Source: Sandaracinobacter neustonicus
GTDB lineage: Bacteria > Pseudomonadota > Alphaproteobacteria > Sphingomonadales > Sphingomonadaceae
Direction of reading: 5' to 3'
Assembly: GCF_006385875.1 (NCBI RefSeq)
Contig: NZ_VFSU01000026.1
Span: 104,501-168,500, forward strand
DNA: 64,000 nucleotides
Shown here: positions 1-64,000 of the stretch, one piece after another
Numbering within the stretch: the stretch's first letter is position 1
Layout: every line of letters begins with the position of its first letter
The notes under the pieces: model-generated
What the model saw: only the letters and a program-made list of their open reading frames with translations
Told to the model about the DNA's origin: nothing
Database searches by the model: none
Program-made: the position numbers and the translations under genes

Positions 1-993
1 CGCAGCAAGGTGAAGGCCATACGCGAAGACGGCTCGGAATCGCCGGTTGCGCATATGTGCGGGCATGACGCGCATGTGACGTGGATGCTGGGCATGGCGA
101 AGGCGCTGGCCGGGATGAAGGGCCAGTGGGGCGGCACCGTGGTGCTGGTGGGCCAGCCCGCCGAAGAACCGATCACCGGTGCGAAGGCGATGGTGGACGC
201 GGGCCTTTATGAGAAGTTCGGCGTGCCGAAGCCCGATTATTTCATCGGCATCCACACCGCGCCGCTGCCCACGGGCACGGTCGTGGCCGCGCCGGGGCCG
301 CTGATGGCTGGCACCGATCAGGTGGATATCCTGATGAAGGGCGTGGGCGGCCATGGCTCCATGCCGCAGATGACGAAAGACCCGGTGGTGATGGCGGCGC
401 TGGCCGTGGTGCAATATCAGGCCATCGTCAGCCGCACCGTCACACCGCAGGAAACCGCCGTGCTGACGGTGGGCTCCATTCAGGCCGGGGCTGACAACAA
501 TGTGATCCCGGCCACCGCGCTGCTGAAGGCCAATCTGCGCTGGTACAGCGAGGCGACGCGGCAGCAGATGCTGAAGGGCATCAAGGCCGTCAGCGAAGGC
601 ATCGCCCGCACCTATGGCATGCCCGAGGATCAAATGCCTGTCATCACGATGAAGGGCAGTTCGACGCCACTGGTGAACGACAAGGAATTGTCGGCCCGGC
701 TGGGCAAGACGTTGCAGGGCGTGCTGGGGGAAAAGGCGGTGATCAGCGCCTTCCCGCCCGCCACCGGATCGGAGGATGTGCACCTGCTGCTGGGGCCTTA
801 CACCGACGTGCCCTTCAGCTTCCTTGTGGTGGGCGTGGCCGATCCGGACCTGTTCGCCAAGGCGCAGAAAGAGGGGAAACAATTCCCCTATGCGGCGCAT
901 AATCCGGGGTTCCTTGTCGATCTGAAGGCCATTCCAGAGGGCACGAAGGTGGCGACGGTCGCCATGCTTGATCTGCTGGGCAAGCCTGAGTAA
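1..993 (+). CDS. M20-family amidohydrolase / metallopeptidase, 3' part
   Basis: Hydrolyses an amide bond of an N-acylated amino acid or similar substrate. The reading frame is open from base 1, so the start lies outside the window. At about codons 18-25 it carries the M20D metal-binding motif HMCGHDAH, followed by GQPAEEP, whose paired Glu is the usual general base and ligand region, and then GIHTAP. The dimerisation or lid region contains GVGGHGSMP, and the C-terminus has SEDVH and AAHNPGF, which supply the last metal-binding residues. The family is typically about 400-440 residues, so roughly 100 N-terminal residues are missing. Family assignment is firm; substrate (hippurate, N-acetyl amino acid, IAA-amino acid) cannot be told. 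Confidence 0.9.
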   Translation, partial: RSKVKAIREDGSESPVAHMCGHDAHVTWMLGMAKALAGMKGQWGGTVVLVGQPAEEPITGAKAMVDAGLYEKFGVPKPDYFIGIHTAPLPTGTVVAAPGPLMAGTDQVDILMKGVGGHGSMPQMTKDPVVMAALAVVQYQAIVSRTVTPQETAVLTVGSIQAGADNNVIPATALLKANLRWYSEATRQQMLKGIKAVSEGIARTYGMPEDQMPVITMKGSSTPLVNDKELSARLGKTLQGVLGEKAVISAFPPATGSEDVHLLLGPYTDVPFSFLVVGVADPDLFAKAQKEGKQFPYAAHNPGFLVDLKAIPEGTKVATVAMLDLLGKPE

Positions 994-1051
994 CGATTCC
1001 GCAACCGGCGGGGGCGGCGGTGGTGGCGTCTCCGCATTCAAAGGATGACGC

Positions 1052-1420
1052 ATGACGCGCAAATTTCTGCTCGCACTGGCCGGGCTTTCGGCGTTGCAGT
1101 CTCCGGTTCTGGCGGCCGAAGACAATCTTCTCGACGTCACCTGCGGCCAATATCTGACGGCATTGTCGGTTGCCGCGCCAAAGGCTGGCGCAAGCAAGGC
1201 CGAGCAGCAACTGGCCGCTCAGGCACAGGATGATATTGCGCAAGGGCTGATGTGGATTCACGGCTATTTGTCCGGCCGGGACGCGGCGGCCGGCAAGCCG
1301 GCACCGATGTTGACGCGAAGCTGGCTGACGGCGCAGATCACGCCACTGGCGAAGGCTTGCCGGGAACGCAGCCCCGATGGCTCGATGCAACTGCTCGATA
1401 TCGTGAAGGCCGGCCTGTGA
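1052..1420 (+). CDS. Small exported HdeA-like protein
   Basis: A 122-residue protein with a clear signal peptide (residues 1-21, cleavage after VLAA). The mature part has two Cys, in the patterns DVTCGQYL and AKACRERSPDGS, with GLMWIHGYLSG between them. This arrangement resembles the HdeA/HdeB acid-stress chaperones, small periplasmic proteins with a single disulfide, so a periplasmic chaperone-like role is an inference by pattern only. It shares a GTGA start/stop overlap with the next gene, indicating translational coupling. The start at 1052 follows AAGGATG with a short spacing. Confidence 0.6.
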   Translation: MTRKFLLALAGLSALQSPVLAAEDNLLDVTCGQYLTALSVAAPKAGASKAEQQLAAQAQDDIAQGLMWIHGYLSGRDAAAGKPAPMLTRSWLTAQITPLAKACRERSPDGSMQLLDIVKAGL

Positions 1421-1863
1421 TCGGCTCCGGCGGCCGACAGCCCTTGTCGCGCGGGGCTTTGTTCGCAATCGCCACCGTTCTGGCTGCCTTGCCTCCGGTC
1501 ACGGCGCATGCAGATGCGAAATCGAAGGACGAGAAGAACTGGGTGGAGCGAGTGGAAAATCGCCGCGATGCCCGACGCGCGGGGATCGTGGCGGGCGCAG
1601 TGACGGCACAGGTGGCAGGTGCCGCGAACCGCAGCCGGGCCGATCGCGACTATCAGCAGTGTCAGGACAATGTCGCCACCGCGCAAAGCGTGGCGCAGCA
1701 GGCAAATGGGCAGCCGGCCGATCCCAATGCGGATTATGCCGCGCAAAGGGCCGGCTATGATTGCGAGGTGCAGCGCTATGAGGATCGGGCCGATGGCCGC
1801 AGGGCCGCGAATCGCACCGCCGTCGTCGCCGGGATCGTCACGCGCGAAGTCGTGAAGGACTGA
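1417..1863 (+). CDS. Exported hypothetical protein with duplicated Gly/Ala-rich segments
   Basis: A 148-residue protein of unknown function. The GTG start at 1417 overlaps the stop of the HdeA-like gene (GTGA) and gives an N-terminal signal peptide ending near THA-DA. The mature protein contains two similar segments, ARRAGIVAGAVTAQVAG near the start and ANRTAVVAGIVTREVV at the end, separated by a segment with two Cys (YQQCQDN and YDCEVQRY). The Gly/Ala repeats recall glycine-zipper envelope proteins, but I cannot assign a family. A longer open frame from 1252 would only overlap the previous gene and lacks a signal peptide, so it was not used. Confidence 0.6.
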   Translation: MIGSGGRQPLSRGALFAIATVLAALPPVTAHADAKSKDEKNWVERVENRRDARRAGIVAGAVTAQVAGAANRSRADRDYQQCQDNVATAQSVAQQANGQPADPNADYAAQRAGYDCEVQRYEDRADGRRAANRTAVVAGIVTREVVKD

Positions 1864-1933
1864 CCCGCCCCGCCTCTGCCGGTGGCAATCCGCGCCGGGT
1901 TATGAGACACTCGGGCATCCGGGGGGGTGTTGC

Positions 1934-2932
1934 ATGATGATCAGCGACGGCAGATCCCAGCCATTTCTGGCCCGCTCCGTTCGTTCCAACGATCTGGACG
2001 AATTCTCCGCCGTGATCCCCGGCGGCACCTTCGGGGCTGTGGCGTTGACGGACCAGCAGGCTTTTTCGGCAACCGTGCGGATCGTCGATTTCGGTCGCGG
2101 GCTTTACCTGCGCAGCGTGCAGACGCTGGGCGCGCTGGGCATCCGTTCCAGCTTCGAGAATGACGACGAGGAGACGATCACCTATCTGTTCCCGGCCTTC
2201 GGCAGCCCCGGCCTGACGGTGGACGGGCGGGAGGTCGGCCCGGGGCAGGTCATCACCCGCCAGCGCGGCGACACGCCCTATTTCCGCACCGCCGGGCCAC
2301 AGGAATTGTCCGTGCTGATCGTCCGGCCGGACATTCTGCTCAAGACCCTCTCCGCCTTTGGCGGCAAGGATCGGCTGCGGCTGTTGCAGGCGCCTGCACG
2401 CTCAGGCGCGATCGAGCCCGGTCGGCTGGCCCGGCTGAAAAGCCGCCATCGGGAGCTCACTCGCCTGCAACAGGATTGGGGGCTGGCCGATATGCCCGCA
2501 ACGGCAAGGGCGGTGGAGATCGTCCGGGGTGAGATCACCGCGCTCGTCGCCGACGCCTTGCTCAGCGGCGAGACGCGGGTGGACCATAAGGCGCGGCAGT
2601 TGCAGACCCGCTCCATGGCTCGGATCGAGCGCTTCATCGACGGGGCGCGCGGCAGCGCCGCCGGGCTGCAGGAAATGTGCGAGGCCACCGGACTTGCGCT
2701 GCGCACGGTGGAGGCGATCGCGCGGGATCGCACGGGCATGTCGGCACAGGCCTATTTCCGCTGCCGCCGTCTTGGCTTCGCACGTGAGGATTTGCTGAGG
2801 CCCACGCGGGCCACCAGTGTGACCGACGTCGCCCTGCACAACGGCTTCGCCCATTTCGGCCGCTTCGCCGCTTACTATCGCGAGGCCTATGGCGAAACGC
2901 CTTCGGAAACGCTGCGCCGCGCCAGCCGCTGA
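1934..2932 (+). CDS. AraC-family transcriptional regulator
   Basis: A 332-residue regulator. The N-terminal two-thirds resembles the AraC-binding-like cupin sensor (AraC_binding_2 type). The C-terminal 100 residues form the two-helix-turn-helix AraC/XylS domain, seen in SAAGLQEMCEATGLALRTVEAIARDRTG and, near the end, TSVTDVALHNGFAHFGRFAAYYREAYGETPSETLRR, which is the classic AraC second recognition region. The ATG follows a G-rich Shine-Dalgarno region about seven bases upstream. It is isolated between the exported-protein pair and a convergent DUF885 gene, so its target cannot be inferred. Confidence 0.9.
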   Translation: MMISDGRSQPFLARSVRSNDLDEFSAVIPGGTFGAVALTDQQAFSATVRIVDFGRGLYLRSVQTLGALGIRSSFENDDEETITYLFPAFGSPGLTVDGREVGPGQVITRQRGDTPYFRTAGPQELSVLIVRPDILLKTLSAFGGKDRLRLLQAPARSGAIEPGRLARLKSRHRELTRLQQDWGLADMPATARAVEIVRGEITALVADALLSGETRVDHKARQLQTRSMARIERFIDGARGSAAGLQEMCEATGLALRTVEAIARDRTGMSAQAYFRCRRLGFAREDLLRPTRATSVTDVALHNGFAHFGRFAAYYREAYGETPSETLRRASR

Positions 2933-2957
2933 GGCCCGCCCTTGTGAGGCCTGCGGA

Positions 2958-4721
2958 TCAGAGTTTCGCCAATTGCTGTTTCAGCGTGTCCAGCCCCAGC
3001 GGCCCCATCGCCAGCGCGTCTGCATGCCATTTGCGCCGGTTGAAGGCGGCCCCGGCCTTCGCCATCGCATCGGCCCGGCAATTCAGCCAGACCCGTTCGC
3101 CCAGCTTGTAGGCGCAGGCCTGCGCGGGCCAGCCATAATAGCGCTCCACCTCCATTGCGGCGGCGTCCCGCCCCAGCCCGGAGGCCCGGTCGATCAGAGG
3201 GATGGCGGTGGCGGCGGTCCATGGCTGGCCCGCGCCTTCCATGCCCGACGGGATCTTGCGGCCGGTGTGCAGGCCGATGTCCACGAACACGCGCGCCGCA
3301 CGGAACGACTGCATGGAAAGAAACCCCAGCCGCTTTTGTGGCGTGTCGAACCAGCCCAGTTCGTCCATCAGCCGTTCGGCATAGAGCGCCCAGCCCTCCG
3401 CATGCCCGGCAGCACCCGCGACCCGCTGCAATCGCACCAGATCCAGCAGGCGGGAGCCGCCGATCTGGATATGATGGCCGGGCACGCTTTCATGATAGAT
3501 GGTGCTGTTGGCGCTCCAAGTGGGAAGTTCAGTTTTGCCCAGCGTCGGCCAGACGACCGTCCCTGGCGTCGAAAAATCCTCTGACGGCGCGACATAGAAG
3601 GGCATTGCACCCGAACCGGCCTCCGTCATCTGCACTTTGCAGGTGCGCAGCTGCGGCGGGATGTCGAATTCGCTTTCGCCAAGCTTCGCGATGGCGCGAT
3701 CCACTTCCGCCTGCGCCCAGTCCCGGAAGGGGGCGACCGCCAGCGACTGTTTCGGATCGCCGTCCAGTTGCGTGCGGATATCCTCGAAACTGGCGCCTGC
3801 GCGGATGCGGCCGCTTTCCTTTGTTTTCTCGGCCTCCAGCCGGTGGAACTCCTCCACCGCCCAACCATAGGCTTCATCCAGATCGAGCGTGCGCAGGCCC
3901 AGCCACAGATCGGTGTAGAGCAGGTAGCGCTCGCTGCCGATCCCGTCTTCCGGGCTGGCCTTGGGCGCATAGCTTTGCGCCAGCCACTGCCCCAGTTCGC
4001 CATAGGTGCGATCCGCTTTTGCGGCAGCGGCGGCCAGCGGCCCGGCCAGCGCGCCGCCCGGATAGCGCGCCGCGAACTTCGCGAACCAGCCTTGCGAGGC
4101 CCAGCCGCTGCACTGTTTCGCGACAGCCAGCGTCATTGAACGCGGCGCTGGAAGGTTGCGCACCAGCCCCAGTTCAAGGCTCTGCCGATAGCCGGCCATC
4201 GCCGTCGGCACGGCCTCGAGCCGATGCAGGATGTTCGCCCAGTCCCGGTCGCGTGCATCCGCCGAGACCGGCACATCCCCACTTTGCCCCTGCGACATCT
4301 GTTCGAACGAGGTGAGCAGCAGCGCCGGCGGGCCGATAAAGATATGGGTGCTCATTTTCCGGTAAGGCTCACCCGCCTCGATCCCGGCGAGAATGGCGCG
4401 GGCGGTATCCTCCAGAAACGCCGCACCCAGTTCCTCCTTGCGGTTCAGCGGCGGTGTGTCCGCCAGCTCCGCAAGCGTCGCGCGCATCAGCGCGGCGGCC
4501 TTCTCCGCCCCGGCGGGCGACCAGTCGCTGATGGCGCTACTGTTGCGCTCCAGTCCGAACACCTTGCCCACCAGTGTCGGGTTGATGCGAACATAGGCGT
4601 CCAGAAAATCGTCGCATATCTGCGTAACCGTGCGGCCCGCGCGAGCGAATGCCGGATTGAAGCCCGTCAACCCTGCCATAGTGCCGAACCCGGCAGCGTA
4701 GAGAAAATGCCGCCGCTTCAT
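2958..4721 (-). CDS. DUF885 family protein (putative exported zinc hydrolase)
   Basis: A 587-residue protein whose N-terminus (KRRHFLYAAG followed by a hydrophobic stretch) resembles a Tat signal, so it is probably exported folded. The central-to-C-terminal part contains YHESVPGHHIQI, the HExxxxHH-type signature of DUF885, and GHAEGWALYAERLMDELG, which supplies a further Glu and His. DUF885 proteins are suspected metallopeptidases, but the substrate is unknown. The start is supported by GAGGGG upstream of the ATG. The gene converges on the AraC regulator with only 25 bases between the stops. Confidence 0.88.
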   Translation of the reverse strand: MKRRHFLYAAGFGTMAGLTGFNPAFARAGRTVTQICDDFLDAYVRINPTLVGKVFGLERNSSAISDWSPAGAEKAAALMRATLAELADTPPLNRKEELGAAFLEDTARAILAGIEAGEPYRKMSTHIFIGPPALLLTSFEQMSQGQSGDVPVSADARDRDWANILHRLEAVPTAMAGYRQSLELGLVRNLPAPRSMTLAVAKQCSGWASQGWFAKFAARYPGGALAGPLAAAAAKADRTYGELGQWLAQSYAPKASPEDGIGSERYLLYTDLWLGLRTLDLDEAYGWAVEEFHRLEAEKTKESGRIRAGASFEDIRTQLDGDPKQSLAVAPFRDWAQAEVDRAIAKLGESEFDIPPQLRTCKVQMTEAGSGAMPFYVAPSEDFSTPGTVVWPTLGKTELPTWSANSTIYHESVPGHHIQIGGSRLLDLVRLQRVAGAAGHAEGWALYAERLMDELGWFDTPQKRLGFLSMQSFRAARVFVDIGLHTGRKIPSGMEGAGQPWTAATAIPLIDRASGLGRDAAAMEVERYYGWPAQACAYKLGERVWLNCRADAMAKAGAAFNRRKWHADALAMGPLGLDTLKQQLAKL

Positions 4722-5013
4722 CCTGCCCCCCTCGCAATCCGTAAACCGCCCGGCAGTGGACAGCCGGCACGATCCTATCTCACCCCGCGATTGCGGCTAT
4801 CCGATATCCGCCGCGAAGTTCATTTTGCTGTTGTCCGGAAGGCTCTCTGCCACACCACTGCGCTGGAATTGGGATAGACTACCGGCAACGCCAATGTGAG
4901 CGAATGGCTGATACTGAAGGGGCGGGTTAAGGCCACCGACTTACGAGCCATATTTCGTCACCGCGCAGACCTATTGCGTGGCGGCATAAGCAGCTGTTTT
5001 TATTTGGAAAATA

Positions 5014-5089
<76 letters not shown>

Positions 5090-5203
5090 GGAACCATTTG
5101 CCGGGGGCTTGCCCCGTGGCCCGCTTCGGGGTTGTGCACCCCGTGGGAGGCGGGCGTTTACAAAGCGAAGGCCAGCTTGTCCAGCCGATTCTCGCATCCT
5201 TGC

Positions 5204-6319
5204 TCAGATATGTTCCAGCTCCCGCTGCCGGTACACGCCCATCAGGATGCCCAGTGCGATCATCACTGTCAGCGCTGCGCTGCCGCCATAGCTGACCAGC
5301 GGGAAGGGAATGCCCACCACCGGGGCCAGCCCCATCACCATCATGCTGTTGATCAGCACATAGAAGAAAATCGTCATCGAAAGCCCGGCGGCCAGCATCC
5401 GCGCGAAGCGGGTTCGCGCCGACATCCCTGTGCGGATGCCCCAGTTCAGCACCAGCCCATAGGCGATCAGCAGCAGCGCGCCGCCCATCAGCCCCCATTC
5501 CTCGGCCATGGTGGCGAACACGAAATCGGTGTGCTGTTCCGGCAGATATTGCAGATGGCTTTGCGAGCCTTCCATGAAGCCCTTGCCGAAAATCCCGCCG
5601 GATCCGATGGCGATCTTCGATTGGGTGATGTGATAGCCCGCCCCCAGCGGATCGGCGGAGGGATCGAGGAAGATCAGCACGCGCCGCTTCTGGTAATCGT
5701 GCAGCATATTATAGAGCAAGGGCAGCGAAGCCAGCCCCGCCACGCCCGGAATGATGAACCATTTCAGCGGCAGCCCGCCCAGGAACATCATCGTCATGCC
5801 GCCCGCCACGATCATCAGCGCGGTGCCCAGATCGGGCTGCAGCATCACCAGCGCCGCCGGCACGCCGATCATTGCCAGCGGCGGCCAGATTCCCGCCAGC
5901 TTCGCCGGATAGCCGCGCGGCAGGAAATGATAGAAACGCGCCAGCGCCAGCACCACGGCGATCTTCATGAACTCCGAAGGCTGCAACCGGATAAAGCCCA
6001 GATCCAGCCAGCGCTGCGAGCCGCCGGCGATGCCACCCACCACCTCCACGCCGATCAGCGCCACCAATATCACGGCATACAGCGGATAGGCGATCTTCAG
6101 CCACAGCCCCAGCGGCACCTGCGCCAGCACGATCGCCAGCCCCATGAACAGGCTGAGCCGCACCGCATGGTTCAGCGCCCATGGCTGCATGCTGCCGCCC
6201 GCCGCCGAATAGAGCACGACAACCGCGAAGGTGCCAATCGCCCCCACAAGGAAGATGATCCGCCAGGGCAGTTGCAGCGCCCGTTGCGGCCAGCGCGAAT
6301 TCAGCAGATTCTGGATCAT
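5204..6319 (-). CDS. rodA: Rod shape-determining protein RodA (SEDS glycosyltransferase)
   Basis: A 371-residue multi-pass inner-membrane protein that polymerises lipid II glycan strands in the elongasome together with PBP2. SEDS hallmarks are visible: WLDLGFIRLQPSEFMK, MLQPDLGTALMI, and PEQHTDFVFATMAEEWGLMGG. The length fits RodA (about 370) rather than FtsW, and the position directly after mrdA confirms it. The first four bases overlap the end of mrdA (ATGA), so the two are probably translated together. Confidence 0.96.
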   Translation of the reverse strand: MIQNLLNSRWPQRALQLPWRIIFLVGAIGTFAVVVLYSAAGGSMQPWALNHAVRLSLFMGLAIVLAQVPLGLWLKIAYPLYAVILVALIGVEVVGGIAGGSQRWLDLGFIRLQPSEFMKIAVVLALARFYHFLPRGYPAKLAGIWPPLAMIGVPAALVMLQPDLGTALMIVAGGMTMMFLGGLPLKWFIIPGVAGLASLPLLYNMLHDYQKRRVLIFLDPSADPLGAGYHITQSKIAIGSGGIFGKGFMEGSQSHLQYLPEQHTDFVFATMAEEWGLMGGALLLIAYGLVLNWGIRTGMSARTRFARMLAAGLSMTIFFYVLINSMMVMGLAPVVGIPFPLVSYGGSAALTVMIALGILMGVYRQRELEHI

Positions 6320-8262
6320 CGCGCCGGCCCTCCCGCGGCTGGGGCAGGTATGGCTCCGGCCGGGTTGGCCGCCGCTATCCGCGCCGCGAGAGCGTCCGCT
6401 TCAGCCTTAGCGGCGGCTGCTTCCGCTGCCCGCCGCGCCCGATCGCGCGCCTCCAGCACACCCGCCAGCTGCTTCTCGGCGGCCTCCCGGTCATAGATGT
6501 AAGTCAGCACGTCGCGCGCGATGGGGGCCGCCGCCCGCGATCCGCCGATGCCATGTTCCACCACCACGCTGATGGCATAGCGCGGATTGTCCACCGGCGC
6601 GAAGCCGATGAACAGCGCATGGTCGCGGAACTTCCACGGCACATTCGCGCCGCCCCGCGAGCTGCCGGATATCCGCCGCACCTGCGCCGTCCCCGTCTTG
6701 CCGCCCATCGCCACGCCGGGCACGCGCAGCATCGATCCGCGCGCGGTGCCGCCGGGGCCGTTCACCACATCGTTCATGCCGCCGCGCACCACGTCCAGAT
6801 ACTCGGCTGGGATGGGCAGGGCCGCGAACGGCTTCGGCTCCGGTCCCACCAGCATGCGCGGCTCCACCATGCGTCCTGTGGCGATCCGCGCCGTCATCAC
6901 CGCCAGTTGCAGCGGGTTCACCACCACATAGCCCTGGCCGATCGCCATGTTCAGCGTGTCGCCCACCGTCCATTCCTTGCCGAACCGCTCCTTCTTCCAA
7001 GCCGGATCGGGGATTTCGCCCGCACGCTGCACCGGCATCGGAATGTCGAACTTATGATCCAGCCCCAGCGTGCGTGCCATGTCTGCCACGGCCTGCGCTC
7101 CCACCCGCCGTGCCATGGTGTAGAAATAGACGTTGCAGCTTTTGGCGATGCCGGATCGCATCGCCACAGTGCCATGGCCGGATCGCTTGTGGCAGTGCCA
7201 CACCGCCTTGCCATATCGATAACTGCCGCCGCAGAACACCGGGTCCGTCGGCAGCACGCCATGGGCCAGCGCCGCCAGCGCGGTGACGGGCTTGAAGGTG
7301 GAGCCGGGCACATAAAGGCCCTGCAACGTCTTGTTCAGCAGGGGCTTTTTCTCGTCCGCCTGCAAATCCTTCCACAGCTGCGCCGGGATGCGGTTGGAAA
7401 ACACATTGGGATCGAACGCCGGCATGGAGAGCAGGCATTTGATGTCGCCCGTCACCACGTCGATCACCGTGACGGAGCAGCTTTCATTGCCCACCCGCGC
7501 GGCGGTGAAGGCCTGCAAGCCCCGGTCGATCGTCAGGTGCACGGTGCTGCCCGGCGTGTCGGGCCGTGTGTCCAGCTCGGCGACGATGCGCCCGCGCGCA
7601 TTCACTTCCACCCGCCGCGCGCCGGGCTTGCCGCGCAGCTCGGCATCCTTCGAACGCTCCACCCCGTCCTTGCCGATGCGGAAGCCCGGCAGCATGTAGA
7701 GCGGGTCTTTGGTTTCCCGATATTGCTCCGCCGTGGGGCGGCCGACATAGCCGGTCACATGGGCGAAGGCCTCGCCATCCGGGTAATGGCGCACATAGGT
7801 GCGCAGCGGCTGCAACCCCGGCATATCCGCCAACTCAAGGTTCAGCGCGGCAAAGGCGTCCCAGCCGATGTCGTTGGCGATGATCAGCGCGGCAGACGGC
7901 GGCAGATCCTTCGCATCGTCGCGGATACGGGCCAGATCGGCGGGGGCCAGCGGCACGATGGTGGAAATCCGCGCCAGCGCCGCTTCGAAATCCCCGGCCA
8001 GAGAGGGGATCAGTTCCACCGCATAGGCGGGGCGGTTGGTGGCGATGGCCGCACCGGCCGCATCGACGATCCAGCCACGCCGGGGCGGGATCAGGTGCAG
8101 CGCCACCCGGTTTTCTTCGGCGGCGACCTTGTATTTGTCGGCCTGCGCGATGGAGAGCTGCGCCATCCGCCCGATCAGCAGGGCGCCTGCACCCACCTGC
8201 ACCGATCCAAGGAAGAAGGCGCGGCGATCGAACTGGCGTCCGGCTTCCCCGTCGTCCGCCAT
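6316..8262 (-). CDS. mrdA: Penicillin-binding protein 2
   Basis: A 648-residue bitopic transpeptidase that cross-links peptidoglycan during cell elongation. A membrane anchor lies around residues 12-32, followed by the PBP dimerisation domain. The transpeptidase domain has the active-site motif SxxK in PGSTFKP, SxN as SCN in AKSCNVYFY, and KTGT in MGGKTGTAQV. A C-terminal Ala/Arg-rich tail of about 50 residues extends past the enzyme core. It sits four bases after mreD and overlaps rodA, completing the mreBCD-mrdA-rodA elongasome operon. Confidence 0.96.
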   Translation of the reverse strand: MADDGEAGRQFDRRAFFLGSVQVGAGALLIGRMAQLSIAQADKYKVAAEENRVALHLIPPRRGWIVDAAGAAIATNRPAYAVELIPSLAGDFEAALARISTIVPLAPADLARIRDDAKDLPPSAALIIANDIGWDAFAALNLELADMPGLQPLRTYVRHYPDGEAFAHVTGYVGRPTAEQYRETKDPLYMLPGFRIGKDGVERSKDAELRGKPGARRVEVNARGRIVAELDTRPDTPGSTVHLTIDRGLQAFTAARVGNESCSVTVIDVVTGDIKCLLSMPAFDPNVFSNRIPAQLWKDLQADEKKPLLNKTLQGLYVPGSTFKPVTALAALAHGVLPTDPVFCGGSYRYGKAVWHCHKRSGHGTVAMRSGIAKSCNVYFYTMARRVGAQAVADMARTLGLDHKFDIPMPVQRAGEIPDPAWKKERFGKEWTVGDTLNMAIGQGYVVVNPLQLAVMTARIATGRMVEPRMLVGPEPKPFAALPIPAEYLDVVRGGMNDVVNGPGGTARGSMLRVPGVAMGGKTGTAQVRRISGSSRGGANVPWKFRDHALFIGFAPVDNPRYAISVVVEHGIGGSRAAAPIARDVLTYIYDREAAEKQLAGVLEARDRARRAAEAAAAKAEADALAARIAAANPAGAIPAPAAGGPAR

Positions 8263-8266
8263 CGGA

Positions 8267-8782
8267 TCAGCCGCCCAGATCGGTCAGGCGGCGCTGGGTC
8301 CGCGCGCCCAGCGTCGCGGCAAGGGGATAGGCGATCAGCGTCACCGCGCCCTGCACAAGGAAGGGCAGCAGCGGCGCGGACGAGCCCAGAAAGCTGTTCA
8401 GCTGCCACGCCAGCAGCTGCGCCAGCATCACCAGCAGGGCGGCAAAGGCCCAGTCCACGGCAAGGCTGTGGCCCTCCACCCGTTCTTCCGCCACGCGCAC
8501 TACGCCCACGGCCAGCGGGAAGATCAGCGCCCAGATGCCGATTCGGCCGCCGAACAGCAGGTCTGCGAACAGGCCCAGCAGGAAGCCCGCCCACACCGGC
8601 ATCAGCCGCGGCTGGATGCTGGCCCACAGGATCACGAACAGCAGCGCCAGATTGGGCATCACGCCCCACGCCAGCGGCAGCGGCAGCGCCATCACCAGCA
8701 AAGACAGCAGAACGGTTCCGGCGGGCAGCAGGCGGCGGGCGATTTCCCCCGGCGTGATGCGTTCGCGGTTGAGGTTGCTCAT
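8267..8782 (-). CDS. mreD: Rod shape-determining protein MreD
   Basis: A 171-residue inner-membrane protein with about five predicted hydrophobic segments (for example LLSLLVMALPLPLAW and WAGFLLGLFADLLFGG). The latter is the region typical of MreD. It links MreC to the membrane-embedded synthase complex. Sequence conservation is low in this family, so the call rests on topology, length and its place between mreC (four-base overlap) and mrdA. Confidence 0.9.
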   Translation of the reverse strand: MSNLNRERITPGEIARRLLPAGTVLLSLLVMALPLPLAWGVMPNLALLFVILWASIQPRLMPVWAGFLLGLFADLLFGGRIGIWALIFPLAVGVVRVAEERVEGHSLAVDWAFAALLVMLAQLLAWQLNSFLGSSAPLLPFLVQGAVTLIAYPLAATLGARTQRRLTDLGG

Positions 8783-9852
8783 CGCGCGGGCGCTGGCCGG
8801 GGCGGCTGTGCGGGGGGCGTCGAGGCGGCAGGCGGCGTTGTGGCCCCGGCCGCAGGCGGCGTTGAGGTTTGCGCCGCAGGCGGCTTGGCAGCGGGTGTTG
8901 CAGCGGCAGGCGCGGTTCCGGGCACCGCCGCAGGCACCACCTTGTCCGCCTCAGGCGCGGCGGGTGGCGCGGCCACGAAGCTCGGTGGCGGCAGCCAGGG
9001 CGCCTCGATCATCACCGTGCCAAGGCCGGTGGGGTTGGCCAGCGGCCGCGCGCGCGGCGGGTTCGCCTCCGCGTCGATGATCACGGCCACGGGAATGCCG
9101 GGCGGGAACAGCCCGCCGTCGCCCGATGTCACCAGCCGGTCGCCCACGCGAATCTTGTCAGAGCCCGACGCGATGTCGAACTGGAAATCCAGCAGCGTGC
9201 CGCCGGTGCCCACGGCCAGCCCGGTCCAGCCGGTGCGCAGCACCTTCACCGGAATGCGGCTGTCGGCATCCGTCAGCAACATCATCCGCGACGCGCCTTG
9301 CCCCACGTCGGTCACCCGGCCCGCCAGCCCGCCCGATGCGATCACCGGCATGCGCGGCTTCACCCCGTCAGACAGGCCTGCCGACAGGATCGCCTGCCGC
9401 TGCCCCGCCTCGGCAGATACGGCGGAGGCCACGGCGGATGCCACCAGCCGCCGCTCGGGCCGCCGCAGCGCCAGCAGCGCCTCCATCCGGTCCAGCTCGG
9501 CGGCCAGCCGCTCCGTTTCTGCCGCGCGGCGCTGCGCCGCCTTCAGATCGGCGGCCAGTTCGCGGTTCTTGTCCACCACATTCATATGGTCGCCGATCAG
9601 CGCGCCCAGCCGCCGCACCCCTTCCACAGGCGCCATGGCGACGGAAATGATCGGAGACAGCGCATCGGCCGTCGCGCCGCGCATGCGGGTGCCCAGATCG
9701 GGGTTCACCCGCTGCAGCAACAGCATCAGCAGCGCGAAGGCGATCACCACGCCCGCGAACAGCGCGCCCAGCAGGGCAAGGTTGCTGTCGCGCCGGGCGA
9801 AGCTGGTGCGGCGCGCGGGGCGCAGGCGGTTTGGGGGCGGAAGGCGGCTCAT
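8779..9852 (-). CDS. mreC: Cell shape-determining protein MreC
   Basis: A 357-residue bitopic periplasmic scaffold of the elongasome. One membrane segment (about residues 27-47), a coiled coil (about 70-115), then the beta-barrel MreC core with motifs such as GLAGRVTDVGQGASRMMLLTD and GDRLVTSGDGGLFPPGIPV. The last 80 or so residues are a Pro/Ala-rich tail (repeats of PAAAT, PPAA) not found in short MreC proteins. It starts ten bases after the mreB stop and overlaps mreD by four bases. Confidence 0.95.
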   Translation of the reverse strand: MSRLPPPNRLRPARRTSFARRDSNLALLGALFAGVVIAFALLMLLLQRVNPDLGTRMRGATADALSPIISVAMAPVEGVRRLGALIGDHMNVVDKNRELAADLKAAQRRAAETERLAAELDRMEALLALRRPERRLVASAVASAVSAEAGQRQAILSAGLSDGVKPRMPVIASGGLAGRVTDVGQGASRMMLLTDADSRIPVKVLRTGWTGLAVGTGGTLLDFQFDIASGSDKIRVGDRLVTSGDGGLFPPGIPVAVIIDAEANPPRARPLANPTGLGTVMIEAPWLPPPSFVAAPPAAPEADKVVPAAVPGTAPAAATPAAKPPAAQTSTPPAAGATTPPAASTPPAQPPRPAPAR

Positions 9853-9862
9853 CGGGGACCGG

Positions 9863-12961
<3,099 letters not shown>

Positions 12962-13080
12962 TTGGTCAGATAATTGATGGGCCGCAATCCGTTCGTCGCA
13001 AAGTTCTGCCACTGGCTTGACGCAGATATCCAGCCGGGCAATTCCTGCGCCACTAGTTGAGAGTTCAGGTGGGAGTGGAA

Positions 13081-13740
13081 ATGATGATGAAATTCATGTT
13101 GCCGTTGCTGGCAGGCGCGACTGTGCTTGCCGCCTGTTCCACCCCCTCCACGCCGTCCATGCGCCCGGCTCCGGTGTTCGCGGTGAACTATCGCTGCGCC
13201 AATGGCGAAGCCGTCACCATCCGCTATTTCGATGAACAGGGCACGGCCGTGCTGGTGCGCGGCGGGCAGACCACCGAACTGAACCGCGTCTCGTCCACGC
13301 CGCTCACCTATCAGGGCGGGCAGACGACTGTGATCGCCGACGCGGGCCGCATGGGCATCAATCTCACCGTCGGCGCGATGGCCACCACATCCTGCCAGGC
13401 CACCAGTGCCAGCGGCCGCCCGCCCGCGCCGCCGACAGCGCCCCCCATCTCACCCACGCCGCCGGTGGCCCCGCCGCCGCCGACTGCCCCCACCCCGCCC
13501 GCCGAAATGCGCGTCAGCTACAATTGCTCGAATGGTGAACAGATCAGCGTGCGCTACTTCCCGCAGCAGGGCGTCGCCTCGCTCAGCCGGGGCGGGCAGA
13601 ACACCGAACTGCAACAGCAGGTCACGCCGCCCGGCTTCACCTACACCGGCCCCAGTACGGTGCTGCGCGTGGCGGATGATCGCATGCGGCTGACGATGAC
13701 GGTGGGCATGATGTCCGGCACCAACTGTACGGCAGCTTAA
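13081..13740 (+). CDS. Lipoprotein with two tandem MliC-like domains
   Basis: A 219-residue predicted lipoprotein with a lipobox ending at Cys around residue 16 (TVLAAC). The mature part has two similar domains joined by a Pro-rich linker (PPAPPTAPPISPTPP). Each has the MliC pattern: Y-x-C-x-N/S-G-E near its start, R-GGQ-TEL in the middle, and a closing Cys (TTSC, GTNC). MliC/PliC proteins inhibit c-type lysozyme in the periplasm, so an inhibitor role is plausible but unproven. The ATG at 13081 is preceded by GGGAG; the frame from 13057 lacks this. First of three consecutive MliC-like lipoproteins. Confidence 0.8.
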   Translation: MMMKFMLPLLAGATVLAACSTPSTPSMRPAPVFAVNYRCANGEAVTIRYFDEQGTAVLVRGGQTTELNRVSSTPLTYQGGQTTVIADAGRMGINLTVGAMATTSCQATSASGRPPAPPTAPPISPTPPVAPPPPTAPTPPAEMRVSYNCSNGEQISVRYFPQQGVASLSRGGQNTELQQQVTPPGFTYTGPSTVLRVADDRMRLTMTVGMMSGTNCTAA

Positions 13741-13756
13741 GCTGGGGAGGGCCGTT

Positions 13757-14074
13757 ATGAACCGCTTTCTGTTGCTCGCGCCCGTGCTGATTCTGGCAGC
13801 CTGCGCGCCCAAATCCGCCCCCAACTCTCTGGACGGACGGATGATGGGCACGTTCAACTGGATGTGCAGCGGCAATGTGCCAGCCACCGTGGTGTTCCAC
13901 GAAGACCAGAAGCTGGCCGACCTCAGCATCAAGGGCGAAACCATCCAGTTGCACCGCCAGCCCACCACGCGGGGCTGGATCTACCAGTTCGGCTCCACCC
14001 AGATCAGCGGCAGCGAGAATCGCATGCAGATCAGCAGCCAGCAGTTCGGCAATCACGATTGCCGGGCCAATTGA
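13757..14074 (+). CDS. Small lipoprotein, degenerate MliC-like domain
   Basis: A 105-residue predicted lipoprotein (lipobox ILAAC at about residue 16). The mature part FNWMCSGNVPATVVFHEDQKLADLSIKGETIQLHR and the C-terminal NHDC match the MliC spacing of two Cys enclosing an anti-parallel sheet, but the motif is weaker than in its neighbours and the GGQ segment is absent. It starts 16 bases after the preceding lipoprotein and ends just before the next, so the three form an operon. Confidence 0.65.
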   Translation: MNRFLLLAPVLILAACAPKSAPNSLDGRMMGTFNWMCSGNVPATVVFHEDQKLADLSIKGETIQLHRQPTTRGWIYQFGSTQISGSENRMQISSQQFGNHDCRAN

Positions 14075-14085
14075 GGAGAATGACG

Positions 14086-14565
14086 ATGACGAAACCGATC
14101 CTGTTCGCGGGCCTTGCCGCCGCCGCCCTGCTGGCGGGCTGCAACAAGCCTGCCGCCGCGCCGGAAGCCCCCGCCCCCGAAGCCACCGCAGTTGCCCCCG
14201 AAGCGGTGCCCGCCCCGGAAGCGGCGGCCCCGGCAGCCCCCGCCGAACTGCCCACCGATCACACCACCCCCGCGCAGAAAGCGGAAGTGGAAAAGGCCGC
14301 TGCCGACGCAGGCGTACCCGCCACCAAGCAGAGCCGCACCACCTTCGTGTGCGACAATGAGGAAACCATCGAAGTCCGCTTCTTCCCGGATCAGGGCATC
14401 GCCGTTCTGGTGCGCGGCGGGCAGAATGTGGAGCTGAATCAGGAACCCACCGCGTCCGGCTTCAAATATTCGAACGGCCAGACGACGATTCAGGGCAAGG
14501 GCGACGAGCTGATGCTGAACGTCGGGATGATGGCGACTGCCAAGTGTAAGGCCAAAGGCGCCTGA
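14086..14565 (+). CDS. Lipoprotein with Pro/Ala-rich spacer and MliC-like domain
   Basis: A 159-residue predicted lipoprotein (lipobox LLAGC). After the lipid anchor comes a spacer of about 55 residues rich in Ala, Pro and Glu, long enough to reach into the periplasm. The C-terminal 75 residues form an MliC-like domain: TTFVCDNEETIEVRFFPDQGIAVLVRGGQNVEL, ending ATAKCKAKGA. I chose the ATG at 14086 rather than 14080 because GAGGAG at 14073-14078 is seven bases from it and only one base from the other. It is followed by a strong intrinsic terminator, which ends the three-gene operon. Confidence 0.8.
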   Translation: MTKPILFAGLAAAALLAGCNKPAAAPEAPAPEATAVAPEAVPAPEAAAPAAPAELPTDHTTPAQKAEVEKAAADAGVPATKQSRTTFVCDNEETIEVRFFPDQGIAVLVRGGQNVELNQEPTASGFKYSNGQTTIQGKGDELMLNVGMMATAKCKAKGA

Positions 14566-14573
14566 AGCCTGGA

Positions 14574-14596
14574 GCCGGATTGCAAGGCAATCCGGC
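14574..14596 (+). other. Perfect 10-bp stem-loop after the MliC operon
   Basis: GCCGGATTGC and its exact reverse complement are separated by AAG, nine bases after the last lipoprotein stop. There is no T-run, so it is more likely an mRNA 3' stabilising stem placed before the terminator than a terminator itself. Confidence 0.6.
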
Positions 14597-14633
14597 GAAG
14601 GCCTTCAGAGTCGCCGAAGGCCCGGCCAGCACG

Positions 14634-14665
14634 AAAAAGGGCGGGGATCACCCCGCCCTTTTTTT
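14634..14665 (+). terminator. Intrinsic terminator of the MliC lipoprotein operon
   Basis: A-run, then GGGCGGGG, loop ATCA, CCCCGCCC and an uninterrupted run of T. The 13-bp symmetrical stem and the T-run read on the plus strand. The A-run on the other side makes it potentially bidirectional. Confidence 0.93.
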
Positions 14666-14762
14666 GCGTGACTGACGGCGCGGCTTTGCCGCGCTCTTTT
14701 CTTTCCTTTGTGTCTCTTCAGGCGGACTCGGCAGCTTGGCTGCCGACCGCACGCTCAGGCCC

Positions 14763-14874
14763 CTTTCCACCCGCTCAGGCTGAGCTTGTCGAAGCCCATG
14801 GGGCAGGCCCCCGGCCCTGCCGTTGTGCTTTCACGTCCGGGGCTTCGACAAGCTCAGCCTGAGCGGGTGGAAAG
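14763..14874. repeat. Perfect 35-bp inverted repeat (element C pair)
   Basis: Left arm 14763-14797 contains CGCTCAGGCTGAGCTTGTCG; right arm 14840-14874 is its exact 35-base reverse complement, with a 42-base loop. Single copies of the core also occur at about 21296 and 46403, so this is a dispersed repeat in paired form between the MliC terminator and the 3' end of leuA. The remaining bases of this intergenic stretch (14666-14924) show nothing else. Confidence 0.9.
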
Positions 14875-14924
14875 GAGATGCTTGTTTGGGGCCATTGCTC
14901 GTTTGCAGTGGCCGCCACCTGCCC

Positions 14925-16457
14925 TCAGGCCGCCAGAGCGCTGCGCCCCCGCTTCACCACCAGCTTGTTCAGCGCGTTCACATAAGCCCGTGCGCTGGCC
15001 ACCAGCGTGTCGTTGTGCGCGCCCACGCCGCGCACGGTGCGGCCGTTTTCCGCCAGCACTACGCTCACTTCGGCTTGTGCGTCCGCGCCAGCCGTCACCG
15101 CCGACACTTCATACAGCTGCAGAGTCGCCTCATCATGCGGTACCAGCTTTTTCACGGCGTTGAACAGCGCGTCCACCGGGCCGTTGCCCTTGGTGGCCGC
15201 CGTCACTTCCTCGCCATCGATGGACAGCGTCAGGATCGCCCGTTGCGGACCCGTCGAGCCGCAATAGACTTCCACTTCCGTCACCTGAATGCGATCGTGC
15301 CCGCGCAGCACTTCATCGTCCACCAGCGCGACGATATCCTCGTCGAACACCTGCTTCTTGGCATCGGCCAGTGCCTTGAAGCGCTGGAAGGCATCCTGAA
15401 ACTCATTGTCGGACAATTGATAGCCAAGGCTTTCCAGCTTGTCCTTGAAGGCGGCGCGGCCCGAATGCTTGCCCAGCACGAGGGAGGAGTGCGATTGCCC
15501 CACGCTTTCCGGCGTCATGATCTCGTAGGTGCTGCTGTCCTTCAGCATGCCGTCCTGATGGATGCCGCTTTCATGCGCGAAGGCATTGGCCCCCACGATC
15601 GCCTTGTTGGGCTGCACATGCATCCCCGTCACGGCGGAAATCAGCCGCGAGGCGCGGGTGATCTCGGTGGAAACGATGCCGGTGCGCCAGGGCAGAACAT
15701 CGTGCCGCACCTTCAGCGCCATGGCGATTTCCTCCACCGCCGCGTTCCCGGCGCGCTCGCCGATGCCGTTGATGGTGGATTCCACCTGCCGCGCACCCGC
15801 TGCCACCGCCGCCAGCGTGTTGGCCACGCCCAGCCCCAGATCATTGTGGCAATGGGTGGAAAAGATGGCGAGATCGGCGTTGGACACGCGGGCGATCATG
15901 TCGCGGAACATCGCGCCATAGGTTTCCGGCGTCGCATAGCCCACGGTATCGGGCAGGTTGATGGTGCGTGCCCCCGCACGAATCGCGGTTTCGATGGCGC
16001 GTGCCAGAAACTCCGGCTCGGATCGGGTGGCGTCCTCGGCGGACCATTCCACATCGTCCACCAGATTGCGCGCGAGGCTCACGGATTCGCGGATCGATTC
16101 CAGCACCTGCTCGGGCGATTTGTTCAGCTTCACCTTCATGTGCAGCGGCGATGTCGCGATGAAGGTGTGGATGCGCGGCCGTTTCGCCACTTTCAGCGCG
16201 GCGGCGGCGCGTTCGATATCGGCCCGGGCTGCGCGCGCAAGGCTCGCCACCACGGCGCGCTGGCACTGCTGCGCCACGGCCTGCACCGCTTCGAAATCGC
16301 CGTCCGAGGCGATGGCGAATCCGGCTTCGATGATATCCACCCCCAGCGCTTCCAGCTGGGCGGCCACGCGCAGCTTTTCCTCCAGGTTCATGGAACAGCC
16401 GGGCGATTGCTCGCCGTCACGCAAAGTGGTGTCGAAAATCAGGATCTGGTCGGTCAT
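14925..16457 (-). CDS. leuA: 2-isopropylmalate synthase
   Basis: First committed step of leucine biosynthesis: condenses acetyl-CoA with 2-oxoisovalerate. A 510-residue protein with the catalytic DTTLRDGEQSPG at residues 9-20, the HCHNDLGLGVANTLA metal-binding segment, NGIGERAGN, and a C-terminal LeuA allosteric domain (residues about 390-500) that binds leucine. The ATG at 16457 follows GAGG at a spacing of five. An in-frame upstream extension to 16547 would translate the leader region and is rejected. A leucine-rich leader ORF lies about 95 bases upstream, suggesting attenuation besides feedback inhibition. Confidence 0.96.
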   Translation of the reverse strand: MTDQILIFDTTLRDGEQSPGCSMNLEEKLRVAAQLEALGVDIIEAGFAIASDGDFEAVQAVAQQCQRAVVASLARAARADIERAAAALKVAKRPRIHTFIATSPLHMKVKLNKSPEQVLESIRESVSLARNLVDDVEWSAEDATRSEPEFLARAIETAIRAGARTINLPDTVGYATPETYGAMFRDMIARVSNADLAIFSTHCHNDLGLGVANTLAAVAAGARQVESTINGIGERAGNAAVEEIAMALKVRHDVLPWRTGIVSTEITRASRLISAVTGMHVQPNKAIVGANAFAHESGIHQDGMLKDSSTYEIMTPESVGQSHSSLVLGKHSGRAAFKDKLESLGYQLSDNEFQDAFQRFKALADAKKQVFDEDIVALVDDEVLRGHDRIQVTEVEVYCGSTGPQRAILTLSIDGEEVTAATKGNGPVDALFNAVKKLVPHDEATLQLYEVSAVTAGADAQAEVSVVLAENGRTVRGVGAHNDTLVASARAYVNALNKLVVKRGRSALAA

Positions 16458-16525
16458 GTCTGCCTCGAAAAAGCGAAATCTGGTCTGGGCCTGCTGGTCA
16501 ACCCTTAGACGCATGCTCGCAGGGA

Positions 16526-16593
16526 GGCCGCCCACGGCCACCGGCACCGCGCCTAAGGGCGCGTAAGTCGAAGCAGGTTAAGGGCGGTGGCCG
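16526..16593 (-). promoter_or_regulatory. Candidate attenuator region of leuA
   Basis: Three complementary segments on the minus strand. Segment 1 (16585-16593, inside the leader ORF) is CGGCCACCG; segment 2 (16535-16543) is its exact 9-bp complement CGGTGGCCG; segment 3 (16526-16530) is CGGCC and can instead pair with GGCCG inside segment 2 around a TGGG loop. The 1:2 and 2:3 pairings exclude each other, the logic of an attenuator. No T-run follows the 2:3 hairpin, so termination may be Rho-dependent or the control translational. Confidence 0.5.
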
Positions 16594-16615
16594 CTTTCAT
16601 GACGAAGGGGCGCAT
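16553..16615 (-). CDS. Leucine-rich leader peptide of leuA (candidate)
   Basis: A 20-codon ORF ending about 95 bases before leuA in the same direction, with a possible internal ATG at 16600 giving 15 residues. It contains ALNLLRL, four Leu codons within six positions, near its end. This is the arrangement of amino-acid leader peptides, where ribosome stalling at scarce charged tRNA-Leu changes downstream RNA folding. A GGGGAG motif lies about 11 bases before the ATG at 16615. Leader-peptide control of leuA is known in proteobacteria; here it is inferred from position and composition. Confidence 0.6.
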   Translation of the reverse strand: MRPFVMKAATALNLLRLTRP

Positions 16616-16735
16616 AACATCGCCTGCTCCCCCCTGTAAAGCAGGGCTTTCACCGACACAAAGTTGTCAAGCCGCGCCCCCGCTCCTAAAGGCGCTGCAA
16701 CGACAGAGAAGCCGAAGGCAGAAGCAGACCCCGAC

Positions 16736-17956
16736 ATGGCGACGATTGTGATGAAGTTCGGCGGCACCTCCATGGCCGGGATCGAGCGGATCCGTGGCGT
16801 GGCGGCCCGCGTCAAACGCGAGGTGGAGGCCGGCAATCAGGTCGCCATCGTCGTCTCCGCCATGGCAGGCGAAACGGACCGGCTCGTGAATTTTTGCCGC
16901 GAAGCCTCGCCGCTGGCCGATCCGGCCGAATATGATGTGGTGGTGGCGTCGGGCGAACAGATCACCTCCGGCCTGCTCGCCATCGTGCTGCAATCGCTGG
17001 GGCTGAAGGCCCGCAGCTGGCTCGGCTGGCAGTTGCCCGTCCACACGTCAGACGCGCACGGCAAGGCCCGCATCGCCGATGTGGGCACTGAAGCCCTGCG
17101 CGCGGCGATGGCGGCGGGCGAAGTCGCGGTGATTCCGGGCTTTCAGGGCCTGACAGACGACAACCGCATCACCACGCTGGGCCGTGGCGGCTCCGACACG
17201 TCGGCTGTCGCCGTCGCGGCCGCGCTGAAGGCGGACCGCTGCGACATCTATACCGATGTGGAAGGGGTGTTCACCACCGATCCGCGCATCGTCCCGCGTG
17301 CGCGCAAGCTGGCGAAGATCACGTACGAGGAAATGCTGGAACTGGCCTCCGTCGGCGCGAAAGTGCTGCAGACGCGCTCGGTCGAACTGGCGATGAAGGA
17401 AAAGGTCCGCGTGCAGGTGCTGTCCAGCTTTTCGGACGCGCCCGGCACGATGGTGGTGGATGAGGATGAAGTCGTGGAACAGGAACTGATCGCGGGCGTC
17501 GCTTATGACCGCAACGAAGCCAAGGTGACGATCGGCGCGGTGCCGGATCGCCCCGGCATCGTCGCGGCCATCTTCGGCCCGCTGGCGGATGCGAACATCA
17601 ATGTCGACATGATAGTGCAGAACATCGCCAACGACGCGACGACAGACGTCACCTTCACCGTGCCGCGCACCGAACTGGCCCGCGCGCGCAGCGTGCTGGA
17701 AGCCAATGCGGACGCCATCGGCTATGCCCGCCTCATCACAGACGATACCGTGGTGAAAATCTCCGTGGTGGGCGTGGGCATGCGCAGCCATGCGGGCGTC
17801 GCCGTCACCATGTTCAAGGCGCTGGCCGATCGCGGCATCAACGTGCTCGCCATTACCACCTCGGAAATCAAGGTCTCTGTGCTGATCAAGGAAGAGTATC
17901 TGGAACTCGCCGTGCGCGTGTTGCACACGGCCTATGGGTTGGATGCGGCTGCGTGA
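16736..17956 (+). CDS. lysC: Aspartate kinase
   Basis: Phosphorylates aspartate at the entry to lysine, threonine and methionine synthesis. A 406-residue class-II-length enzyme with the kinase motif VMKFGGTSM at residues 5-13, GRGGSDTSAVAVAAAL and YTDVEGVFTTDPR in the kinase domain, and two C-terminal ACT domains (about 265-335 and 345-405) for lysine/threonine feedback. The ATG at 16736 sits right before the conserved N-terminus; a longer frame from 16664 adds 24 low-complexity residues. It overlaps the next gene by GTGA. Confidence 0.95.
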   Translation: MATIVMKFGGTSMAGIERIRGVAARVKREVEAGNQVAIVVSAMAGETDRLVNFCREASPLADPAEYDVVVASGEQITSGLLAIVLQSLGLKARSWLGWQLPVHTSDAHGKARIADVGTEALRAAMAAGEVAVIPGFQGLTDDNRITTLGRGGSDTSAVAVAAALKADRCDIYTDVEGVFTTDPRIVPRARKLAKITYEEMLELASVGAKVLQTRSVELAMKEKVRVQVLSSFSDAPGTMVVDEDEVVEQELIAGVAYDRNEAKVTIGAVPDRPGIVAAIFGPLADANINVDMIVQNIANDATTDVTFTVPRTELARARSVLEANADAIGYARLITDDTVVKISVVGVGMRSHAGVAVTMFKALADRGINVLAITTSEIKVSVLIKEEYLELAVRVLHTAYGLDAAA

Positions 17957-18969
17957 CGGATACACCGCATCTTGACGCATTGACGGCAAAGGGCCGCGCC
18001 TTCCTCGGCACCCGCCACGCGATCCTCGCGGGCGCAATGTCGTGGGTGTCGGAGCGCAACCTCGTCTCCGCCATCTCCAACGCAGGCGGCTTCGGCGTGA
18101 TCGCCTGCGGGGCGATGACGCCTGCGCTGCTGGAAGCGGAGATCGCCGCCACGCAGGCGCTGACGGATAAGCCCTTCGGCGTGAACCTCATCACCATGCA
18201 CCCGCAGCTGATGGACCTCATCGGCGTGTGCAAGGCGGCGGGTGTTAGTCATGTCGTGCTGGCAGGCGGCATCCCGCCCGGCCCGGCAGTGGCGGCCATC
18301 ACCGATTTCGCCAGGCTGATCGCCTTCGCCCCCAATTACGCGTTGGCCCGCAAGCTGCTGCGTTCCGGCACGGACGCGCTGGTGATCGAAGGCTCAGAGG
18401 CGGGCGGCCATATCGGCCCGGTCAGCCTCGCCGTGCTGGCGCAGGAAATCCTGCCCGCGCTGCCGGAGGCCACCATCTTCGCAGCCGGCGGCATCGGCCG
18501 GGGCGCGGCGGTTGCGGCGCTGGTGGAAATGGGCGCGGCGGGCGTGCAACTGGGCACCCGCTTCGCGGCATCCGCCGAATCCATCGCCCACCCGAATTTC
18601 AAGAAGGCCTTCATTCGCGGGGCCGCGCGCGACGCGGTCGCCTCCGTGCAGTTCGATCCGCGCCTGCCCGTCATCCCGGTTCGGGCGCTGAAGAATGCGG
18701 GTACCGAGGCCTTCATGGACAAGCAGCGCGAAGTCTCCGTGCAACTGGCGCGCGGAGAGATCGAGCTGCCCGCTGCCCAGCTGGAAATCGAACATTATTG
18801 GGCCGGCGCGCTGCGCCGCGCGGTGATCGACGGCGACGTGGAAAATGGCTCGGTGATGGCGGGCCAGTCGGTCGGCATGGTCACCGCCGAAGAGCCCGTC
18901 GCCGCCATCATCGACAGCCTCGTGACAGAGGCGGAAGCGGCGCTGGCCGCCCGGAGCCTGAGGGCCTGA
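17953..18969 (+). CDS. Nitronate monooxygenase-like flavoprotein
   Basis: A 338-residue FMN-binding TIM-barrel protein of the 2-nitropropane dioxygenase / nitronate monooxygenase family. Visible hallmarks are ILAGAMSWVSERNLVSAISNAGGFGVIACG at the N-terminus, VIEGSEAGGHIG (phosphate/substrate loop) and AAGGIGRGAAVAALVEMGAAGVQLGTRF. FabK-type enoyl-ACP reductases share this fold, so the reaction is not certain. The GTG start overlaps the lysC stop and its own stop overlaps the ptsP start (TGATG), so the three genes are translationally coupled. Confidence 0.85.
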   Translation: MTDTPHLDALTAKGRAFLGTRHAILAGAMSWVSERNLVSAISNAGGFGVIACGAMTPALLEAEIAATQALTDKPFGVNLITMHPQLMDLIGVCKAAGVSHVVLAGGIPPGPAVAAITDFARLIAFAPNYALARKLLRSGTDALVIEGSEAGGHIGPVSLAVLAQEILPALPEATIFAAGGIGRGAAVAALVEMGAAGVQLGTRFAASAESIAHPNFKKAFIRGAARDAVASVQFDPRLPVIPVRALKNAGTEAFMDKQREVSVQLARGEIELPAAQLEIEHYWAGALRRAVIDGDVENGSVMAGQSVGMVTAEEPVAAIIDSLVTEAEAALAARSLRA

Positions 18970-21236
18970 TGGCTGCGACAGGCAGCGCCCGCGAATTGCT
19001 GCGCCGCCTGCACGATGTGATGGCGGCGCGGCAAAGCACGCAATCCAAGCTCGATCAGGTTTCCGTGCTGATCGCGGGCGCGCTCGAATCCGAAGTCGCC
19101 TCCATCTACCTGCTACGCGACGGCATGCTGGAACTGTTCGCCACGCGCGGGCTGAAGCAACAGGCCGTGCACGTCACCCGGCTGGCCTTCGGGCAGGGCC
19201 TTGTCGGCACGATCGCCGAAACCCGCGAGCCGCTGAACCTGGCGCAGGCCAGCCAGCACCCGCGCTTCGCCTACCGCCCGGAAACGGGGGAGGAACGCTT
19301 CCACAGCTTCGCGGGCGTGCCGATCATCCGCCGCGAACAATGTGTGGGCGTGCTGGCGGTGCAGCATGTGCAGCCGCGCGACTATGACGAGATCGAGATC
19401 GAGGCGCTGCAGACGGTCGCCATGGTGCTGGCCGAGCTGATCGCCGCCGCGGGCCTCGTCGATGCAGAAGCCAGCGCGCCGAAGCCGCCCAGAGACAACA
19501 GCCCGTTGCGCGTGGCCGGGCTGAAGCTGGTGGATGGCATGGCGCGCGGGCAGGCGGTGTTCCACCAGCCGCGCATCATCATCACCAACACCGTGGCGGA
19601 CGATGCGGAGACCGAGCGCGAGCGGCTGAAAGACGCCTTCGCCCGCATGCGCGAGGAAATCGACCAGATGGTCTCTCGCGCGGATTTTGCCGGGCCGGGC
19701 GACCATGACGACATCCTTGAAACCTACAAGATGTTCGCGCTGGACGAAGGCTGGGCGCGCCGCATCAACGACGGCATCGATGGCGGCCTCACGGCGGAAG
19801 CGGCGGTGGAAGCCGTCGCACAGGCGCAGCGCATCCGCCTCGGCTCCGCGTCTGACCCCTATCTGCGGGAGCGGCTGCACGATCTGGAGGATCTCTCCAA
19901 CCGGCTGATCCGCATCGTCTCCGGCCAGTCGGACACGGCGGCCAAGCGCGGGCTGCAGGAGGATTCGATCCTGATCGCCCGCAACCTCGGCCCGGCAGAG
20001 CTGCTGGAATATGATCGCCGCTTCCTGAAGGGCGTGGCGCTGGAGGAAGGGTCTCTCACGGCGCATGTCACCATATTGGCCCGCGCCATGGGGATTCCCG
20101 TGCTGGGCCGGGTGAAGGGCCTGCGCGAAGCTGTGGCCGAAGGCGATCCGCTGCTGCTGGACAGCAGCAGCGCCGCGCTGTTCGTGCGGCCCGCGCAAGC
20201 CGTGCTCGCCAGCTTCGAGGAGCGCACGGCGCTGCGCCTCGCCAAGCAGGCCGAGTTCGAGCAGCTGAAAGACCTGCCCGCCGAAAGCCTCGATGGCGTC
20301 CGCGTGCGGCTGATGATGAACGCGGGCCTGCGGTCAGACCTGCCCGCGCTGGATATCACCAACGCAGACGGCATCGGCCTGTTCCGCACCGAATTCCAGT
20401 TTCTCGTCTCCGCCACCTTGCCGCGCAAGGGCCGTCAGGTCGCGCTCTACAAGGATGTGCTGGAAGCCGCCGCAGACCGGCCGGTGATCTTCCGCACGGT
20501 GGACATCGGCGGCGACAAGGCGGTGCCCTATGTCGATTCCGAGGGCGACCGGGAGGAAAATCCGGCGATGGGCTGGCGCGCCATCCGCCTCGCGCTCGCC
20601 CGGTCCGGCCTGCTCGCGGCGCAGGCCAGCGCCCTGCTGGAAGCAGCGGCTGGCCGCACGCTCTACCTGATGTTCCCCATGGTGACGGAGCCTTGGGAGT
20701 ATGAACAGGCGCGCGCCATCGTGGAAAAGCGCCGCCGCCGCCTTGCCGCCGCCGGGCTGCCGCATGCGGCGGAGGTGAAGTTCGGGGCGATGCTGGAAGT
20801 GCCCTCGCTGGCGATGGTGCTGGACGAACTGCTGCCGCGCCTCGATTTCCTGTCGATCGGCACCAACGATCTCACCCAGTTCCTGCTGGCCGCCGACCGC
20901 GGCAACCCGCGGCTGGCGGACCGGTATGACTGGCTGTCGCGCGGACTGCTGCGCTTCCTGAAGCTGGTGGTGGATCAGGCGCATCCGGCGGGCGTGCCCG
21001 TCAGCATCTGCGGCGAAATGGGCGGCCGCCCGCTGGAGGCACTGGCGCTGATGGCAATCGGCGTGGAGCGGCTGTCCATCACCCCCGCCGCCATCGGCCC
21101 GGTGAAGGCCATGATCCGCTCGGCCCGGCTGGAGCCGCTGAAGGCGAAAATGGCGGAGTGGCTGGCAACGCCCGGCGCGGATATCCGCGCGCTGCTGACG
21201 GCGGAGGCCGACGCGCAGGGGATTCGGCTGGACTGA
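18969..21236 (+). CDS. ptsP: PEP-dependent phosphotransferase EI-Ntr (PtsP)
   Basis: First enzyme of the nitrogen phosphotransferase relay, passing phosphate from PEP to NPr. A 755-residue protein with an N-terminal GAF domain (about residues 1-165) that senses glutamine or 2-oxoglutarate in homologues, then the EI N-terminal domain, the swivelling phosphohistidine domain with the active His in GSLTAHVTILARAMGIPVLG (around residue 365), and the C-terminal PEP-binding barrel with GIGLFRTEFQFL, FRTVDIGGDK, GTNDLTQFLLAADR and ICGEMGG. The ATG overlaps the preceding stop; an upstream extension to 18798 would overlap the flavoprotein. Confidence 0.95.
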   Translation: MAATGSARELLRRLHDVMAARQSTQSKLDQVSVLIAGALESEVASIYLLRDGMLELFATRGLKQQAVHVTRLAFGQGLVGTIAETREPLNLAQASQHPRFAYRPETGEERFHSFAGVPIIRREQCVGVLAVQHVQPRDYDEIEIEALQTVAMVLAELIAAAGLVDAEASAPKPPRDNSPLRVAGLKLVDGMARGQAVFHQPRIIITNTVADDAETERERLKDAFARMREEIDQMVSRADFAGPGDHDDILETYKMFALDEGWARRINDGIDGGLTAEAAVEAVAQAQRIRLGSASDPYLRERLHDLEDLSNRLIRIVSGQSDTAAKRGLQEDSILIARNLGPAELLEYDRRFLKGVALEEGSLTAHVTILARAMGIPVLGRVKGLREAVAEGDPLLLDSSSAALFVRPAQAVLASFEERTALRLAKQAEFEQLKDLPAESLDGVRVRLMMNAGLRSDLPALDITNADGIGLFRTEFQFLVSATLPRKGRQVALYKDVLEAAADRPVIFRTVDIGGDKAVPYVDSEGDREENPAMGWRAIRLALARSGLLAAQASALLEAAAGRTLYLMFPMVTEPWEYEQARAIVEKRRRRLAAAGLPHAAEVKFGAMLEVPSLAMVLDELLPRLDFLSIGTNDLTQFLLAADRGNPRLADRYDWLSRGLLRFLKLVVDQAHPAGVPVSICGEMGGRPLEALALMAIGVERLSITPAAIGPVKAMIRSARLEPLKAKMAEWLATPGADIRALLTAEADAQGIRLD

Positions 21237-21295
21237 GGGGGGGGGTAAGCCCCTCTCAACTTCCCCATCCGCTAACCTTTCCCCTTCCAACCTCT

Positions 21296-21330
21296 CCACC
21301 CGCTCAGCCTGAGCTTGTCGAAGGCCCCCG
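21296..21330. repeat. Dispersed repeat C, single copy
   Basis: Contains CGCTCAGCCTGAGCTTGTCG, a single arm of the element seen as an inverted pair at 14763-14874. It lies after ptsP. Confidence 0.8.
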
Positions 21331-21362
21331 AGTAAACCCACCAACATCCCCACACCCACAAC

Positions 21363-21449
21363 CGTCACCCCGGACTTGATCCGGGGGCCAGCTTCCCACT
21401 CCAGCGTCGCCGAAGAACAGCTCGACCCCGGATCAAGTTCGGAGTGACA
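21363..21449. repeat. Dispersed inverted-repeat element B, copy 1
   Basis: CACCCCGGACTTGATCCGGG and the complementary CCCGGATCAAG form two ends of an imperfect inverted repeat around CGTCGCCGAAGAACAG. This copy has diverged (AAGTTCGGAGTGACA) compared with the copies at 32252, 35534 and 46283. Confidence 0.9.
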
Positions 21450-21782
21450 GTTGCGTTTGGGAGGAGAGTTGGAGGGGACGTGGAGGCGCGCCACTCGCGT
21501 AGATTCTCCAACAAATCCAACAGCTCCTACCCGCAAGCCGTTGAGATCGCAGTGTTGGACGATGTTCCACGTGGAACAACCGATTTGGTTAGTTGGTGTA
21601 TGGCGCGCTTGGGTTGCGGGCGTGGAGGGCGCGAGGCCGGGCGGAAGAGGCAGAGGCGCGGCCGCTGGCGAAGCCAGCGAGTCCGCTCACAGCGAATCCC
21701 GGTGCGCTGCGTGGCGTGTGTGAGCATGCCCAAGCCAAATTGCGGAAACTCAGGCGAAGCGTCCGGCGTTTGGGGGGCTAAG
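21450..21782. other. Intergenic stretch after ptsP, no gene recognised
   Basis: Several overlapping open frames exist here but none has a ribosome-binding site, a recognisable domain or a biased composition. The one clear signal inside is the parS-type palindrome at 21563-21578. Confidence 0.6.
21563..21578. other. parS-like ParB binding site
   Basis: TGTTCCACGTGGAACA is a perfect 16-bp palindrome matching the chromosomal parS pattern TGTTnCACGTGnAACA. Such sites bind the CTP-dependent clamp ParB for origin segregation and cluster near the replication origin. It lies in non-coding DNA between ptsP and a barrel protein; no parA/parB is in the window. Confidence 0.75.
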
Positions 21783-21805
21783 AAAAAGTCCGGCAAAGCC
21801 GGACT
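21783..21805 (-). terminator. Intrinsic terminator of the barrel-like protein gene
   Basis: On the minus strand AGTCCGGC, loop TTT, GCCGGACT followed by a T-run. It lies about 100 bases beyond the stop of the minus-strand gene at 21907 and reads with it. Confidence 0.8.
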
Positions 21806-21906
21806 CGTCGGACTGGCCGGCGAGCGAGATCGCCGACTCAGCCGGCCGGGCGGGGACCGCGAGTCTGTGAGTTAAGGCTTCACCTTAATCACAGCCGCTC
21901 CGTCGC

Positions 21907-22659
21907 CTAGAAGGCGACGGCCCCGCCGAGCATCACCGCCCGATCATCCTTGTCCGGATCCAGCGGAGTCGGATGCTCCGGCGCCAGACGATAGCGCAGC
22001 GAACCGCCCACCGACACGCGCGGAGACAGCGCCAGCGCGCCCGAAGCTTCCACCGAGTAGCGCGGATCGGGTGTTGCCGTGCGCGGAATCAGCTGGTTCG
22101 AATCGCGTTCTGCGCTGGCCTGAATGGCCGCCTGCCAGTTGCGCGCGCCATAGCCCACGCCCACGTCCATGCCCTGCCGCGAACGGCCGCCGATGCCGCC
22201 ATCCACCCGGCTCATCCCGCCGGAGAGCTGAACGCCGCGATAGCCGACAGACAGGTCGAAATTATACCCGGCCGGAGACAGGCCCGCATCGCCGCTGCGA
22301 TCCGCCGCCGCCGTCTGCACGGAACGAACGCTGCCGCCCACGGACACGCCCTTGGGATTGCCGGACGGCGTGAAGCTGAAGCTGCGCTCCACCGTCTGTA
22401 CCTTGGAAGAGGCCACCCGGCCCGGTGCAGTGAAAGCGAATTTGCTGACATCCAGATTGATCGGCTGCAGCACCAGCGCCTGCGACCGGGTGCGGAACCC
22501 GGCCGTGGAATTCTCCGTCGTCACTTCCGGCACCAGCCGCGTCTTGGCGGTGGCCGCCAGCGCGGAACTTGCAAGGCCGCCGAATCCAGCCGAAACGCAC
22601 AGCAGAGCCGCCCCCGCGAAGGAGGCCACAAGCCGCTTCACCCCCCTTGCGGGAGACAT
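21907..22659 (-). CDS. Putative outer-membrane beta-barrel protein
   Basis: A 250-residue protein with a signal peptide (about residues 1-36, SSALAATA). The mature protein alternates polar and hydrophobic residues in strands such as YNFDLSVGYRGVQLSGGMSRV, MDVGVGYGARNWQAAIQASAERD and YSVEASGALALSPRVSVGGSLRYRL, and ends in Phe (GGAVAF), as barrel substrates of the BAM complex do. No family recognised. I chose the ATG at 22659 because AGGGGGG lies four bases before it; an ATG at 22713 has no ribosome-binding site. Confidence 0.65.
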   Translation of the reverse strand: MSPARGVKRLVASFAGAALLCVSAGFGGLASSALAATAKTRLVPEVTTENSTAGFRTRSQALVLQPINLDVSKFAFTAPGRVASSKVQTVERSFSFTPSGNPKGVSVGGSVRSVQTAAADRSGDAGLSPAGYNFDLSVGYRGVQLSGGMSRVDGGIGGRSRQGMDVGVGYGARNWQAAIQASAERDSNQLIPRTATPDPRYSVEASGALALSPRVSVGGSLRYRLAPEHPTPLDPDKDDRAVMLGGAVAF

Positions 22660-22986
22660 TGACCCCCCTGCGGGAGCCACTTGCGCAGCAAAAGACTCGG
22701 CACCTTTGTGCATAACCGTAAAACGCTACCTCATCCGGCGGCGGAATCCCACGCCTTGTCGCAGATTTTAACCCCGTTTTTTCATTGGCCCCGGCAATTG
22801 CCGGTGGCTGTGGCTTTTGGCCCACAATTGGTTACAGCGGGATGAATATTCGCTCAACCGTTCAGCCTGTGTTTCGGCTTGCGGCCGCAGGGGCGAATCC
22901 CGGGGCTGCCTGTTGCGCGAACGGCGGTCGGCCCTGTATGGCCGCCATCGGCCCTTTCAAAGCGCCCAAAGCACACGGAGCCTTCA
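22660..22986. other. Divergent intergenic promoter region
   Basis: A 327-base gap between the minus-strand barrel gene and the plus-strand DUF3576 lipoprotein. It must hold both promoters. I see short T-rich tracts (around 22766-22785) and GGCAATTGCC-type dyads but no site I can name, and no gene. Confidence 0.5.
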
Positions 22987-23445
22987 TTGACCGACGGAAC
23001 CACCCAGCCCGCAACCATTCGCCCCTTTGCGACGGCCGTTCTTCTGGCCTCGGCGCTCGCGCTTGCGGCGTGCGGCGGCAAGAAAGGCCCCGAAGCCGTC
23101 ACCCAGCAGACGGCTGTCACCACCATCGGCGTGAACTCCTATCTGTGGCGCGCCAGCCTTGAAACGCTGCAATTCATGCCGCTGTCTCAGGTGGATTCCG
23201 CCGGCGGCGTGATCGTGGGCGAATGGTATCAGAACCCGAACATCCCGAACGAGCGGGTAAAGGTGACGGTTGCGATCCTCGATGGCGCGCTGCGCGCCGA
23301 CGCGGTGCAGGTGTCTGCCCAGCGCGAAGTGATGCAGGATGGCCGCTGGGTCGCAGCGCCGGTGCGCGCGGGCACGGTGCAGAAGCTGGAGGAAATCATC
23401 CTCGAACGCGCCCGCACGCTCCGCCAGGCCTCGCTCGCCCGGTAA
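22987..23445 (+). CDS. DUF3576 lipoprotein
   Basis: A 152-residue predicted lipoprotein typical of alphaproteobacteria, placed as usual directly upstream of leuS. The lipobox ALAAC follows a short hydrophobic segment, then [34 protein letters not shown], the most conserved DUF3576 stretch. Function unknown; envelope location inferred. I chose the TTG at 22987 because GGAG lies six bases upstream and it yields a compact lipoprotein signal; an in-frame start at 22879 would add 36 residues in front of the signal. Confidence 0.85.
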
Positions 23446-23462
23446 CGGATCGGCCCCCCGCA

Positions 23463-26045
23463 ATGAGCACCGACCAGACCGGCGACGCCGAATCCGTCCG
23501 TTTCGATCCGCGCGCAGCGGATTCGCGCTGGCAAAAACGCTGGGAGGCGGCGGACACCTTCCGCGCCGACAGCAGCAGCACCAAGCCGAAAACCATGGTG
23601 CTGGAAATGTTCCCCTATCCGTCGGGGCGCATCCACATGGGCCATGTGCGCAACTATGCCATGGGCGATGTGCTGGCGCGTGCGCGGCGGATGCAGGGCC
23701 ATGCCGTTCTGCACCCGATGGGCTGGGATGCCTTTGGGATGCCTGCGGAAAATGCCGCGATGGAACGCGGCGTGCACCCCGGCAGCTGGACGCGGCAGAA
23801 CATCGCGGCGATGCGCGCGCAGCTGAAGCGCCTCGGCCTCGCCATCGACTGGAGCCGGGAATTCGCCACCTGCGACCCCGAATATTACGGCCATGAACAG
23901 GCGCTGTTCCTCGATCTGCTGAAGGCGGGCCTTGTGGATCGGCGCGATGCGTGGGTGAACTGGGATCCGGTCGACAACACCGTGCTCGCCAATGAGCAGG
24001 TGATCGACGGGCGCGGCTGGCGCTCCGGCGCGGCGGTGGAACGGCGCAAGCTGACGCAATGGTTCCTGAAAATCACCGAATTCGCCGACGAACTGGCGGC
24101 GGACTTGGCCACGCTGGAGCAATGGCCGGAAAAGGTCCGGCTGATGCAGGAAAACTGGATCGGCAAATCCAAGGGCTTGCGCTTCCGCTTTGACGTGGAG
24201 GCGGCACCTGAGGGTGTGCCCGCCAGCTTCGACGTGTTCACCACCCGGCCCGATACGCTGTTCGGCGCGAGCTTCGCCGCCGTTGCCATTGATCATCCGA
24301 TTGCGGCTGCTGTCGCGGCCGGCAGCGAGGCGGCGCAAGCCTTCATCGCCGACGCCCGCGCCACCGGGACTGCCGCCGAAGAGATTGAAACGGCAGAGAA
24401 AAAGGGCTTCGACACCGGGCTTTCCGTGGTGCATCCGCTGGATGCCACGCGTCGCCTGCCGCTGTTCATCGCCAACTTCGTGCTGATGGACTATGGCACC
24501 GGGGCCATCTTCGGCTGCCCTGCGCATGATCAGCGTGATCTGGATTTCGCCCGCAAATATATGCTCCCCGTGCCGCGCGTGGTGGCGCTGCCGGGCGAGG
24601 AAGATGTGCCCATTGGCGACGAGGCCTATACCGGCCCCGGCAAGCTCATCAATTCCGGTTTCCTGACCGGGCTGGACGTGGAAACCGCGAAGATGGCGGT
24701 GATCGCCCGCGCCGAGGCCGAGGGCTGGGGGCAGGGCACCACCGTGTTCCGTCTGCGCGATTGGGGGGTTTCCCGCCAGCGTTACTGGGGCACGCCGATC
24801 CCGATCATCCATTGCGAAGCCTGCGGCACCGTGCCCGTCCCCAAGGCGGACCTGCCCGTGGTGCTGCCGGACGATGTGACGTTCGACCGCCCCGGCAACC
24901 CGCTGGACCGCCACCCGACATGGCGCAACGTGCCTTGCCCGCAATGCGGCAAGCCCGCCCGGCGGGAGACGGACACGCTGGACACCTTCGTCGATTCCAG
25001 CTGGTATTTCATCCGCTTCGCCTCCCAACCGGCGGACAAGCCGTTTGACCGGGCGGAGGCGGAAAGCTGGCTGCCGGTGGCGCAATATATCGGCGGCATC
25101 GAGCATGCGATTCTGCACCTGCTCTACAGCCGTTTCTTCACCCGCGCGCTGGCCTCGATCGGCCAGATCGGCATCACCGAACCCTTCCGCGGCCTGTTCA
25201 CGCAGGGGATGGTGACGCACGAGACTTACCGCGCGACCGCATGGGTGGGTGATGGAATTGCGCCTTCGTCGGAGTTCTACTGGGTAGCCCCAGACGAACT
25301 TGAAACCGTTGACGGCAAGCTGCGTGAGAAATCAACGGGACGTTCCATCGCTATCGGCCGCACCGAGAAGATGTCGAAATCCAAGAAGAATGTCGTCGAT
25401 CCGGACGCCATATTGGATCGATACGGCGCGGATGCCGCGCGCTGGTTCATGCTGTCTGACAGCCCGCCGGAACGCGATCTCGCATGGTCTCTGGCCGGGA
25501 TCGAAGGGGCGTCGCGCTTCGTGCAGCGGCTGTGGCGCATTGCCAATCTGGCGAAAGATGCGCCCGATGGCGGCAATGAGGAACTGACGCGGCTGACGCA
25601 CAAGACCATCGACGGCATCACACACGATATCGACCGCTTGCAGTTCAACAAGGCCGTCGCCCGCGCCTATGAACTGGCCAACGCCATCGAAAAGGCGAAG
25701 CCCTCCATCGCCCGCACCGAAGCGGCGGTGACACTGCTGCGGCTGGTTGCGCCGATGGTGCCGCACGTCGCCGAGGAAGCCTGGGCGCTGCTGGGAGAGC
25801 AGGGGCTGATCGCCGATGCGCCATGGCCCGTCGCCGAACCGGCCCTGCTGGTGGAGACGCAGGCGACCTACGCCGTGCAGGTGAACGGCAAGCTGCGTGA
25901 GACGGTGGAACTGGCCAAGGGTCTGCCGCGCGCCGAGGTGGAAGCCGCCGTGCTGGCGCTGCCGAAGGTCGCGGCGCATGTGGCGGGCGCGACGCCGAAG
26001 AAGGTGATTGTCGTGCCCGACCGGCTGGTGAATATCGTCCTGTGA
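23463..26045 (+). CDS. leuS: Leucyl-tRNA synthetase
   Basis: Charges tRNA-Leu. An 860-residue class I synthetase with the HIGH motif as HMGHVRNY (about residue 58), the CP1 editing domain ([14 protein letters not shown], then [17 protein letters not shown]), the zinc or insertion region with [10 protein letters not shown] and [25 protein letters not shown], the KMSKS loop as [13 protein letters not shown] (about residue 635), and an anticodon/C-terminal domain. The ATG at 23463 leads directly into the conserved N-terminus; an in-frame extension to 23223 overlaps the DUF3576 gene. The stop overlaps the GTG of lptE. Confidence 0.97.
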
Positions 26046-26542
26046 AGTGGCTGATCCCCCTTTTGCTGCCATTGGCTCTGGCGGGTTGCCAACTGGCCCC
26101 GGTCTATTCCGGCGGCAGTTCGGGGGAGGCGCAGACGCTGCTCTCCGGCGTGGAGATCATGCCCATCGCCGACAAGTCCGGCTTCATGGTGCGGGATCGG
26201 CTGGTAGAGCGGATGAACCCGTCGGGCAACGCAACGCTGCGGCTTGAGGTGGCGCTGGACGACGACATCATCGGCTTCGGGGTGCGCGGCGACAACTCGA
26301 TCATCCGAGAGCGGCGGACGCTGCGCGCGCGCTATCGCCTGATCGAGATCGCGACGGGTGCGGTGTTGCTGGACACCACCGCCAGCGCCGACGCCGGGAT
26401 CGACGTGGTGAGTTCCGAATATGCCGTGGTGGCAGCGGAAGCCACTGCGCTGGAACGGCTTTCCCGCGACATTGCGGACCAGATCGTCGCCCGGCTGGCA
26501 CTGCTGGCGCGCACGCAGAAGACCGCACAGGCACCACAGTGA
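26042..26542 (+). CDS. lptE: LPS-assembly lipoprotein LptE
   Basis: A 166-residue predicted outer-membrane lipoprotein that plugs LptD and delivers LPS to the cell surface. The lipobox LALAGC lies at residues 11-16, then [11 protein letters not shown], which matches the typical LptE start GFxPLYG-like region, and a single alpha/beta domain. Its position between leuS and holA is the conserved proteobacterial arrangement and is the strongest evidence. The start GTG overlaps the leuS stop. Confidence 0.9.
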
Positions 26543-26549
26543 GGGGCGG

Positions 26550-27578
26550 ATGACGGCGATCCGGCGCGCCGATCTCTTGCGCCGCTTCGGCAGTTGGGAG
26601 CCTTCGATCCGCCTGATCCTGCTGGCCGGGCCGGACGAATCCTCCAGCCGTGAACTGGCGCAACTGGCGGCGAAAGCGCTGGCCGATCCGGCCGATCCGA
26701 TGGCCATCACGGATATTGCCGCTGACGAGCTGAAATCCGATCCGGGCAAGCTCGCCGACGAGGCGGCCTCCGTTTCGATGTTCGGCGGCGCGCGGCTGAT
26801 CCGGGTGGCGGGCGCGGGCGAATCGACGCAGGAAGCCGTGCGGCTGTTGCTGGCTGCCCCCGTGGCGGGCGATCCGGTGGTGATGCTGGCGGGCGACCTC
26901 GCCAAATCCTCGGCCTTGCGCAAACTGGCGGAGGACAGCCCGCTGGCGCTGGCGCTGATATCCTATCCGCTGGAGGGGCGAGATCTGGCCAACTGGCTGC
27001 AATCCCATGCGAAAGAGCTGGGGCTGCGGCTGGAATCCGGCATTGCCGAGCGGCTGATGGCGAGTTCCGATGGCGACACCGGCGTGCTTGCCTCTGAACT
27101 GGCGAAATATGCGCTGTTCCTCGATTCCAGCCCCGAAACACCGAAAACGCTGGAGCGCGCGCATGTCGCCGCGTTGGGCGCGGACAGCGCGGAAGATGAT
27201 ATGAACCTGCTGGTGGCGGCCATCGTTTCGGGCAATGCCGCCGCCGCCGAGCGGCAATATCGGCTGCTGGCCGGGAGCAGCGCCATCCCCGCGCTGCGCG
27301 CCATCGCCCGCCGCCTGCTGCAACTGGCCGAAGCGCGCGCCGCCGTGGATGGCGGTGCGCAGCCGCTCGCCGCCGTGAAGGCGCTGCGGCCGCCGATCTT
27401 CTGGAAAGAGCAGGACTCGACCGCCGCTGCTCTCAGAGACTGGCCGCAGCCGCGCATCCGCCGCGCGCTGGCGGCGATGCTGGCGGGCGAGCAGGCGATC
27501 AAGCAGCCGAACGGCCCCGGCGACACGGCGGGGTGGCACGCCATCCTTGCCCTTGGAATGGGCCGGGAAAAACCCTAG
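26550..27578 (+). CDS. holA: DNA polymerase III delta subunit
   Basis: The clamp-loader wrench that opens the beta sliding clamp. A 342-residue protein with the AAA+-like RecA fold at the N-terminus (LILLAGPDESSSRELAQLAAKAL), SVSMFGGARLIRVAGAG in the beta-clamp-contacting region, and a helical C-terminal collar domain. It starts seven bases after lptE with GAGG upstream. Length and neighbours agree with holA. Confidence 0.93.
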   Translation: MTAIRRADLLRRFGSWEPSIRLILLAGPDESSSRELAQLAAKALADPADPMAITDIAADELKSDPGKLADEAASVSMFGGARLIRVAGAGESTQEAVRLLLAAPVAGDPVVMLAGDLAKSSALRKLAEDSPLALALISYPLEGRDLANWLQSHAKELGLRLESGIAERLMASSDGDTGVLASELAKYALFLDSSPETPKTLERAHVAALGADSAEDDMNLLVAAIVSGNAAAAERQYRLLAGSSAIPALRAIARRLLQLAEARAAVDGGAQPLAAVKALRPPIFWKEQDSTAAALRDWPQPRIRRALAAMLAGEQAIKQPNGPGDTAGWHAILALGMGREKP

Positions 27579-27588
27579 GTTCCACAAG

Positions 27589-28755
27589 ATGCCAGCGACC
27601 GCGCGCGCTCCCAAGGGCTTTTTCGCCGACAAGAATCGGGCTTTCTGGACGCTCCAGATCGCCGGATGGGCGGGCTATTTCCTGCTGCGCTCGCTCGGCG
27701 GGCTGGCGAACCGGATGGGCATCAGCTTCATCCTGCCCACCATCCTTGTGACCGTAACCGGCTTTTCCATCACCCTGTTGATGGCTTGGGCCTATCGCGC
27801 CGTCATTCGCATGAAGCCGGTGTGGGTGTGGAGCTTGTCGCTGCTGATCCTGATCGTGGCGGCCACGCTGTTTTCCGCCATTGAGGTGTGGGCGCACGCC
27901 ACCTTCTATGAGCCGGGCTGGCGGCCGGAGGGGATCGAATTCTTCGGCGCGATCCTGCTGACGCTGGCGGTGCTGGGGGCGTGGACGGCGCTCTATTACG
28001 GCATCAATTACTTCCTGATGCTGGACGAGCAGGCCGAGCGGTTCGAGCGGATGGCGGCGCAGGCCAATTCGGCGCAGCTGGAAATGCTGCGCTACCAGAT
28101 CAACCCGCACTTCCTGTTCAACACGCTGAATTCCATCAGCACGCTGGTGCTTCTGACCGAAACGGAAAAGGCCAACACCATGTTGTCGCGGCTGTCCTCG
28201 TTCCTGCGCTACAGCCTTGTGGGGGAGCGCGAGGGGCAGGCGACGGTGGCGCAGGAAATGCAGGCGCTGAAGCTGTATCTGGAGATCGAGCGCACCCGCT
28301 TCGAGAACCGGTTGCGCACCCGCTTCGATATCGCGCCCGAAGTGCTGACGGCGCGAATCCCCTCGCTGCTGCTGCAGCCGCTGGTGGAAAACGCCATCAA
28401 ATATGCCGTGACCCCGCTGGAGGAAGGTGCCGACATCTGGGTGACGGCCCGGCGCGTGGGGGACAGGCTGGAGCTGACGGTGGCCGATACCGGGCCGGGA
28501 ATCGGCGAGCATCGGCCCAACATCGTGGGCACCGGGGTCGGCCTCGGCAACATCCGCGACCGGCTGCAACAGGCCTATGGCGACGACCAGCGCTTCGAGA
28601 TTTTGTCGAACAGCAGTTCACCGCTGGTTCAAACCGGAACGGCCAATGGCCCAGGCGTACTTGCTATGATTGAAATCCCCCTCCAGCTGGTTTCGCCCGC
28701 GGAAATCGCCCGCGCGGAACGGCTCTCGGGGCCCGCCCAAGAGGTTGCCCAATGA
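27589..28755 (+). CDS. LytS/YehU-type membrane sensor histidine kinase
   Basis: A 388-residue kinase with four hydrophobic segments in the first 155 residues (for example FWTLQIAGWAGYFLLRSLG and LLILIVAATLFSAIEV) and no recognised external sensor. The His_kinase family motif QINPHFLFNTLNSIS holds the phospho-acceptor His (about residue 175), and the GHKL ATPase domain shows PLVENAIKYAV and ADTGPGIG with GVGLGNIRDRL. It overlaps the following response regulator by ATGA, so the two form a pair. The ATG at 27589 is preferred over an in-frame TTG at 27547 that overlaps holA. Confidence 0.92.
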   Translation: MPATARAPKGFFADKNRAFWTLQIAGWAGYFLLRSLGGLANRMGISFILPTILVTVTGFSITLLMAWAYRAVIRMKPVWVWSLSLLILIVAATLFSAIEVWAHATFYEPGWRPEGIEFFGAILLTLAVLGAWTALYYGINYFLMLDEQAERFERMAAQANSAQLEMLRYQINPHFLFNTLNSISTLVLLTETEKANTMLSRLSSFLRYSLVGEREGQATVAQEMQALKLYLEIERTRFENRLRTRFDIAPEVLTARIPSLLLQPLVENAIKYAVTPLEEGADIWVTARRVGDRLELTVADTGPGIGEHRPNIVGTGVGLGNIRDRLQQAYGDDQRFEILSNSSSPLVQTGTANGPGVLAMIEIPLQLVSPAEIARAERLSGPAQEVAQ

Positions 28756-29546
28756 CCATCCGTACCCTCCTCGTCGACGACGAACCGCTCGCCGTTCAGG
28801 GCCTGGAACTTCGCCTCCAGCCGTTTCAGGATATCGAAATTGTCGGCCGCGCGTTGAACGGCCGCGAAGCCATTCGCGCCATCCGCACGGAAAAGCCCGA
28901 CCTCGTGTTCCTCGACGTGCAGATGCCGGGCTTTGACGGCTTCTCCGTCGTCTCTGCGCTGGCCGATATCACCCCGCCCTTGTTCGTGTTCGTGACAGCC
29001 TATTCCGATCACGCCATCCGCGCCTTCGAAGCGCAGGCAGTGGATTATCTGATGAAGCCGGTGGAAACCGAGCGGCTGGCGCAGACCATCGAACGCGTTC
29101 GCGTGCGGCTGCAGGAAAAGCGCATGTGCGACGAAGCCGAACGGCTCGCCGCCAAGCTGGCCGAGGTAGACCCGGATTCGGTTTCCACCCTGCAACCGGC
29201 CGCCGAACCCGCGTCTGATCGGTTCGAGCGAATCATCAACGTGAAGGATCAGGGCCAGATCTTCCGCGTGGACGTGGATTCCATCGAGAAAATCGACGCC
29301 GCCGGGGACTATATGTGCCTGACCACCGCCGACCAGACGCTGATCCTGCGCGAAACCATGAAGGATCTGGAACGCCGGCTGGACCCGCGCAAGTTCCAGC
29401 GCGTGCACCGCTCCACCATCGTGAACCTTGAAAATGTGCGGCAAGTGAAGCCGCACACCAACGGCGAATGCTTCCTGACACTGGCGTCGGGCGCGACCGT
29501 GAAGGTGAGCCGGTCTTACCGAGACGTGGTGGCACGGTTTTTGTAA
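28752..29546 (+). CDS. LytTR-family response regulator
   Basis: A 264-residue partner of the preceding kinase. The N-terminal receiver domain has the acidic pair VDDEP and the phospho-acceptor Asp in LVFLDVQMPGFDG, then FVTAYSDHAIRAF and MKPVET with the conserved Lys. The C-terminal LytTR DNA-binding domain (about residues 160-262) shows IEKIDAAGDYMCL, RVHRSTIVNLENVRQV and LASGATVKVSRSY. The LytTR type, rather than OmpR type, is usual for LytS-like kinases. A two-hairpin repeat begins 14 bases after its stop. Confidence 0.93.
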   Translation: MTIRTLLVDDEPLAVQGLELRLQPFQDIEIVGRALNGREAIRAIRTEKPDLVFLDVQMPGFDGFSVVSALADITPPLFVFVTAYSDHAIRAFEAQAVDYLMKPVETERLAQTIERVRVRLQEKRMCDEAERLAAKLAEVDPDSVSTLQPAAEPASDRFERIINVKDQGQIFRVDVDSIEKIDAAGDYMCLTTADQTLILRETMKDLERRLDPRKFQRVHRSTIVNLENVRQVKPHTNGECFLTLASGATVKVSRSYRDVVARFL

Positions 29547-29559
29547 ACGGCTGGGGTTT

Positions 29560-29618
29560 GCCTCCGGCGGGCAGGGCTTTGCCCTGCACCCAGCAGGGAC
29601 ATGATGTCCCTGCACCCT
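29560..29618 (+). repeat. Two-hairpin repeat A, copy 1
   Basis: GCCTCCGGCGG box, hairpin GCAGGGC-TTT-GCCCTGC, CACCCA, then hairpin GCAGGGACA-TGA-TGTCCCTGC and CACCCT. It starts 14 bases after the LytTR gene and reads with it. Confidence 0.92.
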
Positions 29619-29650
29619 CTAAATTGGCGTTGCGCCAACCTCCAGCGCCG

Positions 29651-29727
29651 TTCGTGTGATCCACTTTAACTGCCTGCGGCGCTACGGAGCGCTCTCCCCC
29701 TGTAAGGGGGAGAGATGGAGAGGGGGT
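29651..29727. repeat. Dispersed repeat D, copy 1
   Basis: GTGATCC, GCCTGCGGCGC and a hairpin of CTCCCCC/GGGGGAG around TGTAA. Matching copies lie at 35421 and, inverted, at 46480. The stretch 29547-29897 holds only repeats A1, D1 and A2 and no gene. Confidence 0.75.
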
Positions 29728-29832
29728 GTCACCGCCGGGCCTGATCCACAACACCCCAACACCCACAACAAAAAGCGCCGCAGGACATAACCCCGGCCAT
29801 CACCGCAGCCCAACCGAATAACCTACAAATGT

Positions 29833-29892
29833 GGGTGCAGGGAGCACAGCTCCCTGCCGGGTGGCGGGCAGAGCCCGCCGCGCCGGAGGCAA
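29833..29892 (-). repeat. Two-hairpin repeat A, copy 2
   Basis: Minus-strand copy, five bases after the YitT-like stop. Stems GGCGGGC-TCT-GCCCGCC and GCAGGGAGC-TGT-GCTCCCTGC differ from copy 1 but keep full pairing. Confidence 0.92.
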
Positions 29893-29897
29893 ACTCC

Positions 29898-30569
29898 TTA
29901 ATAGCCGGTATACCGCCCCGGCCGGTGCCACATCCACAGCACGCCTGCCATGAACACCACGCTGAGCAGGGACCAGGCGAATTGCACCGCGCTCATCTTC
30001 ACCAGCGAGAGCAGCAGCACGAAGCCGTCCAGCGCCATCTGGGTGCGGCCTGCGTTCCAGCCGCGTTCGCGGTAGAGCCACAGGATGATGGCGCCGGTGC
30101 CGCCTGCGCCCGCGCCGTGGCGGGCCAGCGCCAATGCCCCCATGCCGACGATGCTGCCGCCGACGATGGCCGCGAAGGCCGGATCGATGCTGGTGATGCG
30201 GATGGCGCGAGGGGCCAGCAGCGTGAACAGCAGGATTCCCAGCACCACAAGACTGGTCTTGACGACGAAGCCGCGCCCCATGGCGCGCGCCGTCAAAGCC
30301 AGCATGGGCAATGTGAGGGCGACGAAGAACAGGCCAACCGGCCAGCCCGTGATATAGGCCGCGAGCAGCGCCAGCCCGGCCACGCCGCCGGTAACGATCC
30401 CGGCCCCTTGCAGCAGCACCAGCCCCAGCGAAACGAGGATCGTGCCCACGAACAGCGCGTAAAGATCCTCGATGCGGCCGTGGCGCAGCGGGTCTGTGCG
30501 GGCCATCGGTTCGGCGAGCGGGCCGTCGAGATTCAGCAGCTTTGTCGAGTCAGGGTCCATTGCGTTCAT
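29898..30569 (-). CDS. YitT-family multi-pass membrane protein
   Basis: A 223-residue integral inner-membrane protein with about six hydrophobic segments. The segment LFVGTILVSLGLVLLQGAGIVTGGVAGLALLAAYITG matches the YitT family (DUF161) signature, with the paired G-rich motif repeated near GGSIVGMGALALARHGAGAGGTGAI. Transport or membrane function is likely, substrate unknown. The start is uncertain: ATG codons at 30569 and 30560 are both possible and neither has a clear ribosome-binding site. It is divergent from argB and convergent with the LytTR gene. Confidence 0.75.
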   Translation of the reverse strand: MNAMDPDSTKLLNLDGPLAEPMARTDPLRHGRIEDLYALFVGTILVSLGLVLLQGAGIVTGGVAGLALLAAYITGWPVGLFFVALTLPMLALTARAMGRGFVVKTSLVVLGILLFTLLAPRAIRITSIDPAFAAIVGGSIVGMGALALARHGAGAGGTGAIILWLYRERGWNAGRTQMALDGFVLLLSLVKMSAVQFAWSLLSVVFMAGVLWMWHRPGRYTGY

Positions 30570-30682
30570 GATGCACTGCAGCATTGGCTGCGTCCACTGC
30601 TGCGATGCAGCGAGAGCGAATTTGGCTGCAGTTGCGCACTGCTCTCTGGCCAAGCCGCGTGGCTGGTGGCAATGCGCGCGCC

Positions 30683-31606
30683 ATGACGGAAAAGCTTCAC
30701 GCCGGGGTGCGCCACGCGCCCGACCCCGCCCTTCTCGCCAAGACCGAGGTGCTGGTGGAGGCGCTGCCCTATCTGCAGCGCTATGCCGGGCAGACCTTCG
30801 TGGTGAAATATGGCGGCCATGCCATGGGCGACCCGGAACTGGCGCGGGACTTTGCCGAGGATATCGTGCTGCTGAAGCAGGTGGGCATCCGCCCGGTGGT
30901 GGTGCATGGCGGCGGGCCGCAGATCGGCGCGATGCTGAAGCGGCTGGGGGTGGAAAGCCGCTTTGTGGATGGCCTGCGCGTGACGGATGCGCAGACGGCG
31001 GAAGTCGCCGAGATGGTGCTGGGCGCGATCAACAAGGAACTGGTCCGCTGGATCAGCGAGGCGGGCGGTAAGGCCGTGGGCATCAGCGGCAAGGACGCCG
31101 GGCTGATTACCGCGGAAAAGGTGAACCGCACCAGCCGCGATCCCGGCTCCGCCATCGAACAGGCGGTGGATCTGGGCTTCGTGGGCGAACCCGCGCATGT
31201 GGACCGCAAGGTGATCGACGTGCTGACGGCAGCCGATTTCGTGCCGATCGTCGCGCCGATCGGCATGGGGGCGGACGGCCACACCTATAACATCAACGCC
31301 GACACCTGCGCCGGGGCCATTGCCGCTGCGCTGGGGGCAGCGCGCTTCTTCCTGCTGACGGACGTGCCCGGCGTGCTGGCGAAGGACGGCACGCTGCTGT
31401 CTGACCTGACGCCCGAGGATGTGAAGCGGCTGGAGGCCGACGGCACCATTTCCGGCGGCATGATCCCCAAGGTTGAAACCTGCGTGGCTGCGGTGAACGG
31501 CGGCGTGGACGCTGCCGTGATCCTTGACGGACGGATTCCACATGCCATGCTGCTGGAAATATTCACCCGGCGCGGCGCCGGGACACTGGTTCGGAGGCTG
31601 GCATGA
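30683..31606 (+). CDS. argB: Acetylglutamate kinase
   Basis: Second step of arginine synthesis: ATP-dependent phosphorylation of N-acetylglutamate. A 307-residue amino-acid-kinase-family enzyme with [15 protein letters not shown], the substrate loop [34 protein letters not shown] and [17 protein letters not shown], and [15 protein letters not shown]. An in-frame extension to 30584 adds 33 residues and lacks support. It overlaps the next gene by ATGA. The gene probably belongs to an arginine-feedback-sensitive class but this is not readable here. Confidence 0.95.
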
Positions 31607-32028
31607 AAACATTGATCGCTCTGGTCGCACTCGTGGCGGCCATTCCTGCCGCTGCTGCTGTCAGCGGCAATCAGGGCCGTCTGGGCGAGACCTGGGTGTG
31701 GCCCGCCATGTTCGAGCAGACGCTGGCCCCGTTGGCGCCTATGGCGCAGAACGCGATCAGATCCGGGCAATGCCCCACGCTCGCCGGGAAGGCTGGCGTC
31801 GCCCACACCTTCGAATATGACGCGAAGATGAAAACGCGCGGCACCGGCGAAAACAAGCGTTGGGAAGTGGCCGAGTTGAAGCTGCTGACCCCCAGCGGCT
31901 GCGACGTGCTGGACGCGCAGGTGACGAGCTATATGCAGACCGCCATCCCGAAATTCGCCGAACCCTGGCGCGATCTGGACAAGAATGGCTGGACGCGGAT
32001 TCCGCCGGTGCAGGTGAAGCTGGACTGA
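31603..32028 (+). CDS. Exported hypothetical protein coupled to argB
   Basis: A 141-residue protein of unknown function. It has a clean signal peptide ([18 protein letters not shown], cleavage near AAA-VSG). The mature part contains two Cys (SGQCPTLAG and PSGCDVLDA) that could form a disulfide, and AWRDL-like aromatic segments, but no family is recognised. The start ATG overlaps the argB stop. Periplasmic location inferred. Confidence 0.7.
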
Positions 32029-32070
32029 CTGGGGCGTTTGCCGGCGTTTGTGGTGGCGTTGGCTGTTGAG

Positions 32071-32130
32071 GCCTCCGGCGGCCCGGGCTCTGCCCGGGAC
32101 CCGGCAGGGGCGTGACGCCGCTCGCACCCC
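32071..32130 (+). repeat. Two-hairpin repeat A, copy 3
   Basis: GCCTCCGGCGG box, stem CCCGGGC-TCT-GCCCGGG, then GCAGGGGCG-TGA-CGCC with a degenerate distal side. It starts 42 bases after the gene ending at 32028 and reads with it. Confidence 0.88.
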
Positions 32131-32140
32131 CTTCATTTTT

Positions 32141-32218
32141 AGTCGCTCCTCCTTTGGGGGGGGTGGGGTGGGGGCCATCCGCTTGGTGCGAGGTTGGGGG
32201 GTATAGCCTGCGGCGCTT
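32141..32218. repeat. Dispersed repeat E, copy 1
   Basis: GTCGCTCCTCCTTT, a G-run, CCATCCGCTTGG, GCGAGGTT and TATAGCCTGCGGCGCTT. Related copies at 46177 and, inverted, at 35650. Confidence 0.7.
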
Positions 32219-32251
32219 TATGTTGGGGCGTATCCCACCCACGTCTCCCCA

Positions 32252-32338
32252 CGTCACCCCGGACTTGATCCGGGGTCCAGTTTCCACCCACAACGTCGCC
32301 GAAGAACAGCTGGACCCCGGATCAAGTCCGGGGTGACG
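32252..32338. repeat. Dispersed inverted-repeat element B, copy 2
   Basis: CACCCCGGACTTGATCCGGG and its complement at the two ends, with CGTCGCCGAAGAACAG in the middle. Near-perfect 26-bp arms. Together with A3 and E1 it fills 32029-32396; I see no gene there. Confidence 0.93.
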
Positions 32339-32396
32339 GTTGTGGTTGGTGGGGAGTTTGAGGGGGCAAAGCCCCCTCAACCCTGCCCTAAACGCC

Positions 32397-33620
32397 TTAA
32401 CGCAGCGCCGCCTTCAGCGCCTCGGCAAGGTCCGTCTTTTCCCAGCTGAAGCCACCGTCTGCGTCGGGTGTGCGGCCGAAGTGGCCGTAGGCGGCGGTGC
32501 GTTGGTAGATCGGCCGGTTCAGGCCGAGGTGGGTGCGGATGCCTTTGGGCGTCAGCCGCACCAGCTTGGGCAGGGCGGCTTCGATACGGGCTTCGTCCAC
32601 CGTGCCGGTGCCGTGCGTGTCCACCAGAATCGACAGCGGCTCGGCCACGCCGATGGCGTAGGAGAGCTGGATGGTGGCGCGGCGGGCGAGGCCTGCGGCG
32701 ACGATGTTCTTGGCGAGGTAGCGCGAGATATAGGCGGCGGAGCGGTCCACCTTGGTGGGATCCTTGCCGCTGAAGGCGCCGCCGCCGTGCGGGGCAGCGC
32801 CGCCATAGGTGTCGACGATGATCTTGCGGCCGGTGAGGCCGGCGTCGCCATCCGGGCCGCCGATTTCGAACAGGCCGGTGGGGTTCACATAGATGGTGTC
32901 CTGCCCCGGCAGCCAGCCCTTGGGCAGCACTTCTTCGAACACCGTCATCACATAGTCGCGCAGGCGCTTCTGCCCGGCGTCGTTGGAGAGGGCGCGCGTG
33001 TGCTGGGTGGAGACGACGAGCGCGGTGGCCTTCACCGGCACTTCGTTTTCGTAGGCGAGCGTCACCTGGCTCTTGGCGTCCGGCTCGAGGAAATCCACCA
33101 CTTTGTTGTGGCGATCCTGCGCGAGCCGTTCGAGGATGCGGTGGGAGTAATAGAGGGTAGCCGGCATGAGGTCCGGCGTTTCATCGGTGGCATAGCCGAA
33201 CATGATGCCCTGATCGCCCGCGCCTTCGTCCTTGTTGCCGCTTTCATCCACGCCCATGGCGATGTGCTGCGACTGGCCGTGCAGGTGGTTTTCGAAGCTG
33301 GCCGTCTGCCAGTGGAAGCCGTCCTGTTCATAGCCGATGTTGCGGATGGTGCCGCGCACACGCTGCTCGATCTCGTCGCGCACGCCGGGGGCCCAGCCTT
33401 CGGTATCGGGGTGGGTTTCCAGATCGAACACGCCGCGGCAGCGGATTTCACCGGCCAGGAAGATGCGCTGAGTCGTCACCAGCGTTTCGCAGGCGATGCG
33501 CGCTTCCGGGTCTTTTGCGAGCATGAAATCGACGACGGTGTCGGAAATCTGATCCGCAACCTTGTCCGGATGACCTTCGGAGACGGATTCCGAGGTGAAG
33601 ATGAAGCTGCTGCGCGGCAT
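32397..33620 (-). CDS. metK: S-adenosylmethionine synthase
   Basis: Makes SAM from methionine and ATP. A 407-residue protein with [36 protein letters not shown], the P-loop-like [16 protein letters not shown], and a C-terminus ending in the usual [14 protein letters not shown]. The ATG at 33620 follows GGAG at six bases; a long in-frame extension to 33980 runs antisense into lnt and is rejected. An imperfect palindrome lies about 57-78 bases upstream of the start and may be an operator. Confidence 0.97.
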
Positions 33621-33676
33621 GAAAAACTCCTTTGGAACCTGCCTGCCGCTACCCTCTGGGGACAGTGATGGCAAGG

Positions 33677-33698
33677 GACATAAAGAGATATTTAAGTC
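33677..33698. promoter_or_regulatory. Candidate operator upstream of metK
   Basis: GACATAAAGAG and ATATTTAAGTC form an imperfect 22-base palindrome (8 of 11 positions complementary) in an AT-rich patch that overlaps the last codons of lnt. In several proteobacteria metK is under SahR/SamR-type ArsR-family repressors with AT-rich dyads; matching this one to that family is my inference. Confidence 0.35.
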
Positions 33699-35242
33699 TT
33701 TCTGCGATTCAGAAAAAACCCGCTTGCCAGCAAAAACAGGGCAAACAGCGCGGGGGACAACAGCCCCAGGCGCGCAAATGGGGTGGGCGGCAGCGGCGCT
33801 GGAACGGCCACCACCGCATGGGCGGCAACGCCGCGCGGCAGCGTTTCCACCAGCCCGCCGCGCGGGTCGATCAGGCCGGTGATGCCGGTGGGCGTTGCGC
33901 GCAGAACGGGCAGCCCTTCCTCGATGGCACGCAGCCGCGCCTGCGCGTGATGCTGCGGCGGGCCGGAGGGGCCGAACCATGCGTCGTTGGAAATGGTGAC
34001 GATCATCTCCGGCCGGTCTGCCCGGTTCACGATCGCGGCCGGAAAGATGATTTCATAGCAGATGTTCGGGGCGATCGCGGGCAGCGGCGGGAAGCGCCAC
34101 GTCACGGGGCCGTCGCCGGGCTTGAAATCGAGGCTGCCGGGCACCAGTCGCGCCAGCCCCAGCGGTTCGGCGATGGCGCGCAGCGGCAGATATTCGCCGC
34201 CCGGCACCAGATGCGATTTGTCATAACGGGCAAGGATTTCGCCTGTGCTATCCAGCAGATAGGCGCTGTTGGCCGCCGCCGTGATGGTGCCGCCGGCATC
34301 GCGCCAGATGGCGACCCCGCCCGTCAGCAGCTTCGCACCCGCCGGGAAGCCCGCCACCAGTTCGCGGCGCAGATCGGGCATCTCCTCCAGCGGGAACTCC
34401 ACCGTGGCTTCCGGCCAGATCACCAGATCGGGCTTCAGCCCGGAGGCCAGCGCCAGCCGGGTGCGGGCGAGCGCCGCCTCCACATTGCGCGCCAGCCCGC
34501 CCTCCTGATGCTTGTCTGCAATGCCCACGCCTGTTTGCACCAGCAGCGCCTTGGTTTCGGTGGGCGAGGCCAGCGGCTTCTGGATCTTCGGCACGCCCAG
34601 CCCGATCAGCAGCAGCAACGGGAACAGCAGCACCAGCCCCAGCCGCCCGCGTTCCCCGCGCGCCGCCAGCAGCGCCGCCAGACTGCCGCCCGCCAGCACC
34701 GCCAGCGCCGAAAGTCCGTTCGCCCCCACCAGCGACGCCAGCTGCGCCACGCCCGGCAGTTGCAGCCAGCCCGCGCCGAGCGGATTCCACGCAAAACCGG
34801 AAAACAGCAGCCCGCGCGCGATTTCGCCCAAGGTGAACGCGCCCGCGAACAGCAAGGTCAGCGGCACCAGCCGATCCGCGAACCGCCGCGCCAGCCACGC
34901 CGCCAGCCCCGGGTAGAGCGCCAGAAACAGCGACAGCCCCGCCACCGCCACCCAGCCCATCCACACCGGCATCGCCGCCTGAAAGGTGAAGGCCGTGGCG
35001 ATCCATGTAAGGCCCAGCAGGAACTGGCCGAAGCCGAACCCCAGCCCCAGCCCGAACGCCCGCCCGCGCGGCTGCGCCGCCAGTAGCACCAGCAACAACG
35101 CCGCGCCCGCCACCGGCCCGGCGATGCTGCCCACAGGCTCAAACCCCAAAGCCGCCACAGCCCCGGCAGCCACGGCCAGCAGAAACGCGGGAAGCCACGG
35201 CAAAGCGGCAAGGCGGACGACGAACGGATGCTGGGCTGACAT
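33692..35242 (-). CDS. lnt: Apolipoprotein N-acyltransferase
   Basis: Adds the third acyl chain to the N-terminal Cys of lipoproteins at the inner membrane. A 516-residue protein with about six membrane segments in the first 200 residues (for example [19 protein letters not shown]), then a nitrilase-type domain with the triad Glu ([12 protein letters not shown]), Lys ([16 protein letters not shown]) and Cys ([10 protein letters not shown]). The ATG at 35242 is chosen; 35254 is possible. An in-frame extension reaches back into a repeat and is rejected. Gene for lipoprotein maturation, in keeping with the many lipoproteins in the window. Confidence 0.95.
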
Positions 35243-35330
35243 GTGGGCGCGCATAGCGGTTGAAGGGGCGGGGAGCCAGATGGGGGCGTTGCTTTGGGTC
35301 TGCTGTTGGGCCCGGGTTTTGGGGTTTTTT

Positions 35331-35389
35331 GCCTCCGGCGGGCAGGGCTTTGCCCTGCACCCAGCAGGGAAATGATTTCCCTGCACCCT
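35331..35389 (+). repeat. Two-hairpin repeat A, copy 4
   Basis: GCCTCCGGCGG, stem GCAGGGC-TTT-GCCCTGC, second stem GCAGGGAAA-TGA-TTTCCCTGC. The nearest gene, lnt, reads away from it, so this copy is not in a 3' position. Confidence 0.92.
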
Positions 35390-35420
35390 CAAAATTCACG
35401 TCACGCCCCAAATCCCACGT

Positions 35421-35490
35421 CGTGCGCGTGATCCGCATCGATTGCCTGCGGCGCGACGTGGCTCTCTCTCCCCGCCGGGGAGAGAGGGGA
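35421..35490. repeat. Dispersed repeat D, copy 2
   Basis: GTGATCC, GCCTGCGGCGC and the stem CTCTCTCCCC-GCC-GGGGAGAGAG, matching D1 in order with a different, still paired, stem sequence. Confidence 0.8.
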
Positions 35491-35533
35491 GCAACGCCGG
35501 GCCTGATCCACCAACCTCATCACCACCCACAAC

Positions 35534-35622
35534 CGTCACCCCGGACTTGATCCGGGGTCCAGCTTGTTCTTCGGCAACGTTTGGGCAAGAAAGCTGGACC
35601 CCGGATCAAGTCCGGGGTGACG
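35534..35622. repeat. Dispersed inverted-repeat element B, copy 3
   Basis: Same arms as copy 2 (CCGGACTTGATCCGGGGTCC and complement). The centre is inverted relative to the others: GTTCTTCGGCAACGTT instead of AACGTCGCCGAAGAAC. Confidence 0.93.
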
Positions 35623-35649
35623 TGTGAAGAGGTGGGCGGGTAAGGCCCA

Positions 35650-35734
35650 AAGCGCCGCAGGCACTAAACACGCAACCTCGCGCCAAGCGGATGGCCCCCA
35701 CCCCAACCCCTCCCCTAAAGAGGAGGGGCTAAAA
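35650..35734. repeat. Dispersed repeat E, copy 3 (inverted)
   Basis: AAGCGCCGCAGGC, AACCTCGCG, CCAAGCGGATGG and CCCCTCCCCTAAAGAGGAGGGGCT in reverse order to copies 1 and 2. The stretch 35243-35965 contains A4, D2, B3, E3 and A5; the remaining 165 bases before trmJ show no gene. Confidence 0.75.
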
Positions 35735-35741
35735 ACTCAGG

Positions 35742-35800
35742 GGGTGCAGGGGCGTCACGCCCCTGCCGGGTCCCGGGCAGAGCCCGGGCCGCCGGAGGCA
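35742..35800 (-). repeat. Two-hairpin repeat A, copy 5
   Basis: Minus-strand copy facing copy 4. Stems CCCGGGC-TCT-GCCCGGG and GCAGGGGCG-TGA-CGCCCCTGC; ends with the GCCTCCGGCGG box at 35790-35800 on the other strand. Confidence 0.92.
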
Positions 35801-35965
35801 TCGACCGTTCCGCGCCAGCCACCGCATCTCCGAACCAGTCTCGACCGCGCCGCGCCAGCTTCTGCGGCTCTGCGCCCACCTTCGCTGCTCCACACCGGCC
35901 CCGCATCCGCGAAATCCCCGCTCGGGACTCGACGCGAAGGCCGGGCTGGTGCATCGGCCCCCGCC

Positions 35966-36694
35966 ATGACGGCGCCTGCAATCATTCTCGTCCGCCCGCA
36001 GCTGGGTATGAACATCGGCATGGCGGCTCGGGCCATGGGCAATTTCGCGCTGGATCAGTTGCGGCTGGTGTCGCCGCGCGATGGCTGGCCCAATCCGGAG
36101 GCCGGGCCGCCGGCTGCCGGGGCGGATCATGTGCTGGAGGCGACGACCGTGCATGAGAGTGTGGCGGAGGCGCTGGCGGATTGCGCCTTGACCTTTGCGA
36201 CGACGGTGCGGCCGCGCGATATGCCGAAGCCGGTGGTGACCCCGCGGGAGGCGGCGGCGATGATCCGGGCGGCGGCGGCGCGCGGGCAGAAGGCGGGGAT
36301 ATTGTTCGGGCCGGAGCGGTCCGGGCTGACGGCGGATGATCTGGCACCGATTTCCACCATCGTGACCTGCCCGATCAACCCGGGGCATGGGTCGCTGAAT
36401 CTGGCGCAGGCGGTGTTGCTGCTGGGCTATGAATGGTTTCAAGCCGGGGATCCGGAGACTCCTCAGCCGTTGCAGCATGAGCCTGCGCCGCATGGCGAGG
36501 TGGCGGGGCTGATTGCGCATCTGGATTCCGCGCTGGAGGAGGCGGGCTATTATCATGTGCCGGATCGCACGCCTGCCACTCGGCGGACTCTGGCGCAGTT
36601 GCTGACGCGGCCGCAGTTTTCGGCAGAGGAAGTGCGCACGTTGCGTGGCATGATTCGTGCGCTGGCGGAGGGGCGGCGCAAAAAGCGGGCCTGA
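35966..36694 (+). CDS. trmJ: tRNA (Cm32/Um32) methyltransferase TrmJ-like
   Basis: A 242-residue SPOUT-family RNA ribose methyltransferase. Signatures: IILVRPQLGMNIGMAARAMGNFAL at the N-terminus, ILFGPERSGLTADDL for SAM binding in the knot and INPGHGSLNLAQAVLLLGYEW. TrmJ methylates position 32 in the tRNA anticodon loop; other SpoU-like RNA methyltransferases share the motifs, so the target is inferred from length and the HGSLNLAQA signature. The ATG at 35966 opens the conserved N-terminus. Confidence 0.88.
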   Translation: MTAPAIILVRPQLGMNIGMAARAMGNFALDQLRLVSPRDGWPNPEAGPPAAGADHVLEATTVHESVAEALADCALTFATTVRPRDMPKPVVTPREAAAMIRAAAARGQKAGILFGPERSGLTADDLAPISTIVTCPINPGHGSLNLAQAVLLLGYEWFQAGDPETPQPLQHEPAPHGEVAGLIAHLDSALEEAGYYHVPDRTPATRRTLAQLLTRPQFSAEEVRTLRGMIRALAEGRRKKRA

Positions 36695-36767
36695 CACGCG
36701 GACGCGCATCAGGCCCTTAAGGCTTCCAACCCGGTATGCCGGGATAACTGTCGAGCAAAGGGTGCCG

Positions 36768-36791
36768 GGCTGCCCGCACGGGCGGGCAGCC
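36768..36791. terminator. Stem-loop between convergent genes
   Basis: GGCTGCCCGC, loop ACGG, GCGGGCAGCC: a perfect 10-bp stem between the ends of trmJ and the CtrA-like gene. It has no T-run, so it may stop or stabilise either transcript, without certainty. Confidence 0.5.
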
Positions 36792-36809
36792 GGCCAGAGG
36801 GGGGTGTGA

Positions 36810-37661
36810 TCAGGCCTCGTTGGCGATGGTGTAGCCGCGGCCCCACACTGTCTCCACCACCGGCGGCGCGCCGGCTTCGGAGAGTTTGCGGCGGAGCTTG
36901 CAGATGAAGACGTCGATGATCTTCATCTCCGGCTCGTCCTGCCCGCCATAAAGGTGGGCGAGGAACATTTCCTTCGTCACCGTCATGCCCCGGCGCGTGG
37001 CCAGAAATTCCAGGCAGGCATATTCCTTGCCCGTGAGCGGCACCTGAATGCCGCTGACAGCAGCGCGGTGAGCGACGAGATCCAGCGCCAGCGGGCCGAA
37101 TACCACTTCCTGCGGCGCAGCCGCCCGCGCCCGGCGCAGCACCGCATGGATGCGGGCCAGCAGCTCGTCGCGGTGGAAGGGCTTGGTGATATAATCGTCC
37201 GCGCCTTCCAGGAAATTCTCGATCTTGCTTTCCAGCCCGCTTTCGCCGGACAGGATGATGACGGGCGTATCCGGGCGCATCTGGTGCAGCTGTTGCAGCA
37301 CCTGCGTTCCGGCGACATCCGGCAGGGTGAGATCCAGCACCACCACATCGAAGCGGTAGGCGCGGGCGAGATCCAGCGCATCTTCGCCGAAGCCGGTGAC
37401 ATAGACGGTGAAGCCCGCCATCTCCAGCATGCGGGAAAGCGCGTCGGACAGCAGCCGGTCATCCTCCACCAGCAGCAGCCGGGTGGTGCCTTGCGGCGCC
37501 TGAAAGCGCGAGCGGGCGGGGCCTGCGGAGGGGTTCACCGCTGTGCCCATCTGCGGCTCCAGCGTGTCTGCCTCGCGGCGGCCCGTTACGCGGATGGCGT
37601 CGATGCCGCTGAGCGGATCGTGGCTGCCCTGCCCCGGACGGGATGGTTCGATCATGGACAT
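36810..37661 (-). CDS. CtrA-like OmpR-family response regulator
   Basis: A 283-residue DNA-binding response regulator closest in pattern to the cell-cycle master regulator CtrA: the winged-helix region LTGKEYACLEFLATRRGMTVTKEMF, LYGGQDEPEMKIIDVFICKLRRKL and VETVWGRGYTI is nearly the CtrA consensus. The receiver domain (about residues 61-175) is more divergent but has the acidic pair (D67, D68), phospho-acceptor D110 and K140. Unusual are a 60-residue N-terminal extension before the receiver and the absence of a C-terminal double-Ala degradation tag (ends ANEA). The ATG follows AAGGA. It sits 20 bases after a SciP-like gene in the same operon, so it may be a CtrA paralogue rather than the canonical CtrA. 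Confidence 0.8.
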   Translation of the reverse strand: MSMIEPSRPGQGSHDPLSGIDAIRVTGRREADTLEPQMGTAVNPSAGPARSRFQAPQGTTRLLLVEDDRLLSDALSRMLEMAGFTVYVTGFGEDALDLARAYRFDVVVLDLTLPDVAGTQVLQQLHQMRPDTPVIILSGESGLESKIENFLEGADDYITKPFHRDELLARIHAVLRRARAAAPQEVVFGPLALDLVAHRAAVSGIQVPLTGKEYACLEFLATRRGMTVTKEMFLAHLYGGQDEPEMKIIDVFICKLRRKLSEAGAPPVVETVWGRGYTIANEA

Positions 37662-37681
37662 GTCAGAAAATCCTTCTCAGA

Positions 37682-38128
37682 TCAGATCGACCAGGGTCGG
37701 CTGAGATCGCGGTGCGCCGGTTCCGTCCGTTCCACCCTGGGGGCGGCGGGCTTCAGCGGATAATCGCGATAAAGCTGGATGCGGGTGACGCGCAGGCCGG
37801 GGACACCGGCGCGGTCGATCGATTCCTGCCACAGCTCCAGCTCTTCCGGGCTGAGGCGGTAACGGGCGCAGGCTTCGGCTGCCGTCAGCAGGCCGCCGCG
37901 GATCGCGGCGATCACTTCGGCCTTCCGCCGCACCACCCAGCGCCGCGTATCGGGCGGGGGAAGCGATTCCAGCGTGATCGGGCGGCCCAGCGGACCGGGC
38001 ACCTCTGTGGGGCGTTCATCGTCGCCGCGCGCACCATTCGCATGGGCGGGCAGCCGACGGGTTTCGGGGGATCCAGCGACGGAGTGCGCGCCGGCCTTGT
38101 TTGGTTCGGCCTGTTTTTGTTCGTTCAT
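37682..38128 (-). CDS. SciP-like DUF1153 protein
   Basis: A 148-residue protein whose centre matches DUF1153/SciP: GRPITLESLPPPDTRRWVVRRKAEVIAAIRGGLLTAAEACARYRLSPEELELWQ, followed by GLRVTRIQLYRDY. SciP in Caulobacter is a 92-residue small protein that binds DNA-bound CtrA and blocks its activation of transcription. Here about 55 disordered N-terminal and 25 C-terminal residues are added. The ATG at 38128 follows AAGG. The direct pairing with a CtrA-like gene supports a regulator/anti-regulator relation, which is inference. Confidence 0.85.
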   Translation of the reverse strand: MNEQKQAEPNKAGAHSVAGSPETRRLPAHANGARGDDERPTEVPGPLGRPITLESLPPPDTRRWVVRRKAEVIAAIRGGLLTAAEACARYRLSPEELELWQESIDRAGVPGLRVTRIQLYRDYPLKPAAPRVERTEPAHRDLSRPWSI

Positions 38129-38460
38129 TTTCAACCCTTTGCTCTTCCGACGAAGCAGTTGCACGCTTACTCGGTCGCGGTCGGGGCCAATCCCGCTGCC
38201 GGTCCTGCTTTCGGCACGCCCCGGACAGCCTCACCTGTCCGCGCCGCTGCCCGAGCGCTTCCGGCTTTCGAAGCCCGCTGCCTGCAAGGGCCAGTCATGC
38301 CCTTGTGCTTTCCACCCGCCCGGCCCATCTGGGCACCGCGCAGGCGAAAGCGCGACTTTGCGCTTCAGCCTCTGTCGTCGGCCTTCTGCTTGCCTTCTCC
38401 CAAGCAACGGCAGGTCTGCGCCCGCCTTGAGACCAACGATGATTGCAGGTAACCCGAAAC
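38129..38460. other. Intergenic region between sciP-like gene and mnmA
   Basis: A 332-base divergent region. I searched it for CtrA-type TTAA-N7-TTAA boxes and found none. No open frame with a ribosome-binding site was recognised. Confidence 0.5.
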
Positions 38461-39630
38461 GTGGCCGAAGTGGTGCAAAGCATTGTTACGGGTGATGTCC
38501 CGGGGGCCGCAGAGGCGATTCAGGAAGCACTTCGTCACATTTCGGCGCGTTTACCGGCCCCCGGCACCCGTGTGGTGGTTGCCATGTCGGGCGGCGTGGA
38601 CTCGTCCGTGGTCGCGGCCATCGCCCATTGGCACGGCTGCGAGACCATCGGCGTCACCCTGCGCCTCTCTGATTCCGAAGCCGCGCCTGCCCGCGCCGGA
38701 GCCTGTTGCGCCGGGTCTGACATCGCAGACGCCCGTGCCGTCGCCGATGCGCAGGGCTTCGCCCATTATGTGCTGGATTACGCCTCTGCCTTCAAAAGCG
38801 AGGTGATGGAGGCCTTTGCCGACAGCTATCTGGAGGGCCGCACCCCCGTGCCCTGCATCAGCTGCAACCAGACGGTGAAGTTCCGCGACCTGCTGGGCGT
38901 GGCGCAGGATCTGGGCGCAGAGGCGCTGCTGACCGGCCATTATGTGCAGCGGCTGGACGGCCCCGCCGGCCCGGAACTGCACCGCGCGGCGGACCCTTCC
39001 AAAGACCAGAGCTATTTCCTGTTCGCCACTACCGCCCCGCAACTGGCGCGGCTGGGCTTCCCGCTGGGCGGGCTGGACAAGCCGACGGTGCGGCTGCTCG
39101 CCGAACATTTCGGCCTGCGCGTGGCCAACAAGCCGGACAGTCAGGACATCTGCTTCGTGCCGAACGGCGATTATCGCGCCGTGGTGCTGAAGCTGCGCCC
39201 CGGCGCGGACCGGCCCGGCGATATCGTGGACATGGACGGCCATGTGCTGGGCCGCCATGGGGGACTGATCGGCTTCACCGTGGGCCAGCGCCGGGGTATC
39301 GAGATCGGCGGGCAGGCCGAGCCGCTCTACGTGATCCGGCTGGAGTCTGAAGCGAACCGGCTGGTGGTTGGCCCGCGCGCGGCACTCGCCGTGCAGACGG
39401 TGGAGCTGGACCCGCTGAACTGGCTGGCTGGCCCTATCCCGCCCGAGGGGTTGGAGGTGGCGGTGAAACTGCGCTCCATGGCCCCGCTGGCCCGGGCGCT
39501 GCTGCTGGGCGGGGTGACGCCCCGGCTGATCTTCCCGGACCCGCAGTTTGGCGTTTCACCCGGGCAGGCGGCGGTGTGTTACGAAGGTGAGCGGGTGCTG
39601 GGCGGGGCGTTTATCCGGGCGGCGGTTTAG
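38461..39630 (+). CDS. mnmA: tRNA 2-thiouridylase MnmA
   Basis: Adds sulfur to U34 of tRNA Lys, Glu and Gln. A 389-residue protein with the PP-loop VAMSGGVDSSVVAA, the active-site Cys region CISCNQTVKF, TGHYVQ, the second catalytic Cys region DSQDICFVP and the typical GFTVGQRRG and AVCYEGERVLGGAFI at the C-terminus. The start is uncertain: GTG at 38461 is taken, TTG at 38443 is in frame, and neither has a good ribosome-binding site. Confidence 0.94.
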   Translation: MAEVVQSIVTGDVPGAAEAIQEALRHISARLPAPGTRVVVAMSGGVDSSVVAAIAHWHGCETIGVTLRLSDSEAAPARAGACCAGSDIADARAVADAQGFAHYVLDYASAFKSEVMEAFADSYLEGRTPVPCISCNQTVKFRDLLGVAQDLGAEALLTGHYVQRLDGPAGPELHRAADPSKDQSYFLFATTAPQLARLGFPLGGLDKPTVRLLAEHFGLRVANKPDSQDICFVPNGDYRAVVLKLRPGADRPGDIVDMDGHVLGRHGGLIGFTVGQRRGIEIGGQAEPLYVIRLESEANRLVVGPRAALAVQTVELDPLNWLAGPIPPEGLEVAVKLRSMAPLARALLLGGVTPRLIFPDPQFGVSPGQAAVCYEGERVLGGAFIRAAV

Positions 39631-39669
39631 CGCGCGGGGCGCGGCTGCGCGCTCCGGTTCCTCTGCCGA

Positions 39670-40854
39670 TCAGTTCTTCAGAAATTCCGCGATCCGGGCT
39701 GCCAGCGCGCGGGCCACGTCGTCTTTCGGGCCTTCCGGCAGGCTTTCCACCCCGGCGGCGGAGACCAGATGCACAAGGTTCCGCTCCCCGCCCATCACGT
39801 CGCCTGACACATCGTTGGCGACGATCAGGTCGCAGCCCTTTTTCGCCAGCTTGGCCTGTGCGTGGGCGATCACATCATTGGTTTCGGCGGCGAAGCCCAC
39901 CACCAGCGCCGGGCGCTTCGCATGGCGGGACAGGGTGGCGAGGATGTCCGGATTTTCCCGCAGCGCCAGTTGCGGCGGGCCACCTTCGCCCTTTTTGATC
40001 TTTTGCCCGGTCGGCTCCACGCCCCAGTCCGCCACCGCCGCCACCATCACTGCCGCGTCGGCGGGCAAGGCGGCCTCCACCGCGTCGGCCATCTGCCGGG
40101 CCGTTTCCACATCCACGCGGGCAACACCCGGCGGAGTGGCAAGCGCCACCGGCCCGGAAATCAGCGTGACGCGCGCGCCCAGCGCCGCCAGCGCCCCGGC
40201 CAGCGCATAGCCCTGCTTGCCCGACGAGCGGTTGGCGATATAGCGCACCGGGTCAATCGGCTCGTGCGTCGGCCCCGCCGTCACCAGCAGATGCCGTCCA
40301 TTCAGCGGGCCGTCGCCCAGCACGGCGGCAATCGCCGCCATGATCCGCGGCAGCTCCGGCAACCGACCGGGGCCGAATTCGCCGCAGGCCATCGGCCCCA
40401 CATCCGGCTCCAGCACCGTCACCCCGCGTTCGCGCAGCGTGGCGACATTGCGCGCCGTGGCGGCATGGCCCCACATCCGCACATTCATTGCAGGGGCCAC
40501 CAGCACCGGCGTGTCCGTCGCCAGCAACAAGGTGGTCGCCAGATCGTCCGCGTGGCCCCCCGCCATCTTCGCGATCAAATCCGCCGTGCCGGGGCAAACC
40601 AGCAGCAGATCCGCCGAGCGGGACAGCTGGATATGCCCCATCTCCGCCTCGTCCGTGAGATCGAACAAGTCCGTATAAGCCTTCGCCTCCGCCAGCGCGG
40701 CGGCCGACAACGGCGTCACAAACTGCTGCCCGCCCTTCGTCAGCACCGGAGTCACACTGCCCCCGGCGCGCCGAATCTCGCGGATCAGCTCCAGCGACTT
40801 GAACGCAGCAATGCCGCCGCCAATGATCAGAAGGATGCGCTTCCCTGCCAGCAT
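39670..40854 (-). CDS. coaBC: Bifunctional phosphopantothenoylcysteine decarboxylase/synthase
   Basis: Makes phosphopantetheine from phosphopantothenate and cysteine for coenzyme A. A 394-residue fusion. The N-terminal flavin decarboxylase half has GGGIAAFKSLELIREI, APAMNVRMW with the Asn active-site motif, and ACGEFGPGRLPE with the catalytic Cys. The C-terminal synthase half (from about residue 190) has TAGPTHEPIDPVRYIANRSSGKQGYALA, AVADW and ANDVS. The length is normal for CoaBC. Confidence 0.96.
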   Translation of the reverse strand: MLAGKRILLIIGGGIAAFKSLELIREIRRAGGSVTPVLTKGGQQFVTPLSAAALAEAKAYTDLFDLTDEAEMGHIQLSRSADLLLVCPGTADLIAKMAGGHADDLATTLLLATDTPVLVAPAMNVRMWGHAATARNVATLRERGVTVLEPDVGPMACGEFGPGRLPELPRIMAAIAAVLGDGPLNGRHLLVTAGPTHEPIDPVRYIANRSSGKQGYALAGALAALGARVTLISGPVALATPPGVARVDVETARQMADAVEAALPADAAVMVAAVADWGVEPTGQKIKKGEGGPPQLALRENPDILATLSRHAKRPALVVGFAAETNDVIAHAQAKLAKKGCDLIVANDVSGDVMGGERNLVHLVSAAGVESLPEGPKDDVARALAARIAEFLKN

Positions 40855-40927
40855 GACGCGTGACTAGCCGTTCAGAGACGGTTTGGGAATTGCCCGCGCT
40901 TTGTCTGCCGGTCGGCGCGGGGTGTTT

Positions 40928-40988
40928 GCCTGCGGCGCGAAGGGCTCCGCCCTTCACCCGGCAGGGGTCTTTAGACCCCTGCACCCCG
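40928..40988 (+). repeat. Two-hairpin repeat A, copy 6
   Basis: Variant box GCCTGCGGCGCG, stem GAAGGGC-TCC-GCCCTTC, second stem GCAGGGGTCT-TT-AGACCCCTGC. It does not follow a gene end: coaBC starts 73 bases to its left and reads away. Confidence 0.88.
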
Positions 40989-41302
40989 GTTGTTTGGGGT
41001 CGGGTTTGCGCGAAAGGTCATGAAAGTCATGCCCGCGCAGGCTTGCATGGGTTGCCGGGGCCGGCTGTTGGGGGGATGAAAGGTGCAAAGAACGTGGGGA
41101 CGCTGGCACAATCGGGCTGTGTAGGACAGGTTGCCGATTGCGAGCAAAGTGGCACCATCGGATGCCTGCTCTCGACGTTCATATGGGCGAGGAGAAAGGG
41201 AAATGTGTACTGTGCCCCCTGATTTGGAAATATGCACACTTCCTGCAGAAATCAGAAATTCGATCACTGATGTCAGAAGTATGCGAATTTGCGAGATGGT
41301 GC
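40989..41302. other. Intergenic stretch before the low-GC orphan, no gene recognised
   Basis: 314 bases between a repeat and an AT-rich ORF. Base composition falls from GC-rich to AT-rich at about 41190. Short open frames lack ribosome-binding sites. Confidence 0.45.
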
Positions 41303-41641
41303 ATGAAAAGAATTATCAAAATCTCACTATTTAATATCGAAACTCACATAGAAGAATTTATTTTACCTAGAAAATTCGACGCAATATTAGAATCTATTAA
41401 TATTACAGAATCTGAATCTGGAATGATGATTTCTACATTTAAGATGACTGATCTTCCAAATAACAGCACGTTCCATCTATGCAAATTTCTAACTTTCAGA
41501 AATAATTTTGATCCATTTTCTGGAGGGAAGTATTTTGGGGAGATTAGGTTAAATTTTCTAGATCATGTTGATAAAAAATACAAATTTGTGACAATAGCGC
41601 ACTGTCGGTCAAGCAAGATCGAAGTTGCTATGATTGAATGA
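41303..41641 (+). CDS. Low-GC hypothetical protein (foreign-looking)
   Basis: A 112-residue ORF with strikingly AT-rich codon use (many AAA, ATT, AAT, TTA) compared with the rest of the window, including residues such as IEEFILPRKFDAILESINITESES. No family recognised. The ATG at 41303 follows GAGATGG; longer in-frame starts at 41138 and 41270 are possible. It sits between two inward-facing repeat A elements, so the segment was probably acquired by transfer. Confidence 0.5.
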   Translation: MKRIIKISLFNIETHIEEFILPRKFDAILESINITESESGMMISTFKMTDLPNNSTFHLCKFLTFRNNFDPFSGGKYFGEIRLNFLDHVDKKYKFVTIAHCRSSKIEVAMIE

Positions 41642-41756
41642 CTTATTGTATTGTAAAACACAGAATTCGAGGTACACTATACCTAATCCCTAAATTCAGC
41701 ACGACGCCATCGGCTGCAATGGCAATAGAGTTTTCGCGCGCACTCCCCCAATTAAC

Positions 41757-41795
41757 GGGGTGAAGGGGTTAAAGACCCCTTCCCGCCGGAGGCCC
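41757..41795 (-). repeat. Two-hairpin repeat A, half copy
   Basis: Minus-strand half element: GCCTCCGGCGG followed by a single stem GAAGGGGTC-TTT-AACCCCTTC, 15 bases after the stop of the gene at 41811. It faces copy 6. Confidence 0.75.
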
Positions 41796-41810
41796 CCTTA
41801 CCCTTCCCCC

Positions 41811-42527
41811 TTAATCCTTCTTCCCACCATAACGGCTTTCCAGAAACCGCCCTTCGGTTTCCAGTGCGCGCAGGCGTTCGGTTGCCAGTTCCTTGGCCAG
41901 CCGGTCCATTTCGCCGCCCACTACGCGGAGGCCGTCGCGGAAATGGGCTTGGGCTTCCGGGGTGGCGCGGTGGCTGGCGGGGACTTCGGCGTAGCTTTTG
42001 ACCAGCCTTGGGAGGTGGTCGCTGAGCAGTTTTCGGGCGTCGTCGGCTTGCGGGGTGGCTGGGTCCAGCTGCTTCAGTTCGGGGGCGAGGCGGTCCAGCT
42101 GGGCCATCACCATGTCGATTTCGCGGGCGGCCGGGGCCGGGAGGGCCGGGCGTTGGGCTTCCAGCCAGCCTTCCACTTGCGCGGGGAGGGTGCCGAGCGG
42201 CGCGGCGGGGAGTTTTTCCAGTTTGGGCGCGCGGGCGCGGGGCCAACTGGCGAACAGCAGCATGGCGCAGAGCACGGCGACCACTGTGACCATCACGCCG
42301 AGGAAGCCCAGCGGGGCCACCAGATTTCCGTAGAAGAAGGCGCCCAGCAGCACGGCGAGCACGGCGAAGGCCATGTTGCGCATGCGGCGGCCGACGTTGC
42401 GCGCGCCGCGTTCCACGCGTTTCGCCTGCCGCGCGACGCTGTCTGTCGCGCGGGTGGTGCGTTCCAGCCATGCGTCGTAGCGCGCCAGTGCGTCGCGCGT
42501 TTCGGGCTGCATGCTCATGCCGTTCAA
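41811..42527 (-). CDS. Two-membrane-segment protein paired with TelA
   Basis: A 238-residue protein with an N-terminal cytosolic helix, two adjacent membrane segments (MAFAVLAVLLGAFFYGNLV and FLGVMVTVVAVLCAMLLFA), and a long predicted helical C-terminal domain. The ATG overlaps the stop of telA by ATGA, so they are co-translated. TelA is often paired with an XpaC-type membrane protein; this one has the same layout but no motif I can name. Confidence 0.65.
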   Translation of the reverse strand: MNGMSMQPETRDALARYDAWLERTTRATDSVARQAKRVERGARNVGRRMRNMAFAVLAVLLGAFFYGNLVAPLGFLGVMVTVVAVLCAMLLFASWPRARAPKLEKLPAAPLGTLPAQVEGWLEAQRPALPAPAAREIDMVMAQLDRLAPELKQLDPATPQADDARKLLSDHLPRLVKSYAEVPASHRATPEAQAHFRDGLRVVGGEMDRLAKELATERLRALETEGRFLESRYGGKKD

Positions 42528-43717
42528 CCCGAGACGGGGAGCAGCGGATCAGCCGAGGCTGCGCCCTTCCCCTCGATCTGCGCCATGCCTTCAGCGCGGG
42601 CGATATAGCCCTTCGACTTTTCCACTTCGGACGACAGGGTGTTCACCGTCGTCTTCATCGATTCCAGCGCTTGCTGCTTGAAGACGTCGATGGAATCCAT
42701 CGTTTGATAGATGTTTTCGAACGCGCGCTTCAGCGTTTCCACGGGGATGGTGGAGCTGGCGGCCTGCTTGTGGATTTCCGCCGTTTGCGTGCGCAGCATG
42801 GTGCCGGTGGCGTCGATCACATTGGCGGTGGTGGTGTTCAGCGCGGTGATCTGATCCAGCACCAGCTTCTGCCCCGTCAGCGCCTGCGCCACCGTGACGG
42901 CCGTGCGCAGTGCGGAGACGGTGGTGGTGGAGGCGCGATCCACGCCCTTCAGCAGCTCGATATTGTTTTTCTTCACAAGGTCTAGCGCGAGATAGCCCTG
43001 CACGCTGACGGCCATTTGCGTCAGCAGATCGGTGCTGCGCTGGCGGGTGTAGAACAGCGCGGTTTCGCGGATGGCCTTGGCCTTGGCGGGATCGCTGCTG
43101 TCCAGCTCGATTGCCGCCGTTTCCAGCTTGGTATCCAGCAGCTTGGACATGTGGATCATCTGTTCCAGCTTGCCCATGGCCTGCCACAGCGCCTTGCGCT
43201 CCGTATCGATGGCGGCATTGTCGCGCAGCAGCTCGTCCTTGCCGTTGGCGAGGCTTTTCAGGATCGTGCTGATGTGGCCCTGCGCGCTTTTGTAACTGTC
43301 AAAATAATCGCGCGCCTTGTCGCCGAAGGGGATGATTCCGAACAGTTTTTTGCGCGTCATCAGGTCTCCGCGCTTGGACGGGTCCAGATCCTCCACCGTG
43401 CGGCGAAGCTGGGACAGGTCCGCGCCGATGCCATTGTCCTTGTCCATCGCCCGCACCGGGCGATCGAGAAAGCGGTTGGATTGCCCGGCGGCCTCGGCGA
43501 TCTGCGCCTGACCCAGATTGGCGAGGCGATCCACCTCCTTGCCGAATTCGGGGCTGTTGGCATCCTTCGCCACGAGGGTGGCGATGAAGCCGTCCACGCG
43601 CTTTTCCAGTTCGGTCGTCTCAGCGGTTGAGAGAGGGACGAGCCCTGCGGCGGCCTCGGGCTCCACGATGGCCACGGCCTCCGGGGCGTCCAGCTTCAGC
43701 TTCGTTTCGGTTGCCAT
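42524..43717 (-). CDS. telA: TelA-family protein (toxic anion resistance)
   Basis: A 397-residue soluble, mostly helical protein of the TelA/KlaA family, linked to tellurite and bacteriocin or envelope stress tolerance in other bacteria, mechanism unclear. Features: a helical core with LFGIIPFGDKARDYFDSYKSAQGHI, ETALFYTRQRSTDLLTQMAVSVQGYLALDLVKKNN and VETLKRAFENIYQTMDSIDVFKQQALESM, which are the family's signatures. The ATG follows AAGG. A long in-frame extension to 45505 is antisense to two other genes and is not real. Confidence 0.9.
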   Translation of the reverse strand: MATETKLKLDAPEAVAIVEPEAAAGLVPLSTAETTELEKRVDGFIATLVAKDANSPEFGKEVDRLANLGQAQIAEAAGQSNRFLDRPVRAMDKDNGIGADLSQLRRTVEDLDPSKRGDLMTRKKLFGIIPFGDKARDYFDSYKSAQGHISTILKSLANGKDELLRDNAAIDTERKALWQAMGKLEQMIHMSKLLDTKLETAAIELDSSDPAKAKAIRETALFYTRQRSTDLLTQMAVSVQGYLALDLVKKNNIELLKGVDRASTTTVSALRTAVTVAQALTGQKLVLDQITALNTTTANVIDATGTMLRTQTAEIHKQAASSTIPVETLKRAFENIYQTMDSIDVFKQQALESMKTTVNTLSSEVEKSKGYIARAEGMAQIEGKGAASADPLLPVSG

Positions 43718-43825
43718 TTGCACCTTCGCAACAATAGGGGTCACTCTCTCGCAACGGAAAATGGCCCTGCCTGCGCGGAATCGCAAGTGTTGCAACCCGC
43801 CTGATCCCGGTGCAAGCGAGCGGAT

Positions 43826-44569
43826 ATGGAATTCCACAGCTTCGACGGCACCCGCCTGCATGTCACGGAACTGGGCGAAGGCCCGCCCGTGCTGCTGTTG
43901 CACGGGCTGTTTTCCAGCGCGGAGACGAACTGGATCCGCTATGGCACGGCGAAGCGGCTGGCCGAGGGCGGATACCGGCTGATCATGCCGGATTTCCGTG
44001 GCCATGGGCAAAGCGACGCGCCGGAGGGGGCGGACTATTGGCCTGCGGATGTGCTGGCGCGGGATATCGAGGCGCTGGTGGCGCATCTGGGGCTTGGCGG
44101 CGATTTCGTTCTGGGCGGCTATTCGCTGGGCGCGCGCACGGTGGCGCGGCTGCTGGCGCGGGGGATGCAGCCGCGTGCTGCCATCTTCGCAGGTATGGGC
44201 CTGCGCGGGCTGGTGAAGGGCGGGGATCGTGCCGGTTTCTTCGTGCGGATGATCGAGGGGCGCGGCACATGGGCGCGCGGCACGCCGGAATTCACCGCCG
44301 AAGCCTTTATGAAAAGCAGCACGAAGAACCCGGATTGCATCGTCCACCTGCTGAACGGCCAGCAGAGCACGTCGGACGATGTGATCGCCGGCTTTGCGCT
44401 GCCCAGCCTTGTGGTGTGCGGGGCGCAGGATCAGGACAATGGCTCTGCCCCCGATCTCGCCGCGCTGTTGCCGGATGGGCGCTACGCCGAGATTCCGGGG
44501 ACGCATATGGGCAGCGTCACCCGCCCCGAACTGGGCGCGGCGATGCTGGATTTCCTGAAAGGGCTTTGA
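43826..44569 (+). CDS. Alpha/beta hydrolase
   Basis: A 247-residue alpha/beta hydrolase-fold enzyme: oxyanion region LLLHGLFSSAE, DFRGHGQSDAP, nucleophile elbow GGYSLGARTVARLL (Ser), and catalytic His in GTHMGSVTRPE near the end. No lid insertion. Substrate unknown. Its stop is three bases before the DUF4403 start, so they may be an operon. Confidence 0.85.
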   Translation: MEFHSFDGTRLHVTELGEGPPVLLLHGLFSSAETNWIRYGTAKRLAEGGYRLIMPDFRGHGQSDAPEGADYWPADVLARDIEALVAHLGLGGDFVLGGYSLGARTVARLLARGMQPRAAIFAGMGLRGLVKGGDRAGFFVRMIEGRGTWARGTPEFTAEAFMKSSTKNPDCIVHLLNGQQSTSDDVIAGFALPSLVVCGAQDQDNGSAPDLAALLPDGRYAEIPGTHMGSVTRPELGAAMLDFLKGL

Positions 44570-44572
44570 GCG

Positions 44573-46096
44573 ATGCTGAGGGGGCTTTTTCTTCTCAGCC
44601 TCCTGCTGCTTGCGGCGTGTCGCCCGTCTGAACCGGCGGCACCGCCGCGCGCCACCGGGGCCGCGGAGATTCCCGTCTCCACCTCCCGCGTGACGGTGCC
44701 GATCAGCGCCAGCCTGTCCGACCTGGAGGCGATGCTGAACGCCGAAGTGCCGGAAGTGCTGCAGCGGATCGACCAGCAGGAACAGGCCTGTATTCCGGCG
44801 CAGCATGTGAACCTGTGCCTGAAGCATGTCCGCCCGTGCAAAGGGGAGGAATGCCGCAACGTGCCCTGCAAGCTGGGCACGAAATCGGCGAAAATCTCCC
44901 CCAGCATCTCGTGCCGGATCGTCGGCGAAATCCGCAGGGGCCGCATCCACCTGTCCGGCGAGGGGGAGCGTATTCACCTGCGGATGCCCGTTTCCGCCGA
45001 GATCAGCGCCAACGACGTGGGGCATATCCTGTCTGAAACCGCCACCGCCAAGGCCGAGGCGCGCGCCAACATCAGGCTGGATATGACGCCCCAGTGGCGG
45101 CCGATTGCCAAGGTGGACATCGATTACAGCTGGACGGAAAAGCCCGGAATCGAACTGCTGGGCCAGCGTGTGACCTTCGCCAGCCGGGCGGACCCGCATC
45201 TGAAAAAGATCATCGCTGACCTTGAACGCTCGCTGCCCGCCAAGCTGGAGCGGTTGCAGCCTCGCGCCCGACTGGAAGATGTGTGGAAGGCGGGCTTCAC
45301 CACGCTGGAACTGAACGCGCGCAACCCCGAAGTGTGGATGCGCGTGACGCCGAGGCGGCTGGATTTCGGCGGCTACCAGATTGTGAACGGTCGGCTGCTG
45401 CTGAAGGCGGAACTGGAAGCGGGGGCGGAAACCTTTGTGGGCAGCCGCCCCGAAGCGCCCCGGCCCACCCCGCTGCCCAATTCCGGCCGCGTCGCCGCCG
45501 CGCATGGCTTCCTGATCACCGCGCCGGTGATCGCGGATTATGCCGTGCTGGAGCCGGTGCTGTGGAAAGCCCTGAACAAGCTGGCGAAAAAGCCGATCGA
45601 GGTGCCGGGCATCGGCCCGGTAAACGCCAGCTTCGGCCCGCCCACCATCTATGCCATCGAGGGCGGGCAGATTGCGCTGGGCCTGACCATCAAGGCCGCG
45701 CGGCCGAACGGATCCATGGCCACAGACGGCAAGGTCTGGTTGACCGGCACGCCCTATAACGAGCCCAACTCCCCCATCGTAAAGGTGCGAAACCTGAAAA
45801 TCGCCGGTGAGTCAGACAGGATTGCCGGAAACCTTGTGTTCCTGATCGCCCAGTCAGAAGCCGTCACCACCGCGCTCAGCGAAGCGCTGGCACAGAATTT
45901 CAGCAACGATATCGCCAAGCTGAAAGTGAAGATCGACAAGGCCCTGACAGAGAAGAAAGTCGGCGATTTCGTGCTGGACGTGCAGATGCAGCCCATGCGC
46001 TTCGGCGTGGTGCAGGCTTTGCCGCAGGGGGCTTATTTGCCGGTGGAGGTTTCCGGGACCGGGTCTGTGCATTGGTACCCGCACGTTTCGCGTTGA
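44573..46096 (+). CDS. DUF4403 lipoprotein
   Basis: A 507-residue predicted lipoprotein: hydrophobic leader with lipobox LLLAAC at residues 12-17, then an elongated domain of the DUF4403 type, rich in beta strands, with repeated segments such as VSTSRVTVPISASLSDLEAML and VIADYAVLEPVLWKALNKLAKKPI. A Cys-rich insert (CIPAQHVNLCLKHVRPC) occurs near residues 65-85. Function unknown; lipid-binding envelope role has been suggested for such folds but is not shown here. It starts three bases after the alpha/beta hydrolase. Confidence 0.8.
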   Translation: MLRGLFLLSLLLLAACRPSEPAAPPRATGAAEIPVSTSRVTVPISASLSDLEAMLNAEVPEVLQRIDQQEQACIPAQHVNLCLKHVRPCKGEECRNVPCKLGTKSAKISPSISCRIVGEIRRGRIHLSGEGERIHLRMPVSAEISANDVGHILSETATAKAEARANIRLDMTPQWRPIAKVDIDYSWTEKPGIELLGQRVTFASRADPHLKKIIADLERSLPAKLERLQPRARLEDVWKAGFTTLELNARNPEVWMRVTPRRLDFGGYQIVNGRLLLKAELEAGAETFVGSRPEAPRPTPLPNSGRVAAAHGFLITAPVIADYAVLEPVLWKALNKLAKKPIEVPGIGPVNASFGPPTIYAIEGGQIALGLTIKAARPNGSMATDGKVWLTGTPYNEPNSPIVKVRNLKIAGESDRIAGNLVFLIAQSEAVTTALSEALAQNFSNDIAKLKVKIDKALTEKKVGDFVLDVQMQPMRFGVVQALPQGAYLPVEVSGTGSVHWYPHVSR

Positions 46097-46116
46097 GGGA
46101 GGGCTGGTTTGAAATG

Positions 46117-46167
46117 AAGGGGCTCTGCCCCTTCACCCCGGCAGGGGCGTGACGCCCCTGCACCCCG
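46117..46167 (+). repeat. Two-hairpin repeat A, copy 7
   Basis: Stem GAAGGGGC-TCT-GCCCCTTC and stem GCAGGGGCG-TGA-CGCCCCTGC, without the leading GCCTCCGGCGG box. It starts 20 bases after the DUF4403 stop and reads with it. Confidence 0.88.
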
Positions 46168-46176
46168 GGACTTTCT

Positions 46177-46254
46177 GTAGCCCCTCCTCCTTTAGGGGAG
46201 GGGTTGGGCTATCGGCTGGGCGTGAGGTTCGGGATTTATAGCCTGCGGCGCTTT
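46177..46254. repeat. Dispersed repeat E, copy 2
   Basis: AGCCCCTCCTCCTTTAGGGG, GGGCTATCGGCTGGG, GTGAGGTT and TATAGCCTGCGGCGCTT, collinear with copy 1. Confidence 0.75.
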
Positions 46255-46282
46255 GTGGAAGTGGCCAGCCGGCTTCTCCACC

Positions 46283-46369
46283 CGTCACCCCGGACTTGAT
46301 CCGGGGTCCAGCTTTCACCTCCAACGTTGCCGAAGAACAGCTGGACCCCGGATCAAGTCCGGGGTGACG
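46283..46369. repeat. Dispersed inverted-repeat element B, copy 4
   Basis: Same as copy 2, with AACGTTGCCGAAGAACAG in the centre. Confidence 0.93.
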
Positions 46370-46402
46370 GTTGTGGTTGTGGGGAGGTTGGTGGGTTTGA
46401 TC

Positions 46403-46440
46403 GGGGGCCTTCGACAGGCTCAGGCTGAGCGGGTTGGGAG
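46403..46440. repeat. Dispersed repeat C, third site
   Basis: GGGCCTTCGACAGGCTCAGG and CTGAGCGGG; single variant arm of the element seen at 14763-14874. Confidence 0.75.
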
Positions 46441-46479
46441 GTGTGGGGGGCGGGGAGGTTGGTGGATCAGGTCCAGCGT

Positions 46480-46565
46480 TGCTCCCCTCTCTCCAGTTCT
46501 CTCCCCGGCGGGGAGAGAGGGCCTTCGTAGCGCCGCAGGCAATCAAAGTGGATCACGCGCACAAC
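46480..46565. repeat. Dispersed repeat D, copy 3 (inverted)
   Basis: CTCTCTCC, the stem TCTCCCC-GGC-GGGGAGA, GCGCCGCAGGC and GGATCAC, in reverse order to D1 and D2. With A7, E2, B4, C3 and A8 it fills 46097-46700, which has no gene. Confidence 0.78.
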
Positions 46566-46595
46566 GCTGGATCTGGGCCGCGACGCCAATGTTGA

Positions 46596-46657
46596 GGGTG
46601 CAGGGAAATCATTTCCCTGCTGGGTTCCAAGGGCAAAGCCCTTGGCCGCCGGAGGCA
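46596..46657 (-). repeat. Two-hairpin repeat A, copy 8
   Basis: Minus-strand copy, 43 bases after the dienelactone hydrolase stop. Box, stem AAGGGC-TTT-GCCCTT, second stem GCAGGGAAA-TGA-TTTCCCTGC. Confidence 0.9.
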
Positions 46658-46700
46658 AGAAAGCGCCGCCCCAACGCAGCAAGCGCAACACCCCGCCCGC

Positions 46701-47570
46701 CTACAAATGCGTCCCGAACCATCCCAGCGTTTCGGCCCATGCGATCCGCGCCGAGGCGTCGTGGAAGCTGGGGCGGTAATCGGCGAGGAAGCCATGGTCT
46801 GCTTCGGCGAAGCGGATGATTTTGCTGCTGCTGTTCGCGGCTTTCAGCGCGGCCTGCATTTTCTCGACGTCGGCGATGGGGATGCCTTTATCGAGGTCAC
46901 CATAGAGGCCCAGCACCGGGGCGTTCAGTTGCGCGGCGATATCGATAGGGTGTTTCGGCTGCAAATCCGTGGGCTGCCCCACCAGCCGCCCATACCATGC
47001 GACCCCGGCCCTCAGCCCCGGATTGTGCGCGGCATACAGCCATGTGATTCGCCCGCCCCAGCAGAAGCCCGTCACCCCCAGCCGCTTGGCATTGCCGCCA
47101 TCCTTGCCCGCGAAGGCCGCTGCCGCGTCCAGATCGGCCATCACCTGCGCGTCCGGCACTTTGGAGACGATGGTTTTGAACAGCGTCTGGATATCGGGGG
47201 CCGTCGTCGGATCGCCCTCGCGTTGATACAGGTCTGGCGCGATGGCGTAATAACCTGCGGCGGCGAAGCGGCGGGTGATATCCTTGATCCATTCGTGCAG
47301 GCCGAAAATCTCCTGCACCACCAGCACCACGGGGGCGTTGGCCTTGCCCTTTGGCTTGGCGCGATAGGCGTTCATGGTGAAGCCGTTCGCGGCCTTGAAC
47401 GTCAGCATCCCGGCGTCCAGCCCGTCTGTGGGCGTGACGATGGCGTCCGCGCGCACCGGCTGCGCCGCCAGCGCATAGCCCAGCGCCGCCGCGCCGCCGC
47501 CCAGCGCCGCGCGGCGGCTGACGCCGCTCATCCGCACCCAGTTCTCGGTTTCGGGCAGGCGATCCGTCAT
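46701..47570 (-). CDS. Dienelactone hydrolase family protein, Tat-exported
   Basis: A 289-residue alpha/beta hydrolase with Cys nucleophile: GVTGFCWGGRITWLYAAHN, acid LYGDLDKGIP and catalytic His in EADHGFLADYR. This is the dienelactone hydrolase pattern. The N-terminus has SRRAALGGGAAALGYALAAQPVRADA, a Tat-type signal, so it acts in the periplasm, unlike the cytosolic enzymes of chlorocatechol degradation. The ATG at 47570 follows GGAGAA; an in-frame upstream start at 47609 lacks a ribosome-binding site. Confidence 0.87.
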   Translation of the reverse strand: MTDRLPETENWVRMSGVSRRAALGGGAAALGYALAAQPVRADAIVTPTDGLDAGMLTFKAANGFTMNAYRAKPKGKANAPVVLVVQEIFGLHEWIKDITRRFAAAGYYAIAPDLYQREGDPTTAPDIQTLFKTIVSKVPDAQVMADLDAAAAFAGKDGGNAKRLGVTGFCWGGRITWLYAAHNPGLRAGVAWYGRLVGQPTDLQPKHPIDIAAQLNAPVLGLYGDLDKGIPIADVEKMQAALKAANSSSKIIRFAEADHGFLADYRPSFHDASARIAWAETLGWFGTHL

Positions 47571-47607
47571 GGCTTTCTCCCTTTGGACTCTGTGGTTACC
47601 ATGCAGC

Positions 47608-48402
47608 ATGCTCCTGATCCTTGGACAAGGCTATTCCGGCACATTCATCGCGCGTGCGGCCCATGCCGCCGGGCAACAGGTGCTGGGCGTGCGGCGGCAA
47701 GGCGGCGAAGGGCTGATCGCCTTCGACGATCCGGCGCTGCCAGATGCCATTGCGTCGGCCAGCCACATCCTCTCCTCCATCCCGCCGGACAGCTCCGGCG
47801 CGGACCCGGTGCTGACCCGCTTTCACGGCCTGCTGGCGCATCATGGCGGCTGGCTCGCCTATCTGTCGTCCACCGGCGTTTATGGCGATGCGGGCGGGGC
47901 GTGGGTGGATGAAGCCACCCCCATCGGCAGCGGGCGGCGCGAGGCGCGCACCGAAGCAGACCTCGGCTGGCAGGCGCTGGGGGCCACCATCTTCCGCCTG
48001 CCCGGCATCTATGGCCCCGGCCGCAGCGCGCTGGATCAGGTGCGGGCGGGCACCGCCCGCCGGATCGACCGCCCCGGCCACCGCTTCAGCCGCATCCATG
48101 TCGCGGATATCGCAGGCGCAGTGCTGGCAGCAATGCAGCAACGCGCGCAGGGCATCTTCAACATCACAGACGATCTGCCCGCCGAACCGCGCCATGTCAC
48201 CGAATTCGCCTGCCGTCTGCTGGGCGCGCCACTGCCGCCGCTGCTGCCGCTGGACGACGCCACGCTGCCGCCGATGGCCCGCGCCTTCTGGACAGAACGG
48301 CGCTGCGTTTCAGGCCGTAAACTGGCGCGCGAAACCGGCTATCGCCTGCGCCACCCGGACTATAAGGCAGGGCTGTTGGCGATCCTGAAGGGTATAGAAT
48401 GA
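47608..48402 (+). CDS. NAD(P)-binding epimerase/dehydratase-like protein
   Basis: A 264-residue Rossmann-fold protein of the extended SDR type with the nucleotide motif ILGQGYSGTFIARAA directly at the N-terminus and LSSTGVYGDAGGAWVDE where the catalytic Ser/Tyr usually lie. The rest, including FNITDDLPAEPRHV, matches the YeeZ-like group of SDR proteins of unknown substrate. The ATG at 47608 starts at the Rossmann strand. It overlaps the EVE-domain gene by ATGA. Confidence 0.82.
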   Translation: MLLILGQGYSGTFIARAAHAAGQQVLGVRRQGGEGLIAFDDPALPDAIASASHILSSIPPDSSGADPVLTRFHGLLAHHGGWLAYLSSTGVYGDAGGAWVDEATPIGSGRREARTEADLGWQALGATIFRLPGIYGPGRSALDQVRAGTARRIDRPGHRFSRIHVADIAGAVLAAMQQRAQGIFNITDDLPAEPRHVTEFACRLLGAPLPPLLPLDDATLPPMARAFWTERRCVSGRKLARETGYRLRHPDYKAGLLAILKGIE

Positions 48403-48806
48403 CAAACCGCTGGCTGCTGAAATCCGAACCCGACGTCTACAGCTACGACGATCTGGTGAAAGATGGCGAAACCCTGTGGACCGGCGTCCGCAACAACACA
48501 GCCGCCCTCAACATGAAGAAAATGCAGGTCGGCGACGAAGGCTTCTTCTACCACTCCAACATCGGCAAGGAAGTGGTCGCCATCTGCCGAATCTCCAAAC
48601 TCGCCGCCCCGGACCCAACCGACGAAACCGGCCGCTGGGTCGCCGTGACCATCGAACCCGTGCGCAAACTCCCCCGCCCCGTCACGCTGGCCGAAATGAA
48701 AGCCGAACCCAAGCTGGAAGGCTTCGAACTCATCCGCCAGTCCCGCCTGAGCGTGGTGCCAGTGCGCGATGCGGAATGGGCGCAGATTCTGGCGATGGCG
48801 GGCTGA
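48399..48806 (+). CDS. EVE-domain protein
   Basis: A 135-residue single-domain protein: WLLKSEPDVYSYDDL at the N-terminus, WTGVRNNTAALNMKKMQVGDEGFFYHSN and GRWVAVTIEPV are diagnostic of the EVE (PUA-like) fold. EVE domains bind modified bases in DNA or RNA; the chromosomal stand-alone form is common in proteobacteria. It overlaps the epimerase-like gene by four bases and is followed 29 bases later by repeat A copy 9. Confidence 0.92.
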   Translation: MTNRWLLKSEPDVYSYDDLVKDGETLWTGVRNNTAALNMKKMQVGDEGFFYHSNIGKEVVAICRISKLAAPDPTDETGRWVAVTIEPVRKLPRPVTLAEMKAEPKLEGFELIRQSRLSVVPVRDAEWAQILAMAG

Positions 48807-48835
48807 TCGGGGATCTTTCGTTCCAAGGTTCCTTT

Positions 48836-48894
48836 GCCTCCGGCGGGCAGGGCCTCGCCCTGCACCCAGCAGGGAAATGATTTCCCTGCACCCT
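48836..48894 (+). repeat. Two-hairpin repeat A, copy 9
   Basis: Box GCCTCCGGCGG, stem CAGGGC-CTC-GCCCTG, second stem GCAGGGAAA-TGA-TTTCCCTGC. It follows the EVE gene in the same direction. Confidence 0.92.
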
Positions 48895-49026
48895 CTATGT
48901 TGGAGAATTGCCGGTTAGCTTTGGGGAAGCAAGGCGGTTTGATTGCTTGCGGCGCTTGGCGCCAACATAGCGGCCGTTCCTTGTGACGACCAACGCCATC
49001 GAAACTTGCCGTTCATTCACAGGTAA

Positions 49027-49326
49027 TTCGGCGGTCACGATCGACCATCTTTTGAGGACGATCTTCTACATGCAGGCAGGCCGTCCGAGCTCGACTATAC
49101 CGACAATGCGGTAGCGAGTGCGGACGCAGCCCGGCTGATCCGCCGCATCGTCGAGAGTGCATCCAATGCGCGCGGCGAAGCTGCGGCGGAATTCCTGCTC
49201 GCTATGGCGATGCGCAGGTTGCGCCTCGCGCAGCGGGATATCCCGAATGTTTTGCACAACCTGCCGAAACAGACACCGATCGTCGATCAACTCGCTGAAA
49301 TCTGTCGTGATCGCCTACTGACGTAG
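49027..49326 (+). pseudogene. 5'-truncated gene remnant
   Basis: An open frame of 99 codons, ending in a TAG at 49324, with protein-like composition, including ELDYTDNAVASADAARLIRRIVE and AEFLLAMAMRRLRLAQRDIPNVLHNL, but no start codon until codon 59 (ATG GCG ATG). A stop codon lies directly before it and repeat DNA further upstream. It looks like the C-terminal part of a gene whose front was lost by insertion. No family recognised. An untruncated small protein using an internal ATG is possible. Confidence 0.45.
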
Positions 49327-49451
49327 GAGGCTTCGCTCGACGGTCAGCCGCTCTCTTGGCAACCGACTGCGGAGCCTGCCGGAGGCGATGACACGCCTGA
49401 TCATCATAATGGCCAACAGCCGCGGCTCAGCCCTGAAACAAGGATATGATA

Positions 49452-49634
49452 TTATTCCTCCCAAAGGTGCAGAGAAGTTAGAGGAAAGACGCCGGTTTCA
49501 AGCTTCGTTTTCTCGAACCACTGACACCACGCCGCCGACTCAGGCCTGCCAGAACGAGTGCCAATTTGATCAATAGTCATGATTGGTCCGCCCGATTTGA
49601 GTTGGACAGTGTCCCCTGGTTTGAAATCAGTCAT
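49452..49634 (-). CDS. DUF2158/YodC-family small protein
   Basis: A 60-residue protein matching the YodC/DUF2158 pattern: FKPGDTVQLKSGGPIMTI at the front, WCQWFEKTKLETGVFPLTSL at the end. Such proteins are SH3-like and of unknown function. AGGAG lies five bases before the ATG. It is the last gene of a three-gene operon of small proteins that runs away from an XRE regulator. Confidence 0.85.
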   Translation of the reverse strand: MTDFKPGDTVQLKSGGPIMTIDQIGTRSGRPESAAWCQWFEKTKLETGVFPLTSLHLWEE

Positions 49635-49664
49635 TTTTTCTCCTATTCTATTGATTAACGAGCC

Positions 49665-49922
49665 TTAGTTTATCGTGTATTCTTGCCACGCAATTGCGCG
49701 AAGTGGCACGGAAGACATGAACCGTGCTATATCATGACGGCCATAATAGGTCGGCCGACCCCACCGATCCTGCGCCATCAGAACGACTGGCACGCCGAAC
49801 GCTGGTGCGAAATTGAGGATGGTATCTGCCGCCAGGCTGCTGTTCCGCACCACGTGCGGTTTGACGATTACGACCGCAAAGGTTTGGCCTTGCTCACGGA
49901 TCACCGCTCCCTGAACACGCAT
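49665..49922 (-). CDS. Hypothetical protein, small-protein operon
   Basis: An 85-residue cytosolic protein with an alpha/beta look: QTFAVVIVKPHVVRN, FGVPVVLMAQDRWGRPTYYGRHDIARFM. It resembles uncharacterised proteins seen near DUF2158 genes, a recollection I cannot check here. GAGGAG lies eight bases before the ATG. Spacing to the neighbours is 30 and 52 bases. Confidence 0.75.
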   Translation of the reverse strand: MRVQGAVIREQGQTFAVVIVKPHVVRNSSLAADTILNFAPAFGVPVVLMAQDRWGRPTYYGRHDIARFMSSVPLRAIAWQEYTIN

Positions 49923-49974
49923 AGTCTCTTCTCCTCGCCCGGTGGCAGAAGAGCGGGGCTCACCCGGCTCTTCG

Positions 49975-50112
49975 TTACTTCTTGCGATTGGGCCGTTGCG
50001 TCAGCGCAGAAGCTGCCGCCGTCTTGGCTGCCGGGCTCGACTTGGGGTTGCTGAGAACCTTCGCCGCTGCCGACGCCGCCTTTGCGCTAGTCACTTCCTT
50101 GTTGCCTGCCAT
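49975..50112 (-). CDS. Ala/Lys-rich 45-residue protein
   Basis: First gene of the small-protein operon, too short to stand out by length. The 45 residues are Ala, Lys and Ser rich: GNKEVTSAKAASAAAKVLSNPKSS and ALTQRPNRKK at the end. The basic, low-complexity make-up suggests nucleic-acid contact but nothing specific. The frame is clean from ATG at 50112 to TAA at 49975, and a strong sigma-70-type promoter lies 54 bases upstream, which supports expression. Confidence 0.65.
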   Translation of the reverse strand: MAGNKEVTSAKAASAAAKVLSNPKSSPAAKTAAASALTQRPNRKK

Positions 50113-50165
50113 TTCAATCGCCCTTTCCGGGACCAGCCGATCGGGAATCGATGGGCCGTGCGCGC

Positions 50166-50195
50166 ATTATCCGCAACGCGCGCTTGATATGTCAA
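50166..50195 (-). promoter_or_regulatory. Promoter of the small-protein operon
   Basis: On the minus strand TTGACA (50195-50190), an 18-base spacer and GATAAT (50171-50166): a near-consensus sigma-70 promoter. The -35 box lies inside the inverted repeat at 50182-50197. Confidence 0.7.
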
Positions 50196-50215
50196 GCAAT
50201 ATCAAGCACGCTTGC
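50182..50215. promoter_or_regulatory. Candidate XRE operator cluster
   Basis: GCTTGA-TATG-TCAAGC (50182-50197) is a perfect inverted repeat. A third TCAAGC (50202-50207) and GCTTGC (50210-50215) follow, the latter pair forming CAAGCACGCTTG. The cluster overlaps the -35 box of the divergent operon and ends at the -35 box of the XRE gene, so one bound protein could repress both. Confidence 0.6.
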
Positions 50216-50241
50216 GATACCAAGCAGAGAAATGCTAGAAT
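50212..50241 (+). promoter_or_regulatory. Promoter of the XRE-immA genes
   Basis: TTGCGA (50212-50217), an 18-base spacer and TAGAAT (50236-50241). If real, transcription starts near 50248 and the protein must start after it, at GTG 50274. Confidence 0.5.
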
Positions 50242-50273
50242 TTCTCTATGATCACTTCCGTCTTGGATTGACC

Positions 50274-50642
50274 GTGCCTGACAGCAAAAAGCAGGCTTTG
50301 ACGCTCGGCGGCTATTTAGCTGCAGTGCGATCCGATCGGGGACTCTCTCTGCGGCAGGTTGAGGAGATGACCCGAAAAGAGGTTTCCAACGCCTATCTTA
50401 GTCAGCTTGAGAATGACAAAGTAAAACAGCCCTCACCGAACGTACTACATTCATTGTCGTCGACGTATGAAATTGACTACATTGGCCTCATGGAACGCGC
50501 TGGGTATTTGACACCACAACAATCGGCGGCAGCGCCCAAACGTCATGGAAGAGTCGCGACCTTTGCTGAAATCGATTTGACTTCTGACGAGGAAGCTGAA
50601 TTACTTCGGTTTCTTAAATTTATGAGAAGCGAAAAGAAATAA
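50274..50642 (+). CDS. XRE-family transcriptional regulator
   Basis: A 122-residue repressor-like protein. The HTH domain lies at residues 6-75: LTLGGYLAAVRSDRGLSLRQVEEMTRKEVSNAYLSQLENDKVKQPSPNVL. The C-terminal 45 residues are charged. I prefer the GTG at 50274 because the ATG at 50232 lies inside the predicted promoter. It is followed after three bases by an ImmA-type protease gene, the layout in which the protease cleaves the repressor. Confidence 0.85.
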   Translation: MPDSKKQALTLGGYLAAVRSDRGLSLRQVEEMTRKEVSNAYLSQLENDKVKQPSPNVLHSLSSTYEIDYIGLMERAGYLTPQQSAAAPKRHGRVATFAEIDLTSDEEAELLRFLKFMRSEKK

Positions 50643-50645
50643 GAA

Positions 50646-51536
50646 TTGCGTAGAGACGACAGCTCGTTGAGTCATGCCGAGCGGGCATTCGTCGAGAGTC
50701 GCGCAAAGATTCTACTTGAGCGCGCCGACGCTTGGGGCGTTGTACCCGTCCCAATTGACGATCTACTTGCCGCCGCTAAGCTCAGAGTTGCGCCCACCAG
50801 CATGTTCGACCCGCGCGCCATTGCAGCATATGCCGTGGCTCAGGGTAAAAAGGCGGCGGATGTCGTCAAGCGTGCGTTGGGGAAGGTACTTGGCATCCTC
50901 GATGCATATGAGGAGGTCATCCATATCGACGATTCCGTGCTGGAAACTCGTCAGCGCTTTCTGAAGTTGCACGAAACCGGCCATTTTGAACTGCCGCATC
51001 AACGCAAAATTTTCCGGTTTTTCGAGGACAGTGAGGAAGAACTGAACCCTTCGATCGTCGATAAGTTCGAACGAGAGGCAAACAATTTCGCAAGATATGC
51101 AATCTTCAACGGCAATGCATATGCCGAGCGCGCTGCCGATTTTCCCTTGGCCTTTTCTTCTGTCAAAAAGATGAAAAGCGTCTTTAATGTGTCTCTCTAC
51201 GCTGGGTTGCGAGAATATGCGCGTACGCACCGGCACGTCTGCATTGCGATGGCAGTGGAGAAGCCTGCCCTATGCCCACAAAACGGCTGGAGCGCCGAAA
51301 TCCGCCGGGTCGAAACGTCGCTCGAATTCGAGCGGCAATTTGGGCGACCGCAGCTTTCCGTTATCACGACCAATCACCCATTCTGGCGTCTAGTGCCGTT
51401 TGGAAAAGCAACCAAGCCCACGAAGGTGTGGCTCACCAACCTCAATGGCGAACAGCAAGAGTTTGTCGGAGAGGCGCTAGACACGACATACAATATCCTA
51501 ATTTTCGCCTGTCCCACTGCTCTGTTCAAAAGCTAA
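50646..51536 (+). CDS. ImmA/IrrE-type metallo-endopeptidase
   Basis: A 296-residue zinc protease: HETGHFELPH gives the HExxH motif at residues 109-113, and FEREANNFA about 30 residues later holds the third ligand. ImmA proteins cleave XRE repressors in mobile elements; IrrE of Deinococcus controls the radiation response. It starts with TTG three bases after the XRE stop, so the pair is co-transcribed. The C-terminal 80 residues are variable. Confidence 0.88.
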   Translation: MRRDDSSLSHAERAFVESRAKILLERADAWGVVPVPIDDLLAAAKLRVAPTSMFDPRAIAAYAVAQGKKAADVVKRALGKVLGILDAYEEVIHIDDSVLETRQRFLKLHETGHFELPHQRKIFRFFEDSEEELNPSIVDKFEREANNFARYAIFNGNAYAERAADFPLAFSSVKKMKSVFNVSLYAGLREYARTHRHVCIAMAVEKPALCPQNGWSAEIRRVETSLEFERQFGRPQLSVITTNHPFWRLVPFGKATKPTKVWLTNLNGEQQEFVGEALDTTYNILIFACPTALFKS

Positions 51537-51753
51537 TTTCAGCGGAAATCTTTAGCTATGCTGAGATCGCCGCAATCCTAAATGAACGGCAGTTTGCCGC
51601 TAATGTCGATTATAGCCGGACATTCGGGACCGTCCAAAAGAAGCCAACCTTCGAGCATGACGGCCCACCCCAAATCCACCCAAAAACAGACAAGCGCCGC
51701 AGGCGATCATTCCCCCACCTGCCCGCAGCATGACGATAAAGCCCAAATTTCGA
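51537..51753. other. Spacer after immA-like gene, no gene recognised
   Basis: 217 bases. An in-frame stretch with SYAEIAAILNERQF hints at a resolvase tail but is too short to use. It ends with a piece of the GCGCCGCAGGC repeat core. Confidence 0.4.
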
Positions 51754-51810
51754 GGGTGCAGGGACATCATGTCCCTGCCGGGTCCGGGCAGAGCCCGGCC
51801 GCCGGAGGCA
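51754..51810 (-). repeat. Two-hairpin repeat A, copy 10
   Basis: Minus-strand copy four bases after the YbaN-family stop. Stems CCGGGC-TCT-GCCCGG and GCAGGGACA-TGA-TGTCCCTGC. It faces copy 9 across the accessory block. Confidence 0.92.
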
Positions 51811-51814
51811 AACT

Positions 51815-52321
51815 TCACGAAGGTCGGCTCAAAATCCACGCCGCGCACAGGGTCATCGCCGCTGCCACCCCGGCTGCCAACGCAAACCCCGGTTTTGCGG
51901 AGAGCAGGAACAGCGCATAGCCCAGCGTGATTCCGCCTGCGGCGAACGCCTTGCCCCGGCGGGAGATTGCGCCGCGATCCCGCCAGTCTCGCACGGCGGG
52001 GCCGAAGCGGGGGTGCGCCAAAATCCGCGCCTCCAGCTTGGGGGAGGAGCGGGCGAAGCAGCCTGCTGCGAGGATCAGGAAGATGGTGGTGGGCATCAGC
52101 GGCAGGATTGCGCCGATGATGCCCAGCCCCACGAAGCCGAACCCTGCCGCCAGCCACAGCGGCCGCGCCGCGCCGGGGGCGCGAGGCTGGTCAACGCCGG
52201 GCTGGCGCGGCGGTTCCGGCTGAGCCGGATCGGGCAGGGGTGGCTCTGCCGTCAGTGGCTGTGCTGCCCGGCGTTGGTCCAGCCTGTTGCGCCGGATTCG
52301 CCATGGGCACCCACCCACCAA
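51815..52321 (-). CDS. YbaN-family (DUF454) membrane protein
   Basis: A small inner-membrane protein with LWLAAGFGFVGLGIIGAILPLMPTTIFLILAAGCFARSSPKLEARILAHPRFGPAVRDW, the YbaN signature, and two more hydrophobic segments near the C-terminus. The start is uncertain. The conserved core begins near 52180, no ATG, GTG or TTG lies just before it, and the first usable ones are ATG 52321 and GTG 52318, inside the coding tail of the amidohydrolase gene. The overlap with the broken gene at 52252 may reflect that tail. Confidence 0.75.
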   Translation of the reverse strand: MVGGCPWRIRRNRLDQRRAAQPLTAEPPLPDPAQPEPPRQPGVDQPRAPGAARPLWLAAGFGFVGLGIIGAILPLMPTTIFLILAAGCFARSSPKLEARILAHPRFGPAVRDWRDRGAISRRGKAFAAGGITLGYALFLLSAKPGFALAAGVAAAMTLCAAWILSRPS

Positions 52322-55300
52322 TGGGCGGCGCGTTTCACCTTCTCGGGCGCGATTTCGTCCATCGTTGCCGCATCATAGAGCCTGCCGCCCAGCATCACCT
52401 GCGCGACCTTTTCCGAATTTCGGATGTCCGCGCTCGGGTCGGCGTCCAGCACGATCAGGTCGGCGAGTTTGCCCGGCTCCGAGAGCCGATGTCCTTCGCC
52501 ATGCCCAGCGATTGCGCGGGGACGATGGTGCCGGCGCGCAGCGCCTCCACGGGGGTGAAGCCGCCCTTCACATAGCTCCAAAGCTCCCAATGGGCGGCGA
52601 TGCCGGGTTGCTGCCCGTGCGCGCCGATGGAGACCAGCCGCCCCAGCGCCGCGACCCGTTTGGCCTCGCGCGCGGTGATGCCGTCAAAATATTGATCTTC
52701 CGGGGCGATGGGGCGGCGGATGCTTTCCGCCAGCACGCCGGGCGGGGTGTGCGCCTTCAGCAGCGGTTGTTCGAAGATGTTGGTGTGGGCGCGCCAATAG
52801 GGGTCTGCCCCCAGCCCGCCGAAGCTGACGACCAGCGTGGGGGTGTAGTTCACGTTCGTGCCCGCCCACAGCTGCAGCACATCGTCATAGAAATATTCCA
52901 GCGGCAGATTGTGCTCGAAGGTGGAATTGCCATCGACGATGTGGGTGATGCCCAGCCCGAACAGGGAGCCGCCTTCGGCCACCACCTGCATGCCTTCGCG
53001 CCGCCCGGCTTCGATCACCTGCTGGCGCTGCTCGCGCCGGGGCTGGTTGTAATTCTTGATCGAGAGCGCGCCGATCGCCTTCAGCCGCCGCACATGGTTC
53101 AGCGCGTCATCCAGACTGTTCACTTCCGCGAACACCCGCGCCGATTTCGCGCCATAGACGATTTCCCCGGTGGAAAAGACGCGCGGGGACAGGAATTTGC
53201 CGGTTTGCTGATATTCCTTGGCGGCGAAAATCTCGCTGCCCCGGTTGGAGGGATCGTGGATGGTGGTGGTGCCCAGCGCCAGCGCCTGCACCTGCACCCA
53301 ATTCTGCTGCGGCACCAGATCGCCGGTGCCCATCGGCCCGTGCGCGTGGGCGTCGATCAGGCCGGGCATGATCGTCTTGCCTGCGGCGTCGATGCGCGTT
53401 GCGCCCGCCGGAATTTCGGTGGATGCGCGCGACCCCACGGCGACGATCCGGTCTCCGCGGATCACCACCACGCCGTCGTCCACCACGCCTGCGCCGTCGC
53501 CTGTCATCGTCAGCAGCTTCGCGCCGACCAGCGCGATGGTGCCGCCGGGTTTGTCGGCCGCCACCTCCATCGCCATCGAAACCCCGCTTGTGGGGGCCGC
53601 GAACTTCGGCGCGTCTTTCGCCAGCGGCGCGCTGGCGAACATGGCGGCGCGGTCCGCGCGGAAGAAGGTTGGCCCGTCGCTCCATGTGAGCGTGCGGCCA
53701 TCGGCGGACCAGCCGATATAATCCGCCCCGCCGACGCTGGCGCGAACCACCGGCATCGCGGTGGCGCGCGCGTCCGCCGGGACTTCCTGCGGCCCCGGCA
53801 GCAACGGCATCACATGCGCTTCGTAATTCTGCCGGAAGGCCAGCGCCCGGCCATCGGGGGAGACGCGGAAATCGCTCGCCATCTCGCCGCTGGCGTGCGT
53901 GCGCCGGGCCTCGCCGTTCAGGTCCATCGACACCAGAGATTGTTTGCCGCCGCCCGATCCGTTGGCGAAAATCCGGTCATTGGCGGCCCCGAAGTGCGGC
54001 GCGCTGAAGCCGCCTGCCACCTTCACCGCGTCGCCGCCGCCAACGCCGACGCGCCACACCCCGGCGTCGCTGACGCCCCAGCCGGGCAGCAGCCCGCCGC
54101 CGTCGCGCACTTCGAACGCCAGCGTGCGCCCGTCCGGCGAGAAGGCCAGCCGCCCGTAATGGCCGGGTGCCGCCACCAGATCGCGGCCCGCGCCTCCCCC
54201 TGCCGCCGTCAGCCGGATGGTGCCCAGCCCCTCGTCCGTCCAGCGCACGAAGGCGATCTGCTTCCCGTCGCGAGACCACGCCGGGAACAGCTCCCTCGCG
54301 GCGTCATTGCCCGGTGTCAGCCGCCGCGCCGCGCCGCCCGCCGCTGGCTTCAGCCACAGCTTGCCAAGGCTTTCGAACAGCAAGGTCCGCCCATCCGGGG
54401 AGAGGCTGGCGAAGCGCACCATCTTCGTGGAAAAGCGATCCGGTGCCACCTCCACCACGGGATGCACCGCCGGGATCACCTGCCGGCTGTCCGTCACGCG
54501 GAAGGGGATGTTTTGCACCGCGCCGCCGTTCGCCGACACGCGGTTGATCCGCCCCTTCGCCCAGAAGATCAGCGAGCCGCTGTCCGGCGTCCAGGCGATG
54601 TTCGGATACACTCCCGTCACCGCCCAGGTTTCCTGCATGTCCTTGTCGAAGCCGGAGGCCAGCCGCGTTTCGCGCCCGGTTTTCAGATCGCGCACGAACA
54701 GGCTGGAGGCCGTGTTCTCGCGCCGGATGAAGGCGATGCGCGTGCCGTCGGGCGAGGGCGTCGGCCGCACCGCGCCGCCGGGCGCGGAGATCGCGTTGGA
54801 CACCTCGCCCGTCGCCACGTTCAGCTTGTCGATCACGAACAGCTCTGTGTTGCTGTCCTGCGCATATTCGAAGATCGGCCCCGGCGAGGCGTTGCGGGTG
54901 AAATAGATGCTCTTGCCGTCGGGCGCGAAGATCGGCTCGCCGATCTCCTTCTGGAACTGCTCGCTCGGCCGCTTCACCAGCTGCTGCCCCGCGCCGCCGC
55001 TGATATGCCACAGCCAGATTTCACCGGTGCCCAGCGACCGCTGCGTGGAAAAATGCTTCTTCCCCACGATGAACTGCCCGTCCGGCGACCAGCCCGGTTG
55101 ATAGACGAGGCGGAACTCCTCCTTCGTCACCTGCCGTTTGTCGCTGCCGTCGGCGTTCATCACCCAGATATTGTCACCGCCGCCGCGATCCGACGTGAAG
55201 GCAATCCGTTTCCCATCCGGCGAGAATCGCGGCTGCACTTCCCACGCCATCCCTTCGGCGATCCGGGACGCCGTGCCGCCGCCGATCGGCAGGGTGTAAA

Positions 55301-55502
55301 TATCCCCCAAAAGGGAAAAGGCGATCGTCCGCCCATCCGGCGACACATCGACATCGAGCCAGCTGCCCTGCGTCACATCAATCCGCACATCCTTCAGCTG
55401 CGCGCCGCCGCCCGTGTTCACGTCCCACTTAGGCTTTTCCGCCGCCTGCGCCCACAACGGGCTGGAAATCCCCAGAAGCAGCGCGCCCAGCAATTTTTTC
55501 AT
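52252..55502 (-). pseudogene. Exported TolB-like propeller/amidohydrolase, frameshifted
   Basis: A protein of about 1,080 residues: signal peptide (LLGALLLGISSPLWAQA), a WD40/TolB-like beta propeller with repeats such as SPDGRTIAFSLLGDIY and FSPDGKRIAFTSDRGGGDNIW (about residues 30-640), then an amidohydrolase domain with the metal motif PGLIDAHAHG (about 720). At about 52480 one base appears missing: the frame ends at 52455 in GSRSRANSPT, while the other frame continues as SEPGKLADLIVLDADPSADIRNSEKVAQVMLGGRLYD to a stop at 52252. Inserting one base restores the family C-terminus. This is a recent frameshift or a sequencing error. GGGAG precedes the ATG at 55502. Confidence 0.8.
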
Positions 55503-55718
55503 CAACCACTCCCGAGTCCGGTTTCGTATACGAATCTGCAACAAACCCTAGAAGCAGGGGCGGCAAGGTGCAATCGGTTGGCATCATGACCGGTGCCGCC
55601 GGGCAGATATCGCAGGCGACCGGCCTGAACCGGAAGTGGATCAGGGCGTTTGCACGTTGCGGGCCGCCCACCTATCACAGTCCCGCCATTGTGGCCCGGA
55701 CGGAGCAGCCATCAATCC

Positions 55719-56198
55719 ATGACACAGCATTCACCCGAGATTGAGCTTCGGATTGTCGACGAGCGGCTGCGCCAGTGGGGCCTGCCGAAATATGAGACGG
55801 AGATGGCGGCGGGCGTCGATGTGAGGGCCTGTCTGGATGGGCCGTTGATTCTGCAGCCTCAGGCACCGCCGGTTCTGATCCCCACGGGGTTCGCGGTTCT
55901 GATGAACAATCCGAACATGGTGGCCTTTCTGCTGGCGCGTTCGGGGCTGGGGCATAAAAAGGGGCTTGTGCTGAGCCAGGCCGTCGGGACCATCGACGCC
56001 GATTACAGCGACCAGATTTTTGTGAGCGCATGGCTGCGGACGGCGGTGGGCAGCGAGCCTTATACCATCATGCCGGGCGACCGCATCGCGCAGCTGGTGT
56101 TTCTGCCCATCGTTCGGCCGAGCTTCGCCGTGGTCGACACATTTTCAGCGACCACGACGCGCGGAACCGGGGGTTTTGGTTCGACGGGAGTCTCTTAA
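55719..56198 (+). CDS. dut: dUTP diphosphatase
   Basis: Hydrolyses dUTP to dUMP and keeps uracil out of DNA. A 159-residue trimeric-type enzyme with the five motifs: AAGVDVRAC (1), PTGFAV (2), ARSGLGHKKGLVLSQAVGTIDADY (3), GDRIAQLVF (4) and RGTGGFGSTG (5). It is somewhat longer than the usual 150 residues. The ATG at 55719 gives the compact protein; an in-frame extension to 55650 has no support. Confidence 0.96.
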   Translation: MTQHSPEIELRIVDERLRQWGLPKYETEMAAGVDVRACLDGPLILQPQAPPVLIPTGFAVLMNNPNMVAFLLARSGLGHKKGLVLSQAVGTIDADYSDQIFVSAWLRTAVGSEPYTIMPGDRIAQLVFLPIVRPSFAVVDTFSATTTRGTGGFGSTGVS

Positions 56199-56245
56199 GT
56201 GCGGCGCAGGGGTGAAGCCTTCCGCAAGCTCAATGGCTGCCACTG

Positions 56246-57001
56246 ATGTTCGATGATGCGGAACTGGAGCGCTATCAGCGGCATATCGTTCTGAAAGAGG
56301 TGGGCGGCGAAGGGCAGCGGCGGTTCAGGGCGGCGTCTGTCGTGGTGGTGGGCGCGGGCGGGCTGGGCAACCCCTGCCTGCAATATCTGGCGGCGGCCGG
56401 GGTGGGGCGGATTCGCATTATCGACGATGATGTGGTGAGCCTATCCAACCTGCAGCGGCAGACCTTGTTTTCCACCGCCGACATTGGCCGCCCCAAGGTG
56501 GAGGCGGCGGCGGAGCGGTTGCTGGCGTTGAACCCGCATGTGGTGATCGAGCCGGTGCAGGCACGCTTGTCTGCCGAGGGGGCCGGAGCGTTGTTGGGCG
56601 GCTGTGACGTGATCGCCGATGGCTGCGACAATTTCCGCACCCGCAGCGAGGTGAACCGCGCCGCCGTGGCGCTGGGCCTGCCGCTGGTCTCGGCCGCACT
56701 CGGCCCGTTCGAGGGGCAGCTGGGGGTGTTTGCCGGGCATCTGCCCGATCAGCCCTGCTATGCCTGTTTCGCCGGGCTGCCGCAGGATGTGCCGGGCACC
56801 AGTTGCGCCGACATCGGCGTGCTGGGGGCCGTCGCCGGGCTGATGGGCGCGGCGCAGGCGCTGGAGGTGCTGCGGCTGATCGCCGGTTTCGGCGATAGCC
56901 GGATCGGCCAGCTGTGGCTGTATGAGGGGCTGAGCATGGAAAGCCGCAGCATCCGGGTGCGCAAGGATCACGCCTGCCCCGTGTGCGCCGAAGGGGCTTA
57001 G
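56246..57001 (+). CDS. moeB: ThiF/MoeB-type adenylyltransferase
   Basis: A 251-residue E1-like enzyme that adenylates the C-terminal Gly of a small sulfur carrier (MoaD or ThiS). The N-terminal RYQRHIVLKEVGGEGQ and the ATP motif VVVGAGGLGNPCLQYLAAAGVG are clear; zinc ligands are CYACF and CPVCAEG, and GTSCADIG holds a Cys near the usual catalytic position. MoeB and ThiF cannot be separated on sequence alone; no moaD/thiS lies nearby. It ends overlapping the convergent MFS gene. Confidence 0.85.
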   Translation: MFDDAELERYQRHIVLKEVGGEGQRRFRAASVVVVGAGGLGNPCLQYLAAAGVGRIRIIDDDVVSLSNLQRQTLFSTADIGRPKVEAAAERLLALNPHVVIEPVQARLSAEGAGALLGGCDVIADGCDNFRTRSEVNRAAVALGLPLVSAALGPFEGQLGVFAGHLPDQPCYACFAGLPQDVPGTSCADIGVLGAVAGLMGAAQALEVLRLIAGFGDSRIGQLWLYEGLSMESRSIRVRKDHACPVCAEGA

Positions 57002-58308
57002 GTTTCCACCGCGCTTTTCCGCAGCAGCGGGTTTGTCCACGCATAGACCGCCAGCGCCAGCAGGCCCAGCGCGCTCAGCCAATAGGGCAGTTCCGGCTTC
57101 AGTTCATACAGGCCGATGCCGACGGCGGGCGCGAGGATGAAGCAGGCCCCGTTCACGGCGGTGACGGCACCCGCCACGCCCCCCTGTTCGTGGCGGGACA
57201 CCGCCAGCGACGAGCCGGCGGTGAAGCCGGGCCGGGCGAAGCCGAAGCCTGCCGAGGCGACGGCGAAGGCCAGCACCAGCGCGTGGAAATCCGGCGCGAA
57301 GGCGATGCCCGCAACGCCCGCCGCGCCCAGCAGGCTACCCCAGCGCATCAGTTGCGAGGGGCTGAGGTTCAGCAGGCGGATGATGCCCCATTGCGCCAGC
57401 AGCGTCGCCCCGGCGCCCGCCATGAAAGCGATGGAGATCAGCTGTGTGGCGTGCAGGCCGGTGTTGCCGACACGGTCCATGATGAAAAAGCCGATGGCCT
57501 GCCCCGTGGCGGCCTGCAAAGAGCCTGCGGCGAAGCCGAAGATCATGAACGGCTTGATGCGCGGGTCCGTTACCTGCATCCGTTCCCGGCGGCCGGTGGA
57601 GGTAGTTTCCTCTGCCGCCATCGCCGTGGCCCCGGTGGGCATACCGCCGATGGAGGGCATGGTCGCCTCTGCGCCGCCGCCCTTCAGCGCCTGTTCGGGG
57701 CTGTCATCCGGCAGGCCCAGTTGCAGCCAGATCACCACGGCCAGCGCGATCAGCGCGAAGGCGAACATCGGGCCGGACAGATCGACATACGGCAGGATGA
57801 AGATCGGCGCGATGGCTGGCCCCAATATGGTGCCCAGCCCGAAGGCGGAGGCGAGAATGGCGAGCGACGCGGTGCGCTCTGCCGGAAGGGTGCGGCCGGC
57901 CACATAGGCCTGCGCCGCCGGGTTGGCGGCCGAGCCGAAGATGCCGAACAACCCGCGCGCCAGGGTGAACAGCGCGAAGGTGACGAGCGGGGCGAGGACG
58001 CCCTTGATCCCCAGCAGGATCACCGTGGCGCACAGCAGCATCGAAACGCCGAACCCGGTGACCCCCAGCTGCATCAGCCGCCGCCTGCCGCGTTTATCTG
58101 ACTGGCGCGCCCAATAGGGGGCGCTGAAAGTCCAGAACAAAGCCGAGAGCGAGAAGATCACGGCGATCGCCATATCGGGGATCTGGATTTCCCGCCCGAT
58201 CACCGGCAGCACCGATTGCAGCGCCGTATTGCCCGCCGCGGTGACGAGAAGCGCGGCGAACACCACGACGAAATGGGCGTTGGGCAGTTTCTGGGGCACG
58301 GCGGACAC
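56998..58308 (-). CDS. MFS transporter
   Basis: A 436-residue major facilitator with about 12 membrane segments (for example HFVVVFAALLVTAAGNTALQSVLPVIG and SGPMFAFALIALAVVIWLQLG). The loop between segments 2 and 3 has YWARQSDKRGRRRLMQLG, the MFS signature of the drug-efflux (TetA-like) group. A central cytosolic loop holds LPDDSPEQALKGGG. Substrate unknown. GTG start at 58308. Confidence 0.88.
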   Translation of the reverse strand: MSAVPQKLPNAHFVVVFAALLVTAAGNTALQSVLPVIGREIQIPDMAIAVIFSLSALFWTFSAPYWARQSDKRGRRRLMQLGVTGFGVSMLLCATVILLGIKGVLAPLVTFALFTLARGLFGIFGSAANPAAQAYVAGRTLPAERTASLAILASAFGLGTILGPAIAPIFILPYVDLSGPMFAFALIALAVVIWLQLGLPDDSPEQALKGGGAEATMPSIGGMPTGATAMAAEETTSTGRRERMQVTDPRIKPFMIFGFAAGSLQAATGQAIGFFIMDRVGNTGLHATQLISIAFMAGAGATLLAQWGIIRLLNLSPSQLMRWGSLLGAAGVAGIAFAPDFHALVLAFAVASAGFGFARPGFTAGSSLAVSRHEQGGVAGAVTAVNGACFILAPAVGIGLYELKPELPYWLSALGLLALAVYAWTNPLLRKSAVET

Positions 58309-58369
58309 AGGCCATTGCTAGGCCGGTTCGCGCAGGATTACACCTGTTTGGGCAGATAGATTCCTGTGG

Positions 58370-59419
58370 TCAGGCCGTTGTGTTCAGGCTGAAGTCGATC
58401 AGCCGCTCCAGCGCGGGGCCGCCGCGCAGCGGGTCTGCGGCGGGCAGGCCGTAACGGTCTTCGGTGCGGGCGATTTCGGCGGCGGCTGCGTCCTCGTCCA
58501 GCGCGGCGGTGTTCAGGCTGATGCCGCCGCAGCGGATGGCGCTGTTGGTGAGGCGGCCTGCCGCCAGATAGGCTTCGATCGCGGTGCCGAGATCGGGGAT
58601 CGGGTAATCCGGGCGGCCCAGAATGTGGGTGCGGCCGGGCTGGTGGCACAGCAGGATCACGTCCGGCTGGCTGCCGTGCAGCAGCCCCAGCGTAACGGCC
58701 GCATAGCTGGGGTGGAACAGGGAGCCTTGCCCTTCCACCACGTCCCAATGATCGGGCGCGGCGGCGGGGCTGAGCAGTTCGGCGGCACCTGCGAGGAAAT
58801 CCGACACGACGGCATCCATGGGGATTCCGCCGCCCGCGATCAGGATTCCGGTTTGCCCGGTGGCGCGGAAATCGGCAGCGATGCCGCGCGCCTGCATCGC
58901 GCGGGCGACGGCCAACGCGGTGTATTTCTTGCCCAGCGCGCAATCGGTGCCCACCGTCAGCAGCCGCTTGCCGCTACGCTTCGCGCCGGTGCCGATTGGG
59001 ATGCCCGCAGGCGGCACCCGCACGTCGAACAGGGTGCGGCCGTGGCGGCGGGCGGCGTCCGCCAGCGCGGGATTGTCGCCCAGACGGCCGTGCATGCCGC
59101 TGGTGATATCCAGCCCGGCTTCCAGCGCGCCGACCAGCGGCGCGATCCAGCTTTCAGCCAGCGCGCCGCCGGGGTGGGCGACGCCGATCACCACGGCGCG
59201 CGCGCCGCGCGCCTTGCCGTCCGCCGCGCTGAGCCGGGGCAGGCCGGTGCTGAGGACGGAGCCGGAAAAGGCCAGTTCGCCCACGCAGCGCTCCGGCACC
59301 CACTGGTGCAGGCCGAAGGCGGTTTTCGCGAAGCCCGGCTCCGTCATGTCGCCCATGAACAGCAGATAGGGGGTGGGCAGCTCCGTGCGCGTCACCGGCT
59401 TGTCCGTCGCGGCGTTCAA
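58370..59419 (-). CDS. DUF1611 protein (DgcN-like)
   Basis: A 349-residue protein of the DUF1611 family: the P-loop-like GTDCALGKKYTALAVARAMQARG near the middle, GQTGILIAGGGIPMDAVVSDFLAGAAELL, and VVEGQGSLFHPSYAAVTLGLLHGSQPD. A family member, DgcN, has been described as a D-glutamate N-acetyltransferase in marine bacteria; whether this one acts alike is inference. It shares a four-base overlap with a D-aminoacylase-type gene, a functional hint that both act on N-acyl-D-amino acids. Confidence 0.82.
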   Translation of the reverse strand: MNAATDKPVTRTELPTPYLLFMGDMTEPGFAKTAFGLHQWVPERCVGELAFSGSVLSTGLPRLSAADGKARGARAVVIGVAHPGGALAESWIAPLVGALEAGLDITSGMHGRLGDNPALADAARRHGRTLFDVRVPPAGIPIGTGAKRSGKRLLTVGTDCALGKKYTALAVARAMQARGIAADFRATGQTGILIAGGGIPMDAVVSDFLAGAAELLSPAAAPDHWDVVEGQGSLFHPSYAAVTLGLLHGSQPDVILLCHQPGRTHILGRPDYPIPDLGTAIEAYLAAGRLTNSAIRCGGISLNTAALDEDAAAAEIARTEDRYGLPAADPLRGGPALERLIDFSLNTTA

Positions 59420-61068
59420 GAGGCGGACGCCAGCGCGGCGCAGGCGCCCTTCAGCACCATGCCGGGGCGGGCCGCAGTGACCTTGCCGCCATCCACCACC
59501 AGTTGGCCGTTCACCAGCACATAATCGATCCCCACCGGAGAGATGGTGGGTTCCGCGAACGAGGCGCGATCATCCAGCCGGTCATAATCGAAGATGGTGA
59601 TATCCGCACGAAGCCCCTCGCGCAGCACGCCGCGATCATCCAGCCCCATGCGCGCGGCGGGCCAGCTCGTCATCTTGCGCACGGCATCTTCCAGCGTCAG
59701 CACCGGGCGGCGCTTCACATATTCGGCGATGGTGCGCGCGGCATTGCCATAGGCGCGCGGGTGCGGCAGGCCGAGGCCGTCGATCTTGCCATAGACGGGG
59801 GCGGCCCCGGCGTCGCTGCCGATGGAGACCCATGGCTGCTTCAGCGCGGTTTCGATGTCGCGCTCGTCCATCATGAAATAGAGAGCGACGGCGCGCTTGG
59901 GCAGCGCCTCCAGCATGATATCCCATGCGACGTCGGCGGGATCGCGGCCGACGTCCTTGGCAATGGCGGCGATGGACTGGAAGCGGTATTTCTCCCACTT
60001 CGGGTTGTGCGGATTGGCAAGCACGACCCTGTCCCAGCCGCCTGCGGAATAGACCATGTTCGTCCAGCCCGGCTGCGGGCCTGCGGCCAGATCCTTCTTC
60101 ATCCGTTCGCGCGCGGCCGGATCCTTCAGCAGAGCGACGGCGGCATCTAAGCCATTTTCATAAACCCATGTGGGGGCGGTGATTTCCAGCCCGGTGCCCG
60201 CGAAGGGGTACATGTACATGTCGGCCGCGACGTCGACGCCGCGCGCGCGGGCTTCGGCGATCAGCTTCACCGCTTCGGGCATCATCTGGCCGAAACGCGG
60301 CGCATAGGCGGCCTTCAGGTGGAAGATTTCCACCTTCACGCCCGCGCGCTCGCCGATTGCGATCGCCTCTTTGATTCCGTCCAGAAGCCCCGCGCTTTCG
60401 TCGCGCATATGGGTGGCGTAAATGCCCTGGCAGGGGGCGGAAGCCTTCACGATTTCCACCAGTTCGTCCGTGGTCTGGAAGCTGCCCGGCGGGTAGATCA
60501 GCGCGGTGGCAAGGCCCAGCGTGCCCGCGTTCATGGCGGTGCGCACCTTGGCGCGGATCGCCTCCAGCTCGGCGGGTGTCGGGGGCGCGGCCTTGTCGCC
60601 GATCACTTCTTCCCGCGCCTGCGTGGCGGAATAATAGGTGCCGAAGTTGACGGCGATGCCCTTGGTTTCCAGTTCCTTGAAGTAGGCGGTGATGTCGGCC
60701 GCCGGAACCGGCGTGCCGCCTTCCCCGGCGATCACCGTCGTCACGCCCATCAGCAGCTTGTTTTCCGCCCCGCCATTCTGGCGCAGCACCGCGCCGGACT
60801 GGTCCATCATGTCGATCCAGCCGGGGGTGACGTAGCGGCCCGCCGCGTCGATCTCGCGCTTGCCCTTGCCGCTGACCTTGCCGATGCTGGCGATGCGGCC
60901 ATCCTTGATGGCGACATCCGCATGCACCCACGGGTTGCCCGCGCCATCCATGACCCGGCCGTTGCGGATCACGATATCATAGGAAGGAGCCTGTGCGGAG
61001 GCGGGTGCGGAAACGGGTGAGACGGCGAGGCTGGCGGCGGCGAGCGCCGAGAGCAGGGCGGTGCGCAT
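59416..61068 (-). CDS. Exported D-aminoacylase-family protein, altered metal site
   Basis: A 550-residue amidohydrolase of the N-acyl-D-amino-acid deacylase family with a signal peptide (residues 1-26, ASAQA). Conserved: DIVIRNGRVMDGAGNPWVHADVAIKDGRIASIG, IYATHMRDESAGLLDGIKEAI, VEIFHLKAA. Two expected metal-binding features differ: after PGWID the HxH motif is replaced by MMDQSG, and the GNCG segment that supplies a Cys reads GEGG. The gene may hydrolyse another substrate or use a modified metal centre. It is first in a two-gene operon with the DUF1611 gene. Confidence 0.82.
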   Translation of the reverse strand: MRTALLSALAAASLAVSPVSAPASAQAPSYDIVIRNGRVMDGAGNPWVHADVAIKDGRIASIGKVSGKGKREIDAAGRYVTPGWIDMMDQSGAVLRQNGGAENKLLMGVTTVIAGEGGTPVPAADITAYFKELETKGIAVNFGTYYSATQAREEVIGDKAAPPTPAELEAIRAKVRTAMNAGTLGLATALIYPPGSFQTTDELVEIVKASAPCQGIYATHMRDESAGLLDGIKEAIAIGERAGVKVEIFHLKAAYAPRFGQMMPEAVKLIAEARARGVDVAADMYMYPFAGTGLEITAPTWVYENGLDAAVALLKDPAARERMKKDLAAGPQPGWTNMVYSAGGWDRVVLANPHNPKWEKYRFQSIAAIAKDVGRDPADVAWDIMLEALPKRAVALYFMMDERDIETALKQPWVSIGSDAGAAPVYGKIDGLGLPHPRAYGNAARTIAEYVKRRPVLTLEDAVRKMTSWPAARMGLDDRGVLREGLRADITIFDYDRLDDRASFAEPTISPVGIDYVLVNGQLVVDGGKVTAARPGMVLKGACAALASAS

Positions 61069-61476
61069 GGGTTCCCCTTTTCTGCGGCGCGCGAGCGGTG
61101 CCTGCGCGCCGATTCGAAGGGAAGCCTATCGCGTGATTCTCTTGTCGGAAAGTATTTTCATCATATGAAATCTCTGGGCCAATCGTCGGGGCGCGCTGCG
61201 GCGGGGCAATGAGGGGTGCGCAATGCTGCCGCGGATTGCTGATTCTCGCCGATTTTCCCTTTGAATATCAGGGCAGTGCAGGGGAATTTCGGAAGGGGAA
61301 ACCGCTGACGCCGTGGGTGGAGTGTGACATTCCGGTCCCATCAAAATTGCAAAAACGGAAAAATTTTCCAAAAACACTTGATTCTATTCTCTGGACCGAG
61401 AATTCTGCGACCAATCGTGGCGAAGTCTGCGGATGCCTGAGGGAGGCACAGTCCAGAATCAAAAAGGGGATAGTCC
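61069..61476. other. Divergent intergenic region before the TonB receptor
   Basis: 408 bases between divergent genes, AT-rich from about 61340. No gene recognised; an inverted repeat lies at 61386-61403, and TTTCAT-CAT-ATGAAA near 61155 is another short dyad. Confidence 0.5.
61386..61403. promoter_or_regulatory. Candidate operator before the TonB receptor
   Basis: ATTCTC-TGGACC-GAGAAT is a perfect inverted repeat 73 bases upstream of the receptor start, in AT-rich DNA suitable for a promoter. No regulator can be named. Confidence 0.35.
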
Positions 61477-64000
61477 ATGCAGACTCGTGCGTTCCGGATT
61501 CATGCGGCCCGTCGGAAGGCGTCAGCCCTTCTCGCCACCACCATCCTGACGGCAGCCTTCGCCCCCCATGCCGCGCTGGCACAGAGTTCCAGCACCACCA
61601 GCACCACCGACAATGAGGACATCATCGTCACCGGCTCGCAGATCGCGCGCTCCGGCTTTGAGACGCCCACGCCCGTCACCGTTGTGGGGATTGAGGATTT
61701 CCAGCGCGTGGCGACGCCCAACATTGCCGACGCGCTGAATCAGATGCCCGCGCTGAAGGCCAGCGCCACGCCGCAATCCTCCACCAACCTCTCGAAGATC
61801 GCCGGGGCCAACTATCTCGATCTTCGCGGCCTCACCTATCTGCGCACGCTGACGCTGGTGGATGGCAAGCGCTACATGCCTGTCTCGCCGGAAGGCGTGA
61901 TCAACGTGAACAACATCCCGCAGGCGGTGATCGGCTCGGTCGAAGTCGTCACCGGCGGGGCCTCCGCTGTCTATGGGTCTGACGCTGTCGCCGGGGTGGT
62001 GAACTTCAAGCTGGACGACAAGCTGGACGGCGTGCGCAGCAACGCCCAGTTCGGCATCAGCAAATATGGCGACCGCGAGAACTGGCTGGGTTCGGTCGCG
62101 ATGGGCAAGAGCTTCGGCGGGGGGCGCGGCCATATCCTGTTCGGCGCTGATTACGCCAAGAGTGAGGGCATCCCGCGTGTGGGCAGCCGCCCGTGGGGCA
62201 ACCAGACGCTGATCAACAACCCCGCCTACACCGCCACGAACAATGAACCCGCCTATATTCTGGTGACAGACGGGCGCACCTCCAACTCCACCTATGGCGG
62301 CGTGATCAACAGCGCCACGGGCACCAATGGCACGGCGCTGCTGCGCGGCATCACCTTCCTGGGCAACGGGCAGGTGGGCACGTTCGATTATGGCACGCTG
62401 ACGACCTCCACCACCCAGCAGGGCGGCAGCGGCATCAACAACACCGAGGATCTGGTGCTGGAACAGCCGTTCGAGCGCTGGTCCGCACTTGGCAAGATCA
62501 CCTATGAAATCTCGCCGTCGTTCAACTTTTATGCCCGGGTCAGCTATTCCGGCTCGAAGATGGTGGGCGACAGCATCATCGGCAACGACCAGATCACCAT
62601 CCAGCGCGACAACGTCTTCATTCCCGCAGCGGTCCGCACCATCCTGAACGCCAACCCCAGCATCACCAGCTTCACCATGGGCCGTTCGCTGGAAGATTAT
62701 GCCCGGGGCTATTTCAAGCAGGATGTCTGGGCCTGGCAGGCCATCGGCGGGCTGACGGGCGAAATCAAGAATTCATGGAATTATGATTTCTCGTTCAGCT
62801 ACGGCAAGAGCCGCAACAAGACGGTGTTCATGGATGCCCGCATCACCGCCGGCTGGCGCGAGGCGGTGGACGCGATCGACAATCCCGCGACTCCGGGTGT
62901 CGTCGATCCCATCTGCCGCTCCACCCTGACGAATCCGGCCAATGGCTGCATTCCGCTGAACCTGTTCGGCGTGATCGGCGATGGCGAGCAGGAAGCCGCC
63001 ATCGCCAACATCCTCGGCCCCTCCATCCGTGACTGGCACCAGACGCAAAAGACGCTGGACTTCCTCGTGCGCGGCAATGTGGTGGAGCTGCCCGCAGGCC
63101 CGGTGGGCTTCGCCGGCGGTATCCACTGGCGCAACTTCCGCTCGGAAACGACGTCTGACCCGATCTCTGCCTCGCGGCCGGGCGGGGCGACCGTGTACCG
63201 GGTGGGCAACACCATTCCCTTCCAGGGCACGCAGGATGTGTGGGAAGCCTATGGGGAATTGCTGGTTCCAGTGCTGGCGGACCTGCCCTTCGCCGAGGCG
63301 CTGGACCTCAACCTTGCGGGCCGGATCACCGACTACAAGACCTCAGGTCAGGTGAAGACCTGGAAGGTGGGCGTAAATTACAAGATCAACGACATGCTGC
63401 GGCTGCGCGCCACCCGGTCGCGCGACATCCGTGCGCCGAACATTCAGGAGCTGTTCGCCGCGGGGCAGACTCTGGTTTTCAGCATCAACGACACCATCCG
63501 CAACGAAACCTATCTGGTTTCCACCACGCAGGGCGGAAACCCCTATCTGGTGCCGGAAAAGGCCGACACCTTCACGGCGGGTGTGGTGCTGTCTCCGGCG
63601 TCGCGGCTTCGCTTCTCGGTGGATTATTACGACATCAAGATCGACGGGGCGATTGCGGCGCTGTCGGCCGCGCAGATCGTCTCCTCGTGCATCGGCGGGG
63701 ATGCGGCGCTCTGCCAGCTCGTCACGCGGGAAGCCAGCACAGAGGGCACCAGCCCGGGGCGGATCACCGGCATCCGTCTGGCGCCCGCCAACTTCCAGAG
63801 CATCCGCACCCGCGGCATCGATTTCGAAGCGGCGTATGACTTCGACCTGTGGAACGGCCGGGCCGATGCGCGGGTGCTGGCCAACTACCAGCTGAAGCAC
63901 GAGATGGTGGGCGTCGGCGGCGTGGTGACAAACCTTGTCGGCAGCGTGGCCCAGCCCTTCATCGACGGCCTGAATGGCACGCCGCGCTGGCGCGGGCAGG
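61477..64000 (+). CDS. TonB-dependent outer-membrane receptor, 5' part
   Basis: An active-transport gate in the outer membrane, open to the window end (at least 841 codons). A signal peptide (residues 1-34, HAALAQ), then DIIVTGSQIARSGFETPTPVTVVG, the usual start of the plug domain, followed by the plug core LDLRGLTYLRTLTLVDGKRYMPV and GGASAVYGSDAVAGVVNFKL, and beta-barrel strands with many aromatic girdles. The ligand is unknown; neighbours suggest peptides or amino-acid derivatives, which is a guess. AGGGGA precedes the ATG. Confidence 0.92.
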   Translation, partial: MQTRAFRIHAARRKASALLATTILTAAFAPHAALAQSSSTTSTTDNEDIIVTGSQIARSGFETPTPVTVVGIEDFQRVATPNIADALNQMPALKASATPQSSTNLSKIAGANYLDLRGLTYLRTLTLVDGKRYMPVSPEGVINVNNIPQAVIGSVEVVTGGASAVYGSDAVAGVVNFKLDDKLDGVRSNAQFGISKYGDRENWLGSVAMGKSFGGGRGHILFGADYAKSEGIPRVGSRPWGNQTLINNPAYTATNNEPAYILVTDGRTSNSTYGGVINSATGTNGTALLRGITFLGNGQVGTFDYGTLTTSTTQQGGSGINNTEDLVLEQPFERWSALGKITYEISPSFNFYARVSYSGSKMVGDSIIGNDQITIQRDNVFIPAAVRTILNANPSITSFTMGRSLEDYARGYFKQDVWAWQAIGGLTGEIKNSWNYDFSFSYGKSRNKTVFMDARITAGWREAVDAIDNPATPGVVDPICRSTLTNPANGCIPLNLFGVIGDGEQEAAIANILGPSIRDWHQTQKTLDFLVRGNVVELPAGPVGFAGGIHWRNFRSETTSDPISASRPGGATVYRVGNTIPFQGTQDVWEAYGELLVPVLADLPFAEALDLNLAGRITDYKTSGQVKTWKVGVNYKINDMLRLRATRSRDIRAPNIQELFAAGQTLVFSINDTIRNETYLVSTTQGGNPYLVPEKADTFTAGVVLSPASRLRFSVDYYDIKIDGAIAALSAAQIVSSCIGGDAALCQLVTREASTEGTSPGRITGIRLAPANFQSIRTRGIDFEAAYDFDLWNGRADARVLANYQLKHEMVGVGGVVTNLVGSVAQPFIDGLNGTPRWRGQ

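Follow-up and report, generated by a model that had tools for sequence, protein, structure and literature searches.

Organization of the locus

The window, that is, the whole 64 kb stretch of DNA analysed here, contains five genes of interest in two divergent groups. On the plus strand, the gene of a CapH-like XRE repressor of 122 aa (50274..50642, +; PADLOC capH, 6.6e-5; HTH_31, 1.2e-7) is followed, after a gap of 3 bp, by the gene of a CapP-like ImmA/IrrE (M78) metallopeptidase of 296 aa with an HETGH active site (50646..51536, +; PADLOC capP, 3.6e-14). The XRE gene most likely starts at the GTG at 50274 rather than at the ATG at 50151, which would give a longer protein, because the related locus of Sphingobium Sx8-8 (L006) has an ATG at the aligned position. 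On the minus strand lie the genes of three small proteins: p45 (45 aa; 49975..50112, -; PHROG 5079, 5.1e-11), p85 (85 aa; 49665..49922, -; PHROG 23950, 8.6e-24) and, in third place, a 60-aa DUF2158 (YodC-like) protein (49452..49634, -; Pfam PF09926, E = 1.3e-12), which scored 47.6 bits against a curated cut-off of 22.3. Clear AGGAG-like ribosome sites were found for p85 and the 60-mer, the latter having AGGAG itself, and a weaker GGAAAGG was found for p45. The p45 protein is basic (pI 11.3) and has an Ala/Lys-rich repeat unit. No Pfam family matched p45 or p85, and neither of their PHROG families carries a functional annotation. The open reading frames and Pfam matches agree with an earlier note on this DNA, which had described an XRE-ImmA pair divergent from an operon for 45-, 85- and 60-residue proteins, the last of them a DUF2158 protein.

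As evident from the comparison with congeners, these genes lie in a variable islet (48807..51814) between convergent EVE and DUF454 genes. The two flanking genes abut in congeners G003 and G005, and at the same junction G001 (L081) carries the gene of a 260-aa protein (5237-6016, -); the junction being empty in the former and occupied by another gene in the latter, the cassette of the window belongs to a variable islet. Besides the five genes, the islet holds only a decayed ORF, and its flanks are chromosomal genes common to congeners. The decayed ORF (DYTDNAVASADAARLIRRIVESASNARGEAAAEFLL..., 49093-49326, +) lies to the left of the DUF2158 gene, has no in-frame start and is likely the remnant of another gene. 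We found no integrase, excisionase, conjugation or replication gene in the islet (48807-51814), and it had been correctly stated before that integrase, structural and replication genes are missing there. REP-like repeats were present near both islet edges (48835-48904 and 51751-51820); since such repeats also occur elsewhere in the window (near 29559, 35330 and 46594), they give no evidence of an insertion mechanism.

Identity of the XRE-ImmA regulator

The best PADLOC match of the protease was capP, and Pfam matched it to Peptidase_M78 (1.5e-7). For the XRE protein, HTH_VI (5.2e-7) outscored capH in PADLOC; no curated cut-off is given for any of these PADLOC matches. In a structure-database comparison with profiles made from eight relatives, the best solved relative of the protease was CapP (7T5T), with a marginal E-value of 0.003, and for the XRE protein the top structures were an immunity repressor (2.8e-7), DdrO and CapH (7T5U, 8.7e-6). 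The window protease contains LHETGH, and the HExxH motif was kept in 17 of 17 proteases compared. These regulator matches are to broad families, which counts against a narrow CapH-CapP identity; nevertheless, sequence and context together support well the assignment of the pair as a putative controller of the CapH-CapP type, consisting of a repressor and an ImmA/IrrE protease. CapP is activated by ssDNA and cleaves CapH, and such controllers sit at Bub operons, of which 219 of 544 have CapW or CapH+CapP (PMC13373217); the association of CapH-CapP with Bub operons is therefore already known (PMC13373217). The same source, citing Lau et al. 2022, names CapH and CapP as controllers of both CBASS and Bub operons. 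PprI/IrrE is likewise an ssDNA-activated protease that cleaves a repressor (PMC10904395).

A profile of this ImmA clade matched in 3 of 385 class genomes and in 1 of 299 phylum genomes. In phage records and viral contigs, no relative of this ImmA was found at the sensitivity of those searches, and a phage origin of the protein was therefore dropped.

A putative paired operator over both divergent promoters

Both divergent promoters were found as the earlier note had described them. The promoter of the small-protein operon (TTGACA-18-GATAAT; 50166..50195, -) scored 11/12 and that of the XRE-ImmA operon (TTGCGA-18-TAGAAT; 50212..50241, +) scored 9/12; in total, the region held 5 promoter-like sites against 1.3 expected. 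Two 16-bp putative operators overlap these promoters. Operator O1 (GCTTGATATGTCAAGC; 50182..50197), which recurs in L006 and at the equivalent position of other relatives, covers the -35 element of the small-protein promoter, and operator O2 (GCTTGCGATACCAAGC; 50210..50225), at a distance of 28 bp from O1, covers that of the XRE-ImmA promoter. An extra half-site, TCAAGC (50202..50207), lies between them. O1 is the sole perfect match to GCTTGA-N4-TCAAGC in the window.

We scored the pair by the pattern GCTWRA-N4-TYWAGC occurring twice with a spacing of 28-29 bp. The score of O1/O2 was equalled by no other pair in the window and by none of 1000 shuffled versions of the intergenic region. An operator pair at this spacing was present in all ten of the closest scored loci (the window, L006-L012, L056 and L057), with no more than 2 of 1000 shuffles doing as well in any of them; as the degenerate pattern was devised after these sequences had been viewed, these counts err on the optimistic side. 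The perfect 12-base palindrome, for which the motif of the earlier note itself was used, was found in the window, L006, L009 and L010. In L055, a second site was seen by eye at 30 bp, and the automatic score at 28-29 bp was not significant. The operator pair was absent from the most distant pair of genes, L058 (28% identity). The scored loci were the window, L006-L012 and L055-L058. The shared operator proposed earlier thus gains in weight: the putative operator is well supported as an element that the regulator clade retains irrespective of its cargo.

A four-gene cassette shared with Sphingobium Sx8-8

The only close relative of the whole cassette that we found was L006. The sole stretch homologous between the two loci (49664..51539; 81% DNA identity) extends from the stop of p85 to just past the stop of the ImmA gene; it contains p45, p85 and the genes of the CapH-like and CapP-like proteins, and it is cut exactly at gene ends. 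The XRE protein was 96% identical to its L006 counterpart. The dN/dS values were 0.010/0.464 for p45, 0.109/0.941 for p85, 0.025/1.636 for XRE and 0.062/1.284 for ImmA; dN being far below dS in each case, all four genes are kept as proteins, and the sequence comparison indicates that they are under purifying selection.

The DUF2158 gene is absent from L006, where its place as third gene is taken by a TIR-domain gene (TIR_2, 5.6e-19; 4085-4978, -) about 40 bp after p85, a gap that assumes that the TIR gene starts at an internal ATG. Beyond it lies the gene of a 205-aa protein without a Pfam match (3420-4037, +). A conserved module of five genes, as the earlier note had proposed, was ruled out, since L006 has p45, p85, XRE and ImmA but no DUF2158, and homology stops at p85. 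Among 72 class genomes, DUF2158 was found only in that of the window and is not common in this sample.

Relatives of the regulator and their cargo

We compared the operons that face the XRE-ImmA pairs of relatives. Six annotated plasmid loci (L007-L012), with Methylovirgula, Methylocystis, Mesorhizobium, Rhizobium, Roseomonas and Bradyrhizobium as hosts, carry an XRE-ImmA pair divergent from a multiubiquitin/ThiF operon, in some cases with E2 and DUF6527 genes. Further pairs facing such Bub-type operons were L097, L099, L100 and L102 and, from sequence, L055, L056, L058 and L098; Multi_ubiq, Prok-E2_E, ThiF and DUF6527 were confirmed by Pfam in L056, and multiubiquitin was assigned by reading in L055, L058 and L098. 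Small-protein cargo was present instead in the window, L006, L057 and L101. The pair of L057 faces DUF3892 and DUF2188 genes, and that of L101 (Mycolicibacterium) faces the gene of a 67-aa basic repeat protein. Among the ORFs of the islet, no ubiquitin-like, E2 or ThiF/E1 gene was found, such genes being present opposite the pairs of relatives; the small-protein operon of the window holds no recognised effector and is not a recognised immune operon.

In a single IQ-TREE tree of 17 proteases, 13 relatives face multiubiquitin/E2/ThiF (Bub-type) operons. The small-protein label required at least three changes on this tree, which were forced by well-supported branches: the window and L006 were nested inside Bub controllers (95/92, 100/99), and L057 was nested inside another Bub set (99/99). 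L101 formed a long branch, the placement of which is unsure. The count of changes alone leaves their direction unfixed; replacement of a Bub operon by small proteins would be the simpler reading for the window/L006 and for L057. Thus, the tree supports an exchange of cargo under a regulator that was probably kept. The likeness to mobile-element switches seen in the earlier note does not extend to the nearest relatives of the pair, which control multiubiquitin/E1/E2 operons and not excision.

Two further observations concern neighbouring arrangements. In Phaeobacter, an operon that begins with DUF2188 and includes a ThiF gene faces an XRE-ImmA pair. Two Rhodobacterales plasmids (L016 and L108), the layouts of which were compared by reading, share a three-gene ImmA layout divergent from a protein of 92/93 aa, which is followed by p85 in L016 and by DUF2188 in L108.

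Occurrence of p45 and p85 outside the cassette

A tblastn search of plasmids and phages with p45 gave no match, probably because the low-complexity filter masks its Ala/Lys-rich sequence, and its distribution was taken from a profile search instead. The p45 family was found in 24 of 299 sampled phylum genomes, some of them with tandem copies, and in 0 of 14 controls. Of the 23 genomes other than that of the window, four have a WYL gene within 5 kb of p45, against 0.085 expected (Poisson P ~2e-6), and this gene adjoins p45 in three loci (L062-L064). Two of these four genomes also contain BrxA/BrxB-like genes, by reading; when neighbours were read by eye, they included BrxA/BrxB-like (BREX), HsdS-like and similar genes. 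An M78 gene adjoins p45 in one genome (G478; 0.09 expected), which is not significant alone. The p45 match was interrupted by a stop in G740 (L063) and in G385.

By alignment, p85 was found in the genome of the window only among the 299 phylum genomes, and in 3 of 385 genomes of the class sample, its own included. Elsewhere, it occurs in Rhizobium and cyanobacterial plasmids without this XRE-ImmA pair: it is divergent from ATPase and S8 peptidase pairs in Rhizobium, together with a DUF2188 gene, and near such a pair in Leptolyngbya. These ATPase and S8 protease pairs may be of the IetAS type. In Fuscovulum, p85 lies beside another ImmA module. The neighbour loci of p45, p85 and DUF2188 were chosen from ranked hits and are not a random sample. 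As small proteins thus occur without the pair (p45 in 23 other genomes, p85 in plasmids and in the viral contigs described below), an exclusive five-gene module fails by the earlier note's own proposal that common occurrence of the small genes without XRE-ImmA would speak against it.

The company of p85 bears on whether one of the small proteins might be a toxin that the XRE-ImmA pair keeps off, as in a toxin-antitoxin-like or addiction module. Its position beside pairs resembling IetAS would fit, and the outputs of CapHP and DdrO/IrrE can kill the cell (PMC10233336). None of the small proteins, however, matched a toxin family in Pfam, PADLOC or PHROG, and we regard such a module as improbable.

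In 34 viral contigs, p85 was present as a single gene, in many of them near phage repressors (L114, L116, L117, L132, L134 and others); a number of these genes lie within ~2.7 kb of XRE repressors, and four are also near an ImmA gene. It is possible that viral p85 is a lysogenic-conversion gene, and p85, being also a prophage gene, may be generic mobile-element cargo. These relatives, the decayed ORF in the islet and the fact that the site is an insertion would be in line with a relic of an integrative element or prophage that carried an ImmR-ImmA switch: the regulator and p85 would then derive from a lysogeny module, and the small proteins would be passengers (morons) that share no function. 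We consider this unlikely, because genes for an integrase, an excisionase, replication functions and structural proteins are missing from the islet, phage records and viral contigs yielded no relative of this ImmA, the nearest regulator relatives control Bub-type operons rather than excision genes, and the four cassette genes are under purifying selection against L006 in a block cut at gene ends. That prophage p85 is often near repressors, together with the small size and divergent position of the proteins, could also suggest that they regulate CapH-CapP, as feedback factors or anti-repressors, and are not its output. This appears very improbable, since relatives of the pair keep the same operators without p45 or p85, and both proteins adjoin unrelated regulators (WYL, IetAS-like pairs).

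A single-sequence model of p85 was poor (pLDDT 62), while a model from 36 sequences was confident (pLDDT 92, pTM 0.80) and predicted a small compact alpha/beta domain. The best PDB matches of this model in Foldseek were chains of tRNA-splicing endonucleases (E ~0.01, TM ~0.4) and the best in VIA-align were PhzF-type proteins (Z 5.7); neither was significant, and we claim no function for p85 from its fold.

Proposed mechanism and comparison with known systems

Taken together, we favour the reading that the locus is a transferable, DNA-damage-triggered controller of the CapH-CapP type with exchanged small-protein cargo, which probably serves defence or stress. By analogy with the known systems, the CapH-like XRE protein would occupy the two 16-bp palindromes on both -35 elements and thereby repress its own operon and that of the small proteins. 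The CapP-like protease, probably triggered by ssDNA upon DNA damage or phage attack, would cleave CapH and release both promoters, and the output would be a burst of p45 and p85, here with DUF2158. The regulator would descend from one that governed an operon of the Bub type (multiubiquitin-E2-ThiF), and would have retained its operator when the cargo was swapped. As judged from their gene company, the most likely role of the small proteins would be that of a compact module for defence or damage stress, or of accessories to such a module. The interpretation in the earlier note of a stress-induced, regulatory XRE-protease module with a mobile-element flavour is retained to this extent, without its exclusive unit of five genes. 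A tentative extension, which we hold to be rather less likely than not to be correct, is that p45, p85 and the DUF2158 protein of this locus, together with DUF2188/DUF3892 of related loci, represent a so far unrecognised class of damage-induced small-protein effectors that take over the task of the Bub operon. If this extension is true, they would form a minimal antiphage or damage-stress system interchangeable with a Bub operon under the same CapH-CapP switch.

We found the locus to be generally similar to CapH and CapP: an HTH repressor gene is followed by an M78 protease gene and is divergent from the controlled operon, PADLOC matches both proteins, paired palindromes, the putative operators, cover both promoters, and the clade is shared with pairs that face Bub operons. 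The difference lies in the cargo, as the window has uncharacterised small proteins and no cyclase, E1/E2, ubiquitin-like protein or recognised effector. CapK and CapS occur with a YegP-like gene in 57 of 443 cases (PMC13373217), and there, too, a DNA-damage-activated controller stands before a single small protein of no known function; the controller in that case is a kinase/STAS system, whereas here it is a protease and a repressor, and YegP is not among the families found. The logic of M78 protease, XRE repressor and ssDNA trigger would be that of IrrE/PprI-DdrO of Deinococcus (PMC10904395), and the XRE profile has DdrO as one of its top structure matches; in contrast, sequence similarity is low, and IrrE/PprI-DdrO controls a scattered DNA-repair regulon rather than one divergent operon. 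ImmR-ImmA of ICEBs1 and TnSmu1 (PMC10233336) is likewise a repressor-protease pair responsive to DNA damage, a property that the present pair may share, although it has no surrounding integrative element.

In the literature examined, no link of PHROG 23950 or PHROG 5079 to CapHP-type controllers is described. Controllers of the CapH-CapP type reveal genes that are wanted only under DNA damage, and PHROG 5079, PHROG 23950, DUF2188 and DUF3892 thereby gain a concrete hypothesis as damage-induced defence or stress factors. One switch with two outputs, a Bub operon or small proteins, also offers a direct comparison. The finding extends the published observation that CapK and CapS occasionally precede a lone YegP gene (PMC13373217). 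On a plasmid of Legionella sainthelensi (L109), a DUF2188 gene lies between the genes of Ku and LigD (DNA ligase D), a position that suggests a link of this family to double-strand-break repair.
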